Positions 1 to 64,000 of a stretch of 64,000 nucleotides of DNA are shown piece by piece. The notes below the pieces were generated by a model, which did not search any database, was not told the origin of the DNA, and saw nothing but the letters and a program-made list of their open reading frames with translations. Position 1 is the first letter of the stretch. Every line of letters starts with the position of its first letter. Source of the DNA: Halopseudomonas salegens (GTDB taxonomy: Bacteria; Pseudomonadota; Gammaproteobacteria; Pseudomonadales; Pseudomonadaceae); contig NZ_LT629787.1 of the NCBI RefSeq assembly GCF_900105655.1, positions 1,984,001 through 2,048,000 on the forward strand. The letters are read 5' to 3'. The translations under genes and the position numbers were made by a program.

Positions 1-692
1 CCGGCGCCGGCAATGGCGGCTTCGCGGGCGAAGGTGATGTTGTTCACGGTCAGCACCGGGGTGATAGCGATGTTCGCATCCGGCTCGACAAAGCGCCATT
101 TGCGGCTGCTGTCCATGACGGTATGGATACAGCGGTGCTGCACCAATTCCTGAGGAGACTGCGGGGTACCGTACTCTCGCAGATAGTCCGGACTGGCAAA
201 CAACTGTCTGGGGCTGGCCATCATCGGCCGGGCAACCAGGCTGGAATCCTGCGGGCGACCACGATGTATGACCACATCAACGCCCTCTTCCACCGGGTCA
301 ATAACCCGCGTCGTAAGATCCACCTCAACCTGAATGGCCGGATAACGGCACATGAACTCACCGACTACGCCACCGAGGAACAACTGGCCAAACTCGATGG
401 GCGAGCTGACGCGCAATAAACCCGTCGGCTCGCTTTGCAGCTGCATGATAGCCTGCTCAGCTTCGGCAAATTCCTGCATGATCTGCCGGCAGCGCTCGTA
501 ATAGGCCTGACCGACTTCGGTCAAACGCAGCTTGCGTGTGGTTCGGTTGAGCAGGCGCACGCCGAGCCGTTCTTCCAATTGCACAATCCGTCGACTGACG
601 GTGGACTTCTGCATGCCCAGTGTGGTCGCCGCACTGGTGAAGCTGTGGCACTCGACCACCCGAGTAAAAATCAACGCATCATCCAGACCCAT
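1..692 (-). CDS. LysR-family transcriptional regulator, 3' end cut off by the window
   Basis: I translated this on the reverse strand from the ATG at 692; the frame stays open to base 1, so the C-terminus lies outside the window. The first 60 residues form a LysR winged helix-turn-helix (MGLDDALIFTRVVE..., then a TLGMQKSTVSRRI recognition region). It continues into a LysR substrate-binding domain of the subgroup that controls efflux or metabolism genes divergent from itself. It is divergent from the EmrA-like gene at 831 with 138 bp between them, so the efflux pair is its likely target. The inducer is unknown. Confidence 0.93.
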   Translation of the reverse strand, partial: MGLDDALIFTRVVECHSFTSAATTLGMQKSTVSRRIVQLEERLGVRLLNRTTRKLRLTEVGQAYYERCRQIMQEFAEAEQAIMQLQSEPTGLLRVSSPIEFGQLFLGGVVGEFMCRYPAIQVEVDLTTRVIDPVEEGVDVVIHRGRPQDSSLVARPMMASPRQLFASPDYLREYGTPQSPQELVQHRCIHTVMDSSRKWRFVEPDANIAITPVLTVNNITFAREAAIAGA

Positions 693-801
693 AATACTGT
701 TCCTTGAATGCAACAAAGTTTCCAGATTCCAAACTCTATATAGACATGCGCGACAGTGCTAGTGTTTAGCCAAAGGCACGGAACGCCCATATGCATTCTA
801 C

Positions 802-820
802 ATCAACAATAATCATTATC
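802..820 (+). promoter_or_regulatory. Fur-box-like sequence before the efflux operon
   Basis: Compared with the 19-bp Fur consensus GATAATGATAATCATTATC, these bases match 14 of 19, with an unbroken match over the last 12 positions (AATAATCATTATC region). The site ends 10 bp before the GTG start at 831, so a bound repressor would cover the ribosome-binding and promoter-proximal region. This is a sequence match only; regulation by iron is inferred. Confidence 0.5.
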
Positions 821-830
821 AGGTAAAACT

Positions 831-1865
831 GTGTCCACTCGCGTCCGTTTTCGTCTGTTGGCCTTTTTCTGTGTCGTCCTGCTTGCCTTGGCCGGCTATG
901 GCACTTATTGGTGGCTGATCGGCCAGCACTACACCAGTACCAACAATGCTTATGTGCAGGCTGATATCACGCGCGTCAGCAGCCAACTCCACGGACAGGT
1001 CAGCGAGATACGGGTGACCGACAACCAACAGGTTCAACGCGGCGATATTCTGTTGCGACTGGATCCACGTGACCACGAACTGGCCTTGCGCCGCGCGCAG
1101 GCCCGGTATGCATCAACGGAAGCTGCCAGCGCCCAGGTCCGTGCCCGACTGGCACAGCAAGACAGCCTGCTGGCCGCAGCCCGTGCCAACGTAGCCGCGC
1201 GCGAAGCCGAGCAACAGCGTTACCAGCGCGATTTGCAGCGACTGACGCCACTTTTGCGCTCCGGTTACGCCGCCGTCGAGCAGGAAAGCACCCTGCAAGC
1301 CAATCTGGCCATTGCCCGCGCACAACAACAGCAGGCCGAAGCAGCACTGGCCACGCAGAGCCTGGCGGCTGCCAGTCTTGAAGCCGAGCTGTCGCAACTA
1401 GCCGCCGATCGGCAGGCCATAGCCAGTGATATCGAGCAAGCGCAATTGAATATTGAACGCAGTGATGTGCGCGCGGCGATTGATGGTGTCGTCGGTCAAC
1501 GGAACGTGCGTCCTGGTCAGAGCGTGCAGCCCGGGCAACATTTGCTTGCCCTGGTACCACCGGACCAACAGTGGATCCAGGCCAACTTCAAGGAAACCCA
1601 GATCAGTCGCATGCGCCCAGGTCAGACAGCAAGCCTGACCCTGGATGCCTTCCCCGGCGAACAGATCGACGGACGCATTGACAGCCTGTTTCCGGCTGCC
1701 GGCTCGCAATTCAGCCTGCTACCGGCAGACAACGCCAGCGGCAACTTTACCAAGGTAGTGCAGCGGATTCCGGTGAAAATACTGCCGGATCCGACACACC
1801 CGTTGAGTGCCCGGATGCGCCCTGGCATGTCGGTCTCGGTTCGGGTCGACCTGCGTGACGACTGA
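831..1865 (+). CDS. emrA: HlyD/EmrA-family periplasmic adaptor of a drug efflux pump
   Basis: Membrane-fusion protein of 344 residues that would link the inner-membrane pump encoded just downstream to an outer-membrane channel. The GTG start follows an AGGT-type ribosome site. One N-terminal membrane segment (about residues 8-28) is followed by the first half of a biotinyl-lipoyl domain (NAYVQADITRVSSQLHG), a long Ala/Gln-rich coiled-coil hairpin (about 90-205), the second lipoyl half (RAAIDGVVGQRNVRPGQ) and a beta-barrel domain. The next gene starts inside its 3' end, so the two are translationally coupled. No outer-membrane TolC-like gene is nearby. The substrate is not known; the gene symbol is by family. 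Confidence 0.88.
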   Translation: MSTRVRFRLLAFFCVVLLALAGYGTYWWLIGQHYTSTNNAYVQADITRVSSQLHGQVSEIRVTDNQQVQRGDILLRLDPRDHELALRRAQARYASTEAASAQVRARLAQQDSLLAAARANVAAREAEQQRYQRDLQRLTPLLRSGYAAVEQESTLQANLAIARAQQQQAEAALATQSLAAASLEAELSQLAADRQAIASDIEQAQLNIERSDVRAAIDGVVGQRNVRPGQSVQPGQHLLALVPPDQQWIQANFKETQISRMRPGQTASLTLDAFPGEQIDGRIDSLFPAAGSQFSLLPADNASGNFTKVVQRIPVKILPDPTHPLSARMRPGMSVSVRVDLRDD

Positions 1866-3384
1866 CCTGCGTCCGGAACTGATTTCACCCCCGACACGAC
1901 GCGACTGGATCGCCATCCTGGCTGCGATTCTCGGGGCATTCATGGCGATTCTGGATATCCAGATCGTCAATGCCTCGCTGAAAGAAATCCAGGGGGCATT
2001 GTCAGCCACCCTGGAAGAAGGCTCCTGGATTTCCTCGTCCTACCTGGTCGCTGAAGTGGTGGTCATACCGCTGGCCGCCTGGCTGACCGTTGTGATGTCG
2101 CCGCGGCGCTTTGCGGTGAGTATATCCGGGCTTTTCGTGGTTGCTTCACTGCTCTGCTCGATGGCCTGGAGTCTGGAAAGCATGGTGGTCTTCCGGGTAC
2201 TGCAGGGACTGGCCGGGGGTGCGCTGATCCCCTTTGCTTTCACTCTGGTGCTGACCAGGCTGCCACTGGAAACCCGTCCAAAAGGCATGGCGCTGTTTGC
2301 CATTACCGCTACCTTTGCGCCCTCGATCGGCCCCGCCATGGGTGGCTGGCTGACGGAGCATTTTGGTTGGGAGTATATTTTCTACATCAACCTCATTCCC
2401 GGCGCCCTGATGATCTCCGGGCTGCTCTATGGTCTGGATAAGCAACCGCCACGCTGGGAGTTACTGCGTCAGGGGGATTACGCCGGCATTCTGACCATGC
2501 TGATTGGTCTCGGTTGCCTGCTGGTACTCCTTGAGGAAGGGTATCGCGAGGACTGGTTTGAGTCCGTGACCATGCGGGTACTGGCGCTGATTGCCTTTGT
2601 CAGCCTGGTGACTTTCGTGATTCTTCAGCTGTCGCGGGACAACCATCTGGTTAATCTGCGCCTGCTGTCCGAACGCAACTTTCTGCTCGGCAGCCTGGCG
2701 AATATCGGTCTCGGGGTCGGGCTGTTCGGTACCATTTTTATCCTGCCGCTCTATCTTGCCCAGGTACAGGCCTATACCCCGCTACAGATTGGCCAGGTAA
2801 TCATGTGGATGGGGTTGCCGCAACTGCTGGTAATACCGCTGGTACCCCTGCTGATGCGGCATCTTGATGCGCGCTGGATTTGTGCCTGTGGCTTTACTCT
2901 GTTTGCCACCGCCAGCTTTCTCAGCGGGCGGCTTAACCTGGACTTTGCCGGCGACCAGTTGCTGGCAATCCAGATCATTCGCGCTATGGGGCAGCCGATG
3001 ATCCTCGTGCCCTTGTCAATTCTGGCAACCGCATTGATACCACCATCCCAAGCCGGTTCAGCGTCCACACTGTATAACATACTGCGCAATATTGGCGGCG
3101 CCCTGGGGATTGCCCTGCTGGCTACCCTGCTGGATAGCCGCAGCAGCGTGTATTACGAGCAATTGCGCGTACATATTCACCCCGGCAACCCGGAACTCGG
3201 CGAGCGGCTGGCAATACTTCAGTCCCAGCTGGGCAGTGAACAGGCCGCCTTGCAGGCGCTTCAAAACCAGGTACTGCAACAGGCGCAGATTCTTGCCTAC
3301 AACGACGCTTTTCACTTTATTGGCGGCATGCTGGCTTTTTCCGTGGTTTGCATTCTGATAACCAAGGCATTGCCGCGTTCCTGA
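1855..3384 (+). CDS. emrB: DHA2-family MFS multidrug transporter, EmrB type
   Basis: Proton-driven efflux permease of 509 residues, the usual EmrB size (about 510), with 14 predicted membrane helices. I chose the GTG at 1855, which overlaps the end of emrA by 11 bp and gives the normal N-terminus (TTDLRPELISPPTRRDWIAI). Seen in the sequence: helix 1 with the DHA2 signature LDIQIVNASLKEIQG, motif A region after helix 2 (SPRRFAV) and motif C in helix 5 (ITATFAPSIGPAMGGWL). It should form a tripartite pump with the adaptor. The Fur-like box upstream raises the possibility that it exports a siderophore or another iron-linked compound, but the sequence does not show the substrate. Confidence 0.9.
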   Translation: MTTDLRPELISPPTRRDWIAILAAILGAFMAILDIQIVNASLKEIQGALSATLEEGSWISSSYLVAEVVVIPLAAWLTVVMSPRRFAVSISGLFVVASLLCSMAWSLESMVVFRVLQGLAGGALIPFAFTLVLTRLPLETRPKGMALFAITATFAPSIGPAMGGWLTEHFGWEYIFYINLIPGALMISGLLYGLDKQPPRWELLRQGDYAGILTMLIGLGCLLVLLEEGYREDWFESVTMRVLALIAFVSLVTFVILQLSRDNHLVNLRLLSERNFLLGSLANIGLGVGLFGTIFILPLYLAQVQAYTPLQIGQVIMWMGLPQLLVIPLVPLLMRHLDARWICACGFTLFATASFLSGRLNLDFAGDQLLAIQIIRAMGQPMILVPLSILATALIPPSQAGSASTLYNILRNIGGALGIALLATLLDSRSSVYYEQLRVHIHPGNPELGERLAILQSQLGSEQAALQALQNQVLQQAQILAYNDAFHFIGGMLAFSVVCILITKALPRS

Positions 3385-3590
3385 GCGTTCATCAGTAACC
3401 ATTGAGAAGGCAAAACTGTGCAAGGAACACAACAACCTGGCCACTCATCAAACTGCCACAGGGATTAAGCGGCCCTTTAATATCAGAAAGCTCTTTCAAA
3501 CTGTCCTTTAGTGCTATATTTGATCGCAACAAGCCATTATTCATCTCGCAATTGCGAGAAATAACTTTACCTAGACCCGGGAGTACTGGA

Positions 3591-4529
3591 ATGACAATGC
3601 GGTTTTTTGGCGCCTCGACGACGGCTTTCATTGCCGCTGCCATTCTTTATTCGTCTCCCACCTGGGCGGTTTACTCTCTCAATGGCGATGGCACGCTGAC
3701 AGATAGCACGTCTTCACTGGTGTGGGACACGTGCCATCTTGGCCAAACCGGCACCGCTTGTACGGGTACCGCCGGGATGTACAGCTGGGCTGGCGCACAA
3801 AGTGCCGCTACAACACTGAACCTGGCAGGCCAGCACGGTTTCAATGACTGGTGTGTTCCGACCTTTGCCATTAACAATGCACTCTGGACTAATCAGACCA
3901 CCACCCTGCCAAACAATATTGCCGACTGGCATTGGACCTCCGACATCATCGGTGGCGGGCAATGGGTAACGAGCTTTGCGAATGGAGCCAATTCGGCAAT
4001 TGTGACCAGCGCCGTAGCGCGCTTGGTGCGGCACCAGGGCAATGTGTACGGCGTCGACGCGCCCTGCGGGACGACGCTATCAAGCGCAGTGTCGGGTACA
4101 ACGGCGACAACCACCACTCTGACGGCCACAGTGACCAATGGTGCAAGTGGTACCGGCTACTGGATCGCCATCATTGATGGTGGCACGCCCCCAACGGACG
4201 TGCAGGTCCAGGCTGGAGTCTCCTACCCCGGTGCCACAGTCGTCGCCGATGGTTCAGGAGCATTGATGCCGGGCCAGAGCAGCACAACTTTCAACGTTAA
4301 CGGTTTGAGCGCCAACACAGCGTATTCGGTCTATTTCGTGGCCAGAGACGGTGCTGACAACTTCTCGTCCGTTGTTGGACCCAGAAATATCACGACTAGC
4401 GACGCACCTGTACCCGTGATGTTGACTCCGGTGCCGACTTTATCGGCATGGGCGTTGCTTTTGATGTCAAGCTTGCTCAGTGCTGTGGCACTGATGGTAC
4501 TGCGGCAACGCCGAACCCAGGGCAGCTAG
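3591..4529 (+). CDS. Secreted DUF1566-domain protein with IPTL-CTERM sorting tail
   Basis: Exported surface protein of 312 residues. I chose the ATG at 3591 because a GGGAG lies 7 bp before it and a signal peptide follows directly (FFGASTTAFIAAAILYSS, ending near TWA). Residues about 30-170 match the DUF1566 (Lcl C-terminal) pattern: DGTLTD, SLVWD, W-x-A, NDWCVPT, WHWTSD and VARLVRHQG. A fibronectin-like stretch comes next (about 175-275). The end is a typical IPTL-CTERM tail: VPTLSAWALL, a hydrophobic helix, then RQRRT. That family is known as a substrate of exosortase-type transpeptidases, which are not in this window. It stands alone, with 206 bp before it and strong hairpins after it. Function is unknown. 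Confidence 0.82.
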   Translation: MTMRFFGASTTAFIAAAILYSSPTWAVYSLNGDGTLTDSTSSLVWDTCHLGQTGTACTGTAGMYSWAGAQSAATTLNLAGQHGFNDWCVPTFAINNALWTNQTTTLPNNIADWHWTSDIIGGGQWVTSFANGANSAIVTSAVARLVRHQGNVYGVDAPCGTTLSSAVSGTTATTTTLTATVTNGASGTGYWIAIIDGGTPPTDVQVQAGVSYPGATVVADGSGALMPGQSSTTFNVNGLSANTAYSVYFVARDGADNFSSVVGPRNITTSDAPVPVMLTPVPTLSAWALLLMSSLLSAVALMVLRQRRTQGS

Positions 4530-4561
4530 CCACGCTCAACTCAAGTTCTTGCTGCGTCAGG

Positions 4562-4593
4562 CAGGCGTTAGCCTGCCACGCGGCTAACGCCTG
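4562..4593 (+). terminator. Strong stem-loop after the IPTL-CTERM gene
   Basis: Two perfect 12-bp arms, CAGGCGTTAGCC and GGCTAACGCCTG, are separated by 8 nt. The hairpin lies 33 bp past the stop codon at 4529 and is followed by TCTTTCC, a weak T-rich tail. It probably ends transcription or protects the mRNA 3' end. Confidence 0.6.
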
Positions 4594-4606
4594 TCTTTCC
4601 TGATAA

Positions 4607-4652
4607 ACTGCTTTGCTTTGGCGCTTTGTGCGTTTAAGCGCAGTAAAGCAGT
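4607..4652. repeat. Second, nested inverted repeat before dusA
   Basis: Outer arms ACTGCTTT and AAAGCAGT enclose an inner pair GCGCTT/AAGCGC. Together with the hairpin at 4562-4593 it fills much of the 264-bp gap before dusA. It could be a second terminator, acting in either direction, or a structured leader of the dusA transcript. Confidence 0.45.
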
Positions 4653-4793
4653 GTTTCCATTCTTTCGTTTGCGCTGAATTATTGTGCCCGTATACCGGTG
4701 CTACATCGTCTGGTGGCGTTGCTACATTGTAGCAAGGGCACGCAAAAAACACGCGAAAACGCTAGCAAATGAGCATATAACAGGCACTACAGA

Positions 4794-5828
4794 ATGCAGC
4801 AGAAACAGCCCTCCAGCCCAGCAACCACGCGCCCTGGCCCGTCGCGGCGCTTCTGCGTAGCGCCGATGATGGATTGGTCGGATCGTCACTATCGTTACTT
4901 TGCCCGCCTGATCAGCCAGCACGCCTTGCTGTACACCGAAATGGTCACCACCGGTGCGATCATTCATGGCGATCGCTCGCGCTTTCTCGGCTATAACGCC
5001 GAAGAACAGCCATTGGCTATCCAGCTGGGAGGCAGCAATCCTGAGGAATTGGCGCAGTGTGCCGCCCTTGCGGAACAAGCGGGCTTTGCCGAGGTGAACC
5101 TGAATGTCGGTTGCCCCAGCGACCGGGTTCAGAACAACCTGATTGGTGCCTGCCTGATGGGGCATCCCGCGTTGGTGGCGGATGGCGTCAGGGCCATGCG
5201 CGAGGCTTGCAAGCTGCCGGTGACAGTCAAACACCGTATCGGCATCAATGGCCGCGACAGCTATGCCGAGTTGTGCGACTTTGTCGGTCAGGTTAAGGAA
5301 GCCGGCTGCGAAACCTTTATCGTGCATGCACGCATAGCGATTCTGGAAGGTCTCTCACCCAAGGAAAATCGTGATATCCCGCCACTTCGCTATCCGGTGG
5401 TGTATCAGCTCAAGCAGGATTATCCCGGGCTGGAGATCATCATCAATGGCGGACTGGACTCACTGGCGCTGGCCGAGCAGCAATTGGCCCATGTCGATGG
5501 TGTCATGCTCGGCCGAGCGGCTTACCACAACCCCTGGCTTCTGGCCGACGTCGATCAGCGCTTTTACGCTGATCCGGCGCCACGCCCGGATCGCTTGCAG
5601 GTTCTGGCCGCCATGCGGCCCTACATTGCCCGACATATCGCCGGCGGCGGCAACATGAACCACGTCACCCGGCATATGCTCGGGCTTTTCCAGGGGCTGC
5701 CCGGCGCCCGACACTTCCGCCGCACCCTGAGCAGCGACATTCATCGCACCGATGATCCTCTGGCTCTGTATGACCGCCTGATGGCGGATATGCAGGCCCG
5801 CATGGCCAAACGGGATTGCTCCCTGTAA
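4794..5828 (+). CDS. dusA: tRNA-dihydrouridine(20/20a) synthase DusA
   Basis: FMN-dependent enzyme that reduces uridine to dihydrouridine in the D-loop of tRNA. The 344-residue protein is a TIM barrel with Dus motifs: the N-terminal [19 protein letters not shown], the [13 protein letters not shown] segment, the catalytic-cysteine loop [13 protein letters not shown] and GRAAYHNPW near the phosphate-binding site. The MMDWSD motif and the R-x-x-x-L C-terminal helices fit the DusA subgroup. It sits 47 bp before tal in the same direction, as in Pseudomonas aeruginosa. The ribosome site before 4794 is weak, so the start is less certain than the rest. Confidence 0.95.
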
Positions 5829-5875
5829 CAGGCATAGGGTATGGTCAATTCAAACCCTCAGCTATCGAACAGACT

Positions 5876-6823
5876 ATGACCAGCCAACTAGACAGCCTGA
5901 AACAACATACCCAGATCGTTGCCGATACCGGTGATATTGAAGCTATACGTCGCCTGCAACCGGTTGACGCCACTACCAATCCCTCGCTACTGCTGAAAGC
6001 TGCGCAACAGCCTGCATACAGTCATCTGCTTGACCAGGCGCTGCGCGACTCAGCCGGCAGTTATGAGCGCCTGGCTGATGCCTGTGACCTGTTTGCAATA
6101 GCCGTGGGCAAGGAAATCACCCAATTGGTGCCCGGTCGGGTTTCCACTGAAGTCGATGCCCGCCTTTCCTTTGATCGTCGCGCCACCCTGAACAAGGCGC
6201 GCAAACTGATTGAGGGCTACGAGCGTAACGGCATTAGCCGCGATCGGGTACTGATCAAGATTGCCGCCACCTGGGAAGGTATTCAGGCTGCCGCCGAGCT
6301 GGAAAAAGAAGACATCCAGTGCAACCTCACTTTGTTGTTTTCCTTCGCCCAGGCGCAAGCCTGCGCCGATGCGGGCGTTTACCTGATCTCGCCTTTCGTC
6401 GGTCGCATTTACGACTGGTACAAGGCCAGGGAAGGTCGCGATTTCAGTGGCCTGGAAGACCCGGGGGTGGAATCAGTCGCGCGCATCTACCGTTACTACA
6501 AGCATCATCTTTACAGCACTGTCGTTATGGGGGCCAGCTTTCGCAACAGCGGACAGATTGCCGCGCTGACTGGCTGTGACCGATTGACCATCAGTCCGGC
6601 ACTGCTGGAAGAGCTGGCCGCAACGCCTGGCGAACTGACGCCCTCGCCCCTGCTGCAGGGCAGTGCCGAGCCCCGACAGAAACTGGAAGAGATTGATTTT
6701 CGCTGGGCCCACAACGAGGATGCCATGGCCACCGAGAAGCTGGCTGAGGGGATTCGAGCATTTGCTGCAGATCAGGTCAAACTGGAACAGCTGCTGGCCA
6801 ACCGGGCAGCCTCAGCCGCTTGA
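5876..6823 (+). CDS. tal: Transaldolase, pentose phosphate pathway
   Basis: Moves a three-carbon dihydroxyacetone unit between sugar phosphates (sedoheptulose-7-P and glyceraldehyde-3-P). The ATG at 5876 gives 315 residues, close to E. coli TalB (317). Seen: [13 protein letters not shown] near the N-terminus, the Schiff-base lysine region ([13 protein letters not shown]), [11 protein letters not shown] and the ISPFVGRI phosphate loop. The reading frame stays open for 20 codons upstream of 5876, into dusA, but those residues are not transaldolase-like. It converges with rssC and the two coding regions overlap by 12 bp. Confidence 0.97.
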
Positions 6824-7300
6824 CTCCAGGGTGCTGACCAGATCGCGAAAAGCTTCGCGATTATGCTCATTGAGGTCCATCAGAATACGGTGGGCCTCGA
6901 GAACCTTGTCCTTGACCAGTTCCTCCGACAACATTTGCCCCGGCAGATCCTGCAACTCGGTATCAGTCGGTGCCGCCTGGGATACGATATTGAACACCTG
7001 ATCGAACCCCATGCTTTGCAGCAGGCGGTTCATGTCATCGTGATTGGAAACCAGCGTCGGCAAAAAGCCAACCTTCTGTTGCGAAAGGATGGATAGCTTG
7101 GCCAACAAACCCAACGAAGTACTGTCAATCGCTTCGGTTTCACTCAGGTCAATGATAATGGCATCAAAGTTCAACGCACTGAAAATCTTCTCGATATAAG
7201 CATCCAGTGCCGCACACAGGGTCAATCTGACGTCACCGATAAACTTGAGCACAAAGGTGCCTTTGGCTTCGGCAAACTGAATTCGACCAGTGTTCATCAT
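6812..7300 (-). CDS. rssC: STAS-domain anti-sigma factor antagonist, RssC type
   Basis: Cytoplasmic protein of 162 residues with one STAS domain (about residues 5-110) and a C-terminal helical extension. The phospho-acceptor serine region is visible ([16 protein letters not shown]). Proteins of this kind bind an anti-sigma or other switch kinase when unphosphorylated. It overlaps the upstream phosphatase gene by 4 bp (ATGA), so the two are co-translated, and the phosphatase probably acts on this protein. The gene name follows the Pseudomonas rssB-rssC pair as I remember it; the partner kinase is not in the window. Confidence 0.85.
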
Positions 7301-8490
7301 TCCTCATTCCTGCTCAGCAACATGACTGAGATATCATCCGGTTTGTTGCCCTGCCCCTGCTCCGGGAGCAGGCTGGAGAGCAATTGTGCAAGGTCGCCGC
7401 AAGACGCTTCGAGCAATTGTGGTAGCTGCGCTTCCTTGTCTCTCAGCTTGGCCCCGGGAATACAATCAAGCACGCCATCGGAGCACAGCAACAAGCTGAA
7501 GTTGTCAGGGAGGTCGATAGTGCAGTCTTCATAATCGGCATCCCCGAACAAGCCCACCGGCTTGCCTTTGCCGGGCAGATAACGGGCTTTACCGTCTTCC
7601 AGCAACAACGGAAGCGGCAGGTGGCCACCAATACTGTACGTCAGTTGGCCCCGCTTTTCATCAATCACGCCACCCAGCATGGTGACATGCTTGCCCAATT
7701 TGCAACTGATCAGGCTGCGATTGATATGCCCAAGCACTTCAGAAGGCTTGAAATCAACGCGACCTTCTCCCTCTCGCCGACGCTGCTCGTACAGCAGCCG
7801 CGTCGTCATGAACTTGAGCAGAACAGTGACAAAGGCCGACGAAGCGCCATGCCCGGATACATCGGCCAGGTAAAAGGCCAATTGCGTATCCGATACACGG
7901 AAATAATCGACAAAATCACCGGACAGGTACAAGGACGGAATGATTTTGTGCTCGAAGCAGAAGGTTCCGCTTCGCCAGGGACTGGGCGGCAGCATGTTGA
8001 GCTGAACCTGACGTCCGGCGGCCTGATCATCACGCAATTCTTTGAGGTGGTTTTCCAGCTCGCGATTGGCCAGTTCCAGACGATCACGAATACGCTGGTT
8101 CTCACTGCGCAAGCGCGCACGGTCGAGACTGCGGCGTACCGCATGCTCAACCACCAACAAGTCGGAAATCGGTTTGATCAGATAATCACTGGCACCCAAC
8201 CGCAAGGCTTCAACGACCTCATTCATGTCGCCGGTATCAGATAGCACGACAATCGGCAGTAAAGGGGCTTGCTCGGCCAGCCTTTGCACCAGACTGAAAC
8301 CGCTGTGATCCGCCATATTGAGGTCACAGATAATCAGTTCCGGGGGATGTTCGGCGAGCAGGGCCTGGCCTTCGGTCACGTCGGCGGCATGCAATACGAC
8401 AAAGCCAGAGGATTCAAGATGGGACACGACAGCCTGCCGAGCGTGGGCATCGTCGTCAATCACCAACAGTGTCGTACCATTGAGTTGCAT
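7297..8490 (-). CDS. rssB: Response regulator with PP2C-type phosphatase output, RssB-like
   Basis: 397 residues. An N-terminal receiver domain (about 7-120) has its phospho-acceptor Asp in ELIICDLNMADHSG, the T/S position in PIVVLSDTG and the Lys in DYLIKPI. A coiled-coil linker (about 130-165) leads to a SpoIIE/RsbU-like PPM phosphatase domain with the metal-binding motifs SGDFVDYF, LADVSGHG and LLLCSDGVLD. The arrangement means that a sensor kinase controls dephosphorylation of the STAS partner encoded just downstream. The order tal, rssC, rssB, PilZ gene matches Pseudomonas. A shared promoter with the divergent PilZ gene probably lies in the 259 bp upstream. Confidence 0.9.
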   Translation of the reverse strand: MQLNGTTLLVIDDDAHARQAVVSHLESSGFVVLHAADVTEGQALLAEHPPELIICDLNMADHSGFSLVQRLAEQAPLLPIVVLSDTGDMNEVVEALRLGASDYLIKPISDLLVVEHAVRRSLDRARLRSENQRIRDRLELANRELENHLKELRDDQAAGRQVQLNMLPPSPWRSGTFCFEHKIIPSLYLSGDFVDYFRVSDTQLAFYLADVSGHGASSAFVTVLLKFMTTRLLYEQRRREGEGRVDFKPSEVLGHINRSLISCKLGKHVTMLGGVIDEKRGQLTYSIGGHLPLPLLLEDGKARYLPGKGKPVGLFGDADYEDCTIDLPDNFSLLLCSDGVLDCIPGAKLRDKEAQLPQLLEASCGDLAQLLSSLLPEQGQGNKPDDISVMLLSRNEE

Positions 8491-8749
8491 ATCTTCCCTA
8501 CATCAACGTCGCCCGATGCGAGACCGGAGTACAGGACGTCGGGGTACTAACTAGCCCAGTCAGACGGGCTGACCGTTTCAAGGTGCAAACACTACTCCCA
8601 TCGCCGCCAACAGGCAACCACTTCACCGGGGTACAAGGGCAAGCAAAGAAAGCGCTCGCTCCGGCGATCAGCAAATGGAGAAATTTCCGCGATTTTAGTG
8701 TTAACTTAACCAGCAGCAAATAATGACAAACCACACCGGGGGATACAGC

Positions 8750-9055
8750 ATGTCCTTTCATGACCAAAAGTACAGCGAAAAGCGCGACTTTATCCGCATG
8801 ACAGTGGAAACGCCAGCCACGCTGGCCGCAACCGATTTTCCCGAAGGCCTTGCGGTGCAGTGTCAGGATCTGTCCAGCCAGGGCGTTCAGGTTGCCGCAC
8901 CACGCGAAGTACCCGCCGGCACGCAAGTCGTTCTCAGCATTCCTTCGCCAACACCCAACCTTCCGGGACTTGAAGGCAAGGGTGAAGTGGTCCGCTGCAC
9001 CCCGGATGATGCAGGCGGATTCACCCTGGGCGTGCGATTCGATCAACTGGGATGA
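8750..9055 (+). CDS. PilZ-domain protein, probable c-di-GMP receptor
   Basis: Small single-domain protein of 101 residues. The ATG at 8750 has a GGGGGA ribosome site 6 bp upstream, better than the in-frame ATG at 8723. The two c-di-GMP binding motifs are present: RxxxR as KRDFIRM near the N-terminus and DxSxxG as DLSSQG. The protein would bind c-di-GMP and alter a partner, but no partner can be named. It is divergent from rssB and converges with mlaA, with only 13 bp between the two stop codons. Gene order fits the Pseudomonas PA2799 locus. Confidence 0.9.
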   Translation: MSFHDQKYSEKRDFIRMTVETPATLAATDFPEGLAVQCQDLSSQGVQVAAPREVPAGTQVVLSIPSPTPNLPGLEGKGEVVRCTPDDAGGFTLGVRFDQLG

Positions 9056-9068
9056 TTGTCAATGGCGG

Positions 9069-9791
9069 CTAAAAGTCGTCTTCGACATAGCCATCATTGA
9101 TACGGAATTCGCGATTTTGCAGGTAGGCATTGCGAACAAAGATATAACGATCGCCGCGAATCATGCGCTCCTGCTCAAGGATACCGGCGCGGGAATTGAC
9201 CATATCGGTAGCGTAAGCCAGGTTGCGTGTGCGCACATGAGTAATGTGGCCACCGTATTCATAATTGGCTGCAGTTTCCACCCGCGCTGCCGTATCACGA
9301 ACCGTGCTTGGCCCCATGAGCGGCAAGACCAGATAAGGCCCGCTATCTACACCCCATATTCCCAGGGTAATACCAAAATCCTGACGATCATGTTCCAGCC
9401 CCATCCGCGATGCCACGTCGAACACGCCAACCACGCCCAGGGTACTGTTCAACAAAAAGCGTGACAGGTCGACACTGGCACCGTGCATTTCACCCTGCAA
9501 TACGTGATTGAAAAAGTTTTTTGGCTCACCCAGGTTGCGGAATACATTGCTCACCCCGTCGTTGACCGGATCGGGCAACACACTATTGTACGCCTTGGAA
9601 ATCGGCTTGAGCGTGTAAGTGTCGACCGTGTCATTGAAGCGAAAAATCGTCCGATTCATGGGTTCCCAGGGGTCAGGATTACGGGAATCAGCGGAATAAT
9701 CATCGTCTTCCATGGCTGAAACCGGTGCTACCAGAGCCAACGACAATACGCTGCCAAGCAGTGCAGAGGTCAAGCTATTCAACGGGTTCAT
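9069..9791 (-). CDS. mlaA: Phospholipid-transport protein MlaA (VacJ)
   Basis: Outer-membrane component of the Mla system, which removes misplaced phospholipids from the outer leaflet. 240 residues. The ATG at 9791 has GGAG 9 bp upstream and begins a clean signal peptide (NPLNSLTSALLGSVLSLAL, then APVSA). The VacJ core follows: DPWEPMNRTIFRFND, NLGEPKNFFNHVLQG, RFLLNSTLGVVGVFDVA and FGITLGIWGV. Unlike E. coli MlaA there is no lipobox cysteine, so cleavage by signal peptidase I (after VSA) is more likely than lipidation. The rest of the Mla machinery (mlaBCDEF) is elsewhere. Confidence 0.93.
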   Translation of the reverse strand: MNPLNSLTSALLGSVLSLALVAPVSAMEDDDYSADSRNPDPWEPMNRTIFRFNDTVDTYTLKPISKAYNSVLPDPVNDGVSNVFRNLGEPKNFFNHVLQGEMHGASVDLSRFLLNSTLGVVGVFDVASRMGLEHDRQDFGITLGIWGVDSGPYLVLPLMGPSTVRDTAARVETAANYEYGGHITHVRTRNLAYATDMVNSRAGILEQERMIRGDRYIFVRNAYLQNREFRINDGYVEDDF

Positions 9792-9992
9792 CAGGTCAAT
9801 CTCCATTCGCCAGGCACGGCAATACCTGCATTGTAATCCATTATTCACTCTATCCCAGTGTGTTTTTCGCTGCCAGCTCGCCGTTGTTTTGCAATATTTT
9901 TCTGTTGTGCCACCTACAGAAAACAGCCAGGCAGAAGACGCAGGGATACAGCTCGGTTATAGTAAGTACAACCTATCTGCCTGGAGCATGCA

Positions 9993-10271
9993 ATGTCTGC
10001 ACAACGCCTCAAGTCGCAACTTGAATCGCTGCAAAACACCCTGGATGAAGTGGAAAGCCCCCTGACGGATGAAGAACGCAAAGCCTTGCAAGACGTGGCC
10101 GACAGCCTGCAGGCTCGCTTGCTGGCTGTCGAGGCGCAGGAAGAGCTGGAGGCCGACCCGACCCTGGTTGATGGGGTGCATTTGATGGTCGAGCGTTTTG
10201 AAGCCGAACACCCGCGTCTGACTGGCACCTTGCGCAACATTATGCAGACACTGTCAAACATGGGCATTTGA
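9993..10271 (+). CDS. DUF4404 family protein
   Basis: Ninety-two residues, acidic and almost entirely helical, with heptad-like Leu spacing (LKSQLESLQNTLDEVE, then LQDVADSLQARLLAVEAQEELE). No signal peptide, membrane segment or cysteine. This matches the small DUF4404 family found next to mlaA in Pseudomonas. The likely fold is a short coiled coil; no function is established. It converges with queF, with a strong hairpin between them. Confidence 0.85.
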   Translation: MSAQRLKSQLESLQNTLDEVESPLTDEERKALQDVADSLQARLLAVEAQEELEADPTLVDGVHLMVERFEAEHPRLTGTLRNIMQTLSNMGI

Positions 10272-10277
10272 GCGACT

Positions 10278-10299
10278 GCGGGCCCGTTGCAGGGCCCGC
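10278..10299. terminator. Hairpin between DUF4404 gene and queF
   Basis: GCGGGCCC and GGGCCCGC arms (8 bp) with a 6-nt loop lie between two convergent genes. It has no clear T-tract on either side; it probably serves both transcripts. Confidence 0.6.
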
Positions 10300-10320
10300 G
10301 ATGGATTCTGGTGTAACCGC

Positions 10321-11157
10321 TTACTGACGCGCCAGGCGCAGATTTTTCGGCATACCAGGCTGCGTCGATCGCCAAGGATTGATATCCAGCCCGCCACGGC
10401 GCAAATAGCGCGCATATACAGTCAATTCGGCGCCCTGCCCCAGTACCCGCAGCAGATCAACAAAAATCCGCTCGACACATTGCTCATGAAAATCTGCATG
10501 CTGCCGGAATGAGATCAGGTAGCACAGCAAAGCCTCCTGATCGAGTGCCGGGCCACGATAATCTATCTGGACACTGGCCCAGTCGGGCTGGCCGGTCACC
10601 GGGCAATTGGATTTGAGCAGGTGGCTGTACAGACTTTCCGCTACGTTCAGGCCACTGTCTGCCAGTCGAAGCAGCTCAGGGTTGTAGTGATATTCATTGA
10701 TCGACACATCCAGATCATCCAGGCAGCGTCCTTGAAGCTTGCCGACCCCCTCCTGCAGCAAGACGTCCATGCCCGACAGGTGCACCATGACCGGGCCTTG
10801 AGCGGCAACGCTCAGATCCGATTCCAGCGTGCGCACCACATCCGCGCGATCACTGAATACCGTTTGATTGAAAGAGTTAAGGTACAGCTTGAACGATTTG
10901 GATTCGACGATCCGCGCCGCCTTTAGCGGAAACACGAACTCCACCGCAGCGACGGCCGGCTTGCCGGATGGCGTCAGCCAGGATAATTCGTAGCAATTCC
11001 AGATGTCGGCGCCATTAAAGGGCAACTGTTCAGGTTGCAAACCCAGCTCGGCCCACTTCGGCGCCCGCGCGATGGGAAACAGCAATGAAGGCGTGTAGAC
11101 ACTGACATAGTCACTGGACTTGCCCAGTGGCGATTGTTCGGCCGGATGTTGATCCAT
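10321..11157 (-). CDS. queF: NADPH-dependent 7-cyano-7-deazaguanine reductase
   Basis: Reduces preQ0 to preQ1 in the queuosine tRNA-modification pathway. 278 residues, the long two-domain (YqfB/E. coli-type) form. Seen: the substrate-binding [15 protein letters not shown] motif, the catalytic cysteine in [14 protein letters not shown] that forms a thioimide with preQ0, and the C-terminal [13 protein letters not shown] with the conserved glutamate region. The gene follows the ABC-2 permease by 11 bp on the same strand and may be transcribed with it; the order resembles P. aeruginosa PA2806-PA2812 with genes missing between. Confidence 0.97.
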
Positions 11158-11168
11158 GCAAATACCCT

Positions 11169-11945
11169 CTATTGACGCATGCCGATGCCACGCACCAGCA
11201 GCCAGTAACTGATGCTGTAGAGCAAACCAGTAAAGATGAGCATCAGGGTCAATGCAACGCCGATACCGATATCCGACACGCCGAGAATGCCATAACGAAA
11301 GGCATTGACCATATGCAGAATGGGATTGATCAGGCTCACTTTCTGCCAGAACTCCGGCAGCATGCTGATCGAATAGAACACCCCGCCCAGGTAGGTCAAC
11401 GGCGTCAGTACAAAGGTCGGGATAATCGCAATATCATCAAAGGTGCGAGCAAATACGGCATTGATAAAACCACCCAGGGCAAACACCAGCGACGTCAAGA
11501 ACACCACCGTCACAGTCAACAGAATATTATCAACCTGCAAACGGGTAAACAGGAGCGACATCAGGGTAACAATCAGGCCGACCGCCAGGCCTCGGGCCAC
11601 ACCGCCAAACACATAACCCAGCAGGATGACATGCGGCGACACCGGGGCCACCATCAACTCCTCGATCGAGCGCTGGAATTTGGTACTGAAGAAGCTTGAT
11701 ACCACGTTGGAGTAGCTGTTGGTAATAACAGCCATCATGATCAGGCCCGGCACAATGAAATCGATATAGGGCAAACCGTCCATGTCGCCGATACGCCGGC
11801 CGATCAAATTGCCGAAAATCACGAAATACAGCGCCATGGTGATACCCGGAGGCAGCAGCGTTTGCGGCCAGATCCGGGTAAACCGGCGGATTTCCTTGTG
11901 CAGGATAGTGGTGAAGGCAATCCAGCTGGTACGCCAGTACATCAT
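11169..11945 (-). CDS. ABC-2 type exporter permease
   Basis: Inner-membrane subunit of 258 residues with six predicted membrane helices and the ABC-2 pattern ([38 protein letters not shown]). Its ATG overlaps the stop codon of the ATPase gene by one base (TAATG on the minus strand), so the two are coupled. The NodJ/YadH-like sequence suggests export of a polysaccharide or lipid-linked compound, as in the YadGH family, but the substrate is not known. Confidence 0.92.
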
Positions 11946-12886
11946 TACGCCTCCCCTTGTTTGATTTTGCGCGCATTTTCATCAACCAGCGAGAGAAACA
12001 ACTCCTCGAGGCGATTGCTGCGATTGCGCAGACTCATGACCTGCACCCCCTGATTGTCCAGCTCGGTAAACAGCGCATTCATACCCTGGTTCTTGTCGAC
12101 CTGTACCGCCAGAGTGTGCGCGTCAACCAGTTCGAAGGGATAATCGGCCAGACCGAAACCGGCAGGCAGGTCGTCACGGCAGTCGAGCAGGAAAGTCTCG
12201 ACGTGCAGTTCTTTCAGAAGCGCCTTCATGCTGGTGTTATAGATGATATTGCCCTGGTCGATAATGGCGATGTTGCGACACAGCTGTTCGGCTTCTTCGA
12301 GGTAATGGGTGGTGAGAATGATGGTGATGCCCTGGGCATTGATCTCCTGCAGAAACTCCCACATCGAACGACGTATCTCGATATCCACACCCGCAGTCGG
12401 CTCATCCAGGATCAACAACCTGGGCTCGTGGATCAGCGCCCGGGCGATCATCAGGCGACGTTTCATGCCCCCGGAAAGCATGCGAGAAGGCACATCCCGC
12501 TTGTCCCACAAGCCAAGTCGTCTGAGGTAATGCTCGGCACGCTCGCGGGCACGGGCCAGGGGGATACCGTAGTAGCCCGCCTGATTGATCAGGATATCCA
12601 TGCATTTTTCAAACTGACTGAAATTGAACTCCTGAGGCACGACGCCGATGCAGTGCTTGGCCGCCATCAACTCACGATCAAGATTGTGCCCGAATACCTC
12701 AACCTCACCACGGGTCTTGTTGACCAGCGAGCAGAGGATCCCGATGGTAGTCGACTTGCCAGCCCCGTTCGGGCCCAGCAAGGCGAAAAAGTCGCCCTGC
12801 TGCACCTCCAGGTCGATACCTTTCAGCGCCGAAAAACCATTGCCATAGACTTTTTCCAGCCCGCGAATACGAATTGCTGCCGTCAT
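11945..12886 (-). CDS. ABC exporter ATP-binding protein (YadG/CcmA-like)
   Basis: Cytoplasmic ATPase of 313 residues that powers the permease encoded just downstream. Walker A GPNGAGKST, Q-loop (GVVPQEFN), signature LSGGMKRRL, Walker B RLLILDEPTAGVD and the H-switch (ILTTHYLEEAEQL) are all intact. The last 90 residues form the accessory domain typical of ABC-2 exporters. The promoter probably lies in the 118 bp shared with divergent fadE. Confidence 0.94.
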   Translation of the reverse strand: MTAAIRIRGLEKVYGNGFSALKGIDLEVQQGDFFALLGPNGAGKSTTIGILCSLVNKTRGEVEVFGHNLDRELMAAKHCIGVVPQEFNFSQFEKCMDILINQAGYYGIPLARARERAEHYLRRLGLWDKRDVPSRMLSGGMKRRLMIARALIHEPRLLILDEPTAGVDIEIRRSMWEFLQEINAQGITIILTTHYLEEAEQLCRNIAIIDQGNIIYNTSMKALLKELHVETFLLDCRDDLPAGFGLADYPFELVDAHTLAVQVDKNQGMNALFTELDNQGVQVMSLRNRSNRLEELFLSLVDENARKIKQGEA

Positions 12887-13004
12887 GCCGAATCCTTACC
12901 ACGAAATAGGAGTTAACAATGGGGGCCCGACAGGTAAATTCAAGCCCGACGAAAAACCAGCTATGCTGTACGAGAGTGCCATCAACTACAACCAGGAGTG
13001 TTAA

Positions 13005-15500
13005 ATGTTGACCCTACTCTGGCTGCTCGGCCTGATTCTCTGTGTTGCCGCCCTTGCCTACTATCGTAGCGGCCTGCTTAACGGCAGCCTGGCAACAGCT
13101 GTCTACCTTGTCGTGCTGACTCTGGTCAGTCCGGTGCATTGGGTTATTACCCTGCTGCTGTGGGTGGTTTTCCTCGGCATCGCCGTCCCCCTGAACCTGA
13201 CTGAATGGCGGCGGCGCAGTATCAGTGCTCCCCTGTTCCAGTGGTTCAAGAAAGTGCTGCCCCCCTTGTCGGACACCGAACAGGAAGCGCTGGATGCCGG
13301 CACTGTATGGTGGGATGGCGACCTGTTCAGCGGCCGTCCTGACTGGAACAAGCTGCACAGCATACCCCAGCCGGTACTTACGGATGAAGAGAAGGCTTTT
13401 CTCGATGGCCCGGTGGAAGACCTTTGCCGGATGACTGACGAGTGGGAGATCACCACGGAACGTCAGGACCTGACTGAAGACATGTGGAATTTCATCAAGT
13501 CCAACGGATTCTTCGGTCTGATCATTCCCAAGGAATACGGTGGCAAAGGGTTTTCCGCCTATGCCCATTCACAGATTGCAATGAAACTGGCCAGCCGCAG
13601 CGGTGACCTTGGCTCGACCGTCATGGTACCCAACTCACTGGGGCCGGCGGAGTTGCTGATGCAATACGGTACCGATGCGCAGAAAGACCATTATCTGCCA
13701 CGCTTGTCCAAGGGCCAGGATGTTCCCTGCTTTGCACTGACGTCTGCCGAAGCGGGCTCGGATGCCGGAGCGATGCCGGACAAAGGGGTTATCTGCAAGG
13801 GTCAATGGCAGGGTGAAGAGGTCATTGGTCTGAAAGTGACCTGGGAGAAGCGCTACATCACTCTGGGGCCAGTGGCTACGGTACTGGGTCTGGCCTTCAA
13901 GGCCTTTGATCCAGAGCATCTGCTGGGCGACGAAGAAGAGCTGGGAATTACGCTGGCACTGATTCCGACCGAAACACCCGGGGTCGAAATCGGCCGTCGT
14001 CATTTCCCGCTGAATGCCGCCTTTATGAATGGTCCCAACTCGGGCAAGGATGTGTTCATTCCGATGGACTACCTGATTGGCGGCCAGGACATGATCGGTC
14101 AGGGCTGGAAGATGCTGATGAATTGCCTCTCGGTCGGCCGGTCAATTTCCTTGCCGGCCGGGGGTACCGGTGCCGCCAAGATGACCAGTATGACAACTGG
14201 CGCCTATGCGCGCATCCGCCGTCAGTTCAATATGCCGATTGGTGAATTCGAGGGCATCCAGGAAGCCCTGGCGCGGATCGGCGGCAATACTTATGTGATG
14301 GATGCCACGCGTACCATGACCGCTGGCGCAGTCGATCTGGGTGAAAAGCCCTCGGTACTCTCGGCTGTGGTCAAGTACCACCTGACCGAACGCATGCGTG
14401 AATGCGTGAATGACGCCATGGACGTTCATGGCGGCAAAGGTATTTGCATGGGGCCGAAAAACTACCTGGGGCGGGGTTACCAGTCGGTACCGATCTCGAT
14501 CACGGTGGAAGGGGCCAATATCCTCACCCGCAACATGATGATCTTTGGTCAAGGCGCCATACGCTGCCATCCCTTCGTGCTGCGCGAAATGCAGTTGACC
14601 CAGGAAAAAGACAGCGGCAAGGCCTTGCAGCAATTCGATCAACTACTGTTCGAGCACATTGGCTTTGCTGTTGGCAACGCTGCTGGCAGCCTGCTGCTGG
14701 GCCTGACCGGTGGTCGACTGGCGAAAGTTCCGGAACATGCCGACACCCGTCGCTATTATCGACAACTGAGTCGGCTGGCTGCCGCCTTTGCCACCCTGAC
14801 TGATACCAGCATGTTGATCCTGGGTGGCGAGCTGAAGCGCCGTGAACGCATTTCTGCCCGCCTGGGTGATGTGCTCAGCAACCTGTATCTGGCCAGCGCC
14901 ACGCTCAAGCATTACGAAGACCAGGGCCGCCCCGAGGAAGACCTGCCGTTCGTACGCTGGGGTGTCGAAGACCTGTTGGCAAAAACCGAGCAGGCAATGC
15001 ATGAAACCTTGCTCAACTTTCCCGATCGCCGGATTGGCTGGCTGCTGCGCCCGATCATTTTCCCGCTGGGCCGTCGCCTGAGCCCACCGGCAGATCGTAT
15101 TGGGGCCGAAGTCGCCCGTCGCCTGATGACTCCGGGTGCCGCTCGGGATCGCCTGCTGGAAGGCTGCTATGTCAGCAAGGACGCCGACGATGTCACTGGC
15201 CTGCTCAACCACACGCTGGAATTGATCATGACCACCGATCCCCTGGAAGTTCGCATCGCCAAAGCCATTCACAAAGGCGAATTGAACGTGGAACCGGGTC
15301 ATGACGAGCTGGCAATGGCTGCCGAGAGCGGTGTCGTGACCGCCCAGGAAGCCGAAAAAGTGCGTCAGGCTCGTGCCGCTCGTGAAGCAGTCATCGCGGT
15401 TGATGACTTTTCTCCTGAGTCAATGCAGCCTGCGGCGAGCAAAAGTGCCGCGTCCAAACCCCGCGGCAAGAAGAAACCGGCCGTAACACCAGCCGAGTAA
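13005..15500 (+). CDS. fadE: Acyl-CoA dehydrogenase FadE
   Basis: FAD-linked first enzyme of fatty acid beta-oxidation. 831 residues, the size of the large gammaproteobacterial FadE (814 in E. coli). Two N-terminal membrane helices (about 1-60) anchor it. The dehydrogenase core has the FAD/substrate motifs CFALTSAEAGSDAGAMPD and VHGGKGICMG, followed by the FadE-specific C-terminal domain (DUF1974). The tail is Ala/Lys-rich (KSAASKPRGKKKPAVTPAE). It begins with a good ribosome site (AGGAGTG) and ends 12 bp before a perfect hairpin. No PsrA/FadR operator was recognised by eye. Confidence 0.95.
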   Translation: MLTLLWLLGLILCVAALAYYRSGLLNGSLATAVYLVVLTLVSPVHWVITLLLWVVFLGIAVPLNLTEWRRRSISAPLFQWFKKVLPPLSDTEQEALDAGTVWWDGDLFSGRPDWNKLHSIPQPVLTDEEKAFLDGPVEDLCRMTDEWEITTERQDLTEDMWNFIKSNGFFGLIIPKEYGGKGFSAYAHSQIAMKLASRSGDLGSTVMVPNSLGPAELLMQYGTDAQKDHYLPRLSKGQDVPCFALTSAEAGSDAGAMPDKGVICKGQWQGEEVIGLKVTWEKRYITLGPVATVLGLAFKAFDPEHLLGDEEELGITLALIPTETPGVEIGRRHFPLNAAFMNGPNSGKDVFIPMDYLIGGQDMIGQGWKMLMNCLSVGRSISLPAGGTGAAKMTSMTTGAYARIRRQFNMPIGEFEGIQEALARIGGNTYVMDATRTMTAGAVDLGEKPSVLSAVVKYHLTERMRECVNDAMDVHGGKGICMGPKNYLGRGYQSVPISITVEGANILTRNMMIFGQGAIRCHPFVLREMQLTQEKDSGKALQQFDQLLFEHIGFAVGNAAGSLLLGLTGGRLAKVPEHADTRRYYRQLSRLAAAFATLTDTSMLILGGELKRRERISARLGDVLSNLYLASATLKHYEDQGRPEEDLPFVRWGVEDLLAKTEQAMHETLLNFPDRRIGWLLRPIIFPLGRRLSPPADRIGAEVARRLMTPGAARDRLLEGCYVSKDADDVTGLLNHTLELIMTTDPLEVRIAKAIHKGELNVEPGHDELAMAAESGVVTAQEAEKVRQARAAREAVIAVDDFSPESMQPAASKSAASKPRGKKKPAVTPAE

Positions 15501-15512
15501 ACCCACCCCGGT

Positions 15513-15536
15513 CGCGGATCGCCCCGGCGATCCGCG
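15513..15536 (+). terminator. Terminator-like hairpin after fadE
   Basis: CGCGGATCGCC and GGCGATCCGCG form an 11-bp perfect stem with a minimal loop 12 bp after the fadE stop codon. Confidence 0.6.
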
Positions 15537-15583
15537 GTCTGTTAGAATGCGCGCTTACGGCAATCAACCGGAGCTGCGACACC

Positions 15584-15979
15584 ATGCCCGTCACCCTCAG
15601 CTATCACGACTACCACCTCGCCCTGCTGAAAAGCCTGTTCGATACCCTGCGCGCGCAAGCCATGCTGATGGAGCAGGTGCCCGAGGAAAGCAATCAACTG
15701 TTTTTCGAACGCTTCGAGGAATTGATCGAACAACTTGAGCAAGGCGAGCAGGACAGCCTCTACAAGGGGCAGGACATCATCTGCCAGATCATCAGTCGCT
15801 ACCCACAGATCGCCCAACTGATTCCACGTGACCTGCTGTGGTATTTCGGTGGCGACTGCCTGCATTTCATGCCGGACGAAGAGATTGTCAAATACCAGCA
15901 GCTCGATGAGCTGCAAGCAGAGGCACTGGATAGAGGCGAAGACTTTGACTGGGTATCAGCGCGGCAAGCAGCCTTCTGA
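15584..15979 (+). CDS. PA2817-family conserved hypothetical protein
   Basis: Acidic soluble protein of 131 residues with no signal peptide. It has helical segments rich in Glu, Gln and Leu and a conserved-looking central part (LIPRDLLWYFGGDCLHFMPDEEI). I recognise it as the Pseudomonas family that follows fadE (PA2817 type); its function is not known. It ends inside a perfect hairpin and converges with dcd. Confidence 0.85.
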   Translation: MPVTLSYHDYHLALLKSLFDTLRAQAMLMEQVPEESNQLFFERFEELIEQLEQGEQDSLYKGQDIICQIISRYPQIAQLIPRDLLWYFGGDCLHFMPDEEIVKYQQLDELQAEALDRGEDFDWVSARQAAF

Positions 15980-16002
15980 GCCCGGCTCCGGGCTCAGAAG
16001 GC
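15971..16002. terminator. Bidirectional terminator overlapping a stop codon
   Basis: Two perfect 15-bp arms (GCCTTCTGAGCCCGG and its complement) with a 2-nt centre. The TGA stop of the PA2817-type gene is inside the left arm. It separates this gene from convergent dcd. Confidence 0.75.
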
Positions 16003-16018
16003 AACATAACATGAACTG

Positions 16019-16585
16019 TCACGCGCGAGGCAGGGTGACTCCGCGCTGCCCCTGATACTTGCCCCCACGGTCGCGGTAGGATATTTCACAGGGCTCATCA
16101 GATTCGAAGAACAGCATCTGCGCCACGCCTTCGTTGGCATAGATTTTTGCCGGCAAGGTCGTGGTGTTGGAAAATTCCAGCGTCACATGCCCTTCCCATT
16201 CCGGTTCCAGCGGCGTGACGTTGACTATAATACCGCACCGGGCATAGGTGCTTTTGCCCAGACAAATAGTCAGCACATTGCGCGGAATACGGAAATATTC
16301 GACGGTGCGTGCCAGGGCAAAAGAGTTCGGTGGAATGATGCAGACATCACTCTTGATATCGACGAAGCTGTTTTCATCGAAATGCTTGGGGTCTACGGTT
16401 GCCGAATGAATATTGGTAAACACCTTGAATTCATCGGCACAGCGCACGTCATAACCGTAGCTGGACACCCCATAGGAAATCACCCGATCGCCCTCGGCGC
16501 CGCGCACCTGACGCTCGACATAAGGTTCAATCATGCCCTGTTCCTGGGACATGCGACGTATCCAACGGTCTGATTTGATGCTCAT
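16019..16585 (-). CDS. dcd: dCTP deaminase
   Basis: Deaminates dCTP to dUTP, the main route to dTTP in gammaproteobacteria. 188 residues, a trimeric dUTPase-like fold. Seen: [20 protein letters not shown], the [31 protein letters not shown] segment with the catalytic Glu region in [17 protein letters not shown], and the C-terminal [13 protein letters not shown] that closes the active site. It lies downstream of mrp on the same strand with 162 bp between, the same pairing as in Pseudomonas. Confidence 0.97.
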
Positions 16586-16747
16586 GGGGCAGTCCTGCTC
16601 GAAGAAAAAAGTGCGTGCATGTTAACGGGTAATGTGCAGCGGCAAAAGCCCTGTTGCAGAATGCTGCCCTCCCCCTCAAGGAACCGGGTTCAGGCTTCAA
16701 GCGCTCACGAAGCCCACCAGCGGCGCAACAGCGAAACCCAGGCCTGA

Positions 16748-17842
16748 TCAGTCATCACTGATACTGATCTGCGGCCCACCGGCATCATCATTCGCACGCT
16801 CAGCCAATCGCGCCCCGACATGCCGGGCAATATCCTGATAGAGCATGCTGATCTGGCACTCTGGCTCGGCAATCACCGTAGGTGTTCCGCCATCCGACTG
16901 TTCGCGAATCATCATCGACAACGGCATAGAGGCCAACAGGTCGACACCATATTGCTCGGCGAGCTTTTCGCCGCCACCGGCACCAAACAGATGTTCGGCA
17001 TGGCCACAATTCGAGCAAATGTGCACAGCCATATTCTCGACCACACCCAGCACCGGAATATGCACCTTGTGGAACATTTCGATGCCTTTCTTCGCATCCA
17101 GCAAGGCCAGATCCTGGGGGGTGGTGACAATCACCGCACCGCTCACCGGTACTTTCTGTGCCAGGGTCAGTTGGATATCACCAGTGCCCGGCGGCATATC
17201 CACCACCAGGTAATCCAGCTCATCCCAATGCGTCTGGGTCAGCAACTGCAAGAGCGCGCCGGACACCATGGGGCCGCGCCAAACCGCTGGCGTGTTGTCA
17301 TCCAGCAGAAAAGCCATGGACATCACCTGTATGCCGTGGGCTGTTGGTGGTACGAACCACTTCTCATCACGCACTTCAGGGCGGGTACCTTCAGGCAAAC
17401 CCAGCATCAACCCCATGCTGGGGCCGTATATGTCCGCATCCAGGACACCAACCCGGGCGCCTTCCCGATGCAAAGCCAGGGCCAGATTGACGGCAGTAGT
17501 GGATTTGCCCACCCCACCTTTGCCCGAGGCCACCGCGATAATATTACGCACCTTGTCCATACCTGCCAGTGAGCCCTGCACTGGCGCCCGCGCTACCACG
17601 CATCGCACGTTGACAATGGCGGATGCGACGCCGGGGACAGCTTCAACGGCCACCTGCAACATCTGGCCAATACCGGGGCACAGGCTGTTGGCTGCGTAAC
17701 CCAGCTCCAGCTCGACACGCACCTGATCCTGCTCAATCTGCAACTCGCGCAAGCAACCGGCACTGATCAGGTCGGTGTTCAGGTATGGGTCACGGTAATT
17801 TTTCAGCGCCGCTTCCACGGCTGAGTGCTCGATCATATTCAT
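16748..17842 (-). CDS. apbC: Iron-sulfur cluster carrier ATPase Mrp/ApbC
   Basis: P-loop ATPase that carries and delivers Fe-S clusters. 364 residues: a MIP18 (DUF59) domain at about 5-80, then a MinD/ParA-like domain with the deviant Walker A KGGVGKSTTAVN and MPPGTGDIQLTL, and the cluster-binding CxxC in HICSNCGHAEHLFG near the C-terminus. It follows the classical Mrp layout. It is expected to serve Fe-S enzymes generally, among them fumarase and the CcoG protein of this window, though that link is only inferred. Confidence 0.95.
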   Translation of the reverse strand: MNMIEHSAVEAALKNYRDPYLNTDLISAGCLRELQIEQDQVRVELELGYAANSLCPGIGQMLQVAVEAVPGVASAIVNVRCVVARAPVQGSLAGMDKVRNIIAVASGKGGVGKSTTAVNLALALHREGARVGVLDADIYGPSMGLMLGLPEGTRPEVRDEKWFVPPTAHGIQVMSMAFLLDDNTPAVWRGPMVSGALLQLLTQTHWDELDYLVVDMPPGTGDIQLTLAQKVPVSGAVIVTTPQDLALLDAKKGIEMFHKVHIPVLGVVENMAVHICSNCGHAEHLFGAGGGEKLAEQYGVDLLASMPLSMMIREQSDGGTPTVIAEPECQISMLYQDIARHVGARLAERANDDAGGPQISISDD

Positions 17843-17942
17843 TTGCTAGCTCCGGCATCTGGCCTGGAAAAACATCAGACGGCTATCCTACTGCCTGCCT
17901 GCGGCAACGCAAGGCGATACCGGGTTTTCTTTGCTGCAAAAC

Positions 17943-17972
17943 GACAACACACCGCAATTGCGGTGTGTTGTC
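17943..17972 (-). terminator. 30-bp perfect palindrome after the TRAP binding-protein gene
   Basis: The left arm GACAACACACCGCAA is followed directly by its exact complement. Read on the minus strand it lies 48 bp past the dctP stop codon and is followed by CGTTTTGC, a short T-tract. It is best read as the dctP terminator. Confidence 0.65.
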
Positions 17973-18020
17973 ATCTCATCCGGCACTTGATCACTGCATG
18001 CCGGTTACTGATTCAAAGGT

Positions 18021-19205
18021 TCACTCGGTCATGGTTTCCGCCGCATCGTCGGCAAGAGACTCAGCTTCGTCTGCTGCCGCCTCGGCAGCGTCTTCTGCTT
18101 CATCCATGGCATCTTCAGCTGCGGACTCAACGTTGTCAGACGTGGATTCCTGCGCCTCATCCACCATGTCCAGCAGCACCTGCATCAGACGAGTACCGCG
18201 CTCACCCACCATCTCGGCGAAAGTGTCACGCACCGGCAGACTCCGCTCGCGGAAGGCTTCACGCTCTTCAGCCGTCAGGTAAACCAGTTCAATGTCACTG
18301 TTCTCGGTGATGATATCCAGACGCTCGTTGTTCAGTTCGGTCTGAACGGCATGGATGTAGGGCACCAATGCTTCAACGGCTTCTTCGATAACAGTCTTGT
18401 GCTCGTCACTCAGACCATCATAAAAATCCTTGTTGGCCATGAAAGTGGCGATAAACTGCGCCTGATTGGCAAAAATCAGATAATCCTGTACCTGATAAAA
18501 GTCCATCTCCTGATGCGCGAATACCGGCTGGATGTTGCCGTCGATCTGACCCAGTTGCATACCGCTGAACAGCTCGCCGTATTCCATGGTGGTCGGGTCG
18601 GCACCGTAAGCCTGGTAAGTTTCGCGCAGCAGGCGGTTATCCATGGTACGAATAGCTACCCCGGCAAACTCCTCTGGAGTACGAATTTCCTGGTTGGCAC
18701 TCCATACCTGCCAGCCTTCCGGCACGACAGCCAGCGGATGCAAATCACGCTCACGGAAAGAATCGAGCAGATCGGGATGTTTGCGAAACGCCGGATCATT
18801 GAGCACTTGCGCGTTGGTCCACTCGTCATCAGTCAACACGAAGTTGAGGCTGAACAGCTGCGACTCAGGCACCGTACCGCCGAGGAAACCGGAACCAAAT
18901 GCAAAGTCTACGGCACCAGACTGCACCTGATCGTAGATGTCGGTCAGCCCACCCAGTTGACCATAGGTATAGATGCGCACATCCACTTCACCGTCGGTCT
19001 TCTGGTTGACCAGCTCGGCAAAGTGAGCTGCATATTCATACTGCACACTGCCTTCGATCTCTTCGATGGCAAAACCCCAGGTTACTGTTTCCATCGCCTC
19101 AGGTTCTGCCGGATCCGTCGTGGTAGTGACTTCGGGTTCATCCGAGCCACACGCTGCCAGCATTACTGCAGCTGCCAGACCGATACAGCCATTACGCCAT
19201 TTCAT
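18021..19205 (-). CDS. dctP: TRAP transporter substrate-binding lipoprotein, DctP family
   Basis: Periplasmic binding subunit of a TRAP transporter, 394 residues. The ATG at 19205 has GGAG 6 bp upstream and starts a lipoprotein signal peptide with lipobox LAAC (cysteine about residue 19). The DctP domain follows: VTWGFAIEE, QLGGLTDIYDQVQSGAVDFAFG, TPEEFAGVAIRTMDN and the TMEYGELFSGMQLGQIDG region. The last 45 residues are an acidic Ala/Glu/Asp-rich extension (for example EDAMDEAEDAAEAAADEAES) not found in ordinary DctP proteins. It is divergent from dctQM across 129 bp, which is unusual. The ligand, probably a carboxylate, cannot be read from the sequence. Confidence 0.9.
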   Translation of the reverse strand: MKWRNGCIGLAAAVMLAACGSDEPEVTTTTDPAEPEAMETVTWGFAIEEIEGSVQYEYAAHFAELVNQKTDGEVDVRIYTYGQLGGLTDIYDQVQSGAVDFAFGSGFLGGTVPESQLFSLNFVLTDDEWTNAQVLNDPAFRKHPDLLDSFRERDLHPLAVVPEGWQVWSANQEIRTPEEFAGVAIRTMDNRLLRETYQAYGADPTTMEYGELFSGMQLGQIDGNIQPVFAHQEMDFYQVQDYLIFANQAQFIATFMANKDFYDGLSDEHKTVIEEAVEALVPYIHAVQTELNNERLDIITENSDIELVYLTAEEREAFRERSLPVRDTFAEMVGERGTRLMQVLLDMVDEAQESTSDNVESAAEDAMDEAEDAAEAAADEAESLADDAAETMTE

Positions 19206-19334
19206 GGAACGCTCCTTTTCAATTGTTCGTAATAACAAATTAACCTTAACACATGAAACCCAGCTGTCCATTCCGTGCAAAGGCTGGCGCTATGGGGTAT
19301 GTTGAATCAGGGAGTCATTCAACAAGGAGTGGTC

Positions 19335-19919
19335 ATGCCTGCAGCCATACTGCAGACAAAGCGCCTGCTGGTCGGGGCAGCAGCCTTGCTCGACCGTATT
19401 ATCGAACAGATCGAGAAGTCGATTCTCGGTTGCAGCGTGTTGTTTCTTGCCGGCCTGCTGATCATCCATGTGATTGGCCGCCAGGTATTTGGCAACGGTG
19501 TTACCGGCCAGGTCGAACTCACCCAGATCAGCATGGTCATCATGACCTTTGCCGGCCTCAGTTATGCGGTACGCAGGGCGCGTCACATCTGCATGTCCGC
19601 CTTTTACGATCAGCTCAAGGGTCTGCCGCGCAAAATGCTGCTGGTAACGATTTCCCTGAGTACCGGTGCGCTGTTGTTCTATTTTTCCTGGCATGCCTGG
19701 GATTATGTCAGCACCCTGCAAGGTCGTGGGCGCACCTCATCGGCATTGTCGATTCCACTATGGATTCCCTACCTGATCGCTCCCATCGGCTTTGCCCTTG
19801 CAGGTATCCAGTACTGGCTGACGGCACTGCGAAATCTGACCTCCGATCAGCTCTACCGTTCTTTCTCGGAGCTGGAGGCTTATGACGAGGTGCCGAATGA
19901 CGGCAACACAGGGCTATGA
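19335..19919 (+). CDS. dctQ: TRAP transporter small permease DctQ
   Basis: Small membrane subunit of 194 residues with four predicted helices. The ATG at 19335 has a strong AAGGAG site 7 bp upstream; earlier in-frame starts at 19275 and 19299 would overlap the probable promoter. Seen: the family pattern FAGLSYAVRRARHICMSAFYDQL and the C-terminal IPLWIPYLIAPIGFALAGIQYWL. It is followed 21 bp later by dctM. Confidence 0.92.
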   Translation: MPAAILQTKRLLVGAAALLDRIIEQIEKSILGCSVLFLAGLLIIHVIGRQVFGNGVTGQVELTQISMVIMTFAGLSYAVRRARHICMSAFYDQLKGLPRKMLLVTISLSTGALLFYFSWHAWDYVSTLQGRGRTSSALSIPLWIPYLIAPIGFALAGIQYWLTALRNLTSDQLYRSFSELEAYDEVPNDGNTGL

Positions 19920-19940
19920 ACACAAGGGAACTGAAATAGC

Positions 19941-21221
19941 ATGCTGACCTGGATCATTGTCGTCATGGTGGTGCTACTGCTACTCGGTTTCCCGATGATG
20001 GTGCCGCTTCTGGTTGCCAGCCTGCTGGTCTTCTTTCTGATAATCGGCATGGACAATGTCGGCCTGTTGATGGGCCAGATGATCAGCGGCGTCCAGGCCT
20101 GGGCATTGGCTGCCGTACCACTGTTCATTTTTGCTGCTGACCTGATGACGCGCGGACATACGGCCAACCGTTTACTCGATTTGGTGCAGAGTTTTGTCGG
20201 TCACCTGCGCGGCGGCTTACCTATCACCACTGCCGCCAGTTGTACCCTGTTCGGGGCTGTTTCGGGCTCCACCCAGGCCACCGTCGTAGCCATGGGCGGG
20301 CCGATGCGCCCCAAATTACTGGAAAAGGGCTACAAGGATTCCTTCAGTCTGGCGCTGATCATCAACGCCAGTGACATTGCCCTGTTGATTCCGCCCAGTA
20401 TCGGCATGATCATTTATGGTGTGGTGTCAGGGGCCTCGATCGGTGCCTTGTTTATTGCCGGCATACTGCCTGGCCTCCTGCTACTTGTCCTGTTCTCCGT
20501 TTATTGCTGGATTGCTTCTATTCGCATGGGCATAGAGCCCGAAGTCAGAGTGGGCTGGATGCTGCGTCTACGAGCACTCAAGCGCGCGTTATTGCCGCTG
20601 GGCTTCCCCCTGGTGGTCGTTGGCGGCATTTATCTCGGCGCATTCAGTCCGACCGAAGCAGCTGCGATCGCCGTACTCTATGCGCTGATACTGGAAGTGG
20701 TCATCCTGCGTGCGGTAAAAATCAGTGAACTGTGGGATGTCGCCATATCCACCGGGTTGATTACCGGCGTGGTATTCATTCTCGTCGCCGCTGGCAATGC
20801 CTTCACCTACACAATTTCCTTTGCCGGCATTCCGCAAGCACTGCTCGGCCCGGTGATTGAAACGATTGGTGACAGCCAGGTGCTGGTGCTGACCCTGATC
20901 GCCGTCGCCTTTTTTATTGGCTGCATGTTTGTCGATCCAATTGTCGTCATTCTGATCCTCACACCGCTGTTCAAACCTGCAGTAGAGGCGTCCGGACTTG
21001 ATCCGATTCATGTCGGGGTAATCGTCACCCTGCAGGCTGCCATCGGCTCGGCTACGCCACCCTTTGGCTGCGACATCTTTACCGCCATGGCAGTATTCCG
21101 TCGACCCTATTTTGATGTCATCAAGGGTACGCCACCCTTTATTGCCATACTCTTGTTTGCCACGGTACTGCTTATCCTGTTCCCGCAGATTTCTCTCTGG
21201 TTACCATCATTGGCCAGCTGA
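19941..21221 (+). CDS. dctM: TRAP transporter large permease DctM
   Basis: Sodium-coupled transport subunit of 426 residues with about 12 membrane segments. The DctM patterns are present: AVPLFIFAADLMTRG, GGLPITTAASCTLFGAVSGSTQATVVAMGG, LLIPPSIGMIIYGVVSGASIGALFIAGILPG and a C-terminal GSATPPFGCDIFTAM. It forms the membrane complex with DctQ and works with the divergently coded DctP lipoprotein. Confidence 0.95.
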   Translation: MLTWIIVVMVVLLLLGFPMMVPLLVASLLVFFLIIGMDNVGLLMGQMISGVQAWALAAVPLFIFAADLMTRGHTANRLLDLVQSFVGHLRGGLPITTAASCTLFGAVSGSTQATVVAMGGPMRPKLLEKGYKDSFSLALIINASDIALLIPPSIGMIIYGVVSGASIGALFIAGILPGLLLLVLFSVYCWIASIRMGIEPEVRVGWMLRLRALKRALLPLGFPLVVVGGIYLGAFSPTEAAAIAVLYALILEVVILRAVKISELWDVAISTGLITGVVFILVAAGNAFTYTISFAGIPQALLGPVIETIGDSQVLVLTLIAVAFFIGCMFVDPIVVILILTPLFKPAVEASGLDPIHVGVIVTLQAAIGSATPPFGCDIFTAMAVFRRPYFDVIKGTPPFIAILLFATVLLILFPQISLWLPSLAS

Positions 21222-21344
21222 CAAAGTTTAATGCTAAATTGACATCCTAAATAAAGCGACGCTGCAGCCGACAACCAGTATGAGCCGGCTCTGCTTCGGC
21301 GCGTGACAATAATAATGCCCATATGGGCCACCCAGGGGGACCTT

Positions 21345-23051
21345 ATGCCAGTCAGTCAAGTCGTCGACGTTGCGCATGCCTCACAGCCAAGGCGTTTCCG
21401 CGTGCGCCCGGCAACAATCAGCCTGTTTGCCTGCCAGCTAGCTCTGTTGGCTCTGGTGCTCTGGCAACTCAGTCATATCTGGCAACTGATCGGTCTGGTG
21501 CTCGGGGTCATCGTGCTTGGCCTTGCCTGGCACCTGCAACAAGGCAGCGGTGGTGACAGCACTCGCTTGCTGCAACGCCTGTTGAAGGCCAACGGCGAAC
21601 AACTGGACCTGTCCGCAGATGATCAGCAAAGCGATGATGAACTGGTCAAGGCCTACGATCAGTTGAGCGAACGGCTGCGTGACATGTTTTCCGCGTTTCA
21701 GCGGCAAAGTCTGGCCATTGCCATCTCGTCGGGCAGCAGCCGCTTGCTGGCGGAGCAGGCTGCCCAGGAAGCCAAACAACAACATAGCCTGTCGGAGCTG
21801 ATTTTTCAGGCCAGCGAACAAACCAACAATGCCTTGCAGGACATATCCAGCCGGGCTACCAACATTACCAGCTCAAACAGCCACAACCTCGAAATCGCCC
21901 GCTCATCCAGCCAGCAGCTGGGCGATGCACGCGAGCAAATGGCTCAGATCAACCAGGTAATGGGTAGTTTCAAGGAGAACATACAGGCGCTGGACAGCAC
22001 CTCCAACCAGATCCGCGACATTCTCACCACGGTGCAGGATTTTTCTGCCCAGACCAACATGCTGGCGCTTAATGCTGCCATCGAAGCTGCCCGGGCTGGT
22101 GAACAGGGTCGTGGTTTTGCCGTGGTCGCCGATGAAGTCCGCAACCTGTCCATCAAAGTTGGTAGTGCCGCCGAAAAGATCAGCCAATTGATTGAACAAA
22201 TGATCAAGGCCATGTCGGGTGCCGACCAGCAAACACACAACATACTGCAGCAGGCTGACCAGGCCAGCGCAGCAGTAAGCACTGCTGCCGATCAGTTTGA
22301 AGGAATGGTCAGCGACTTTCAGCAAACCAATGATGATCTGTTGATGGTCACCAGTGCACTGGAACAGCTAACCGTGACCAATCAGGAAACCCACCAGCAT
22401 GGCAGCGCCATCCGTGACCTGAGCCTGACCATCGGTCAACACATGCAGGATACTTTTGCCCAGGCCGACCGCATGCGCGATGGTACCAATGAGGTTCTAC
22501 AGGCCTTGTGCCGCTTCCGGCTCGGCGAAGGCCACCTCGAACACGTCAACGCGCTCTTGCTCGAGCGACGCCAGATCATGGAGCGTGAACTCGATGATCT
22601 GGCCGATCAAGGGGTCAATCTGTTTGACAATCACTTCACCCCGATACCCAACACCAAACCTCAAAAACACGAGGTCAGCTGGGCGGATGCAGCCATCGGC
22701 AAAATTCGGCCCTTGCTGGACTCCTGGGATCAAAATGGCAAGGACGGCATCATTTATATGTCGCCGGTCAACGATCATGGATATTTACCGACCAGTCGCT
22801 CGGCCTCCTCCAAGCCGCCAACTGGCGATCCACGCGTGGACGCCATGCAGAGCAACTACAAGATCTTCTCGATCAAGACTGATGCCGAACTGGAAAACCT
22901 GCGCAAGTGCAGCTTTATCAGCATGGGAACCTTTGTTCTTCCAGGCACCAATACTGTATTTTTTGTCATCTTTACCCCGCTCTTCGTCAAGGGTAAACGC
23001 TGGGGCGCATTGGCCGCCGGGGTGCATCCCAAGGTATTGGGCTTGCAATAA
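21345..23051 (+). CDS. Methyl-accepting chemotaxis protein with C-terminal putative sensor domain
   Basis: Chemoreceptor-like protein of 568 residues. The ATG at 21345 has AGGGGGA upstream. Two close membrane helices (about 23-41 and 45-63) leave almost no periplasmic loop. A coiled-coil signalling domain follows, with its tip sequence [20 protein letters not shown] and [12 protein letters not shown] intact. After it, residues about 400-568 form another domain ([41 protein letters not shown] and [11 protein letters not shown]). That layout, sensor after signalling domain, is known in some cytoplasmic-sensing receptors. It has no CheB/CheR-binding pentapeptide at the end. The ligand is unknown. 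Confidence 0.87.
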
Positions 23052-23057
23052 CGCCCT

Positions 23058-23672
23058 TCATTGCCGCAGCAATCGGCGGGCAAAAAGGCCCGCCTCGACG
23101 GCTGCAGCTGCGATCAAGTCTTCCTGAGAGCGCCCGGACGCCTTGGTCGGGCGCAGATCATGCTCGCCATCATGCAACCAGCGCACCTCGACGCTATCCG
23201 CCAGACCATAGCCTGCCACCTCATGCTCGCGCCCAAACGGATCACGGGTCCCCTGCACGATCAGAATCGGTTTTCCCTGCTGTTGTAAATGCTCTGTGCG
23301 CAAGCGTTCCGGCTTGCCGGGGGGATGGAACGGATAGCCAAAGGCAATGGCGCCAAGCGCATCGGAATGTTCAAGAATATGGCTGGCAACCCGACCCCCC
23401 ATGGATTTTCCGCCCAGTAATGCCGGCCCGGCCACCCCGTCCAGCTGCTGACGAAAAGCCTCCTCCAGCCGCGGCATCGGATTTGGTGGACGTTTGCGCC
23501 CACCGTTACGACGCTCGGCCATATAGGGGAACTCGAAACGCAGTACACTCAACCCCTCTGACAGCAAATGGGCGGCCAATAACTCCATATAGGGGCTATC
23601 CATCGGCGCCCCTGCACCATGCGCCAACACCAGCGTAGCCAGACGAGTGGAACCGGCAGGATGTTGCAGCAT
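23058..23672 (-). CDS. Alpha/beta hydrolase, KANL3/TEX30 family
   Basis: Small soluble hydrolase of 204 residues. Seen: LATLVLAHGAGAPMDSPYM with the oxyanion region, the nucleophile elbow GKSMGGRVAS, the acid position GTRDPFG and the catalytic His in DGEHDL. The small single-domain size and the AHGAG start fit the TEX30/KANL3-like family, for which bacterial substrates are not known. It converges with the chemoreceptor gene, 6 bp apart. Confidence 0.88.
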   Translation of the reverse strand: MLQHPAGSTRLATLVLAHGAGAPMDSPYMELLAAHLLSEGLSVLRFEFPYMAERRNGGRKRPPNPMPRLEEAFRQQLDGVAGPALLGGKSMGGRVASHILEHSDALGAIAFGYPFHPPGKPERLRTEHLQQQGKPILIVQGTRDPFGREHEVAGYGLADSVEVRWLHDGEHDLRPTKASGRSQEDLIAAAAVEAGLFARRLLRQ

Positions 23673-24020
23673 CGTCTAGACTCCAGCAATAAGGCTTGAG
23701 GGTGAAGGGGCACAGAATAGAAGCACTGCGACATCATGCCACAGCACTAGCACCCATGCTGCACTTCACTTTCAACACGCAGCTGTCTACCCTTTAACTA
23801 ACCCCAGCCGCCAGAGCAGACCACAAGGGGTGAAATCCTTGACTGCGCCATGCCGTAAATCGTGTATACCGGTTGACAAAACGTGGCAGAAAGTGGCTTG
23901 CCAGAGCCTTGTAAAACCTTGGTTTTCATTGACATGTGTCATTGCAAACAAGGTCTCCATTGCTCATACTTGCCCCGCTTTGAATCCCCCTTAAACTCAT
24001 AGCTATCCATGGAATCTCGC
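23673..24020. promoter_or_regulatory. 348-bp intergenic region carrying the cbb3 oxidase promoter
   Basis: No gene was found here. It separates the divergent hydrolase and ccoN genes. The half near ccoN holds an Anr-like site and a fitting -10 (next entry). A TTGACA at 23874-23879 has no good -10 partner. The rest shows nothing recognisable. Confidence 0.7.
23929..23942 (+). promoter_or_regulatory. Anr/FNR-like site before ccoN
   Basis: TTGACATGTGTCAT resembles the FNR/Anr consensus TTGATNNNNATCAA, matching 7 of 10 fixed bases; its two half-sites vary symmetrically at the inner base (C/G). If its centre is at -41.5, transcription starts near 23977, and the hexamer CATACT (23965-23970) stands exactly at -12 to -7. 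The spacing supports a class II Anr promoter; the match itself is only fair. Confidence 0.6.
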
Positions 24021-25448
24021 ATGAGCACAGCTACTACAGAAACAGCCTATAACTACAAAGTAGTGCGCCAGTTTGCCATCATGACGGTGGTCTGGGGCAT
24101 TGTAGGTATGGCCGTAGGCGTACTAATCGCGGCACAGCTTGTCTGGCCACAACTCAACCTTGACTTGCCGTGGACCAGTTTTGGTCGACTGCGGCCCTTG
24201 CATACGAACGCGGTCGTTTTCGCCTTTGGTGGCTGCGCCCTGTTTGCAACCTCGTACTACATTGTTCAGCGTACCTCACAGGCCCGGCTGATCTCGGACA
24301 AACTGGCTGCCTTCACCTTCTGGGGCTGGCAAGCGGTTATTGTTCTGGCCGCTGTAACCCTGCCGCTCGGGCTGACCAGCAGCAAAGAATATGCCGAGCT
24401 GGAATGGCCGATCGACATCCTGATCGCGCTGGTATGGGTAAGCTATGGACTGGTGTTCTTCGGCACCATCATGAAGCGCAAGATGAAGCACATCTATGTG
24501 GGCAACTGGTTCCTCGGTGCTTTCATCATCACCGTGGCTGTGTTGCATATTGTCAACAGCATGGCGATTCCGGTTACGCTGACCAAATCCTACTCAATGT
24601 ACGCTGGCGCAACAGATGCCATGGTGCAGTGGTGGTATGGTCATAACGCGGTAGGCTTCTTCCTGACCGCCGGCTTCCTGGGGATGATGTACTACTTTGT
24701 ACCCAAGCAGGCCGAGCGCCCGATCTACTCCTATCGCCTGTCGATCGTGCACTTCTGGGCACTGATCTCGATCTACATCTGGGCCGGCCCGCACCACCTG
24801 CACTATACCGCTCTGCCGGACTGGGCTCAGTCGCTGGGCATGATCATGTCCCTGATTCTGTTGGCACCCTCATGGGGCGGCATGATCAACGGCATGATGA
24901 CGCTGTCAGGTGCCTGGCACAAACTGCGTACCGATCCCATCCTGCGCTTCCTGGTCGTGTCTCTGGCTTTCTATGGCATGTCCACCTTCGAAGGTCCGAT
25001 GATGTCGATCAAAACGGTTAATGCGCTCTCGCATTACACTGACTGGACAATTGGTCACGTCCATGCCGGCGCACTCGGCTGGGTTGCCATGATCTCTATC
25101 GGCTCGCTGTACCACCTGATTCCACGCGTGTTCGGCCGCGTAGACATGTACAGCGTTGGCCTGATCAATGCGCACTTCTGGCTATCCACCATCGGCACCG
25201 TGCTCTACATCGTATCCATGTGGGTCAACGGCATCACCCAGGGCTTGATGTGGCGAGCAGTCAATGTTGACGGCACTCTGACCTACTCCTTCGTTGAAGC
25301 GGTTGTTGCCAGTGAACCCGGCTATTACGTGCGCGCACTCGGCGGCCTGCTGTTCCTCATCGGGATGTTCCTGATGGCTTACAACGTATGGCGCACCGTG
25401 CGTCTGTCCAAGCCGGCTGAAGTTCAAGCTGCTGGTCAGATGGCCTGA
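24021..25448 (+). CDS. ccoN: Cytochrome cbb3 oxidase subunit I, CcoN
   Basis: Catalytic subunit of the high-affinity terminal oxidase, holding haem b, haem b3 and CuB. 475 residues from the ATG at 24021 ([15 protein letters not shown] is the usual Pseudomonas N-terminus; the in-frame ATG at 24009 adds four residues). About 12 membrane helices. Haem and copper ligand regions are visible: [48 protein letters not shown] and [17 protein letters not shown]. First gene of ccoNOQP. Confidence 0.98.
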
Positions 25449-25458
25449 GGAGCAAGAA

Positions 25459-26070
25459 ATGAAAAGTCATGAAATCGTAGAAAAAAACATGGGCCTGCTG
25501 GTGGTACTGATCGTCGTCGCCATCAGCTTTGGTGGCCTGACCCAGATCGTGCCTCTGTTCTTCCAGCCGGAAACCACGGAACCCGTAGAGGGGTTGCGTC
25601 CTTACACTGCCCTTGAGCTGGAAGGCCGTGACATCTATATCCGTGAAGGCTGCGTTGGCTGTCATTCACAGATGGTCCGGCCGTTCCGCGCCGAGACCGA
25701 ACGCTATGGTCACTACTCGGTTGCCGGTGAATTCGTCTGGGAACACAACTTCCTTTGGGGCTCAAAGCGTACCGGTCCTGATCTGGCCCGTGTTGGCGGT
25801 CGTTATTCCGATGACTGGCATCGCGCCCACCTGATCAACCCGCGTGACGTCGTACCCGAGTCCATCATGCCAGCCTACCCCTGGCTGCAGAACAATGACC
25901 TGGATGGCCGCCACACCGCGCGCAAGATGGAAGTCCTGCGCACTCTGGGTGTCCCATACACGGATGAAGACATTGCCGGTGCACAGGAAGCAGTTGACGG
26001 AGTCAGCGAAATGGACGCCGTCATTGCCTACCTGCAGCACCTGGGCACAGTTCTCTCTGATCGTCGGTAA
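25459..26070 (+). CDS. ccoO: Cytochrome cbb3 oxidase subunit II, CcoO
   Basis: Membrane-anchored monohaem c-type cytochrome of 203 residues that passes electrons to CcoN. One N-terminal helix ([21 protein letters not shown]) is followed by the haem-binding [13 protein letters not shown] and the axial methionine region ([14 protein letters not shown]). It starts 10 bp after ccoN with a GGAGCAAG ribosome site. Confidence 0.98.
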
Positions 26071-26075
26071 CTATT

Positions 26076-26273
26076 ATGGACATCAATACATTGCGCGGAA
26101 TTTCGACCCTCTTTGTACTGCTGGCATTCATCGGCATCACATTGTGGGCCTACAGCTCCTACAAAAAGAAGGATTTTGACGAAGCGGCCAACTTGCCCTT
26201 CGCCGATGATCCGGAGGAAAAGCGCAAGGATGTGTCCCGTGAGCAGCAAGACACCAGGAGTAATAACGAATGA
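26076..26273 (+). CDS. ccoQ: Cytochrome cbb3 oxidase small subunit CcoQ/FixQ
   Basis: Sixty-five residues with one membrane helix (STLFVLLAFIGITLWAYSSY) and a charged tail (KKKDFDEAANLPFADD), the usual FixQ/CcoQ form. It stabilises the CcoP association with the core. It starts 5 bp after ccoO and overlaps ccoP by 4 bp (ATGA). Confidence 0.95.
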   Translation: MDINTLRGISTLFVLLAFIGITLWAYSSYKKKDFDEAANLPFADDPEEKRKDVSREQQDTRSNNE

Positions 26274-27157
26274 CTAATTTCTGGAGCGGTTACATCATTT
26301 TCCTGACTGTAACCAACCTGGCGCTTATCGTGTGGCTGATTTTTGCCACGCGAAAGGGCCAACGGTCGAATACTACCGAAGAAACCGTAGGCCATAATTT
26401 CGACGGTATTGAAGAATACGATAACCCGCTGCCGCGCTGGTGGTTCATGCTGTTTATCGCCACCATTGTATTCGGGGTTATCTATCTGGCGCTGTATCCA
26501 GGTCTGGGCAAGTTCCCCGGCCTGCGCGGCTGGACCCAGATCACCCAGTACGAAGCGGAAGTTGAGCGCGCTGAAGAGCAGTTTGCCCCCATCTTTGCCC
26601 GTTTCGCCGACATGCCGGTAGAAGAGGTTGCCCAGGACGACGAAGCCCTGCGCATTGGTCAACGCCTGTTTGCGACCAACTGTTCAGTGTGCCACGGTTC
26701 AGATGCCCGAGGCTCCTTTGGCTTCCCCAGTCTGGCCGACAGCGACTGGATCTGGGGCGGTTCGCCGGACCAGATTCGTACTACGCTGGAGCGCGGTCGT
26801 CAGGCAGCCATGCCCGCCTGGCAACAGGTATTGGGAGACGATGGTATCCGCAATACAGCCGGCTACGTACGCCATCTGTCCGGGCTGGAAACCGAGAACG
26901 TTGATCTTGATGCTGGTCGCCAGCACTTCCAGAGCGTTTGTTCCGCTTGCCATGGTCCGGAAGGCAAAGGCAACCCGATGCTGGGTGCTCCCAACCTGAC
27001 CAATGATACCTGGCTGTATGGCTCGACCATGACACAGGTTCAGCACACCCTGCGCTATGGCCGCAACGGTCACATGCCAGCCCAGGCTCACCTGGGTGAC
27101 GATCGCATTCACATTCTGACTGCCTACGTACTCAGCCTTTCCGAAGACGCCGAGTAA
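26270..27157 (+). CDS. ccoP: Cytochrome cbb3 oxidase subunit III, dihaem CcoP
   Basis: Dihaem c-type cytochrome of 295 residues, the electron entry point of the oxidase. Two N-terminal helices (about 5-27 and 60-80) are followed by two cytochrome c domains with haem sites NCSVCHGSDA and CSACHGPEGKG, each followed by a methionine ligand region (QAAMPAWQQ and GHMPAQAHL). The DNPLPRWWF motif before helix 2 is typical. Confidence 0.97.
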   Translation: MTNFWSGYIIFLTVTNLALIVWLIFATRKGQRSNTTEETVGHNFDGIEEYDNPLPRWWFMLFIATIVFGVIYLALYPGLGKFPGLRGWTQITQYEAEVERAEEQFAPIFARFADMPVEEVAQDDEALRIGQRLFATNCSVCHGSDARGSFGFPSLADSDWIWGGSPDQIRTTLERGRQAAMPAWQQVLGDDGIRNTAGYVRHLSGLETENVDLDAGRQHFQSVCSACHGPEGKGNPMLGAPNLTNDTWLYGSTMTQVQHTLRYGRNGHMPAQAHLGDDRIHILTAYVLSLSEDAE

Positions 27158-27190
27158 GCCTGCTGCGACGGCAAGTCGCATGGCGCGACA

Positions 27191-27224
27191 CTCTTGCACA
27201 TACTATCCTGAGTATGTGCAAGAG
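27191..27224 (+). terminator. Hairpin ending the ccoNOQP transcript
   Basis: CTCTTGCACATACT and AGTATGTGCAAGAG form a perfect 14-bp stem with a 6-nt loop (ATCCTG), 33 bp past the ccoP stop. No T-tract follows, so it may be an mRNA end stabiliser or attenuator between ccoP and ccoG rather than a full stop. Confidence 0.6.
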
Positions 27225-27279
27225 CTAGCCCGCCTCCCGGCCGGGCTCCCCCCTTCCCTGAAGTCATGGCCTGATAATC

Positions 27280-28692
27280 ATGAGCGATAAAATCCCACTC
27301 AAGGATGTTTCTGCAGACGCGGTCAAAACCTTTGACCTCTACGCCAAACGCGACCCCATTTATGTCCGCTCCTATCAGGGACTGTTCAAGAATGTTCGTC
27401 TACTGGGCGTCGGCTTTCTGTTTCTCATGTACTTCGGTACCGTCTGGCTGAAATGGGAAGGTCGCCAGGCAGTGTTGTTCGACCTGCCAGCACGCCAGTT
27501 CCACGTATTCGGCGCCACCTTTCAACCGCAGGATTTTTTCCTGCTGTCGTTCTTGCTGATCATTTGCGCTTTCGGACTTTTCTTCATTACCGTATTTGCC
27601 GGCCGCGTATGGTGTGGTTACACCTGTCCGCAAACCGTGTGGACCTGGATCTACATGTGGGCCGAGCGAGTTACCGAAGGTGAACGCAACAAGCGCATGA
27701 AGCTGGACAAACAGCCCTGGAGCCTGGACAAGCTGAAGCGAAAGTCAGCCAAGCATGCAATCTGGCTCACAGTAGCCCTGGCCACAGCGATCACCTTCGT
27801 TGGCTACTTCATGCCAATCCGGGAACTGGTCGTCGACATAGGGACTTTCCAGGTATCCGGCTGGGCCTTGTTCTGGGTATTTTTCTTTACTGCTGCAACC
27901 TATCTGAATGCCGGCTGGATGCGTGAGCAGGTGTGCATATACATGTGCCCTTACGCCCGTTTTCAGAGCGTGATGTTCGACAAGGACACCCTGATTGTGT
28001 CCTACGACGAAGCCCGTGGCGAACCACGTGGCTCGCGCAAGCGTGGCAGTGACCCTCGCGCCCAGGGCCTGGGCGACTGCATCGATTGCAATATCTGCGT
28101 GCAGGTCTGTCCAACCGGGATCGACATTCGCAAGGGCCTGCAATATGAATGCATCGGTTGCGCCGCCTGTGTCGATGCCTGCGACCAGGTAATGGACAAA
28201 ATGAACTATCCGCGCGGCCTGATTCGCTATACCACAGAGCACAGCCTGGAAGGCCAGGAAACCAAACTGTTGCGCCCGCGCCTGCTGGGTTATGGCGCTG
28301 CACTGGCCATCATGATCGGGCTGTTTGTGGTCACACTCAGCAACCTCGCCCAGGTCAGCATGGACGTGCAACGTGACCGCAATGTGCTGTACCGCGAAAC
28401 GCGCAGTGGCATGATTGAAAACGTGTACATTATCCGGATCAATAACCGCACCAATGCTGAAGCCAGCTATCAACTTGAAGTCGACGGCCATCCGCAACTG
28501 CACCTTGAGCTGCCTGCTGACCGCCTGACCGTCGAGCCGAGCAGTTCTTTGCAGATTCCGGTTAACGTACAATTGGATCCTGTTTACATGGAAGGAACCA
28601 ATATTCCCATTCGCTTCCATGTCGAGGCCAATGACGACAGCGAGATCAACGCCACCGTCGACAGCCGCTTCATGGGCCCAACACTCAGGTAA
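27280..28692 (+). CDS. ccoG: cbb3 oxidase assembly protein CcoG (RdxA/FixG)
   Basis: Membrane Fe-S protein of 470 residues that reduces copper for insertion into CcoN. Five predicted helices, a CGYTCPQTVWTWIY NapH-like motif, and a ferredoxin module with two 4Fe-4S motifs, CIDCNICVQVCPTGIDI and CIGCAACVDACDQVM. The C-terminal part is an Ig-like periplasmic domain. First gene of the assembly operon ccoGHIS, which lies 122 bp after ccoP. Confidence 0.96.
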   Translation: MSDKIPLKDVSADAVKTFDLYAKRDPIYVRSYQGLFKNVRLLGVGFLFLMYFGTVWLKWEGRQAVLFDLPARQFHVFGATFQPQDFFLLSFLLIICAFGLFFITVFAGRVWCGYTCPQTVWTWIYMWAERVTEGERNKRMKLDKQPWSLDKLKRKSAKHAIWLTVALATAITFVGYFMPIRELVVDIGTFQVSGWALFWVFFFTAATYLNAGWMREQVCIYMCPYARFQSVMFDKDTLIVSYDEARGEPRGSRKRGSDPRAQGLGDCIDCNICVQVCPTGIDIRKGLQYECIGCAACVDACDQVMDKMNYPRGLIRYTTEHSLEGQETKLLRPRLLGYGAALAIMIGLFVVTLSNLAQVSMDVQRDRNVLYRETRSGMIENVYIIRINNRTNAEASYQLEVDGHPQLHLELPADRLTVEPSSSLQIPVNVQLDPVYMEGTNIPIRFHVEANDDSEINATVDSRFMGPTLR

Positions 28693-28695
28693 AGC

Positions 28696-29211
28696 ATGCA
28701 TACGCAAGACAGTATCCCACCCTGGTACAAGCAATTCTGGCCCTGGTTCCTGATCGGTATCCTCGCCTTTGCCGTTGTGATCGGTCTCGGGTTGTTGTTT
28801 ATCGCCATAGCCAACCAGGACTCCATGGTGCGCGACAACTACTACCGCGAGGGTCGAGCCATCAACATGCACCTGGGACGGGATCAAATGGCCCGCGAGT
28901 TGAGCTTGCGGGCCGACTTCAGCATTGATGATATAACAGGTGAAATAAGCCTGACCCTCGATGGCGGGCTGGAGCCTCTGCCGGAAACTCTGCAGCTGGA
29001 TCTGATTGCTCCGACCCAGGCTCACAAGGACCGCAAATCGTTACTTACCCGTATCAGTGGCAATCAGTACCGGGGGCAACTGGATACCGGCGTTGAAGGT
29101 CGCATGTATATTGATCTGAGCGATCCCCAACGCGTGGGTAACGATGGCTGGCGTCTGACTGATGAGAAACACATTCAACTCGGCGAGCGTTACGAGCTCG
29201 TTGCCCGCTAA
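28696..29211 (+). CDS. ccoH: cbb3 oxidase assembly protein CcoH (FixH)
   Basis: 171 residues. One N-terminal helix (FWPWFLIGILAFAVVIGLGLLF region) is followed by the FixH motif (DNYYREGRAINMHLGRD) and a periplasmic beta-sandwich ending in the usual IDLSDPQ...GWRLTDEKHIQLGERYEL. It helps join the CcoP subunit to the complex. It is 3 bp from ccoG and 3 bp from ccoI. Confidence 0.95.
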   Translation: MHTQDSIPPWYKQFWPWFLIGILAFAVVIGLGLLFIAIANQDSMVRDNYYREGRAINMHLGRDQMARELSLRADFSIDDITGEISLTLDGGLEPLPETLQLDLIAPTQAHKDRKSLLTRISGNQYRGQLDTGVEGRMYIDLSDPQRVGNDGWRLTDEKHIQLGERYELVAR

Positions 29212-29214
29212 ACC

Positions 29215-31677
29215 ATGACCTTTCCGCTGCCCTGCTATCACTGCGGCGAGCCGGTTCCAGCCGGAGCGCCCTGGCAATCCCGGATCCTCGGTCAGGCGCG
29301 CCCCATGTGTTGCCCGGGCTGCGAAGCGGTGGCCGATGCCATCGTGGCCGGCGGTCTGGAATCCTTCTACCAGCACCGCACGGAAAACGCCGCCAACCCG
29401 GAAGCGCTGCCCAGGGTTCTGGAAGAAGAACTGGCCCTGCTGGATCGGGCCGAAGTGCAAGAACGCTTTATCAAGTCCGACGGTGACTTCCAGCAACTGC
29501 AACTTCTGGTCGAAGGCATCACCTGTGCTGCCTGTGGCTGGTTGATTGAACAACGTCTGGGTAAATTACCCGGGGTCAAGGAAGCACGCCTGAATCTGAG
29601 CAATCACCGGCTGACACTGGTCTGGGATCCTGCCCACATCCAGCCATCTGCCCTGCTCGGCGAGCTCAAGCGCATAGGATATACAGCGCATCCTTACCAA
29701 GACGACCGCGCCGCCTTGCATATGGCCGAAGAAAACCGCCGTTACCTGCGTCGCCTTGGCCTCGCCGGGCTGATGTTCATGCAAGTGATGATGGCCACCA
29801 TGGCGCTGTCTCCCGAGTTCAATCAGGACATCACCCCGGCGATGGAAACACTGTTGCGCTGGGTCAGCCTGATCATGACTACCCCGGTGGTTTTCTACAG
29901 CTGCGTGCCCTTCTTTCAGGGCGCATTACGCGACCTGAAAACCCGCCGCCTGACCATGGATGTGTCGGTATCCCTGGCGATCGGCGGGACGTATCTTGCC
30001 GGTATCTGGGCTACGGTCAGCAACACCGGAGACATCTATTTTGACTCGGTCAGCATGTTTGCCCTGTTTCTGCTGGCCGGGCGATATCTGGAGCGTCGCG
30101 CACGTCAGCGCACCATGGAAAGCACCGCGCGACTGGTCAATCTGCTGCCCCCATCCGCCGTGCGCATCGACCGCAATGGTCAGCCCCGGCGGGTAATGCT
30201 CAGCGAAGTGCAAGCCGGTGATATTCTCGAGGTCAAACCGGGCGAATGCATTCCGGCTGATGGTGAGATCATTCAGGGCCGCAGCAGCGTTGATGAATCC
30301 GCTCTCTCCGGCGAGTATCTTCCGCTGACCAAATCAACGGGTGACCGGGTTACTGGTGGCACCCTGAATGTTGAAGGCCCCCTGCGTCTTCGGGTCGAGT
30401 TCATCGGTGAAGAAACCCGACTGTCAGCCATTGTACGCCTGCTTGAACGGGCCCAGAGTGACAAGCCACGCCTCGGCATGCTGGCCGATGCGGTCGCCCA
30501 CTATTTCCTCATTGTGGTGCTCAGTGCCGCCGTCATCATCGGTGGACTCTGGTGGTGGCAGGCCAATCTGGATACCGCGTTCTGGATCGTCATCGCCATG
30601 CTGGTTGCCACCTGTCCCTGTGCCTTGTCGCTGGCAGCGCCCACAGCCCTGACAACGGCTACCGGCAGCCTGCACAAACTCGGTCTGTTGGTGACCCGTG
30701 GCCATGTGCTTGAGGGGCTTAACCAGATCGATACGGTGATCCTCGACAAGACCGGCACCCTGACCGAAGGTCGCATGACGCTTGAACGCATCGACACGCT
30801 GAATCAATGGCCGGAAGACCAGCTGCTGCGTTGGGCACGAATGCTCGAAGCCCGCTCTGAACACCCGATTGCCCGTGCTTTCGGTCGCAGCATGGAGGTG
30901 GCAAGCGATATTACCAATGTGCCGGGCCAGGGGCTGGAAGGCCAGTGTGAGGGACGCACCTTGCGCATTGGCAAGCCTGCCTTTGTTGCCAAGCTCGGTG
31001 ACTACCCTGCCCCGGCCCTTCCGGATCAGCCGGGGCAATGGCTGTTACTCGGTGATACGCAGGGTCCGCTGGGCTGGTTTGTGCTCAACGACCGCCTGCG
31101 CCAGGATGCCGCTGATCTGGTACAGGGGCTAAAAGCACGCGGCTTGCAAGTCATACTGCTCTCAGGTGATCACCAACAGATTGTAGACCGCATGGCAGAT
31201 ACGCTGGGTATCGAGCAGGCCATCGGCAATGCCAGTCCGGATGACAAACTGGCTTTCGTGCAGCAATGTCAGGCTGCGGGCAAACAGGTGCTGATGCTCG
31301 GGGATGGCGTCAATGACGTCCCCGTACTGGCCAGTGCCAATATCTCGATTGCCATGGGAGAGGCATCCGATCTGGCTAAAACCAGTGCCGATGCGGTTTT
31401 GCTCAGCAGTCATTTGCACGTTTTGCTGCAAGCCCTCAACGCCGCCAGGCGTACCCGGCGAATCATGATTCAGAACCTGTTCTGGGCCAGCACCTACAAT
31501 GCCTGTATTCTGCCGTTGGCAGCCTTGGGCATGGTTACCCCGGCGATTGCAGCATTGGGTATGTCTGCCAGCTCCTTGCTGGTGGTGTTGAATGCCCTGC
31601 GTCTGCTGCGCCTGGGCGATCACCAAAAACCGCGCGACAACCAGAGCCAAAGGCGCTGGCAGGAGCAAGTCACATGA
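29215..31677 (+). CDS. ccoI: Copper-exporting P1B ATPase CcoI (FixI)
   Basis: Moves copper across the inner membrane for cbb3 oxidase assembly. 820 residues. An N-terminal metal region has CYHCGEPV and CCPGCEAVA, then an HMA domain with CAACGW. Eight membrane helices hold the CPC metal site (TCPCALS), and the ATPase core has the phosphorylation site DKTGTLTEG, the HP motif (SEHPIA), and GDGVNDVPVLA. The double Cys-rich N-terminus is characteristic of CcoI rather than CopA. Confidence 0.97.
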   Translation: MTFPLPCYHCGEPVPAGAPWQSRILGQARPMCCPGCEAVADAIVAGGLESFYQHRTENAANPEALPRVLEEELALLDRAEVQERFIKSDGDFQQLQLLVEGITCAACGWLIEQRLGKLPGVKEARLNLSNHRLTLVWDPAHIQPSALLGELKRIGYTAHPYQDDRAALHMAEENRRYLRRLGLAGLMFMQVMMATMALSPEFNQDITPAMETLLRWVSLIMTTPVVFYSCVPFFQGALRDLKTRRLTMDVSVSLAIGGTYLAGIWATVSNTGDIYFDSVSMFALFLLAGRYLERRARQRTMESTARLVNLLPPSAVRIDRNGQPRRVMLSEVQAGDILEVKPGECIPADGEIIQGRSSVDESALSGEYLPLTKSTGDRVTGGTLNVEGPLRLRVEFIGEETRLSAIVRLLERAQSDKPRLGMLADAVAHYFLIVVLSAAVIIGGLWWWQANLDTAFWIVIAMLVATCPCALSLAAPTALTTATGSLHKLGLLVTRGHVLEGLNQIDTVILDKTGTLTEGRMTLERIDTLNQWPEDQLLRWARMLEARSEHPIARAFGRSMEVASDITNVPGQGLEGQCEGRTLRIGKPAFVAKLGDYPAPALPDQPGQWLLLGDTQGPLGWFVLNDRLRQDAADLVQGLKARGLQVILLSGDHQQIVDRMADTLGIEQAIGNASPDDKLAFVQQCQAAGKQVLMLGDGVNDVPVLASANISIAMGEASDLAKTSADAVLLSSHLHVLLQALNAARRTRRIMIQNLFWASTYNACILPLAALGMVTPAIAALGMSASSLLVVLNALRLLRLGDHQKPRDNQSQRRWQEQVT

Positions 31678-31934
31678 CCATTCTGTATATTCTGGTACCG
31701 ATTGCCCTGTTGCTGGTCATCATTGCCGTAGTAGTGTTCAACTGGGCGGTGAATACCGGTCAATATGACGATCTGGAAGGGCCGGCACACAGCATTCTGT
31801 TTGATGATGACGACCCGGCCCACCTGGCGGCGCAGCCCGAAGAGCAAACGGCCAAAGAACAGCCTTCCAGCAGCCAGACGCCTGCACCTGATGCTCCGCC
31901 CGCAGGTGACAACAAAGAACACAAAGCCGGATGA
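31674..31934 (+). CDS. ccoS: cbb3 oxidase maturation protein CcoS
   Basis: Eighty-six residues with one N-terminal helix (ILYILVPIALLLVIIAVVVF) and the CcoS motif (FNWAVNTGQYDDLEGPAHSILFDDD), required for cofactor insertion into the oxidase. It overlaps ccoI by 4 bp and safE by 4 bp. The C-terminus is a Pro/Ala/Glu-rich extension. Confidence 0.96.
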   Translation: MTILYILVPIALLLVIIAVVVFNWAVNTGQYDDLEGPAHSILFDDDDPAHLAAQPEEQTAKEQPSSSQTPAPDAPPAGDNKEHKAG

Positions 31935-32704
31935 GCACTGATCTGATCCCCTTGCTGTTGACCGCCCTGGCACTGGGTTTGCTGGGGGGCGGCCACTGTA
32001 TCGGCATGTGCGGCGGGCTGATGGGGGCCATGACGCTGGCGATTCCAGCCGATCAGCGCAAGGGCTGGGTTCTCTGGCGCGTCCTGCTTGGCTACAACCT
32101 GGGCAGGATAGCCAGCTACACCCTTGCCGGCGCCTTGCTGGGTGGCCTGGGCTGGCTGGCGCAAGATATCGGGCTGGGCCGCAGCCTGCGCACGGTGGCC
32201 GGTTTGATGATGATCGCCATGGGCCTCTATCTCGCCAACTGGTGGGCCGGGCTGACCTATGTGGAACGCCTTGGCAAAGGCCTCTGGCGGCATATCCAGC
32301 CCCTCGCCAGCCGGATGCTGCCAATCACCAGCGCCCCGCGGGCATTGGTTGTTGGAGCGCTGTGGGGCTGGCTGCCTTGCGGCCTGGTCTACAGCACCCT
32401 GATATGGGCCAGCAGTCAGGGGCACGCTGGCCAATCCGCGCTGCTGATGCTGGCGTTCGGGGTTGGCACCCTGCCAACCTTGCTGGCGACAGGTGTGGCT
32501 GCGGAACGTCTACTCGCGTTGCTGCGATTGCGCAGAGTCCGCATTACTGCCGCACTGCTGGTCATTCTTTTTGGTATCTGGACCCTGCCCGGCCCGCACA
32601 AAGCCTGGTTGATGGGTCACAGTACCGGCCAGACTCACAACGACCAACCTGCACCCGCATTTGATCCACATCAAGGCCCGGAACAAAGCGACCGCCTACA
32701 CTGA
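31931..32704 (+). CDS. SafE/TauE-like membrane protein of the cbb3 cluster
   Basis: 257 residues with six predicted membrane helices. It starts with the motif GHCIGMCGGLMGAM, repeated in altered form as ALWGWLPCGLVYSTL, the DsbD/SafE-like pattern of paired cysteines. Such proteins are coded next to ccoS in many bacteria and may serve copper or haem handling for the oxidase; the sulfite-exporter name is by family only. Its last 44 bases hold an Anr promoter for the following gene. Confidence 0.85.
   Translation: MSTDLIPLLLTALALGLLGGGHCIGMCGGLMGAMTLAIPADQRKGWVLWRVLLGYNLGRIASYTLAGALLGGLGWLAQDIGLGRSLRTVAGLMMIAMGLYLANWWAGLTYVERLGKGLWRHIQPLASRMLPITSAPRALVVGALWGWLPCGLVYSTLIWASSQGHAGQSALLMLAFGVGTLPTLLATGVAAERLLALLRLRRVRITAALLVILFGIWTLPGPHKAWLMGHSTGQTHNDQPAPAFDPHQGPEQSDRLH
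32661..32674 (+). promoter_or_regulatory. Perfect Anr/FNR site inside the end of safE
   Basis: TTGATCCACATCAA matches the FNR/Anr consensus at all 10 fixed bases. Its centre is 32667.5, which puts a class II start at about 32709, five bases after the safE stop. The hexamer TACACT (32697-32702) lies exactly at -12 to -7. The HemN-like gene starts at 32737, giving a short leader. Anr control of that gene is therefore strongly indicated. Confidence 0.85.
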
Positions 32705-32736
32705 GCCCAGTATTCGTACTCAGTGAGGGAATACCC

Positions 32737-33837
32737 ATGCAGGCTGTTCTTTACGCCCCGACTTCAACCAAGCCTGGCGGCAATGGTCAGTTACCTCTGC
32801 GCCAGTTGCTCCGGGAAACGGTGGATCACCTGGCCATCCGCCGGGCACTGCGAGCCAGCCGGCTTGCCGAACGTGATCTGGCCCTGAATATTCGGCTGCC
32901 TTTTTGCGCCAACGCCTGCTTTTTTTGCAACCGCTGCCGGATAATCGCCAAGGACCGTAGCAAAGCCAGCGACTATCTGCATTTACTGGGTACTGAAATC
33001 GCCACAATTGGCCGTCACCTGGACCAGCGCCAACAGGTCAGGCAACTGCATCTGGGGGGCGGCACCCCGACGTTTTTCGGCCATCAGGCACTGACCCAGT
33101 TGATGAACAAGCTGCACCGACATTTCAATCTGTCGGCCATGCCCGACATTGATGCCAGCGTGGCTATCGACCCGCGTGAGGTCGACTGGGCCACACTGGA
33201 TTTACTGCGCGGCCTGGGCTTCAACCGTCTGAACATCATGCAGCCCAGTCTCGACCCTCGCGTACAAACTGCGGTCAACCGCTTGCAGGGTGACCAGCAA
33301 TTTGCTGAATGCCTCGCCGCAGCACGCACCCTGCGCTTCCACAGCATCGGCATCGAGCTGATGGCTGGTCTGCCCGAACAAAGCCTGGACAGTTTCTGTC
33401 AGACACTCGACAGCATCGTTGGCTGGCGCCCGGAACGCATCCGTTTGACCTGCTACCGTCACCAACCAGAGCATTATCCGCCGCAGCGACGAATCAACCG
33501 GGCCAGTCTGCCCAGTCCCCAGGAGACTGCGGCGGCGAAGCAGCATTGCCAGCAGTACCTCCTGGCAACGGGTTATCAACGACTGCAACATGACCTGTTC
33601 GTTTTGCCCCAGGATCCACTGGCCATTGCCGCAGAGGACAGCACGCCATTGCGCCATACCGCGTGCGGCTTGAGCGGGCATCCTGATTGCGATGAAATCG
33701 GAGTCGGCCTGGGTGCAATCAGCGACGTCAACGGCCTCGCCTGGCAAAACAGCACGCAACTTGCCTGCTGGCAACAGCGAGCAGCGCGCGCCCAGTTTAC
33801 CGCCCAGTATCAATGGCCTGCTCCAGCGGCCCCCTGA
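32737..33837 (+). CDS. HemN-like radical SAM protein, short and lacking key HemN residues
   Basis: 366 residues, aligning by eye with oxygen-independent coproporphyrinogen III dehydrogenase HemN (about 457) along its length but ending about 80 residues early, without the HemN C-terminal domain. The cluster motif is C57-x3-C61-x2-C64-x2-C67, so the fourth cysteine sits one place later than in HemN. The Tyr and His before the first cysteine (YVHIPFC in E. coli) are Asn and Arg here (NIRLPFC). The Glu of the IEVDPRE motif is Ala (VAIDPRE), and the FQ pair near the end is replaced (TACG). GGGTPT and the SAM-family fold remain. It may be a renamed HemN relative with another job in haem or oxidase assembly. 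Confidence 0.8.
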
Positions 33838-33947
33838 CGCCGTCTTTGGCTCGCTTATCATGTTCGGCTATAGCGACAGTTAGCAATGGCGAAAGCAGGT
33901 TCCATGTTGTAGGCTTTCCAGATAATGCCCGGACGCTGGATGCCCCC

Positions 33948-34679
33948 ATGAGTGACGCCATCAAACTACGTGCCCTGCCTGAAGCCCACTGCAAAGATTG
34001 CAGCCTGTCAGCCATGTGCCTGCCCCTCTCCTTGCAGGATCAGGAACTGGAGACTCTGGACAACATCGTCAAGCGCGGCCGGCCACTGAAAAAGGGTGAA
34101 AACCTGTTCCGTCAGGGCGATCCGTTCAATTCCATCTATGCGCTGCGCTCGGGCGCAATCAAGACTTTCAGTGTGTCTGACAGTGGTGAAGAACAGATCA
34201 CCGGTTTTCACCTGGCCAGCGAAATGATCGGACTATCGGGCATGGATGACGAACGCTACCCCGTCTCGGCCGTAGCGCTGGAGACCACCTCGGTATGCGA
34301 GATTCCCTTTGAGCGCCTGGATGACCTGACCGCAGCCATGCCACAACTGCGCAAGCAGGTCATGCGCCTGATGAGCCGGGAAATTCGTGACGATCAGCAA
34401 ATGATGCTGTTGCTGTCGAAAAAGACTGCCGACGAACGCATCGCAACCCTGCTGATCAACCTTTCCGCTCGGTTCCGGGCCCGTGGCTACTCGGCCACTG
34501 CCTTCCGGCTGGCCATGTCGCGCAATGAAATCGGCAATTATCTAGGCCTTGCGGTGGAAACGGTATCCCGGGTATTTACCCGCTTCCAGCAACAACAACT
34601 GATTGCCGCTGAAGGCAAGCAGATCGAAATTCTCGACCATGCGCAGCTGTGTGCTCTGGCCGGCGGTCAATTTGATTAA
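33948..34679 (+). CDS. anr: Oxygen-sensing regulator Anr (FNR family)
   Basis: Global activator of anaerobic and microaerobic genes through an oxygen-sensitive 4Fe-4S cluster. 243 residues from the ATG at 33948; an earlier in-frame ATG at 33813 would add 45 unrelated residues. Cluster ligands are Cys15, Cys18 and Cys24 ([11 protein letters not shown]) and Cys117 (TSVCEIP). A cAMP-binding fold and a C-terminal winged helix follow, with the FNR recognition helix [11 protein letters not shown]. It is coded next to its likely targets, the cbb3 genes and the HemN-like gene. Confidence 0.96.
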
Positions 34680-34697
34680 GCGTGACATAGGGTTTGC

Positions 34698-35243
34698 ATG
34701 ATTTTCGACGAATACAGTATCAAGTCTCAGGTGAGGCCGGTCCCGAACTTTCCCAAACCCGGGGTCACTTTCCGTGACATTACCCCTCTGTATCAATCGC
34801 CACGTGCCATGCGCATGATTGCCGACAGCCTGATTCAACGCTATGTGGACAGTCCGATTACGCATATCGGTGCTATTGATGCGCGCGGATTTCTTCTCGG
34901 CGCGGTGATAGCCTATGAATTGAACAAGCCCCTGGTATTGCTGCGCAAGCCGGGTAAATTGCCAGCGGACGCTCTGCGGCAGAGCTACCAGAGCGAGTAT
35001 GGCGAATCTGCCCTGGAGATCCACCGCGATGCCTTGCAGGCCGGCGATCAGGTATTGTTGCTGGATGATCTGATCGCCACCGGTGGCACCTTCCTCGCCG
35101 CTGCCCGGCTGGTCAAACAACTGGGTGCCGACGTCTACGAAGCTGCCGCCATCATTGACCTGCCTGATCTGGGTGGCTCTCGCCTGATGCAGGATGCCGA
35201 TATTCCCACCTTTACTCTGTGCGCCTTTGCCGCAGACGAGTAG
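34698..35243 (+). CDS. apt: Adenine phosphoribosyltransferase
   Basis: Salvages adenine to AMP using PRPP. 181 residues, the normal size. The PRPP-binding motif [14 protein letters not shown] is intact, as are the hood region ([21 protein letters not shown]) and [16 protein letters not shown]. It follows anr by 18 bp, an order known from Pseudomonas, though the pairing has no obvious functional meaning. Confidence 0.97.
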
Positions 35244-35311
35244 AATTCCTCTCTGACCCGGGGTCACTGCACGTGGCCTCTGCCTTTCATCCCTGGCTAT
35301 CTATCGAACTT

Positions 35312-36187
35312 ATGACTGACTCTGTACAGAACCAGCAGCCCTGGCGACAGCGGCTGGCCAACTGGATCGAACGCCCGCGAGCCCAATTTACCATCATGAT
35401 CCTGATCCTGATCAACGCGGTCGTGCTCGGGCTGGAAACCTCCTCAGAGATCATGCAGCAGTGGGGCACATTGCTGATGACGCTGGATACATTGATCCTG
35501 GGCGTGTTCGTGATCGAAATCAGCCTGCGGTTTATCGCCCATGGCTGGCGCTTGCTGAAAGATCCCTGGGGACTGTTTGACACTATCGTGATTGCCATTG
35601 CCCTGGTGCCTGCCAGCGGCCCTCTGGCCGTGTTGCGTGCGTTGCGGGTTCTCCGGGTATTGCGCTTGATTGCGTTGGTACCAAGCATGAAAATCGTCGT
35701 GCAGTCATTGCTTGCCTCGCTGCCCGGCATGGGCAGCATTGTCGCGCTACTCGGTCTGGTCTTCTATGTTGCGGCGGTGATTGCCACCCAGCTGTTTGGC
35801 CAGGCCTTCCCCGAGTGGTTCGGCACCCTGGGAGCCAGCCTGTTCAGCCTGTTCCAGATCATGACGCTGGAAAGCTGGTCTATGGGCATCGTCCGGCCGG
35901 TGATGGAGGTCTATCCGCTGGCATGGCTGTATTTCGTTCCCTTTATTCTGATTGCCACGTTCATGATGCTGAACCTGTTCATCGCCGTCATCGTCGATGC
36001 CATACAGAATCAAAGGGAACGTGTTGCTGCCAGCAAGGCCGGCACAGAGGGTCAGCATTCCCTGGAAGACGCAGCAAAATCCCACCCCCACACCAGTCTG
36101 TCCGGGGTCAATCAGGAATTATTGCTACTTGAAGTACGCGAATTGCGCAAGGAATTGGCCAGTTTGCGCAGTACCATGGCCAAGTAA
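35312..36187 (+). CDS. BacNav-type voltage-gated sodium channel
   Basis: Tetrameric-type channel subunit of 291 residues with six membrane helices. I chose the ATG at 35312; a frame extending back into apt is not channel-like. Helices S1-S3 are followed by an S4 voltage sensor with arginines every third residue at R109, R112, R115 and R118 (VLRALRVLRVLRLI). The pore loop carries the selectivity filter TLESWSM (residues 185-191), the same as in the bacterial sodium channel NavAb. S6 is LNLFIAVIVDAIQ, and the C-terminus is a coiled coil (LLLLEVRELRKELASLRST) for tetramer assembly. It stands alone after apt. Confidence 0.93.
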   Translation: MTDSVQNQQPWRQRLANWIERPRAQFTIMILILINAVVLGLETSSEIMQQWGTLLMTLDTLILGVFVIEISLRFIAHGWRLLKDPWGLFDTIVIAIALVPASGPLAVLRALRVLRVLRLIALVPSMKIVVQSLLASLPGMGSIVALLGLVFYVAAVIATQLFGQAFPEWFGTLGASLFSLFQIMTLESWSMGIVRPVMEVYPLAWLYFVPFILIATFMMLNLFIAVIVDAIQNQRERVAASKAGTEGQHSLEDAAKSHPHTSLSGVNQELLLLEVRELRKELASLRSTMAK

Positions 36188-36326
36188 TTGGCCTGACCGG
36201 AAGAACGACAAGCGGCGCAAAAATGACCATGAATGGACCTTTTGCACAAGTTTGCTTATCATGCGCAGAATAACAACAACCGATGCCAACTATCACTCGG
36301 CATCACCTCACCGAGGAAACTGCTGC

Positions 36327-36971
36327 ATGGCCCAAGCCACCTTGCCGCCAGATACACGCCTGCTGCTGATTGACGATCACCAGATCTATCTGGATGGACT
36401 GGGACTCACCCTCAGCAACCTGGGCGAAGGCGTTATCATTGATCATGCCGGTACCGCTCGTGATGCCGAACTGCAGGTAGCCCAGCACAGTTACGACCTG
36501 ATCCTGCTGGATTTGCAGCTCCCCGACAGCAGTGGTCTCAGCCTCCTGCAACGTCTGCGTGATATTGACCCGGTTGCACCGATCGCCATTCTCACCGCCA
36601 GCAACAGCCCCAGCGACCAGGAAGCCGCCTTGCAATCCGGCGCTGCCGGGTTCATCAGCAAAACCGCCAATGGTCAGTTGCTACAGGATGCGGTAACCCG
36701 GTTACTGTTTGGTGAACAAGTCGTCATTGCCGGCGATAATCAGCCACTTGACCGGCAAAGCTGTGCGCGTGAACTGGGCGTTACCCCACGTCAACTGGAA
36801 ATCCTCGACCTGTTGGCCGAGGGCCTCCCCAACAAGGTAATCTGCCAGCGCCTGTCGCTCTCCGAAGATACGGTCAAAACCCATCTAAAGGCACTGTTTT
36901 CCACCCTCAACTGCCATAACCGAACCGAGTGCGTAGCTCAGGCCCGCCGTCTCGGCCTGGTCAGCTTCTGA
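36327..36971 (+). CDS. LuxR/NarL-family response regulator
   Basis: 214 residues from the ATG at 36327, which has a GAGGAAA site upstream. The receiver domain has DD (LLLIDDHQIY), the phospho-Asp in LILLDLQLPDSSG and Lys in FISKTA. The output is a LuxR helix-turn-helix (GVTPRQLEILDLLAEGLPNKVICQRLSLSEDTVKTHLKAL in outline). It converges with, and overlaps by 11 bp, the hybrid kinase gene, the likely partner; phosphotransfer between them is inferred. Confidence 0.94.
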   Translation: MAQATLPPDTRLLLIDDHQIYLDGLGLTLSNLGEGVIIDHAGTARDAELQVAQHSYDLILLDLQLPDSSGLSLLQRLRDIDPVAPIAILTASNSPSDQEAALQSGAAGFISKTANGQLLQDAVTRLLFGEQVVIAGDNQPLDRQSCARELGVTPRQLEILDLLAEGLPNKVICQRLSLSEDTVKTHLKALFSTLNCHNRTECVAQARRLGLVSF

Positions 36972-38751
36972 CACTGTTGCGTAGCAAGGTTTGCAAATGA
37001 CGGCGCAGGCGTGAGGGGAGAACCGGTTTATAAAGCACATGCACGTCGACCAGGCGAGCCTGTTCAGCAACTTCCTCACGGGTATCTGCAGTGACCAGTA
37101 CCGCAGGCCCGGAGAAGCGTTTGCTGGTGCGCAACTGGCGCACCAGCTCCAGGCCATTGAGCTCCCCTTCCAGCCGATAATCGGATAGCAAGACATCCGC
37201 ACCGGCAGATTCAAGGGCGATCATCACCTCCTCGGCCGACGCATAGCTGACCACCTCCAGCCCCCACTGGACCAGCAACCCCTGCATGGCCTCACGGTTG
37301 ATTTCATCATTGTCAACTACCGCAACCTTGCCCTGCAGGCCCGGCTGCAACTGTCGGGCGGTGCTGGCCGGTTGGTCTCGCCACTCGGCTTGCGGCACCT
37401 CAAACCAGAACCGTGAACCCTGACCCGGGGCCGACACCACGCCCGAAGGATAGGTCAGCAAATGCAGCAATTGGCGGCAGATGGACAGGCCCAGGCCGAC
37501 GCCTTTGTCCAGGCTTCGTGCCGGGTTCGCCAACTGGGTAAACTCCTCGAAAATACGCAGCTGATCGGCTTCAGTCATGCCACAGCCATCGTCCGCAATC
37601 GCCAGGCGCAGCCGGTCATCGGCACGACTGACTTCGACGCGCACTTCAGTCGCGCGGGCATGCACCAGAGCATTATTGAGAAAGTTGCGTACCAGCCGCT
37701 CCAGCAGTACCGGGTCACTCTGCACGGCCACCCGTGGCGGGCACAGCAGTTGCAACTCCACACCTTTAGCCCGGGCACTGGACTCCATGCTGGCCAACAA
37801 GCGACTCAGCCAGGGGTGCAGGTTGATACTCTGTAACTGAGGCTGGACCATACCCACACTCAGACGCGAAATATCCAGCAAGGCATTGAGCATATCCTGC
37901 AAGACATGGGCCGAATCCGCCAGACGCTTGAGCGTTTTGCGGGTTTCCATATCCGTGATGCGACCGTCAAGGTTTTCGATAAACAGCGTCATCGCGTGCA
38001 GCGGCTGGCGCAAATCATGACTGGAGGTAGCCAAAAAACGGGTTTTGCTCTGACTTTCGCGTTCCGCCCGACGCTGGGCTGCCTGCATCAGCCCTTCATT
38101 GAGAAAGCCGTAGCGCAGCATATATTCGTACAGGTAAGCACCAAAGGTCCCGATTACCGTAAAGCAGCTGAGATAGAGTCCATTGGCAAAAATTACGCTA
38201 CGCGGTGCGCCAGCAGCGTACTCGGCCAGCAAATAGACGGCGACAATGATCCAGGAGCCCAGAACCGCATGCCGGGTCGGCAGGCCCAGCAAAAAAAAAC
38301 CCGCCAGCAGCACCAGATACAGCCCTTCATGCGTGACTGCCACCGGCAAATCAACCTGCCGCGCAGCCACAATCACCAGCGCAACCATCAAGCCACTGAG
38401 GGTATAACCCAGAATAGACACAGCGAATGCCTGGTCTGGCGCCACCTTGGCAGGTCGGCCGGAATACCAGATCGCCCAACCAACCACCAGAAGTACTGCC
38501 ATACGCGCAGGAATGGTGACCTGATACAGTTCTACCGTCAGATAAGCCCAGTCCAGCAGCATGAACAACAACATGAACGTGAACGCACAGACGGCAACCA
38601 CAAAGGCTCTGTTGGCCAGGCGCACATGCATGTACCCGGCGAAGTCTTCTTCCAGTTCGGCATTGAAGCGCAAACGCCGAAGGCCACTGCGCTGAGCGAG
38701 CAAAGTCGGCTCATCCAGCATGCTCATGGCCTGACTGTCCAGGTTGGACAT
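36961..38751 (-). CDS. Hybrid sensor histidine kinase with membrane N-terminus
   Basis: 596 residues. Six or seven hydrophobic helices (about 45-220) form the input region, without a recognisable extracytoplasmic ligand domain. A HisKA domain with H-box SSHDLRQPLHAM, an ATPase domain (NALVHAR, DDGCGMT, GVGLGLSICRQLL) and a C-terminal receiver with phospho-Asp in VLLSDYRLEGE follow. The order is like the NahK/ErcS' group of Pseudomonas kinases. The signal is unknown. It converges with the LuxR-type regulator, its likely partner. Confidence 0.93.
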   Translation of the reverse strand: MSNLDSQAMSMLDEPTLLAQRSGLRRLRFNAELEEDFAGYMHVRLANRAFVVAVCAFTFMLLFMLLDWAYLTVELYQVTIPARMAVLLVVGWAIWYSGRPAKVAPDQAFAVSILGYTLSGLMVALVIVAARQVDLPVAVTHEGLYLVLLAGFFLLGLPTRHAVLGSWIIVAVYLLAEYAAGAPRSVIFANGLYLSCFTVIGTFGAYLYEYMLRYGFLNEGLMQAAQRRAERESQSKTRFLATSSHDLRQPLHAMTLFIENLDGRITDMETRKTLKRLADSAHVLQDMLNALLDISRLSVGMVQPQLQSINLHPWLSRLLASMESSARAKGVELQLLCPPRVAVQSDPVLLERLVRNFLNNALVHARATEVRVEVSRADDRLRLAIADDGCGMTEADQLRIFEEFTQLANPARSLDKGVGLGLSICRQLLHLLTYPSGVVSAPGQGSRFWFEVPQAEWRDQPASTARQLQPGLQGKVAVVDNDEINREAMQGLLVQWGLEVVSYASAEEVMIALESAGADVLLSDYRLEGELNGLELVRQLRTSKRFSGPAVLVTADTREEVAEQARLVDVHVLYKPVLPSRLRRHLQTLLRNSVRS

Positions 38752-38793
38752 AGCAACTCCCGTGAGTTTCTTGTTATTTTCCGGTGACAGGCA

Positions 38794-40320
38794 TCAACTG
38801 TCAGCTGGCGCGTTTTCCTGCATCCATTCAGCGACCCTGGCCTGCTCAACGGCATTCAGATGCAAGCCCAGCTTGCTGCGTCGCCATAATACATCGTCAA
38901 CGCTCTGCGCCCATTCATCCCGACACAGATAACCCAACTCGGCTGCCGTCAATCCCGCCCCGAACATCTCGCCGAGATCCGCAGCACTGCGCGCCTCGGC
39001 CAGAAAACGCCAGCATAGCCGTCCATAACTGCGGACAAATCGCCGCCGCTGTGCCTGAGTCAACCAGGGAAAAGCCTCTTCCAGCTCTTGCTCAAGGGCC
39101 AGAGGACTTGCAAAATCACCACCGGGCAAGGGCTGCTTCGCCGTCCAGGCTGGCCCCATCTGGCCGAACCAGGGTTGCAGGTGCGCCAGGGCGGATTCAG
39201 CCAGGCGGCGATAGGTAGTCAACTTCCCCCCGAACACGCTGAGCAATGGCGGCTGGTCAGGCTGGCCCTGTACAGAGAGCGTGTAATCGCGCGTTACCGC
39301 GGCCGGGTTACTGTCATCGTCATCCAGCAAGGGGCGCACCCCCGCATAGCTATGCTGAATCTGTTGCCGGTCTACCGTCTGGCGAAAGTAATGTCCGATA
39401 ACCGCCAACAGGTAATCTTCCTCGTCACGAGTCGGCTTGACCTCTGCCGGATCGCCGCGATAATCCCGGTCAGTCGTACCGACCAGAGTGAAATCATCCT
39501 CATAGGGCAACACAAAGACAATGCGTTGATCGACATTCTGCAGTATGTAGGCCTGGTCACCTGCATACAGACGCGGCAATACGATATGACTACCCTGAAC
39601 CAGACGCAGCGCATGCGGGCTGGGCAAGTCGAGGGCATCTTCAATGACCTTGGCGGCCCAGGGCCCGGCAGCGTTTACCAGCCCCCGCGCTCGAACCTCT
39701 CTGAGCCCGGAGGCGGTTTGCAGGGTTACCTGCCACCAGGCCCCTTCACGCCGCGCAGCAATACACCGGGTCCGAGGCAAAATACTGGCGCCTACAGCAT
39801 GCGCCTGCATGGCATTGAGCACGACCAGACGGGCATCATCGACCCAGCAGTCTGAATACTCGAAAGCGCGCAGCAGGTCTGGCCGTAACGGGTTGTCTTC
39901 AGCCAGTTTTACCGCCCGCGAGCCAGGCAAACGCACGCGCTGACCCAAGTGGTCATAGATAAACAGGCCTGCACGCAGCATCCACCATGGCCGCAAGTGC
40001 CGCTCATGGGGCAGCACAAAGCGCAACGGCCAGATAATATGCGGAGCCTTGGCCAGCAATATCTCGCGCTCCCCGAGCGCCTCGCGCACCAGACGGAAAG
40101 CGAAGTGCTCCAGATAACGCAACCCACCATGAATCAGCTTGCTGCTGGCCGAAGAGGTATGCGCCGCCAGGTCATCCTGCTCGCAGAGTAATACTGAAAG
40201 CCCTCGCCCAGCCGCATCATTGGCAATGCCCACCCCGTTGATGCCACCACCGATGACCAGCAGATCACAGGTATCCGGATCGCTATGCATCGATGCAGCC
40301 AAAAGCTGTGACTGTTGCAT
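38794..40320 (-). CDS. glpD: Aerobic glycerol-3-phosphate dehydrogenase
   Basis: FAD enzyme of the inner membrane face that oxidises glycerol-3-phosphate to dihydroxyacetone phosphate and feeds quinones. 508 residues; I chose the ATG at 40320. Seen: the FAD-binding LLVIGGGINGVGIANDAAGRG, SSASSKLIHGGLRYLEHF and a C-terminal helical domain. It is divergent from glpK across 136 bp, so glycerol use is controlled from one region. No GlpR operator was recognised with confidence. Confidence 0.97.
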   Translation of the reverse strand: MQQSQLLAASMHSDPDTCDLLVIGGGINGVGIANDAAGRGLSVLLCEQDDLAAHTSSASSKLIHGGLRYLEHFAFRLVREALGEREILLAKAPHIIWPLRFVLPHERHLRPWWMLRAGLFIYDHLGQRVRLPGSRAVKLAEDNPLRPDLLRAFEYSDCWVDDARLVVLNAMQAHAVGASILPRTRCIAARREGAWWQVTLQTASGLREVRARGLVNAAGPWAAKVIEDALDLPSPHALRLVQGSHIVLPRLYAGDQAYILQNVDQRIVFVLPYEDDFTLVGTTDRDYRGDPAEVKPTRDEEDYLLAVIGHYFRQTVDRQQIQHSYAGVRPLLDDDDSNPAAVTRDYTLSVQGQPDQPPLLSVFGGKLTTYRRLAESALAHLQPWFGQMGPAWTAKQPLPGGDFASPLALEQELEEAFPWLTQAQRRRFVRSYGRLCWRFLAEARSAADLGEMFGAGLTAAELGYLCRDEWAQSVDDVLWRRSKLGLHLNAVEQARVAEWMQENAPADS

Positions 40321-40456
40321 GTATTCCCCCACTTGACCCAGCCGGAAAAAGCCTCATGCCCCTTGGCCTGTTCGACTCGGGCGTTTAACCTGTTGCCTGG
40401 CACTCACTTGCGGCTTGAACTCCACAATAACAGCAAAACAACAGGATACCGACACC

Positions 40457-41941
40457 ATGGCCACGCATCTTCTTGCTATAGACCAGGGCACCACCAGCAG
40501 CCGCGCCATTCTGTTTGATGCCGCTGGTACCCCCCTGGGCAGTGCGCAAGAGGAATTTAGTCAGTACTTTCCCTGCGATGGCTGGGTTGAACACGATGCC
40601 GAAGAAATCTGGCAAAGCACTCTGAGCGTTTGCCGGCAACTGCTTGCCGAACAGAACATGCACGCAAGCGACATCCGCGCCATCGGGATTACCAATCAAC
40701 GTGAAACCACCTTGCTGTGGGACGCCGACAGCGGGGAGCTGCTGCACCGCGCCATCGTCTGGCAGGACCGACGCACGGCAGACTACTGCGCCGAGCTGAA
40801 ACAGGCCGGGCATGAACCCATGGTCAGCAATAAAACCGGTCTGCTGATAGATCCCTATTTTTCCGCGACCAAGCTGCGCTGGTTGCTGGAACACATACCA
40901 GAGGCCAGAGCCAAAGCCGAACAGGGAAAGTTGCGATTTGGTACCGTCGACAGCTTTCTGCTCTGGCGGCTGACCGGTGGCAAGGTTCACCGTACCGATG
41001 CCACCAACGCCTCGCGCACCATGCTGTTCAATATCCACACCCAAAGCTGGGATCAGGACCTGCTTGAATTATTCGACATTCCCGCCAGCCTGCTCCCCGA
41101 GGTAATGGATACCGCTGCCGACTTTGGCCACACCGAGGCAGGTTTGTTTGGCGCAGAAATCCCCATCACCGCGATGGCCGGTGATCAGCAAGCCGCTCTG
41201 ATTGGCCAGGCCTGTTTCCAGCCGGGCATGGTCAAGAGCACCTACGGCACCGGCTGTTTTATGATCATGAATACCGGTGACCAGCCGATTCGTTCGAACA
41301 ATCGCTTGCTGACGACAGTCGGCTATCGCCTGCAAGGTCAGGTAACCTTTGCTCTTGAAGGGAGCATTTTCGTTGCCGGGGCGGCAATCCAGTGGCTGCG
41401 CGACGGCCTGAAGCTGATTCAGCACGCCGGTGAGACCGAAGCCATGGCCGAGCAGACCGGGCATGATTGCGGCGTCTATCTGGTACCTGCTTTCACTGGC
41501 CTGGGTGCACCCTACTGGGACCCCAAGGCGCGTGGAGCCATTTTTGGCCTGACCCGGGATACCGGCATTGCTGAAATCGTCACCGCCGGGCTGCAATCGG
41601 TCTGCTTCCAGTCCCGTGATTTGCTGGATGCCATGCAAGCTGACGGAGCTATCAGCACCTCGGCATTACGAGTGGATGGCGGCATGGTGGTCAATAACTG
41701 GGTCGTGCAGTCCCTGGCTAACATCCTTGGCGTACCGGTTGAACGCCCGCAAGTCACTGAGACAACGGCACTTGGCGTGGCTTATCTGGCCGGACTGCAC
41801 AGTGGGCTGTTCGCCAGCCTGGAGGAGATAGCCGCGCATTGGCATTGCCAGCGCAACTTCAAACCGGATATGCCGGAAGACCAGCGCAATCAGCTCTATC
41901 AGGGCTGGCAGGATGCAGTGCGGCGTGTACGCGAGGGCTGA
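40457..41941 (+). CDS. glpK: Glycerol kinase
   Basis: Makes glycerol-3-phosphate from glycerol and ATP. 494 residues from the ATG at 40457, with AGGATA upstream. FGGY-family signatures are present: [28 protein letters not shown], the [12 protein letters not shown] region and [21 protein letters not shown]. The neighbouring glpD takes the product. No glpF or glpR gene is in the window. Confidence 0.98.
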
Positions 41942-41950
41942 CACAGCCCG

Positions 41951-42364
41951 TCAGAGATCGATTCGCCCGCGCAGCTGCTTCCTCTGGCCGTGACGAGTCT
42001 TGGCATCCAGCCGGCGCTTCTTCGCTGCCCGCCCCGGTTTGGTTGGTCGCCGCGGCTTGACCTCAACGAGCACACTGTTGATCAACTCGACCAGACGCCT
42101 TATGGCATCTTCGCGATTCTGCTCCTGGGTGCGGTATTGCTGCGCCTTGATCACCACCACTCCATCCTTGGTGATACGTTTGTCATTCAGCGCCAGCAGG
42201 CGTTCCCGGCAAATGTCCGGCAGGCTGCTTCGGTTGATGTCAAAGCGCAAATGGATAGCGCTGGATACCTTGTTGACGTTCTGCCCGCCAGCACCCTGGG
42301 CTCGAATCGGCAGGCACTCGAAGTCCGCTTCATCCAGTTGCAGATTTTTGTCCAGTTCGATCAT
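41951..42364 (-). CDS. arfB: Ribosome rescue hydrolase ArfB (YaeJ)
   Basis: Releases stalled ribosomes by hydrolysing peptidyl-tRNA. 137 residues from the ATG at 42364. The catalytic GGQ motif is in RAQGAGGQNVNK. The C-terminal tail is basic (KPGRAAKKRRLDAKTRHGQRKQ in outline), the part that enters the empty mRNA channel. It converges with glpK, whose stop codon is 9 bp away. The order is not diagnostic. Confidence 0.95.
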   Translation of the reverse strand: MIELDKNLQLDEADFECLPIRAQGAGGQNVNKVSSAIHLRFDINRSSLPDICRERLLALNDKRITKDGVVVIKAQQYRTQEQNREDAIRRLVELINSVLVEVKPRRPTKPGRAAKKRRLDAKTRHGQRKQLRGRIDL

Positions 42365-42424
42365 TCGCTGCTCTTCAGACGACGACAGAGTATGCTGATA
42401 CCTTAACATTGATCATGGCTCGGC

Positions 42425-43324
42425 ATGGATATTCGACAACTGCAGTTTCTTATCGCGCTGGATGACACCCGCCACTTTGGCCAGGCGGCTGAACGCTGCC
42501 ATGTGACTCAACCAACGTTGTCCATGCGCTTGCGCCAACTCGAAGAACAGCTTGGGCTGACCCTGGTACAGCGCGACCAACGCTTTCATGATTTCACCCC
42601 TGAAGGCAAGCGCATCCTCGCCTGGGCCCGCAGCCTGATGCGTGCACACGACGGTTTGCTGGCCGAAGCCGCAGCCTGTCGTGGTCAGTTGATCGGTACG
42701 CTGCGCCTCGGCATGGTACCCCTTGCGGGGTTCAATCCGGCCCGCCTTTTGGCTTTGTGGCGTCAGGAGTATCCGGAGCTGAGCCTGCAACTGACCACTC
42801 TGAGCAGTGAACAGATTCTTGAACAGCTGGCCAGCAACCAGCTCGACCTCGGCCTCGGCTATCTGAATAAAATCGATCCGGCCAGTTTTGCCAGCCTGAC
42901 GCTGGCGATGCCAACCATGGGCCTGCTCTTCGCTCCGGCCCATGTCAGCCCACCCAGCGATTCACCCAACTGGCAGGAAGTAGCCAGATTGCCCCTTGGC
43001 TTGTTGTCCAGTGGCATGCATTTTCGTCAGGCGGTTGAACAAGCCCTGCGCAGCCGAGGTTTGCGCGCAAATCTGGTGATCGAAAGTGATGCCGTCCAGC
43101 AATTACTGCACAGCGTGCGTTACGGACTCTGCTGCAGCGTCATCCCTTACGATGCGGATCTGTTGGCAAGCAATCCCGACCTGAACTGGATCGCCATCGC
43201 CGAAAGCAGCAACCTGGCGCCCATCGGCTTGTTGATCAGGCGGCAGAAACCCACCAGCGTTATTGCCCAGACGTGTTTCAACGCCGCCAAACCACTGGAA
43301 ATGGTGCAACCAGACGGGCCATAG
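42425..43324 (+). CDS. LysR-family regulator next to the formate-dehydrogenase-like genes
   Basis: 299 residues. The N-terminal helix-turn-helix (MDIRQLQFLIALDDTRHFGQAAERCHVTQPTLSMRLRQLE in outline) is typical, followed by a substrate-binding domain (TLRLGMVPLAG...). It lies 94 bp before fdhD on the same strand and may control fdhD and the oxidoreductase gene. The OxyR-like cysteine pair is not evident; the inducer is unknown. Confidence 0.92.
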   Translation: MDIRQLQFLIALDDTRHFGQAAERCHVTQPTLSMRLRQLEEQLGLTLVQRDQRFHDFTPEGKRILAWARSLMRAHDGLLAEAAACRGQLIGTLRLGMVPLAGFNPARLLALWRQEYPELSLQLTTLSSEQILEQLASNQLDLGLGYLNKIDPASFASLTLAMPTMGLLFAPAHVSPPSDSPNWQEVARLPLGLLSSGMHFRQAVEQALRSRGLRANLVIESDAVQQLLHSVRYGLCCSVIPYDADLLASNPDLNWIAIAESSNLAPIGLLIRRQKPTSVIAQTCFNAAKPLEMVQPDGP

Positions 43325-43418
43325 ACCACCTTGATCAGCCCATCAGCAGCAGCAATTGGACGACGCCCGAGGCAACCCCTAGGCTGATCGGAAGAATCTG
43401 CCTGCCAGCGAGTCAGTC

Positions 43419-44213
43419 ATGCCCAGACCCGAACCTGTCCCACCTTTCAGCTACCAGACACTGCACACTCCGGCACAACTGCATGATGCCTGTCTTGCCG
43501 ATGAAGTCGCCGTGGCGATCAACTACAACGACCTGAATCACGCTGTCATGATGGCCAGCCCTGATGATCTGCACGATTTTGCGATCGGTTTCAGCCTGGG
43601 GCAGGGCATTATCGAGCAGCCCTGCGAACTTCTGGATATTACCATCCAGCATGCGGGCGATCACTGCCAGCTCGATCTGGAGCTGAGCAGCCGGCGCCTG
43701 TGGCAGCTCAAGCGCCAGCGTCGCCAGCTTGCCGGTACCGCGGGCTGTGGCCTGTGTGGCAACAGCGCGCTGGAACAGGCCCTGCCACAGCTGCAACCCG
43801 GGCCAAGCCGCCCCCTGCCCCGACCCGAACATCTGGCCGGGCTGCGCCAGCGACTGGCCGCACGACAAGTCCGCGCTCGGCAATCCGGGGCCATGCATGC
43901 GGCCGGGTATATCGACGCCCAGGGCGAGTTGCGCGTGTGTCGGGAAGACATCGGCCGGCACAACGCCCTGGACAAACTCATTGGTGCACTGGCGTTGGCG
44001 CGCTTGCCTGCAACCGAGGGTTTCGCCATCGTCACCAGCCGCTGCAGCCTGGAACTGGTGCACAAGGCCGTTCGTGCCGGTTTGCCGACGCTGGTCTCCC
44101 TGGCTGCGCCCAGCCAACTCAGCGTACGCTGGGCCAGCGCTCTGGGCCTGAACCTGATTCATCTGTCGCAGCGCGCCGGCCCACGCGTGTATCGAATGGA
44201 GCCGGTCTTGTGA
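43419..44213 (+). CDS. fdhD: Formate dehydrogenase accessory sulfurtransferase FdhD
   Basis: Transfers sulfur to the molybdenum cofactor before it is inserted into formate dehydrogenase-type enzymes. 264 residues. The catalytic cysteine motif is in GTAGCGLCGNSALE, and the central EDIGRHNALDKLIG and C-terminal SRCSLELVHKAVRAG motifs are typical. The end overlaps the following gene by 4 bp (GTGA), so the product is made together with its probable client enzyme. Confidence 0.96.
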   Translation: MPRPEPVPPFSYQTLHTPAQLHDACLADEVAVAINYNDLNHAVMMASPDDLHDFAIGFSLGQGIIEQPCELLDITIQHAGDHCQLDLELSSRRLWQLKRQRRQLAGTAGCGLCGNSALEQALPQLQPGPSRPLPRPEHLAGLRQRLAARQVRARQSGAMHAAGYIDAQGELRVCREDIGRHNALDKLIGALALARLPATEGFAIVTSRCSLELVHKAVRAGLPTLVSLAAPSQLSVRWASALGLNLIHLSQRAGPRVYRMEPVL

Positions 44214-46549
44214 GTAAAACACCCCTGTACAAGCCCTACCCTGGCCCAGCCGCTGGCTGGGGCGCGCTGCGCAGCGTGACTCAAGCCTGGATGAACAGTC
44301 GCCAACCGTTGAAAAACCTGCGCGCCATGCTGCGCACCAACCAGCATGGCGGCTTTGATTGCCCCGGTTGCGCCTGGGGTGATGACCCCGCCGCCGGCAG
44401 AATAAACTTCTGTGAAAACGGCGCCAAGGCGGTCAACTGGGAAGCGACCCGAAGAGCAGTGGATGCCGACTTTTTTGCCCGTTACAGCGTAGAACAATTG
44501 CGCGCGCAGTCAGACTACTGGCTGGAATACCAGGGCCGACTGACCCGGCCGATGATTCTTCGCCCGGGTGACAGCCACTACCGACCCATCGAATGGAGTC
44601 AGGCCTTCGCGTTGATCGGCAATCAACTACGCCAATTGCCCGATCCACGACGGGCCGAGTTCTATACCTCTGGGCGTGCCAGCAACGAAGCGGCCTTTCT
44701 CTATCAACTCATGGTCCGTGCTCTGGGCAGCAACAATTTCCCCGATTGTTCAAATATGTGCCACGAAGCCAGCGGTGTGGCACTGAACCGTCACCTGGGC
44801 AACGGTAAAGGCAGCGTGACCCTGGATGATTTCGCTTATGCAGACGCCATTTTTCTGTTCGGTCAGAACCCCGGCAGCAATCATCCGCGCATGCTTGAAC
44901 CTCTCAGTCAGGCCGTGCGCCGCGGTGCACAGGTGGTCTGCTTCAATCCATTGCGCGAGCGTGGGCTGGAACGTTTCCAGCACCCACAGAGTCCACGTCA
45001 GATGCTGGGAAATAACTCAGACCCCACACACAGCGCGTATTTTCGCCCCCACCTGGGTGGCGATCTGGCAGCACTGCGCGGCATGGCCAAGATGCTCTGG
45101 CAGTGGGAACAAGAGGCGCAGGCAAATGGCAAGCCAGCCGTATTCGATCATGCGTTCCTGCAAGCCAACAGCCTGGATCTGACACCCTACCTGGCACTTC
45201 TCGATGCAACACCCTGGGACACCATTTGCGAGCAATCCGGCCTGACTCTGGCAGAGCTGGAACGGGCAGCACGCATCTATGCCGCATCCGAGCGCGTTAT
45301 TATTTGCTGGGCCATGGGTATTACCCAGCATCACCACTCGGTGGCCACCATCGGCGAAATCGTCAATTTGCAGCTGTTGCGCGGCAACCTTGGTCGCCCC
45401 GGGGCCGGTGTGTGTCCGGTGCGAGGTCACAGCAATGTGCAGGGCGACCGTACCATGGGCATCAATGAGCGCCCGGGCCAAGCCTTCCTTGACGCCCTGG
45501 AGCAACACCTTGATTTTCATCCACCGCAGGAACCGGGTCACAACACGGTAACCGCCCTGCAGGCCATGCTCGCGGGAGAAGTCGACGTATTCATCGGCCT
45601 CGGCGGTAATTTTGCCCAGGCAACACCGGACAGCCAGCAAGCCCATCAGGCCTTGCGCAACTGCCAACTCACCGTGCAGATCAGCACCAAACTGAATCGC
45701 AGTCACCTGACACCGGGGCAAACGGCTCTGATTCTGCCTTGCCTGGGCCGCACCGACATTGATCATCAGGCCAGCGGCGCGCAAGCGGTGACGGTAGAAG
45801 ATTCATTCAGCATGATCCATGCCTCGTACGGACAACTGCCTCCGCTCTCAACGGAGATGCGCTCGGAGCCGGCCATTATCGCCGGTATCGCACAGGCAGC
45901 CCTGGGCAACTGGCCGGTCAACTGGTCTGAGCTGGTGGCCGATTATGACCGGATTCGCGACCTGATCGCTGCCTGCATTCCCGGCTTCACTGACTTCAAT
46001 CAGCGCCTGCAACCCCCCGGCGGTTTTCATTTACCGAATCCAGTCAACCGGCATCAATGGCAAACCCCCTCCGGTCGTGCCGAATTCAGCCTCCATCCAC
46101 TACCGGCCAGCCATCTTCCCGCGTCCGTACTCAACAGTGGTCAGCAACCCGAGTTGATTCTGCAAAGCCTGCGCTCGCACGACCAATACAACACCACCAT
46201 CTATGGTCTGCATGATCGCTATCGCGGCGTCAGCGGGCACCGTCAGGTACTCTTCATCAATGCTCTGGATCGTGAACGTCTCGGCTGGCCACCCGGTGCC
46301 AGGGTTGATATCGAGTCACTCTGGGACGACGCAATCGAGCGTCGCGTTCCGGGCTTCAGCCTGATTGATTTCGACATACCGCTCGGGCAGGCGGCGGCAT
46401 ATTACCCGGAAATCAATCCGTTGCTCCCCCTGGCCAGCTACGGCGCTGAGAGCTTCACCCCAACGGCAAAATTTATCGCCATTCGGCTGCGCCCGAATAC
46501 TGCCAGCAATCCTCCACTGTCTGTGTCAGGTGCTATTATCAATCTATAG
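44210..46549 (+). CDS. YdeP/FdhF-family molybdopterin oxidoreductase
   Basis: Cytoplasmic molybdenum enzyme of 779 residues from a GTG start at 44210. The frame is open further upstream into fdhD, but those residues are the shadow of fdhD. The alpha-subunit family signature GGFDCPGCAWGDDP is present, and the metal-ligand region NNFPDCSNMCHEASG has a Cys. Molybdopterin-binding segments (FGQNPGSNHPRML, LLRGNLGRPGAGVCPVRGHSNVQGDRTMG) are intact. It matches the YdeP family rather than true formate dehydrogenase, so the substrate is not settled. fdhD directly upstream shows it needs a sulfurated cofactor. Confidence 0.93.
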   Translation: MSKTPLYKPYPGPAAGWGALRSVTQAWMNSRQPLKNLRAMLRTNQHGGFDCPGCAWGDDPAAGRINFCENGAKAVNWEATRRAVDADFFARYSVEQLRAQSDYWLEYQGRLTRPMILRPGDSHYRPIEWSQAFALIGNQLRQLPDPRRAEFYTSGRASNEAAFLYQLMVRALGSNNFPDCSNMCHEASGVALNRHLGNGKGSVTLDDFAYADAIFLFGQNPGSNHPRMLEPLSQAVRRGAQVVCFNPLRERGLERFQHPQSPRQMLGNNSDPTHSAYFRPHLGGDLAALRGMAKMLWQWEQEAQANGKPAVFDHAFLQANSLDLTPYLALLDATPWDTICEQSGLTLAELERAARIYAASERVIICWAMGITQHHHSVATIGEIVNLQLLRGNLGRPGAGVCPVRGHSNVQGDRTMGINERPGQAFLDALEQHLDFHPPQEPGHNTVTALQAMLAGEVDVFIGLGGNFAQATPDSQQAHQALRNCQLTVQISTKLNRSHLTPGQTALILPCLGRTDIDHQASGAQAVTVEDSFSMIHASYGQLPPLSTEMRSEPAIIAGIAQAALGNWPVNWSELVADYDRIRDLIAACIPGFTDFNQRLQPPGGFHLPNPVNRHQWQTPSGRAEFSLHPLPASHLPASVLNSGQQPELILQSLRSHDQYNTTIYGLHDRYRGVSGHRQVLFINALDRERLGWPPGARVDIESLWDDAIERRVPGFSLIDFDIPLGQAAAYYPEINPLLPLASYGAESFTPTAKFIAIRLRPNTASNPPLSVSGAIINL

Positions 46550-46573
46550 CCGCCAGCCAGAGTGAACAGACTC

Positions 46574-47566
46574 ATGACCAAGGTGATCATTGCTGCACTG
46601 AGCATTGTTTTTTTCGCCAGTCCGGTCATGGCCGAAGAGCAACAAGACGGTGATGACAGCGATCTTCCGGCCTGGGGTGAAGAACGGGTGGACCGGATGC
46701 ATGACAGCGTCTCGCGCTGGGTCACCTCGACCTCGCGCAATCTCGATGGTTTTATTTCCCGCGAGTATCCCGACTACGACAACACCTCTTACCTGCGGTT
46801 GCGCTACACCTTCGACTGGGAAGAGGCTGAAACCAATGATCACGACCTGAGCGTGCGCTTTCGGCTTGACCTGCCAACCACGGAAGAACGCCTGCGCCTG
46901 ATTCTTGAAAGTGAACCGGAAGAATCCCGGGGCACACTGGCCGAACAGGGCACCGGCCGTTTGACCGAGCAACAGACCTCGACCAGCAATACCATTCTTG
47001 GTCTCAGCCGACTGAGCGGCCGGGACAAGCGCGAACAGTGGAACTTCCGTACCGGTGCCGGGATTCGCTTGCGCCTGCCGCTGGATCCATACGTCCGCGT
47101 GAGCGCTGAAAGGCTGTGGGGTGTGGGTAACGGCCCCTGGCAACTCAGCTCGGACAACCGCGCATCCTGGTTCAATAAAGAGGGTTACTCAGCGCGATCA
47201 CGCTGGGATCTTGGCCGACCGCTGGATGAACGAAGGCACTTCCGTTTCGTAACGACCTTTCAGTGGCAGGAGGATGAAGATACGCTGGAGTTTTCCGAAA
47301 GCATCGAGCTGCATCAGAAACTGAGCAATCGCAGCGCCATGCGTTATGCCGCAGTCATGATCGGCAACAGCCTGAGCAACCCACGAATCAATGACTATTA
47401 CCTCCAGGCGTACTACCGCCGCGACATTCACCGTGATCGCGTGTTTCTCGACCTGATCCCCGAGCTGCAATTTCCCCGCCGAGCCAACTTCGACCCACGC
47501 TGGGCGTTCACTATGCGCTTCGAACTGTATTTCCGCGGTCTGATTCAGCGTACCCAGTACCCCTGA
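46574..47566 (+). CDS. Predicted outer-membrane protein of unknown function
   Basis: 330 residues. A signal peptide (TKVIIAALSIVFFASPVMA) is followed by an acidic stretch, then many alternating hydrophobic/polar segments (YLRLRYTFDWEEAETNDHDLSVRFRLDLP in outline) and a C-terminal aromatic strand (FTMRFELYFRGLIQRT) that suggest a beta-barrel. No known family was recognised. An in-frame GTG at 46562 is an alternative start. It follows the oxidoreductase gene by 24 bp and may belong to the same operon. Confidence 0.7.
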   Translation: MTKVIIAALSIVFFASPVMAEEQQDGDDSDLPAWGEERVDRMHDSVSRWVTSTSRNLDGFISREYPDYDNTSYLRLRYTFDWEEAETNDHDLSVRFRLDLPTTEERLRLILESEPEESRGTLAEQGTGRLTEQQTSTSNTILGLSRLSGRDKREQWNFRTGAGIRLRLPLDPYVRVSAERLWGVGNGPWQLSSDNRASWFNKEGYSARSRWDLGRPLDERRHFRFVTTFQWQEDEDTLEFSESIELHQKLSNRSAMRYAAVMIGNSLSNPRINDYYLQAYYRRDIHRDRVFLDLIPELQFPRRANFDPRWAFTMRFELYFRGLIQRTQYP

Positions 47567-47639
47567 ACCCGGGCCGGCATAGGCTCTCATGTCCCGCTGG
47601 CCCTGATTGCTGGTCAAGCATGCTCTGACATCCTGCATT

Positions 47640-47658
47640 GACAATAGTTCTCATTATC
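47640..47658 (+). promoter_or_regulatory. Fur-box-like sequence before the TonB-dependent receptor
   Basis: GACAATAGTTCTCATTATC matches the 19-bp Fur consensus at 14 of 19 positions. A further A/T-rich, Fur-like stretch (AATGAGATTGATAGCGATAG, about 47671-47690) lies just downstream. Both are about 150-200 bp before the receptor start, a common arrangement for iron-regulated receptors. Confidence 0.6.
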
Positions 47659-47839
47659 TATACGTTTAGCAAATGAGATTGATAGCGATAGACTATTCAC
47701 AATAATTCGCATGCGTCCACAGCGAACGCGCGATCAGTCTCTTGGAGCGTCCCTTTTGCTGAAACCGCGCCCGGCAGAATCAAACAGCGGTTCAGAGCAA
47801 ACCGGGTCAAGCAGTTACAACTACCCTCAGGAAAACCGA

Positions 47840-49894
47840 ATGAAACACACGATGCATTTCAGTCGCCATAAGGTGGCCGTCGCTATCGCCGCAGCACTTC
47901 TCCCATCAGCCCTCATCGCCCAGACCAGTGAACCACTGCGCATGCCCGCCATGGAAGTTATCGGCAGCGATGAAGAGAGCATCCTGCGTCAGACCGGCGC
48001 CTTCGTCATCATCGATCGCGAGCAGATCGAACGTATTCAGCCGACTTCCACCGAGGATGTGCTGCGCCGAATTCCCGGCATCCACACCAAGACCGAAGAA
48101 GAGTCAGCGGTTGTCAGCAATATCGGCATTCGCGGCCTGTCAGCCAGTGAAGCCAAGTCGCTGGTACTGGAAGATGGCGTACCGGTCGCTCCCGGCCTGT
48201 TCATCGGCAATGACCGTTACTACAATCCCCGCATTCAGCGCATGCAAGGCATTGAGGTGCTCAAGGGCTCTTCGTCGCTGCGCTATGGCCCTTCAACCAT
48301 TGGCGGTGTCGTCAACTACATAACCAAGACACCCGATGACGGGGTTGCCGTATCGGGCCGGGTAGGCTCTTTCAATACCCGCGAAACCACGCTGGAAGCC
48401 GGTGGGCGTACTGCATCCGGTGAAGCTTTCGGTGGCCTGGTTGCTACCCACGCGCGCAGCGATGGCTTCATGGACAAGGACTACGAGATGACCGACCTGA
48501 TGTTCAAGGCCGGTGTTGCCCTGAACGCTGATCAGAGCCTGGGTTTCAAGTTTTCCTGGTACGAAAATGACGCCAACATCTCCTATCGCGGTCTGCTGCT
48601 GGACGATTATCGCAGTGGCAAAACCTACAACCCGGCGCCTGACGATTACTATCTCACCGATCGCAAGGCCTTTGACGTCAACCACGAATGGCACCTGAAC
48701 GATCGTGCAACCCTGCGAACCCTGGCCTACTGGAGTGAAGTGACTCGTGACTATTGGCGCTACAGTGTCGATACCGCAGCATCCAACGCCGCCGGTCGCT
48801 GGGTCTATACCGATGACCTGACCGGCAACAACCGGAGTTTTGAGCGCTTTGGTGTCGAGACCCGCCTGACCCTTGATCACGACCTGTTCGGCTGGATCAA
48901 CCAGGCCGAATTCGGCCTGCGCTTCATGCAGGAAGAGTCGGATGACAAGCGCATTCGTGCCACCCGGGACCAGGACCGTACCGGCATCAATGATCGGCAC
49001 CGGGTCGACAGCGCCGACAGCATTGCGGCTTACGTCCACAACCGCATCATCGTCAGCGACCGCCTGACTGTGACTCCGGGCCTGCGCGTGGAATCCTATG
49101 AACAGAAACGCAAAATTCTGACCCAGAACAGTGCCTCGGAAACCACACGCAACACCGAATTTCTGCCGGGTATCGGTGCTACCTGGCAGCTTACACCCAC
49201 TGCCCAGCTCTACGGTGGTGTATACCGGGCTTTCTCACCGGCATCCAACGGCGTAGCGCTGGACGGCCTTACCGATCAGAATCTTGATGGTGAGCGTTCA
49301 GAGAATTACGAACTGGGTATTCGGGGTGCCACCAGCGACCTGAACTATGAATTGACCGCCTTCTATATGGACTTCCGCAACCAGGTGGTAACCGGCAACA
49401 GTGATCCCAACCTGTCACAGTCCAACGCCGGCAAAACAAAACATTACGGCCTGGAAGCGGCCCTGGGCTATGACATCGGTGGTGGTTTCAGCGTTGATAC
49501 CAACCTGACCTGGGTACCAAAATCCGAGTTCAGTTCAGGAGAATTCAGTGGCAACCGCCTGCCGTACGCGCCAAAGTACCTGGCCAATGCAGCGCTGAAC
49601 TATACCCGGGGTAAACTGGCAACCGCCTTGACCGCCCATTACCAGAGCGAGCAATACGGTGATCCCAGCAACCGCAAGGATATTCCAGGCAACGCGGCTG
49701 GTGGTATCTGGGGTGGTGAAATGTCGTCTTACACCGTGTTCGACCTGACTGCGCAGTACCAGCTGAGCGAGCAATTGCGCCTGCAGGGTGCGGTCAAGAA
49801 CCTGACTGACAAACGTTATATCACTGGCCTGCGCCAGGGTATTTATGTCGGTCCCGAACGTTCGATGGAAGTGGGCTTCAACTACCGCTTCTGA
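47840..49894 (+). CDS. TonB-dependent outer-membrane receptor, iron(III) dicitrate (FecA) type
   Basis: 684 residues from the ATG at 47840, with a signal peptide (KVAVAIAAALLPSALIAQ). The plug domain holds LRRIPGIHTKTEEE and the IRGLSASEAKSLVLEDGVP motif; a 22-strand barrel follows, ending in the outer-membrane signature NYRF. Sequence style is FecA-like, so iron(III) citrate or a related siderophore is a reasonable guess only. The Fur-like box upstream fits. No fecR/fecI pair is next to it. Confidence 0.92.
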   Translation: MKHTMHFSRHKVAVAIAAALLPSALIAQTSEPLRMPAMEVIGSDEESILRQTGAFVIIDREQIERIQPTSTEDVLRRIPGIHTKTEEESAVVSNIGIRGLSASEAKSLVLEDGVPVAPGLFIGNDRYYNPRIQRMQGIEVLKGSSSLRYGPSTIGGVVNYITKTPDDGVAVSGRVGSFNTRETTLEAGGRTASGEAFGGLVATHARSDGFMDKDYEMTDLMFKAGVALNADQSLGFKFSWYENDANISYRGLLLDDYRSGKTYNPAPDDYYLTDRKAFDVNHEWHLNDRATLRTLAYWSEVTRDYWRYSVDTAASNAAGRWVYTDDLTGNNRSFERFGVETRLTLDHDLFGWINQAEFGLRFMQEESDDKRIRATRDQDRTGINDRHRVDSADSIAAYVHNRIIVSDRLTVTPGLRVESYEQKRKILTQNSASETTRNTEFLPGIGATWQLTPTAQLYGGVYRAFSPASNGVALDGLTDQNLDGERSENYELGIRGATSDLNYELTAFYMDFRNQVVTGNSDPNLSQSNAGKTKHYGLEAALGYDIGGGFSVDTNLTWVPKSEFSSGEFSGNRLPYAPKYLANAALNYTRGKLATALTAHYQSEQYGDPSNRKDIPGNAAGGIWGGEMSSYTVFDLTAQYQLSEQLRLQGAVKNLTDKRYITGLRQGIYVGPERSMEVGFNYRF

Positions 49895-49910
49895 GCGTGA
49901 AACCGCAGTA

Positions 49911-49937
49911 AAAAAGCCCGCCCTGTGCGGGCTTTTT
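49911..49937 (+). terminator. Intrinsic terminator of the TonB receptor gene
   Basis: GCCCGC and GCGGGC arms (extended by A5/T5) with loop CCTGT and a T5 tract, 17 bp after the stop codon. Confidence 0.85.
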
Positions 49938-49983
49938 GCATGGCTGGATCGGGCAAAATTGAGGACAGCAAAGCCGGAAACAG

Positions 49984-50010
49984 AAAAGCCCGCTCAAGGC
50001 GGGCTTTTTT
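49984..50010 (-). terminator. Intrinsic terminator after tRNA-Pro
   Basis: AAAAGCCCGC and GCGGGCTTTTTT form a stem with loop TCAAG. Placed 44 bp beyond the 3' end of the minus-strand tRNA; it can act in both directions. Its sequence is nearly the same as the terminator at 49911. Confidence 0.75.
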
Positions 50011-50053
50011 GCGTTTTCAGGGTAGTTTGCACCAACCGGAAAACCGGTGAAAT

Positions 50054-50130
50054 TGGTCGGAGCGACTGGAATCGAACCAGCGACCTTCTCGTCCCGAACG
50101 AGACGCGCTACCAGGCTGCGCTACGCTCCG
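50054..50130 (-). tRNA. tRNA-Pro (anticodon CGG)
   Basis: On the minus strand the acceptor arms CGGAGCG and CGCTCCG pair perfectly, the discriminator is A, and CCA is encoded in the DNA. The anticodon stem has TCTCG/CGAGA with loop TTCGGGA, giving anticodon CGG. The T-arm reads GGTTCGATTCC. The gene is 77 nt, complete, and has no sign of an integrated element at its 3' end. Confidence 0.97.
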
Positions 50131-50210
50131 TAGTGGTCGGGCATTTTACCGAATCGACTGATTTACACAAGAGCACAGTGGAAAAATTTGTGTCACTGCG
50201 GGCAGTTAGC

Positions 50211-50789
50211 CTATTTCCAGTGCTCCGGCAGATTGGCATTGAACAGGCGTGGATCATCACCGGGCAGGTCCAGAAATACAGGTTGCTGACGGGACAACCA
50301 GCGCCGTGGACTGCGCTCACCCGTCACCCAGGCCGCTTGTAAAGCCGACAAACTCTCACGCGGCAAAACCGCCAGCAGGGGTTGCCATTGTTGGCCGCTA
50401 CGCACCAGCACCGGATGCTGTGAACGTTGCGCGGCCAGATCCAGCAGGTCTTGCAGCAGCGCCGTGTCCAGATACGGCAAATCACATGGCAGCACCAACA
50501 GGTGGCTCCCCCGGCAAGCGTCCAGACCCGCAAGCATCCCGGCCAGGGGGCCCGGAAAATCAGTGTCGGCATCGGCCAGCAACCGATCTGCCCAGGCTTG
50601 ATACATTGCCTGGTTGCGGTTGCAACTGATCAGCAGCTCGCCAACCAGCGGTCGCAGCAAGCTGCTCAAGTGGGCAGCTACCGGCTGCCCCCGCCAGATC
50701 ATCAACCCCTTGTCCCGTCCTCCCAGACGCTGGCCGCGCCCTCCGGCGAGAATCAGCCCATCAGGTTGAAAGCTGTGATGCATAGCCAT
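50211..50789 (-). CDS. mobA: Molybdenum cofactor guanylyltransferase MobA
   Basis: Adds GMP to molybdopterin to make the guanine dinucleotide form used by FdhF/YdeP-type enzymes. 192 residues, with the nucleotide-binding LILAGGRGQRLGGRDKGL and LVLPCDLPYLD. The first ATG has GGAGGG 5 bp before it. It is divergent from moaB, 71 bp apart, so cofactor genes are grouped here 4 kb from a molybdoenzyme gene. Confidence 0.95.
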   Translation of the reverse strand: MAMHHSFQPDGLILAGGRGQRLGGRDKGLMIWRGQPVAAHLSSLLRPLVGELLISCNRNQAMYQAWADRLLADADTDFPGPLAGMLAGLDACRGSHLLVLPCDLPYLDTALLQDLLDLAAQRSQHPVLVRSGQQWQPLLAVLPRESLSALQAAWVTGERSPRRWLSRQQPVFLDLPGDDPRLFNANLPEHWK

Positions 50790-50860
50790 CAGGACCCTCC
50801 GTTAAGGCGCTTGCTGTGGTATAAATAGGCATCGTTTGCAACCCACAAGGATGCCTCGGC

Positions 50861-51397
50861 ATGGCTCATTCTGCCAGTGAATTCACTCCGCTCCAGCTAG
50901 CGGTACTGACTGTCAGTGATACCCGCAACCTGGATAACGACACCTCCGGCCAGTTACTGGTTGATAATGCAACCGGCGCCGGCCACCAATTATGCGGACG
51001 GCAGCTGCTGCCCGATGACATCTATCAGATTCGTGCCTGTGTATCAGCCTGGATAGCCGACCCGGCCGTGCAGGTCGTTCTGATTACCGGTGGCACTGGC
51101 TTCACGGGTCGCGACAGCACTCCGGAGGCCATTACTCCGCTGCTGGATAAAACGGTAGATGGTTTTGGAGAGCTGTTTCGTCACCTGTCCTGGCAGGAAA
51201 TCGGCACCTCAACCCTTCAGTCGAGGGCCCTCGCCGGACTGGCCAATCGTACCCTGATTGTTTGCATGCCGGGCTCAACCGGTGCCTGCCGTACCGCCTG
51301 GGAAGGTATTCTGGCCGAGCAGCTGGATAGTCGTACCAGGCCGTGCAATTTTGTTCAGCACCTGTCTGCAGTCGCTGCCTGTGAGACGCGGGGATGA
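50861..51397 (+). CDS. moaB: Molybdopterin adenylyltransferase-type protein MoaB
   Basis: 178 residues of the MoaB/Mog family, which activate molybdopterin by adenylylation. Seen: [40 protein letters not shown] and the [14 protein letters not shown] end. It overlaps moeA by 4 bp (ATGA), so the two are made together. Confidence 0.95.
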
Positions 51398-52596
51398 TTT
51401 TGACTCCAGTATCAGAAGCCCTTCATCAGGTGCTGAATCATGCCAGTCTGCAAGCGGCCAGACCCAGCCTGCAGGTACCGGTGCAGCAAGCATTGGGGCG
51501 GATACTGTCAGCTCCCGTGCGCACCCGGATTGATGTGCCTCCCTGGGACAACAGCGCCATGGATGGCTATGCCCTGTGCAGTGCCGACCTGGCGGAAACG
51601 GCAACGCTACCCATTGCCCAACGAATCACCGCCGGCTTGTCACCCGCGCCGCTACGCCCTGGTACCTGCGCGCGCATTTTTACCGGCGCACCGATACCCG
51701 CAGGTGCCGACGCGGTAGAAATGCAGGAGAACGTCGACATCGACGCTCTCGGCAATGCCCGCTTTCCGCATGCCGTCAGTGCCGGACAAAACATACGGCC
51801 ACAAGGTCAGGATTTGCAGCAGGGTCAGACCCTGTTTGCTGCTGGCCGGCGCCTGCTGCCCCAAGACCTCGGTGTCATCGCCAGCTGTGGCATCACTACC
51901 GTGAGCGTGGCCCAACCCCTGCGTATTGCCGTGGTGTCTACCGGTGATGAATTGCTTGAGCCCGGTGCTCCACTGGCTCCCGGAAAAATATACAACAGCA
52001 ATCGTTTCACGCTGTTCGGTTTGCTCGCGCATCTGGGTCAGGAAGTCATCGACGGAGGCATTCTCGCTGACAACCCGGAGCTGATACGCACACAACTGAC
52101 ACAGCTGGGCAAAACCTGCGACGTGATCATCAGTACTGGCGGCGTATCGGTTGGCGAAGCCGACTACCTGGGTCAGATTCTGCGTGAAAATGGACAGTTG
52201 ACCCTGTGGAAGCTGGCTATCAAACCCGGCAAGCCCTTCACCCTTGGACAGATTGCCAACACGCCGGTGCTTGGCCTTCCCGGCAACCCGGCGGCCGTTC
52301 TGGTAACTTTTTTGCTGTTGGTCAAACCCTGGCTATTGTGCCGCCTGGGCGCCAGTGACTACCTGCCAACGGCGTTACCCATGCCCGCAGGTTTTGCCTG
52401 GAACAAACCGGGCAAGCGCGACGAATATGCCCGTGCGTATCTGCATCAGGGCCGCTTGCAGCTCAGCGGCAACCAGAGCTCAGGCATTCTCAGCAGCGCC
52501 AGCCAGGCCAGCGGGCTGGTGATCCTGCCGGCGGGCGATCAGATCAAACCGGGCGATCTGCTCGACTACCTGCCCTTCACCGGACTACTGGGTTAA
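51394..52596 (+). CDS. moeA: Molybdopterin molybdotransferase MoeA
   Basis: Inserts molybdate into adenylylated molybdopterin. 400 residues, the normal MoeA size. Seen: [17 protein letters not shown], the [19 protein letters not shown] region, [24 protein letters not shown] and [13 protein letters not shown]. It works directly after MoaB in the same pathway. Confidence 0.97.
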
Positions 52597-52748
52597 GCAC
52601 GCACTGAAGGCCCCGGCATCGTATTTGATCACAATCTTTGCTGGGGTCTGCCGCCCAACCCGTGTAGGGTAAATAGTAAAATTTGCCACTACTATCAAGA
52701 TAGATCGAATTTTTGCTATCACGTTTTGAACCACAACGGAGGTTACCA

Positions 52749-54023
52749 GTGAACAACGCCGAACTTCAGGCCCTGAAAGAACGCTACGTTGCCGCCGGGG
52801 CTGCCAGCCCCAATAAAAACTTTGCCGCGCAGGCCGAGAACGCCATCATCCATGATGCCGACGGCAATCGTTTTATCGATTTTGCCGGTGGCATTGGCGT
52901 GCTGAATATCGGTCACCGCCATCCCAAAGTGGTTGCTGCCGTCAAGGCGCAGCTCGACAAGCTGATGCATACCTGCCAGACCGTCATGCCCTACGAGGGC
53001 TACGTCCGGGTCGCTGAAGCCTTGAGCAAGGTCACGCCGGTGCGTGGCCACGCCAAGGTCATGCTGGCCAATTCCGGCGCTGAAGCCCTGGAAAATGCAG
53101 TCAAGATCGCCCGTGCTGCAACCGGGCGGACCAACGTCATCTGCTTTGATGGTGGTTACCACGGGCGCACTTTCATGACCATGGCGATGAACGGCAAGGT
53201 CAAACCCTACCAGGGTGATTTCGGCCCCATGCCCGGCACCGTATTCCGTGCGCCCTACCCGGTTCCTTACCACGGCGTCGACGAAGAAGAAGCGCTGCGT
53301 GGGCTGCGCATGACGCTGCGCACCGATTCCGCACCGGAAAGCACGGCTGCCATCTTCATCGAACCGGTATTGGGTGAAGGCGGCTTCTATGCCGCTTCCC
53401 CGAGCTTTCTCAAGGCCGTGCGCGATATTTGCGACGAACACGGGATCCTGATGGTGGTTGATGAAGTCCAAAGCGGCTTTGGCCGTACCGGCAAGATGTT
53501 TGCCATCGAGCACAGTGGCGTTGAGCCGGATATGATGACCATGGCCAAGAGCATGGCTGACGGGATGCCGATCTCCGCCATTGTTGGTACCGACAAGCTG
53601 ATGGATAGCTCCGGACCAAACTCCCTGGGCGGCACCTATACCGGTAGCCCGGTGTCCTGTGCGGCAGTTCTGGCGGTCATGGACGTGTTTGCAACCGAGG
53701 ACATCCTTGGCAAGTCCCTACGCCTGGGTGACAAACTGGCCAAACGCTTTGCTGACTGGCAGGAACGCTTTCCCTTCGTCGACAACAGTCGCAACCTCGG
53801 TGCCATGGCAGCCTTTGAACTGGTCGAAGACAAGCAAAGCCGCAAACCCCGTGCCGATCTGGCTGCAGCAGTCACTGCCAAAGCCAAGGAAAACGGTCTG
53901 ATTCTGCTCAGCTGTGGCATGCATGGCAACACAATCCGCTTCCTGATGCCGGTCACTATTGAAGAGGACATCCTGGAAGAAGGCCTGGCGATTGTCGAAG
54001 CAGCGCTGCAAGGACTGAGCTGA
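52749..54023 (+). CDS. gabT: 4-aminobutyrate aminotransferase GabT
   Basis: PLP enzyme converting 4-aminobutyrate and 2-oxoglutarate to succinate semialdehyde and glutamate. 424 residues from a GTG at 52749, which has GGAGG 6 bp upstream. Class III aminotransferase signatures: NSGAEALENAVKIARAATGR, FDGGYHGRTF, VVDEVQSGFGRTG and the PLP-lysine region MMTMAKSMADGMPIS. No gabD follows, so the next enzyme is elsewhere. Confidence 0.94.
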   Translation: MNNAELQALKERYVAAGAASPNKNFAAQAENAIIHDADGNRFIDFAGGIGVLNIGHRHPKVVAAVKAQLDKLMHTCQTVMPYEGYVRVAEALSKVTPVRGHAKVMLANSGAEALENAVKIARAATGRTNVICFDGGYHGRTFMTMAMNGKVKPYQGDFGPMPGTVFRAPYPVPYHGVDEEEALRGLRMTLRTDSAPESTAAIFIEPVLGEGGFYAASPSFLKAVRDICDEHGILMVVDEVQSGFGRTGKMFAIEHSGVEPDMMTMAKSMADGMPISAIVGTDKLMDSSGPNSLGGTYTGSPVSCAAVLAVMDVFATEDILGKSLRLGDKLAKRFADWQERFPFVDNSRNLGAMAAFELVEDKQSRKPRADLAAAVTAKAKENGLILLSCGMHGNTIRFLMPVTIEEDILEEGLAIVEAALQGLS

Positions 54024-54045
54024 GCTACTGCCCCCACGGCATTGG

Positions 54046-54073
54046 GTGGCCGCCGACAGCTATCGGCGGCCAC
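54046..54073 (+). terminator. Hairpin after gabT
   Basis: GTGGCCGCCGA and TCGGCGGCCAC form an 11-bp perfect stem with a 6-nt loop, 22 bp past the gabT stop; no T-tract. Another GC-rich imperfect hairpin follows near 54117-54144. Confidence 0.6.
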
Positions 54074-54182
54074 TGAATGCTCTGGGCCGCATGCCGGCTC
54101 ACTCTGAACCAAAAAAGGGCCACCGGATGAAACGCCGGCGGCCCGAATACAACAGAGCGTGGCTGTTGTAGGGGAGCGTTAC

Positions 54183-56144
54183 TCAAGCACTGATGGCAGT
54201 CATGCTCTTGTGTTCATTGATCAGGTGCTCAACCACACCAGGATCGGCCAGGGTGGAAATGTCACCCAATCCATCGTATTCGGCGACGGCAATCTTGCGC
54301 AGGATGCGACGCATTATCTTGCCTGAGCGGGTTTTAGGCAGTCCCGGAGCCCACTGGATAACATCAGGCGTGGCAATCGGGCCGATTTCGTGACGCACCC
54401 ACTGGCGCAGTGCCTGACGCAGGGATTCACTGGCCTCTATACCATCATTCAGGGTCACGTAGACGTAGATACCCTGACCTTTCAAGTCATGCGGCATGCC
54501 AACAACAGCGGCCTCTGCGACATCCTTGTGTGACACCAGCGCACTCTCCACTTCGGCGGTACCCATACGGTGGCCGGAAACATTGAGCACGTCATCCACG
54601 CGTCCTGTAATCCAGTAGTAACCGTCCTCATCCCGCCGCGCCCCATCACCGGTGAAATAAGTGCCCTTGAAGGTGCGGAAGTAGGTATCCACAAAACGCT
54701 CGTGATCCCTGAAAATCGAGCGCGCCTGTCCCGGCCAGGAATCCAGCAGCACCAGGTTGCCCTCCGCTGCACCTTGCAGAATATTGCCCTCATTATCGAC
54801 CAGCGCGGGCTGTACGCCGAAGAACGGGCAAGCGGCTGAACCTGGCTTGAGCGGCGTGGCACCGGGCAATGGTGTCATCAGGGTGGCGCCGGTTTCGGTT
54901 TGCCACCAGGTATCGACAATCGGGCAACGTCCCTTGCCGACGGTGTGGTAATACCAATTCCAGGCTTCCGGATTGATCGGTTCGCCCACTGACCCCAGCA
55001 GACGCAGGCTGCTGCCATCCGCTCCCGCCATTGCCGCATCACCCATGGCCATCATGGCGCGAATAGCCGTTGGCGCCGTGTAGAGAATATTGATCTTATG
55101 GGTATCAATTACCCTGGCCATGCGGGTGACATCCGGATAATTCGGCACCCCCTCGAACATTACCGTGGTACCGCCATTGGCCAGCGGGCCGTAGATGGTA
55201 TAGGTATGGCCAGTAATCCAACCGATATCAGCGGTACACCAGAAGACTTCGCTATCCTTGTAATCAAATACATACTGGTGGGTCAGCGCAGCATACGTCA
55301 GGTAACCGCCGGTGGTGTGCAGGATTCCCTTGGGCTTGCCGGTCGAGCCGGAGGTATAGAGGATGAAGAGTGGGTCTTCACTGTCCATCGGCTCAGGCGG
55401 ACAGAAATCATCAGCCTCGGCCATCAACTCGGCATAATCACGGTCGCGATGATCGTGCCACGGAATCTCGGCACCGGTATGGCGAACCACAATGACCTTG
55501 TCCACAGTCTTGATGTCGGCATGCGTCAGAGCCTCGTCAACGTTTGCCTTGAGTGGCGTTGAACGCCCGCCACGCAGCCCCTCGTCAGCGGTGATAACCA
55601 CATTGGAACGGCCATCAAGAATGCGTCCGGCCAACGCCTCCGGCGAGAAGCCCGCAAAAACCACTGAGTGAATCGCTCCGATACGCGAGCACGCCAGCAT
55701 GGCGATAGCCGCTTCCGGTATCATCGGCATGTACAGGGTTACCACATCACCCTGGGCGACACCCTGATGCTTGAGTGCATTGGCAAAACGGCAGACATCG
55801 CGGTGCAACTCGCGGTAGGTAATGTGCCTGGCCTGCCCGGGCTCGTCAGCTTCCCAGATAATCGCGGTTTGCTCGCTGCGCTGTTCCAGGTGTCGGTCCA
55901 GGCAATTGGCGGAAACGTTCAAATGACCACCGAGGTACCATTTGATCGATACGTTATGGTCATCAAAACTGGTCTGCTTGACCTTTTTGAACGGCCGCAT
56001 CCAGTCAATCCGCTTGGCCTGCTCGGCCCAGAACTGCTCGGGATCGTCTATCGATGCCTGATACAGGCGCTGGTAGGTATCCTGATCAATCAGGGCATTG
56101 CGGGCAAACTCTTCGGGAACCGGATACAGGGTCGCGTTGCTCAT
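54183..56144 (-). CDS. acs: Acetyl-CoA synthetase
   Basis: AMP-forming enzyme that makes acetyl-CoA from acetate. 653 residues from the ATG at 56144, the usual size. Seen: the adenylate-forming P-loop [31 protein letters not shown], the [20 protein letters not shown] hinge region and the regulatory lysine in [11 protein letters not shown]. It is divergent from phhB across 209 bp. Confidence 0.98.
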
Positions 56145-56353
56145 GGGGTCACACCTCGGGCTGTCTTTTGTTATGGCCCACAGTCTTGCCGGAGAGACCG
56201 ATGGGAACCATACGACCAAGGTAGAAAGCCGTTTAGACCTTAGGCTAAGGCGTCACTGCAAACGTGTGGCAATGTTTCAAAATGCTCACCGGCAACACAT
56301 AGCAAGGCACAACTGCTAGGCTGACATCATTAAAAGCAACCGGGAGAAAAACC

Positions 56354-56701
56354 ATGCAGCAGCCCTTGGCCGAACAGACGCTTGCCAGTCAGGCTGACAA
56401 AAGTGGTATGCCAGCAGAAAGTGATCTGGCAATACTGTTGAAGGAAATGCCTGGCTGGAGCCTGCGCCTGATTGATGGCGTTGCCCATCTGGAAAAAGTC
56501 TACGCCTTTGCCGACTTCGCCGCCGCGCTGGCCTTTACCAACCGGATCGGGCAGCTCGCCGAAGACGTCGATCACCACCCGGCCATCCTGACCGAGTATG
56601 GCAAGGTAACCCTGAGCTGGTGGAGTCATGGACTCGGTGGCGTACACCACAACGACCTGATCATGGCCGCGCGGAGTGACCAGCTTTTAAACGCGGACTG
56701 A
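56354..56701 (+). CDS. phhB: 4a-hydroxytetrahydrobiopterin dehydratase PhhB
   Basis: Recycles the pterin cofactor of phenylalanine hydroxylase. 115 residues. The pterin dehydratase core is clear: WSLRLIDGVAHLEKVYAFADFAAALAFTNRIGQLAE in outline, then the EDVDHHPAILTEYGKV active-site His pair and the end TLSWWSHGLGGVHHNDLIMA. No phhA gene is nearby. Confidence 0.95.
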   Translation: MQQPLAEQTLASQADKSGMPAESDLAILLKEMPGWSLRLIDGVAHLEKVYAFADFAAALAFTNRIGQLAEDVDHHPAILTEYGKVTLSWWSHGLGGVHHNDLIMAARSDQLLNAD

Positions 56702-56847
56702 CAGGAAGCGCTGCTGTAACGGCATACTCAGCCTCGATTACCTGAAAACTGCCTGGATAACCCCCGACATCGGCGCCCAAAACATCCAAGTTCGGACATC
56801 CGAAACGATCATGGCGAGCGGTGTATATCCGCCCGCCACTTTCCTCA

Positions 56848-58653
56848 TCACTCGCAGCGACGACGTCGCCCGACAACAGCTGTTAATGCGAGCGAAATCG
56901 ACAGCAAGATCACCATCCACTGCGACAGCGACGGAATCGACGCGATATTATCGCTCAGGAGCTGAATCCCTGGACCACCCGGATCAGTGATGGTCGTGCT
57001 GTCAGCGTCGAAGTCGAAGGGTCCACCCTCGGTCAGCGGGAATACGATGCGCGTCTTGTTGCCAACCTGGCTAATGCTCGTAGCAATATTAGCCCAATTC
57101 CCTGACGTGTTCTGCTTCCAGTACCCGTTGATCTCGGCATTGAAGGGTACGAACAGCACCACTTCCTCCGTGGCTCCGGGCGTTACGTTGCTGATGGTGA
57201 AACTGAACATGCCGTAAGGAAACTGCACTCCTGCTGGTCCATTGACCGGTGCCGGCTCGGCGGAGACATTCACCAGTGGCTTGCTCGCGTCGCTGGTTTC
57301 GAGTGTTGCCATCGCAGCGCCAACGGAGGTGTTGAACGACGTCACATGGGCCTGTTGACTGTCCTGAACGCTGTCAGCGTTGCCATCGCCAAAGCCTGTG
57401 CCGTCCGGGTCAGGGACGTTGTTCTCTTCACTTGCATCCACGCCGTCGCCATCATTGGCGTACTCGTAGGCGCCGACATCAACCTGCGTGCCGATAACGC
57501 GCGAAAAGCCGATACCACGCTGATCGGTCGTCAAGGACACAGCCAAGGCATCATTGCCCGTGTCGATCGCAGCACTGCCAGGGAGCAGCGCATGCGTACG
57601 CGTCGGCCCGCCGTTGTTGGCGAGCGCTGCGAGCAGTGGCGTTGCGGCTGATCCGCCGCAAGTATCATCATCGGCGACGGTGTTGTTGTGGGTCATGCTG
57701 CCGCCGCAGTTCTCGAAACCGTTGGCCTGCATCGCGAACAAGGTGTTGTTCAGCGTCACTGTGCCAAAGCTTCTCCAGAGGCCTCCACCCGGCCCCGCCA
57801 AGGCTGTTGGTTCCGCCACATTCGACGCGTTGTCGGCGATCGTGACATTGGTGCTGGCGAAGCTGCCTCCCATGACAGCACCACCACCGCCTGCACCGCG
57901 TGACTGATTGCCACTGAGCGTGACATTGAATGCTGTCGCAGATCCCACGCCTGTTTCCATGCCACCGCCAGCCCCGACGCTGTAGTTACCTTCGATCAGT
58001 GAGCGCTCCAGGACCAGGGTGCCGCGATTGACCAGGCCACCACCAGCCGCATTCGAGTGCAAGTCGCGGAGGGTGCTCTCGCGTATCGTCAGACTGCCGT
58101 TATTATGGATGCCGCCGCCCGACAAGGTGGACTGACTATTTTCGATCAGGACGCGCTCGAGCAGCAACGTACCGTGGTTAAGGATGGCCCCTCCCCCCTT
58201 GAACTGGTCACAGCCGTTACGCACGCCAAGGTCACGCAACACGAGATTGCCGTCTCCCGCTACCCACAGCGGACTGAATCTCGCACCACTTCCTGAACAA
58301 GGCTGCCCACCAACGTTGAACAACGCGGCATCACGTTCGATGATTGCGCCATTGCCGTTGATCGTCAGTTGCGAACGGATGCGCGGCAAGCCTCTGAAGT
58401 CATCCACGGCCGACGTAAGAACGTAGGTGCTGTCTGTGGCGAGTTCGATGACGTCGGCACCGATTGTTCCGGCCACGCAGTCGCCAACGGATTGATCCGA
58501 GCCACTTTCCGCATTCCTGATTGCCTCGATCAGGGAGCATTGACCGTTGGCGGCCACTTCAACTTCTCCGGGTGCAACGGTGATCACCGCCGCATGCGCC
58601 GGTAACGCGAACAGGGCCACGCCGAGCGTGGCGAGTGCAAGACCGGTTTTCAT
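56848..58653 (-). CDS. Beta-helix surface protein with choice-of-anchor domains and IPTL-CTERM tail
   Basis: Secreted protein of 601 residues. A signal peptide (KTGLALATLGVALFALPAHA) is followed by an N-terminal part with CSLIEAIRNAESG and the repeats of a right-handed parallel beta-helix (about 130-330; GGAILNHGTLLLERV, GGGIHNNGSLTIRE, GGGLVNRGTLVLER). A choice-of-anchor Q-like segment (NNGGPTRTHALLPGSAAIDTG ... DQRG ... VDVGAYEY) and a choice-of-anchor U-like segment (PDGTGFGDGNADSVQD ...) come next. The end is IPTL-CTERM: SIPSLSQWMVILL, helix, RRRR. Its start overlaps the stop codon of the glycosyltransferase gene by 4 bp. It is probably displayed on the surface; the function is unknown. 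Confidence 0.85.
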   Translation of the reverse strand: MKTGLALATLGVALFALPAHAAVITVAPGEVEVAANGQCSLIEAIRNAESGSDQSVGDCVAGTIGADVIELATDSTYVLTSAVDDFRGLPRIRSQLTINGNGAIIERDAALFNVGGQPCSGSGARFSPLWVAGDGNLVLRDLGVRNGCDQFKGGGAILNHGTLLLERVLIENSQSTLSGGGIHNNGSLTIRESTLRDLHSNAAGGGLVNRGTLVLERSLIEGNYSVGAGGGMETGVGSATAFNVTLSGNQSRGAGGGGAVMGGSFASTNVTIADNASNVAEPTALAGPGGGLWRSFGTVTLNNTLFAMQANGFENCGGSMTHNNTVADDDTCGGSAATPLLAALANNGGPTRTHALLPGSAAIDTGNDALAVSLTTDQRGIGFSRVIGTQVDVGAYEYANDGDGVDASEENNVPDPDGTGFGDGNADSVQDSQQAHVTSFNTSVGAAMATLETSDASKPLVNVSAEPAPVNGPAGVQFPYGMFSFTISNVTPGATEEVVLFVPFNAEINGYWKQNTSGNWANIATSISQVGNKTRIVFPLTEGGPFDFDADSTTITDPGGPGIQLLSDNIASIPSLSQWMVILLSISLALTAVVGRRRRCE

Positions 58654-60452
58654 GTAAAACCTCTCTCTGGTTCAAGGGGGGGATATGGGTTATGGGGCAT
58701 GTCGCAGGTACAACCGGCACACCCTTGATCAGATGTGCCTCGGATAGGAACGGGAGGGGATACTGCTTTCTCGTGGCGCCGGTAGGCGACAAGCACATAT
58801 GCAGTAGTGGCCGCAGACACCAACAAGACCAACTGGACCACATCGACCCAGCCTGTGCCAGCACCAGTCAAGAGTGGCCATGCGCTGACAAGCACCAAGA
58901 GTTCGAAACCCAGCAGCACACCACAGATGCTCCGGTACGAAAGACGCCTGCGCACACCCTGATCCGCACGCCCCTTGGCTGTGACCTCGAAGGGGGTATT
59001 CGGCGCGACCAGCGCCTTGAACAGTGACATGCAGTACAGCGGGCCAAGGAAGTTGCTCATCACTGCATTCTGGACAATATAGGTCTTGTGCTCAGGCTGA
59101 ATGAAGAAGGTGCGCTCCCACAGGTGGTTGCCGATCACTCCAATCAGTAGCAAACAGAGCATCCCGACCAGCATCAATGGCCCGACCTCCAACGCCACTC
59201 CTGTAATCAGCAGGCCCAGCAACACGGCTTTGCCGAGTACGAAGAAGCCGCCCCACACATAGTAGTTGAGCAGCATGAAACCGAACAATCGGTCCTTCCA
59301 CGAGTAGTGCCGCCACACCTTTGGGAAATAACGGAACAACAGATCAAGCCCGCCGGAAGCCCATCGACGCTGCTGACCAAGAAAGGCGTCCCAGGTCGCG
59401 GGCAACTCACCAACCGCGATCACCTCGTCGACGTAGATACCACGCAAGCCGAGGGCTCGCAGTCGCATCATCATCAGGTAATCCTCGGTCAGATGCACCG
59501 GATAGAAACCGCCCAGCGCATCAAAAGCGCTGCGACGGAAAGTAGTATGAGCGCCAACGATGACGGTCATACCCAGACCGAAGTAGCTGCGATGGACCAA
59601 GCCGAAGAAGGTATCACGCTCCAGACTGGCCGCGCGGGTGATGAAATTGTCATCGCGGTTGCGGAATACCTCAGGCCCCTGCACATAGGCCACATCCGGG
59701 TCACCGAAAAACGGAAGAACGGAACGGTAGAAATCCGGCTCGGGGATGTGATCCAGATCCATGAAAGTGATCAGGTCATAGCTTTCCGCCCGCGTTGCAT
59801 CCAGCCAGGCGTTGATGTTCCCGCCCTTCTGCCGGGCCTGGAAAGTGCGGAAGCTGCGCCCGGACGGCACGTCGTTGTAGCGTTCGACCCCGTTGCGCGT
59901 GAAATGGAAGAAGCGAACGTCGCGATCGTGGTAACGGCGATTGAACTCCGCGACCAGCTTGCGCACTCGCGGGTCGTCCTCTTCGTCCAGCACCCAGTGG
60001 TCAAGGGCATTGTCGCCAGCCGACACCGCGGCCATGCCGGCCAGTTTCTGTTCGAGCAAGCCGAACTCCCGGCTTGGCACGATAGTGGTCGCCATCGCGA
60101 TGCGCAGGCCCGTGGGCAGCTCTGTCCGGGTCGCTATCGCACGCCGCATCGCGAGCACGCGATAGACGTAGAGCGCCTGCCACAGCACCGCCAAAGTGCA
60201 GGTCATCACGATGATCGCAAACACCACGCTCGGGCTGAAAAAGCGCGGCAAGAGCATGCCCATCAAGGTCACTGCAAGCCACAGCATCCCTGCGAGCAAC
60301 CCGACCTGCAGAATAATGAACAACACACGACGACTGGCGCCAACGACCGGGACCAAACGATAGGATGGAGGTGCGGCAGCCCCACAAGAATGAGTATCCG
60401 AGCCACTCGATTGAGAGCCGGAAGGGCTGGCATCACTCACATTCAATGTCAT
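58650..60452 (-). CDS. Processive GT2 glycosyltransferase, cellulose-synthase-like membrane protein
   Basis: About 600 residues; I use the ATG at 60452 (the frame is open to 60497). Two N-terminal helices (about 45-105) are followed by a GT-A catalytic domain with HWVLDEEDDPR, a D-x-D region in FMDLDHIPEPDF, LTEDYLMM as the acid motif and QQRRW as the processive-synthase signature. Four to five more helices follow, with a Cys-rich tail (CAGCTC). It likely makes or extrudes a polysaccharide using UDP- or GDP-sugar. It has no PilZ domain and no BcsB/C neighbours. It is the first gene of a two-gene operon with the IPTL-CTERM protein. Confidence 0.88.
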   Translation of the reverse strand: MTLNVSDASPSGSQSSGSDTHSCGAAAPPSYRLVPVVGASRRVLFIILQVGLLAGMLWLAVTLMGMLLPRFFSPSVVFAIIVMTCTLAVLWQALYVYRVLAMRRAIATRTELPTGLRIAMATTIVPSREFGLLEQKLAGMAAVSAGDNALDHWVLDEEDDPRVRKLVAEFNRRYHDRDVRFFHFTRNGVERYNDVPSGRSFRTFQARQKGGNINAWLDATRAESYDLITFMDLDHIPEPDFYRSVLPFFGDPDVAYVQGPEVFRNRDDNFITRAASLERDTFFGLVHRSYFGLGMTVIVGAHTTFRRSAFDALGGFYPVHLTEDYLMMMRLRALGLRGIYVDEVIAVGELPATWDAFLGQQRRWASGGLDLLFRYFPKVWRHYSWKDRLFGFMLLNYYVWGGFFVLGKAVLLGLLITGVALEVGPLMLVGMLCLLLIGVIGNHLWERTFFIQPEHKTYIVQNAVMSNFLGPLYCMSLFKALVAPNTPFEVTAKGRADQGVRRRLSYRSICGVLLGFELLVLVSAWPLLTGAGTGWVDVVQLVLLVSAATTAYVLVAYRRHEKAVSPPVPIRGTSDQGCAGCTCDMPHNPYPPLEPERGFT

Positions 60453-60670
60453 CAACTCCCTGTACAGTGACCACAGTCTGGTATTCATTCCAGGCAATTC
60501 GCAGCCCCAGGATTACCTCTGGTTCAGGCATTTAAAGACTAAACCACATAAACCGCGAGCCGTCCAGACTGATGACCTATGCGGGCGCCGGCTATAAGCA
60601 GCAAGTCGGAACCCTCCAGTTTCAGGTTTTACTTGCCGTTTGCCGCTAAGGATAGCGCTTCACGCGCCCC

Positions 60671-62194
60671 TTACTTCACCTCCACCGCCAGGCTCTCGGC
60701 AATTTTCTTCTGCCAGATCGCCGGACCCGTGATGTGCGCGGATTCACCCGTGCTGTCAACCGCGACAGTCACCGGCATATCTTCCACCTCAAACTCGTAG
60801 ATAGCTTCCATACCCAGCTCCGGGAAAGCCACTACATCGGCTTTCTTGATTGCCTGGGCGACCAGGTAAGCAGCACCGCCCACTGCCATCAAATAGACAG
60901 CCTTGTGATCCTTGATCGCCTCAATGGCGATCGGACCACGTTCGGCCTTGCCGATCATTCCAAGCAGACCGGTCTGCTCCAGAATCGGACGGGTAAACTT
61001 GTCCATGCGCGTGGCAGTGGTCGGGCCGGCCGGTCCGACCACCTCTTCACGTACCGGATCTACCGGGCCTACGTAGTAGATAAAGCGGCCCTTCAGATCT
61101 ACCGGAAGCTCTTCACCCTTGTTTAGCATGTCGACCATACGCTTGTGCGCAGCATCGCGGCCAGTCAGCATCTTGCCGGACAGCAGCACAGTTTCACCAC
61201 TCTTCCAGGTCTGTACTTCTTCCGGGGTCAGGGTATCCATATTGGCGCGGCGAACACCGGTGCCGACTTCCCAGGTGATATCCGGGTAGGCATCCATCGG
61301 CGGTGCCTGCAGTTCCGCAGGACCACTGCCGTCGAGCACAAAATGCGCATGGCGGGTTGCCGCGCAATTCGGGATCATGCACACCGGCAGACTGGCCGCA
61401 TGCGTCGGATAATCCTTGATCTTGATATCCAGCACCGTGGTCAGGCCACCCAGACCTTGCGCACCGATACCCAGGGCATTGACCTTGTCCATGATTTCCA
61501 GGCGCAGCTCCTCGACCCGGTTCTGCGGACCGCGTGCACGCAACTCATGGATATCGATGGAATCCATCAAGGATTCCTTGGCCAGCACGGCGGCTTTCTC
61601 GGCGGTACCACCGATACCGATGCCCAGCATACCCGGCGGACACCAGCCAGCACCCATGGTCGGCACGGTTTTGAGCACCCAGTCAACAATCGAGTCGGAC
61701 GGATTGAGCATGACCATTTTCGATTTGTTCTCGGAGCCGCCACCCTTGGCCGCCACATCAAACTCGATGCCGTCGCCCGGCACTACCTGGTAGTGAATCA
61801 CCGCCGGGGTGTTGTCCTTGGTGTTGGTCCGCTTGCCCGCCGGATCAGCCAGAATGGAGGCACGCAACACATTATCCGGATGGTTGTAGGCCTGACGGAC
61901 GCCTTCATTGATCATGTCGTCCAGGCTCATGGTCGCGCCATCCCACTGCACGTTCATGCCGACACGGGCGAACACGGTCACAATACCGGTATCCTGGCAG
62001 ATCGGCCGGTGCCCGGTGGCACACATGCGTGAGTTGATCAGAATCTGTGCCATGGCATCGCGTGCCGCCTGTGATTCTTCACGTTCGTAGGCTTCATGCA
62101 CAGCCTGAATGAAATCCACCGGATGATAGTAGGAAATGTACTGCAGCGCCTCGGCTACACTCTGGATCACATCATCTTGTTTGATAACAGCCAT
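60671..62194 (-). CDS. fumA: Fumarate hydratase, class I (4Fe-4S)
   Basis: TCA-cycle enzyme interconverting fumarate and malate. 507 residues from the ATG at 62194; earlier in-frame residues are not family-like. It has the N-terminal catalytic part (CATGHRPICQDTGIVTVFARVG) and the C-terminal swivel domain (CMIPNCAATRHAHFVLDG, and GPTTATRMDKFTRPILEQTG). Cluster cysteines lie in CQDTG, CPPGMLG and CMIPNCA. It is divergent from the diguanylate cyclase gene, matching the P. aeruginosa PA4333-PA4332-PA4331 order. Confidence 0.97.
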   Translation of the reverse strand: MAVIKQDDVIQSVAEALQYISYYHPVDFIQAVHEAYEREESQAARDAMAQILINSRMCATGHRPICQDTGIVTVFARVGMNVQWDGATMSLDDMINEGVRQAYNHPDNVLRASILADPAGKRTNTKDNTPAVIHYQVVPGDGIEFDVAAKGGGSENKSKMVMLNPSDSIVDWVLKTVPTMGAGWCPPGMLGIGIGGTAEKAAVLAKESLMDSIDIHELRARGPQNRVEELRLEIMDKVNALGIGAQGLGGLTTVLDIKIKDYPTHAASLPVCMIPNCAATRHAHFVLDGSGPAELQAPPMDAYPDITWEVGTGVRRANMDTLTPEEVQTWKSGETVLLSGKMLTGRDAAHKRMVDMLNKGEELPVDLKGRFIYYVGPVDPVREEVVGPAGPTTATRMDKFTRPILEQTGLLGMIGKAERGPIAIEAIKDHKAVYLMAVGGAAYLVAQAIKKADVVAFPELGMEAIYEFEVEDMPVTVAVDSTGESAHITGPAIWQKKIAESLAVEVK

Positions 62195-62506
62195 GCTGAA
62201 ACAGACTCCTCTGGTTAGTGGCAAGCAACCAATACAACCGCTGCGGCCAGGGCAATATCGGTGACGCCGCGCGTAACCGATTTTTCAGTACTTTAATGTG
62301 GCAAAGTGTGCACTGGTTCACAGACACAACCCACCAAATCACGGATAATGGGCGGCTGAATAACGCCCGGAAAATCAGGCCCGCATTATACCCAAGCTGG
62401 CCCACCTTCAAACCCGCATTTATGCGCGCTCGACCAAAGGCTAGGCAACAGAGTCAATTCGAGTTAAATTGACGTCAAAATGCCATCATCGGGAAGAGGG
62501 CATCAC
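62195..62506. other. 312-bp region between fumA and the diguanylate cyclase gene
   Basis: No gene was seen. It must hold two divergent promoters. It contains a short imperfect hairpin (GGGCG...CGCCC, about 62350-62370). No Fur- or Anr-type site was recognised. Confidence 0.6.
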
Positions 62507-63634
62507 GTGACAGACACGGATACCGCTACACAAGCCAAATTTCAGCGCCTGCGCCTGCAGCGCTTTCTTATGGCCCAGCTTAATTACCTTATTACCTATG
62601 TGGTTATCATTACCACCTGGTTGTTCGGTGAGTATCACGGCACTGAATTGCAGGCCCTGAGTCACATATTGATCGGTTTCGGCACCCAGGCGGTTTTTCT
62701 CTGGCTGTTGATCAGCAACCTTAATCTGAAATTCCGCGACCCCAGCATGACGGTGGCACAAATCGTCGTCGCCACGCTGTTGCTGACCTATATGCTGGTC
62801 TACGTGGGTGAGTTGCGTGGCAGCATGACCACTGTATACGCCATCATCCTGCTGTTTGGCGTGTTCCAGCTCAGCCGCCGGGCCTTTGTTGTCTGCTCCG
62901 GCTTTGCCCTCGCCTGCTTTGGCAGTCTGATTATTCTGGAACCTATGCTGCTGCCGGAGCCGGCACCCGTCAACCGCATGCTGCTGCAATGGTTCCTGCT
63001 CGCATGCTTTCTCGCCTGGGTGTCAATGTTCTGCAGCTACATCCGCGATTTGCGTGAACGCCTGCAAATGCGCCACAACACCCTTCAGGTGCATCAGGAA
63101 ACCCTGAAAGGCATGATGGGACAACTGGAAAGCCTGGCGACCACTGACGGCCTGACCGGACTACTGAACCGCCGCACGTTTTACCAGGAAGCCGACCGTC
63201 GACTGACCCTGCTGACTCCGGGAAAAACTGCCGGGCTGGCAGTCATCGACCTTGATCACTTCAAGCAGGTCAACGACACCTACGGGCATGACGTCGGTGA
63301 CAAGGTGCTGAAAAGTTTTGCCCAGATAGCCCGTGAAAGCCTGCGCGAAGATGACCTGCTGGCCCGGTTCGGTGGCGAAGAATTCATCCTGCTGATTCAC
63401 CATGCCGACGTCGACCTGCTCAATCAATGCGTTGAACGCATTCGTCAGCGCTTTGCGCAGACACGATTTGCCGGTTTACCAGAAGACTATCGCTGCACTC
63501 TGTCAGCCGGCTTGAGTCTGCTCGGCCCAGGTGACAGGCTGGATGAACGCATTCGTCAGGCAGACCAGGCTCTCTACGCGGCCAAGGCAGCCGGACGCAA
63601 TTGCAGCCAGATCAGCGACGCGGCCTATGCCTGA
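62507..63634 (+). CDS. Diguanylate cyclase with membrane N-terminus, SadC-like position
   Basis: Makes c-di-GMP from two GTP. 375 residues from the GTG at 62507 (GAGGG upstream); an in-frame ATG at 62480 is possible. Five or six membrane helices (about 20-185) and a coiled-coil link lead to a GGDEF domain with active-site GGEEF (ARFGGEEFILLIHH). An inhibitory I-site R-E-D-D (RxxD) lies five residues before GGEEF. The neighbours match the sadC locus of P. aeruginosa, where SadC promotes surface attachment. The sequence alone supports an active enzyme. Confidence 0.92.
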   Translation: MTDTDTATQAKFQRLRLQRFLMAQLNYLITYVVIITTWLFGEYHGTELQALSHILIGFGTQAVFLWLLISNLNLKFRDPSMTVAQIVVATLLLTYMLVYVGELRGSMTTVYAIILLFGVFQLSRRAFVVCSGFALACFGSLIILEPMLLPEPAPVNRMLLQWFLLACFLAWVSMFCSYIRDLRERLQMRHNTLQVHQETLKGMMGQLESLATTDGLTGLLNRRTFYQEADRRLTLLTPGKTAGLAVIDLDHFKQVNDTYGHDVGDKVLKSFAQIARESLREDDLLARFGGEEFILLIHHADVDLLNQCVERIRQRFAQTRFAGLPEDYRCTLSAGLSLLGPGDRLDERIRQADQALYAAKAAGRNCSQISDAAYA

Positions 63635-64000
63635 GATCAAGCTCGCAGACCGACAGATCAGTCTGCCGCCTGGCAGCAACCTGCTCGATGGTTTGCTGGC
63701 TGCCGGCGCTCAGGTTCCTTATTCATGCCGCTCCGGGCACTGCCAGACCTGCCTGCTGCAAAATCACCAGGCGCTGGCAGATGATGACCCGGCCTGCTGC
63801 AACTTGAGCCCTGAACAACGCGCAGCTGGCTGGCTACTGGCTTGTCAGTGCCAGGTTACCCAGGACCTCGATTTGCACCCCTTCGACCCGCGCCACAGTG
63901 CCGTACCCGCACTGATCACCGGTCAAACCCGTTTGGCGGATGATGTGCTGGAACTGCGTCTGCGCCCCCGCGGGCTGTTACGCTACTTCGCTGGCCAGCA
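63627..64000 (+). CDS. Ferredoxin reductase with N-terminal 2Fe-2S domain, cut by the window end
   Basis: Translated from the ATG at 63627, which overlaps the end of the cyclase gene by 8 bp. The first 85 residues are a plant-type ferredoxin with cysteines in SCRSGHCQTC and, later, the fourth ligand in LACQCQV. The FAD-binding part begins at ITGQTRLADDVLELRL and continues out of the window. The family passes electrons from NAD(P)H to a partner oxygenase or other enzyme. It is the PA4331-type neighbour of fumA. Only 124 residues are visible. Confidence 0.88.
   Translation, partial: MPEIKLADRQISLPPGSNLLDGLLAAGAQVPYSCRSGHCQTCLLQNHQALADDDPACCNLSPEQRAAGWLLACQCQVTQDLDLHPFDPRHSAVPALITGQTRLADDVLELRLRPRGLLRYFAGQ

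What the first reader, a model, noticed from the sequence alone, without database searches (positions are those of the whole stretch)
32661..33837. Anr-controlled HemN-like protein that has lost HemN-defining residues
Seen: a perfect consensus Anr site inside the end of safE, with a -10 at exactly the class II spacing, drives a 366-residue radical-SAM protein. Compared by memory with E. coli HemN, it has CxxxCxxCxxC instead of CxxxCxxCxC, Asn and Arg in place of the Tyr and His before the first Cys, Ala in place of the Glu of IEVDPRE, TACG in place of the FQ pair, and no C-terminal domain. Those positions are known or believed to be needed for coproporphyrinogen oxidation. It stands where hemN stands in other Pseudomonas (between safE and anr), so it looks like a HemN relative kept for a new role in haem or oxidase assembly.
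Basis: partly seen in the sequence, partly recalled or inferred. Interest (0 to 1): 0.8.

Follow-up and report, generated by a model that had tools for sequence, protein, structure and literature searches.

The report
HemN offshoot missing HemN's key residues
A gene that carries a low-oxygen switch encodes a stripped-down descendant of the haem-synthesis enzyme HemN; it lacks the parts HemN needs for its reaction yet is kept by selection in a few related bacteria, so it probably does a different, still unknown job.

The parts
32661..32674 (+). Perfect Anr/FNR palindrome TTGATCCACATCAA, inside the 3' end of safE
   Evidence: 0-1 mismatch in 5 of 5 genomic carriers and in 33 of 33 hemN-bearing loci of other genera scanned; 0 of 26 same-genus loci without the gene have one with 1 mismatch or less, 3 have one with 2
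32697..32702 (+). -10 element TACACT at class II spacing
   Evidence: same distance in 5 of 5 carriers, TAAAAT in G019
32725..32730 (+). GAGGGA, probable ribosome-binding site
   Evidence: sequence; GTGAGGGAAT in four of five carriers
32737..33837 (+). 366-aa HemN-derived radical SAM protein
32905..32937 (+). Cysteine motif C57xxxC61xxC64xxC67 (cluster cysteines plus a fourth Cys one place later than C71 of HemN)
33163..33165 (+). Codon of A143, in place of E145 of HemN
31931..32704 (+). safE-like (TauE/SafE) membrane protein gene, neighbour
33948..34679 (+). anr (Fnr family regulator), neighbour
   Evidence: NF008365 328 bits over cut-off 228; start MSDAIKLR

Best explanation
It is a descendant of the Pseudomonadaceae HemN, most likely of the copy that stands between safE and anr. 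Freed by a second, standard HemN in the same cell, it lost the second-SAM site, the catalytic Cys, the N-terminal trip-wire and the C-terminal domain, but kept the radical-SAM barrel, the three cluster cysteines and the SAM1 arginine. Anr switches it on at low oxygen, as it does the standard hemN (inferred from sites only). It no longer oxidises coproporphyrinogen III (inferred from the lost residues). The most likely job is handling haem or a porphyrin, as a chaperone or a partner of HemN or cbb3 assembly, with the Fe-S cluster as a structural or oxygen-sensing part (inferred, not shown). Confidence in 'not an ordinary coproporphyrinogen dehydrogenase' alone is about 0.93.
Against: No haem ligand is recognisable: the HNxxYW motif is absent, and the conserved His of LYxHxPFC, which I take to be H45 of CgdH2 (my equation, not tested), is Arg here and varies in the clade (R, Q, Q, H, H, Q, Y). 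The SAM1 glycine motif is also damaged in 2 of 7 (G111 missing in P0005, Ser in L011). Residues 261-366 evolve fast (dN/dS up to 0.56). The narrow distribution argues against a broad role in cbb3 assembly. No canonical HemN was found in the carrier G028.
Confidence: 0.45

Rival explanations
1. A single-SAM radical enzyme with a new substrate: SAM1 is still cleaved by the cluster, and the emptied SAM2/porphyrin cavity accepts another molecule.
For: Three cluster Cys, G112-G113 and R184 kept in 7 of 7, and a new Cys (C67) in 7 of 7; clade-specific A143, M168, P170, S171 and M209 in 6 of 6 rows compared, L013 left apart; strongest constraint in the barrel, residues 46-260.
Against: E145, Q172 and D209, conserved in HemN, are changed (D209 kept in P0002 and L013, E145 and Q172 in L013); G111 is lost or changed in 2 of 7; no partner gene suggests a substrate.
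Confidence: 0.25
2. A decaying duplicate: a formerly useful HemN copy in a slow slide to loss, with only residual constraint.
For: Faster than its neighbours (dN 0.19 against 0.02 in anr and 0.10 in safE for the pair G000/G028); long stems in the tree (1.37 and 1.5); no gene at that place in 26 of 26 other same-genus loci read.
Against: 7 of 7 frames intact, dN/dS well under 1, promoter layout kept at fixed spacing in 5 of 5, and clade-specific invariant residues at former catalytic sites.
Confidence: 0.2
3. It is still a coproporphyrinogen dehydrogenase, or a booster of one, with a rearranged active site.
For: Descent from HemN, an Anr site as for hemN, same fold; no canonical HemN was found in the carrier G028.
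Against: Y56, C71, F310, Q311, HemN_C and the trip-wire are gone; the own genome has a standard HemN; G028 is a 210-contig genome, 93% complete, so its lack is weak.
Confidence: 0.08

Closest known systems
HemN, oxygen-independent coproporphyrinogen III dehydrogenase (E. coli, 1olt; TIGR00538)
   Different: No Y56, H58, C71, E145, Q172, F310, Q311, no HemN_C, no PRYTSYP; 218.9 bits under the 324.95 cut-off; 32% identity to E. coli HemN
Same-locus HemN of Stutzerimonas with C71R (P0246 and others)
   Same: Between safE and anr, Anr box, Arg in place of C71, at least one more HemN-family gene in the genome
   Different: Full length with HemN_C; Y56, H58, E145, Q172 and Q311 each kept in 9 or 10 of 10 rows; 7 of 7 tested score over the hemN cut-off
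HemW haem chaperone (TIGR00539)
   Same: HemN-like radical SAM protein; HemW has no coproporphyrinogen oxidase activity (PMC11834973)
   Different: 76.2 bits under the 205.4 cut-off; no HNxxYW; lacks the C-terminal domain; a HemW is elsewhere in the genome
C. jejuni CgdH2 (PMC10320005, passages only)
   Same: HemN-like protein without coproporphyrinogen dehydrogenase activity
   Different: CgdH2 groups with menaquinone methylases and uses H45/H133 for haem; the window protein groups with HemN and has Arg at the His of the YxH motif

Membership tests
HemN (coproporphyrinogen III dehydrogenase) | CxxxCxxCxC with the fourth, catalytic Cys (C71) | tested here: not met
   R66 at the place of C71, Cys one place later
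HemN (coproporphyrinogen III dehydrogenase) | Y56 (stacks on SAM2) and H58 | tested here: not met
   N51 and R53; role of Y56 from PMC13266988, section 8 read
HemN (coproporphyrinogen III dehydrogenase) | Curated NCBIfam cut-off of TIGR00538 | tested here: not met
   218.9 against 324.95 bits; the six relatives 191.7 to 289.3
HemN (coproporphyrinogen III dehydrogenase) | HemN_C domain (PF06969) | tested here: not met
   the own canonical HemN has it
HemN (coproporphyrinogen III dehydrogenase) | HemN fold of the barrel | tested here: met
HemN (coproporphyrinogen III dehydrogenase) | Converts coproporphyrinogen III to protoporphyrinogen IX | not testable with these tools
   needs complementation or an assay
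Radical SAM superfamily (PF04055) | CxxxCxxC and family score | tested here: met
   52.4 bits over 29.5; motif in 7 of 7
HemW | TIGR00539 cut-off and HNxxYW motif | tested here: not met
   76.2 against 205.4 bits; no HNxxYW, present in own HemW
ChuW/HutW, HemZ, STM4012 families | Curated cut-offs of TIGR04107, TIGR03994, NF006067 | tested here: not met
   81.5/400, 94.8/321.4, 114.1/380 bits

The most novel reading that the evidence does not exclude
A HemN copy has been turned, in steps that can still be seen in living relatives (C71R in Stutzerimonas, truncation with E145 kept in H. yangmingensis, full loss in the window clade), into a new Anr-induced radical-SAM or haem-handling protein with one SAM site or none, working in haem supply to low-oxygen respiration.
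Probability: 0.35. Interest if true: 0.7.

Novelty: new variant of a known kind. Interest (0 to 1): 0.52.

Why it matters
[quoted passage not shown] A natural series from full HemN through C71R to a truncated, SAM2-less form, at one locus and behind one kind of Anr box, is a ready experiment on which residues its chemistry needs and on how a haem enzyme becomes something else. It also warns that 'hemN' beside anr in many Stutzerimonas may not be a working coproporphyrinogen dehydrogenase, although it passes the curated hemN cut-off.

Tried and rejected
Split HemN: rejected, no stand-alone HemN_C in the genome over the cut-off (two weak rows at E 0.21 and 0.27). HemW, HemZ, ChuW/HutW, STM4012: below cut-offs. 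Recent duplication of the genome's own moaA-linked hemN: the best tree places the clade among same-locus HemN instead (98/97), but the AU test does not reject a clade with the own-genus hemN1 (p 0.409; the group was chosen after seeing the tree). So the exact branching is open and rests on synteny. In the smaller tree P0006-P0008 were the nearest full-length rows; in the larger one that fork is unresolved. A viral-contig scan with P0005 found nothing. The second Fnr gene was examined as a partner; by eye its neighbours in L155 and L156 are not haem-synthesis genes. Papers: the rows listed (10 to 15 per search, 4 and 2 in two) by searches show no title on a HemN paralogue at this locus; this is no proof of absence from print. 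Layer 2003, Cheng 2022 (59), Layer 2022 (60) and Haskamp 2018 (61) are not held; Layer 2002 was not looked up; what I say of catalytic residues beyond the cited passages is recalled. NocN (9p2u), found by sequence, is not among the 50 rows shown; no conclusion is drawn. Dropped rows: in the class-specific count 6 truncated rows were compared (L013 shown apart) with 52 of 70 rows that have CxxxCxxCxC; in the C71 count the six Cys-less rows were dropped; L147 was left out of the tree. After the first check of this report I ran to test counts; they added the spacing check, Pfam and NCBIfam results for the remaining relatives.

Full report
What is there. The window lies in a 3.80-Mb single-contig genome. 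I call it Halopseudomonas because same-genus genomes carry HemN proteins that public sources name Halopseudomonas (e.g. the longest contig of the H. phragmitis HemN has the length of G029's contig). Between safE (31931-32704) and anr (33948-34679) stands a 366-codon gene, 32737-33837. A perfect Anr palindrome lies at 32661-32674 inside safE; the genome holds nine such sites and the reversed control none. In five carriers the site has 0 or 1 mismatch, and 36 bases after its start stands TACACT (four) or TAAAAT (G019). That spacing is class II (centre -41.5 for a start at 32709; my count). Promoter activity itself is not shown; the sigma-70 scan does not list this promoter, as a class II site has no -35.

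Chance and context. Of the loci scanned between safE and anr, 33 of 33 hemN-bearing loci outside the genus (L036, L102-L133) have an Anr box with at most one mismatch. Of 26 same-genus loci without a gene there (L074-L099), none has one with at most one mismatch and three have one with two. So box and gene come and go together. These 26 and the 5 carriers are 31 of the 37 same-genus genomes; the rest were not read at this place. Published synteny agrees in outline: hemN flanks anr in two Pseudomonas species, one gene lies between them in the others studied, and the Anr box of hemN is a core one (PMC6588701, passages).

What else the genome has. A canonical HemN (CxxxCxxCAC, HemN_C) beside moaA with a one-mismatch Anr box; 17 of 17 same-genus hemN1 genes scanned have a box with at most two mismatches; other fetched ones were not scanned; of six genes of another HemN class in the same call, one has none. 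HemF and HemW are present. So haem synthesis does not appear to depend on the window gene. A canonical HemN was found in 4 of 5 carriers, not in the fragmented G028.

Relatives. In the genus 4 of 37 genomes match P0005 at E 1e-95 or better; G019 is too diverged for that cut-off. All five genomic ones lie between safE and anr. G019 keeps E145 and Q172 and scores 289 bits, an intermediate; the other six score 191.7-223.8. Tree (84 rows): the seven are one clade, 100/100, stem 1.37, with 1.5 more for the inner six; they fall inside Pseudomonadaceae HemN (100/100). Their place within it is unsure: p-AU 0.409 for a clade with own-genus hemN1. None of the seven has C71 (R in six, Q in one). The fewest changes of the C71 state on the tree are six, Cys-less rows left out.

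Selection. dN/dS is 0.10-0.31 between carriers, against 0.01-0.02 for anr, 0.03-0.08 for safE and 0.06-0.15 for hemN1. dS is near saturation in most pairs, so the ratios are rough. Only G025/G015 is well below it (dS 0.17): 0.25 overall, 0.12-0.15 in residues 46-260, 0.56 in residues 261-366. Selection keeps the barrel; the C-terminal third is loose.

Stutzerimonas forerunners. In 41 same-locus Stutzerimonas loci read (L102-L130, L132, L133, L163-L172; safE not in view in L172), 23 have Arg for C71 and 18 keep Cys. The sample is biased: all come from the listed best matches to a C71R query. All 23 Arg genomes have two or more HemN-family matches at E 1e-90, and so do 14 of the 18 Cys-keepers; the four single-match genomes keep Cys. 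The second copy was read and found canonical in three of the Arg genomes (G237, G137, G071). This fits loss of C71 only where another HemN exists, but relatedness is not corrected for. The name Stutzerimonas for genus code g36 is inferred from named proteins.

Reading. The lost positions are those of the second SAM, the catalytic Cys and both lids, while the cluster and SAM1 core mostly stay. That looks like a coherent loss of one chemistry, not random wear. What replaced it is not shown. Haem handling has precedent (CgdH2, HemW) but no ligand is visible here; a one-SAM enzyme is the main rival, weakened by a damaged glycine motif in 2 of 7. A link to cbb3 assembly is positional only.

Noticed in passing
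L144-L150 (Stutzerimonas genomes G213, G190, G097, G237, G202, G175, G223): A third HemN-derived protein (open frames of 435-468 aa) keeps HemN_C over the Pfam cut-off in 7 of 7 but shows no CxxxCxxC motif and no Radical_SAM match; the six put in the tree form one clade (100/100) on a 1.5 stem. It looks like a HemN pseudoenzyme without an Fe-S cluster.
   Followed up: partly
L102, L107-L115, L117-L121, L129, L130, L165, L166, L168, L170-L172: The hemN beside anr in many Stutzerimonas has Arg for the catalytic C71, apparently in several separate lines; 7 of 7 such proteins tested pass the curated hemN cut-off.
   Followed up: partly
L155 5890-6621 (own genome G000:C1:1489392), L156, L158: All five genomic carriers of the truncated protein also have a second Fnr-type regulator (58-63% to Anr); none of the other same-genus genomes searched shows a second one at E 1e-80.
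   Followed up: partly
L157 16-963, G019 (probably H. yangmingensis): anr diverges after about residue 211 of 244, so its DNA-binding end looks disrupted near a contig end; assembly artefact not excluded.
   Followed up: partly
P0005 around residues 104-110, and L011: One glycine of the GGGTP motif is missing in P0005 (L-GGSPT) and L011 has SGGTP; SAM1 binding may be eroding too.
   Followed up: no
L048-L060 and L134-L143: A further HemN class with the canonical CxxxCxxCAC motif (about 48-50% to hemN1) occurs elsewhere in some Halopseudomonas and Stutzerimonas genomes; in the one read in detail (L142) the neighbour looks, by eye, like a chemotaxis receptor gene.
   Followed up: no
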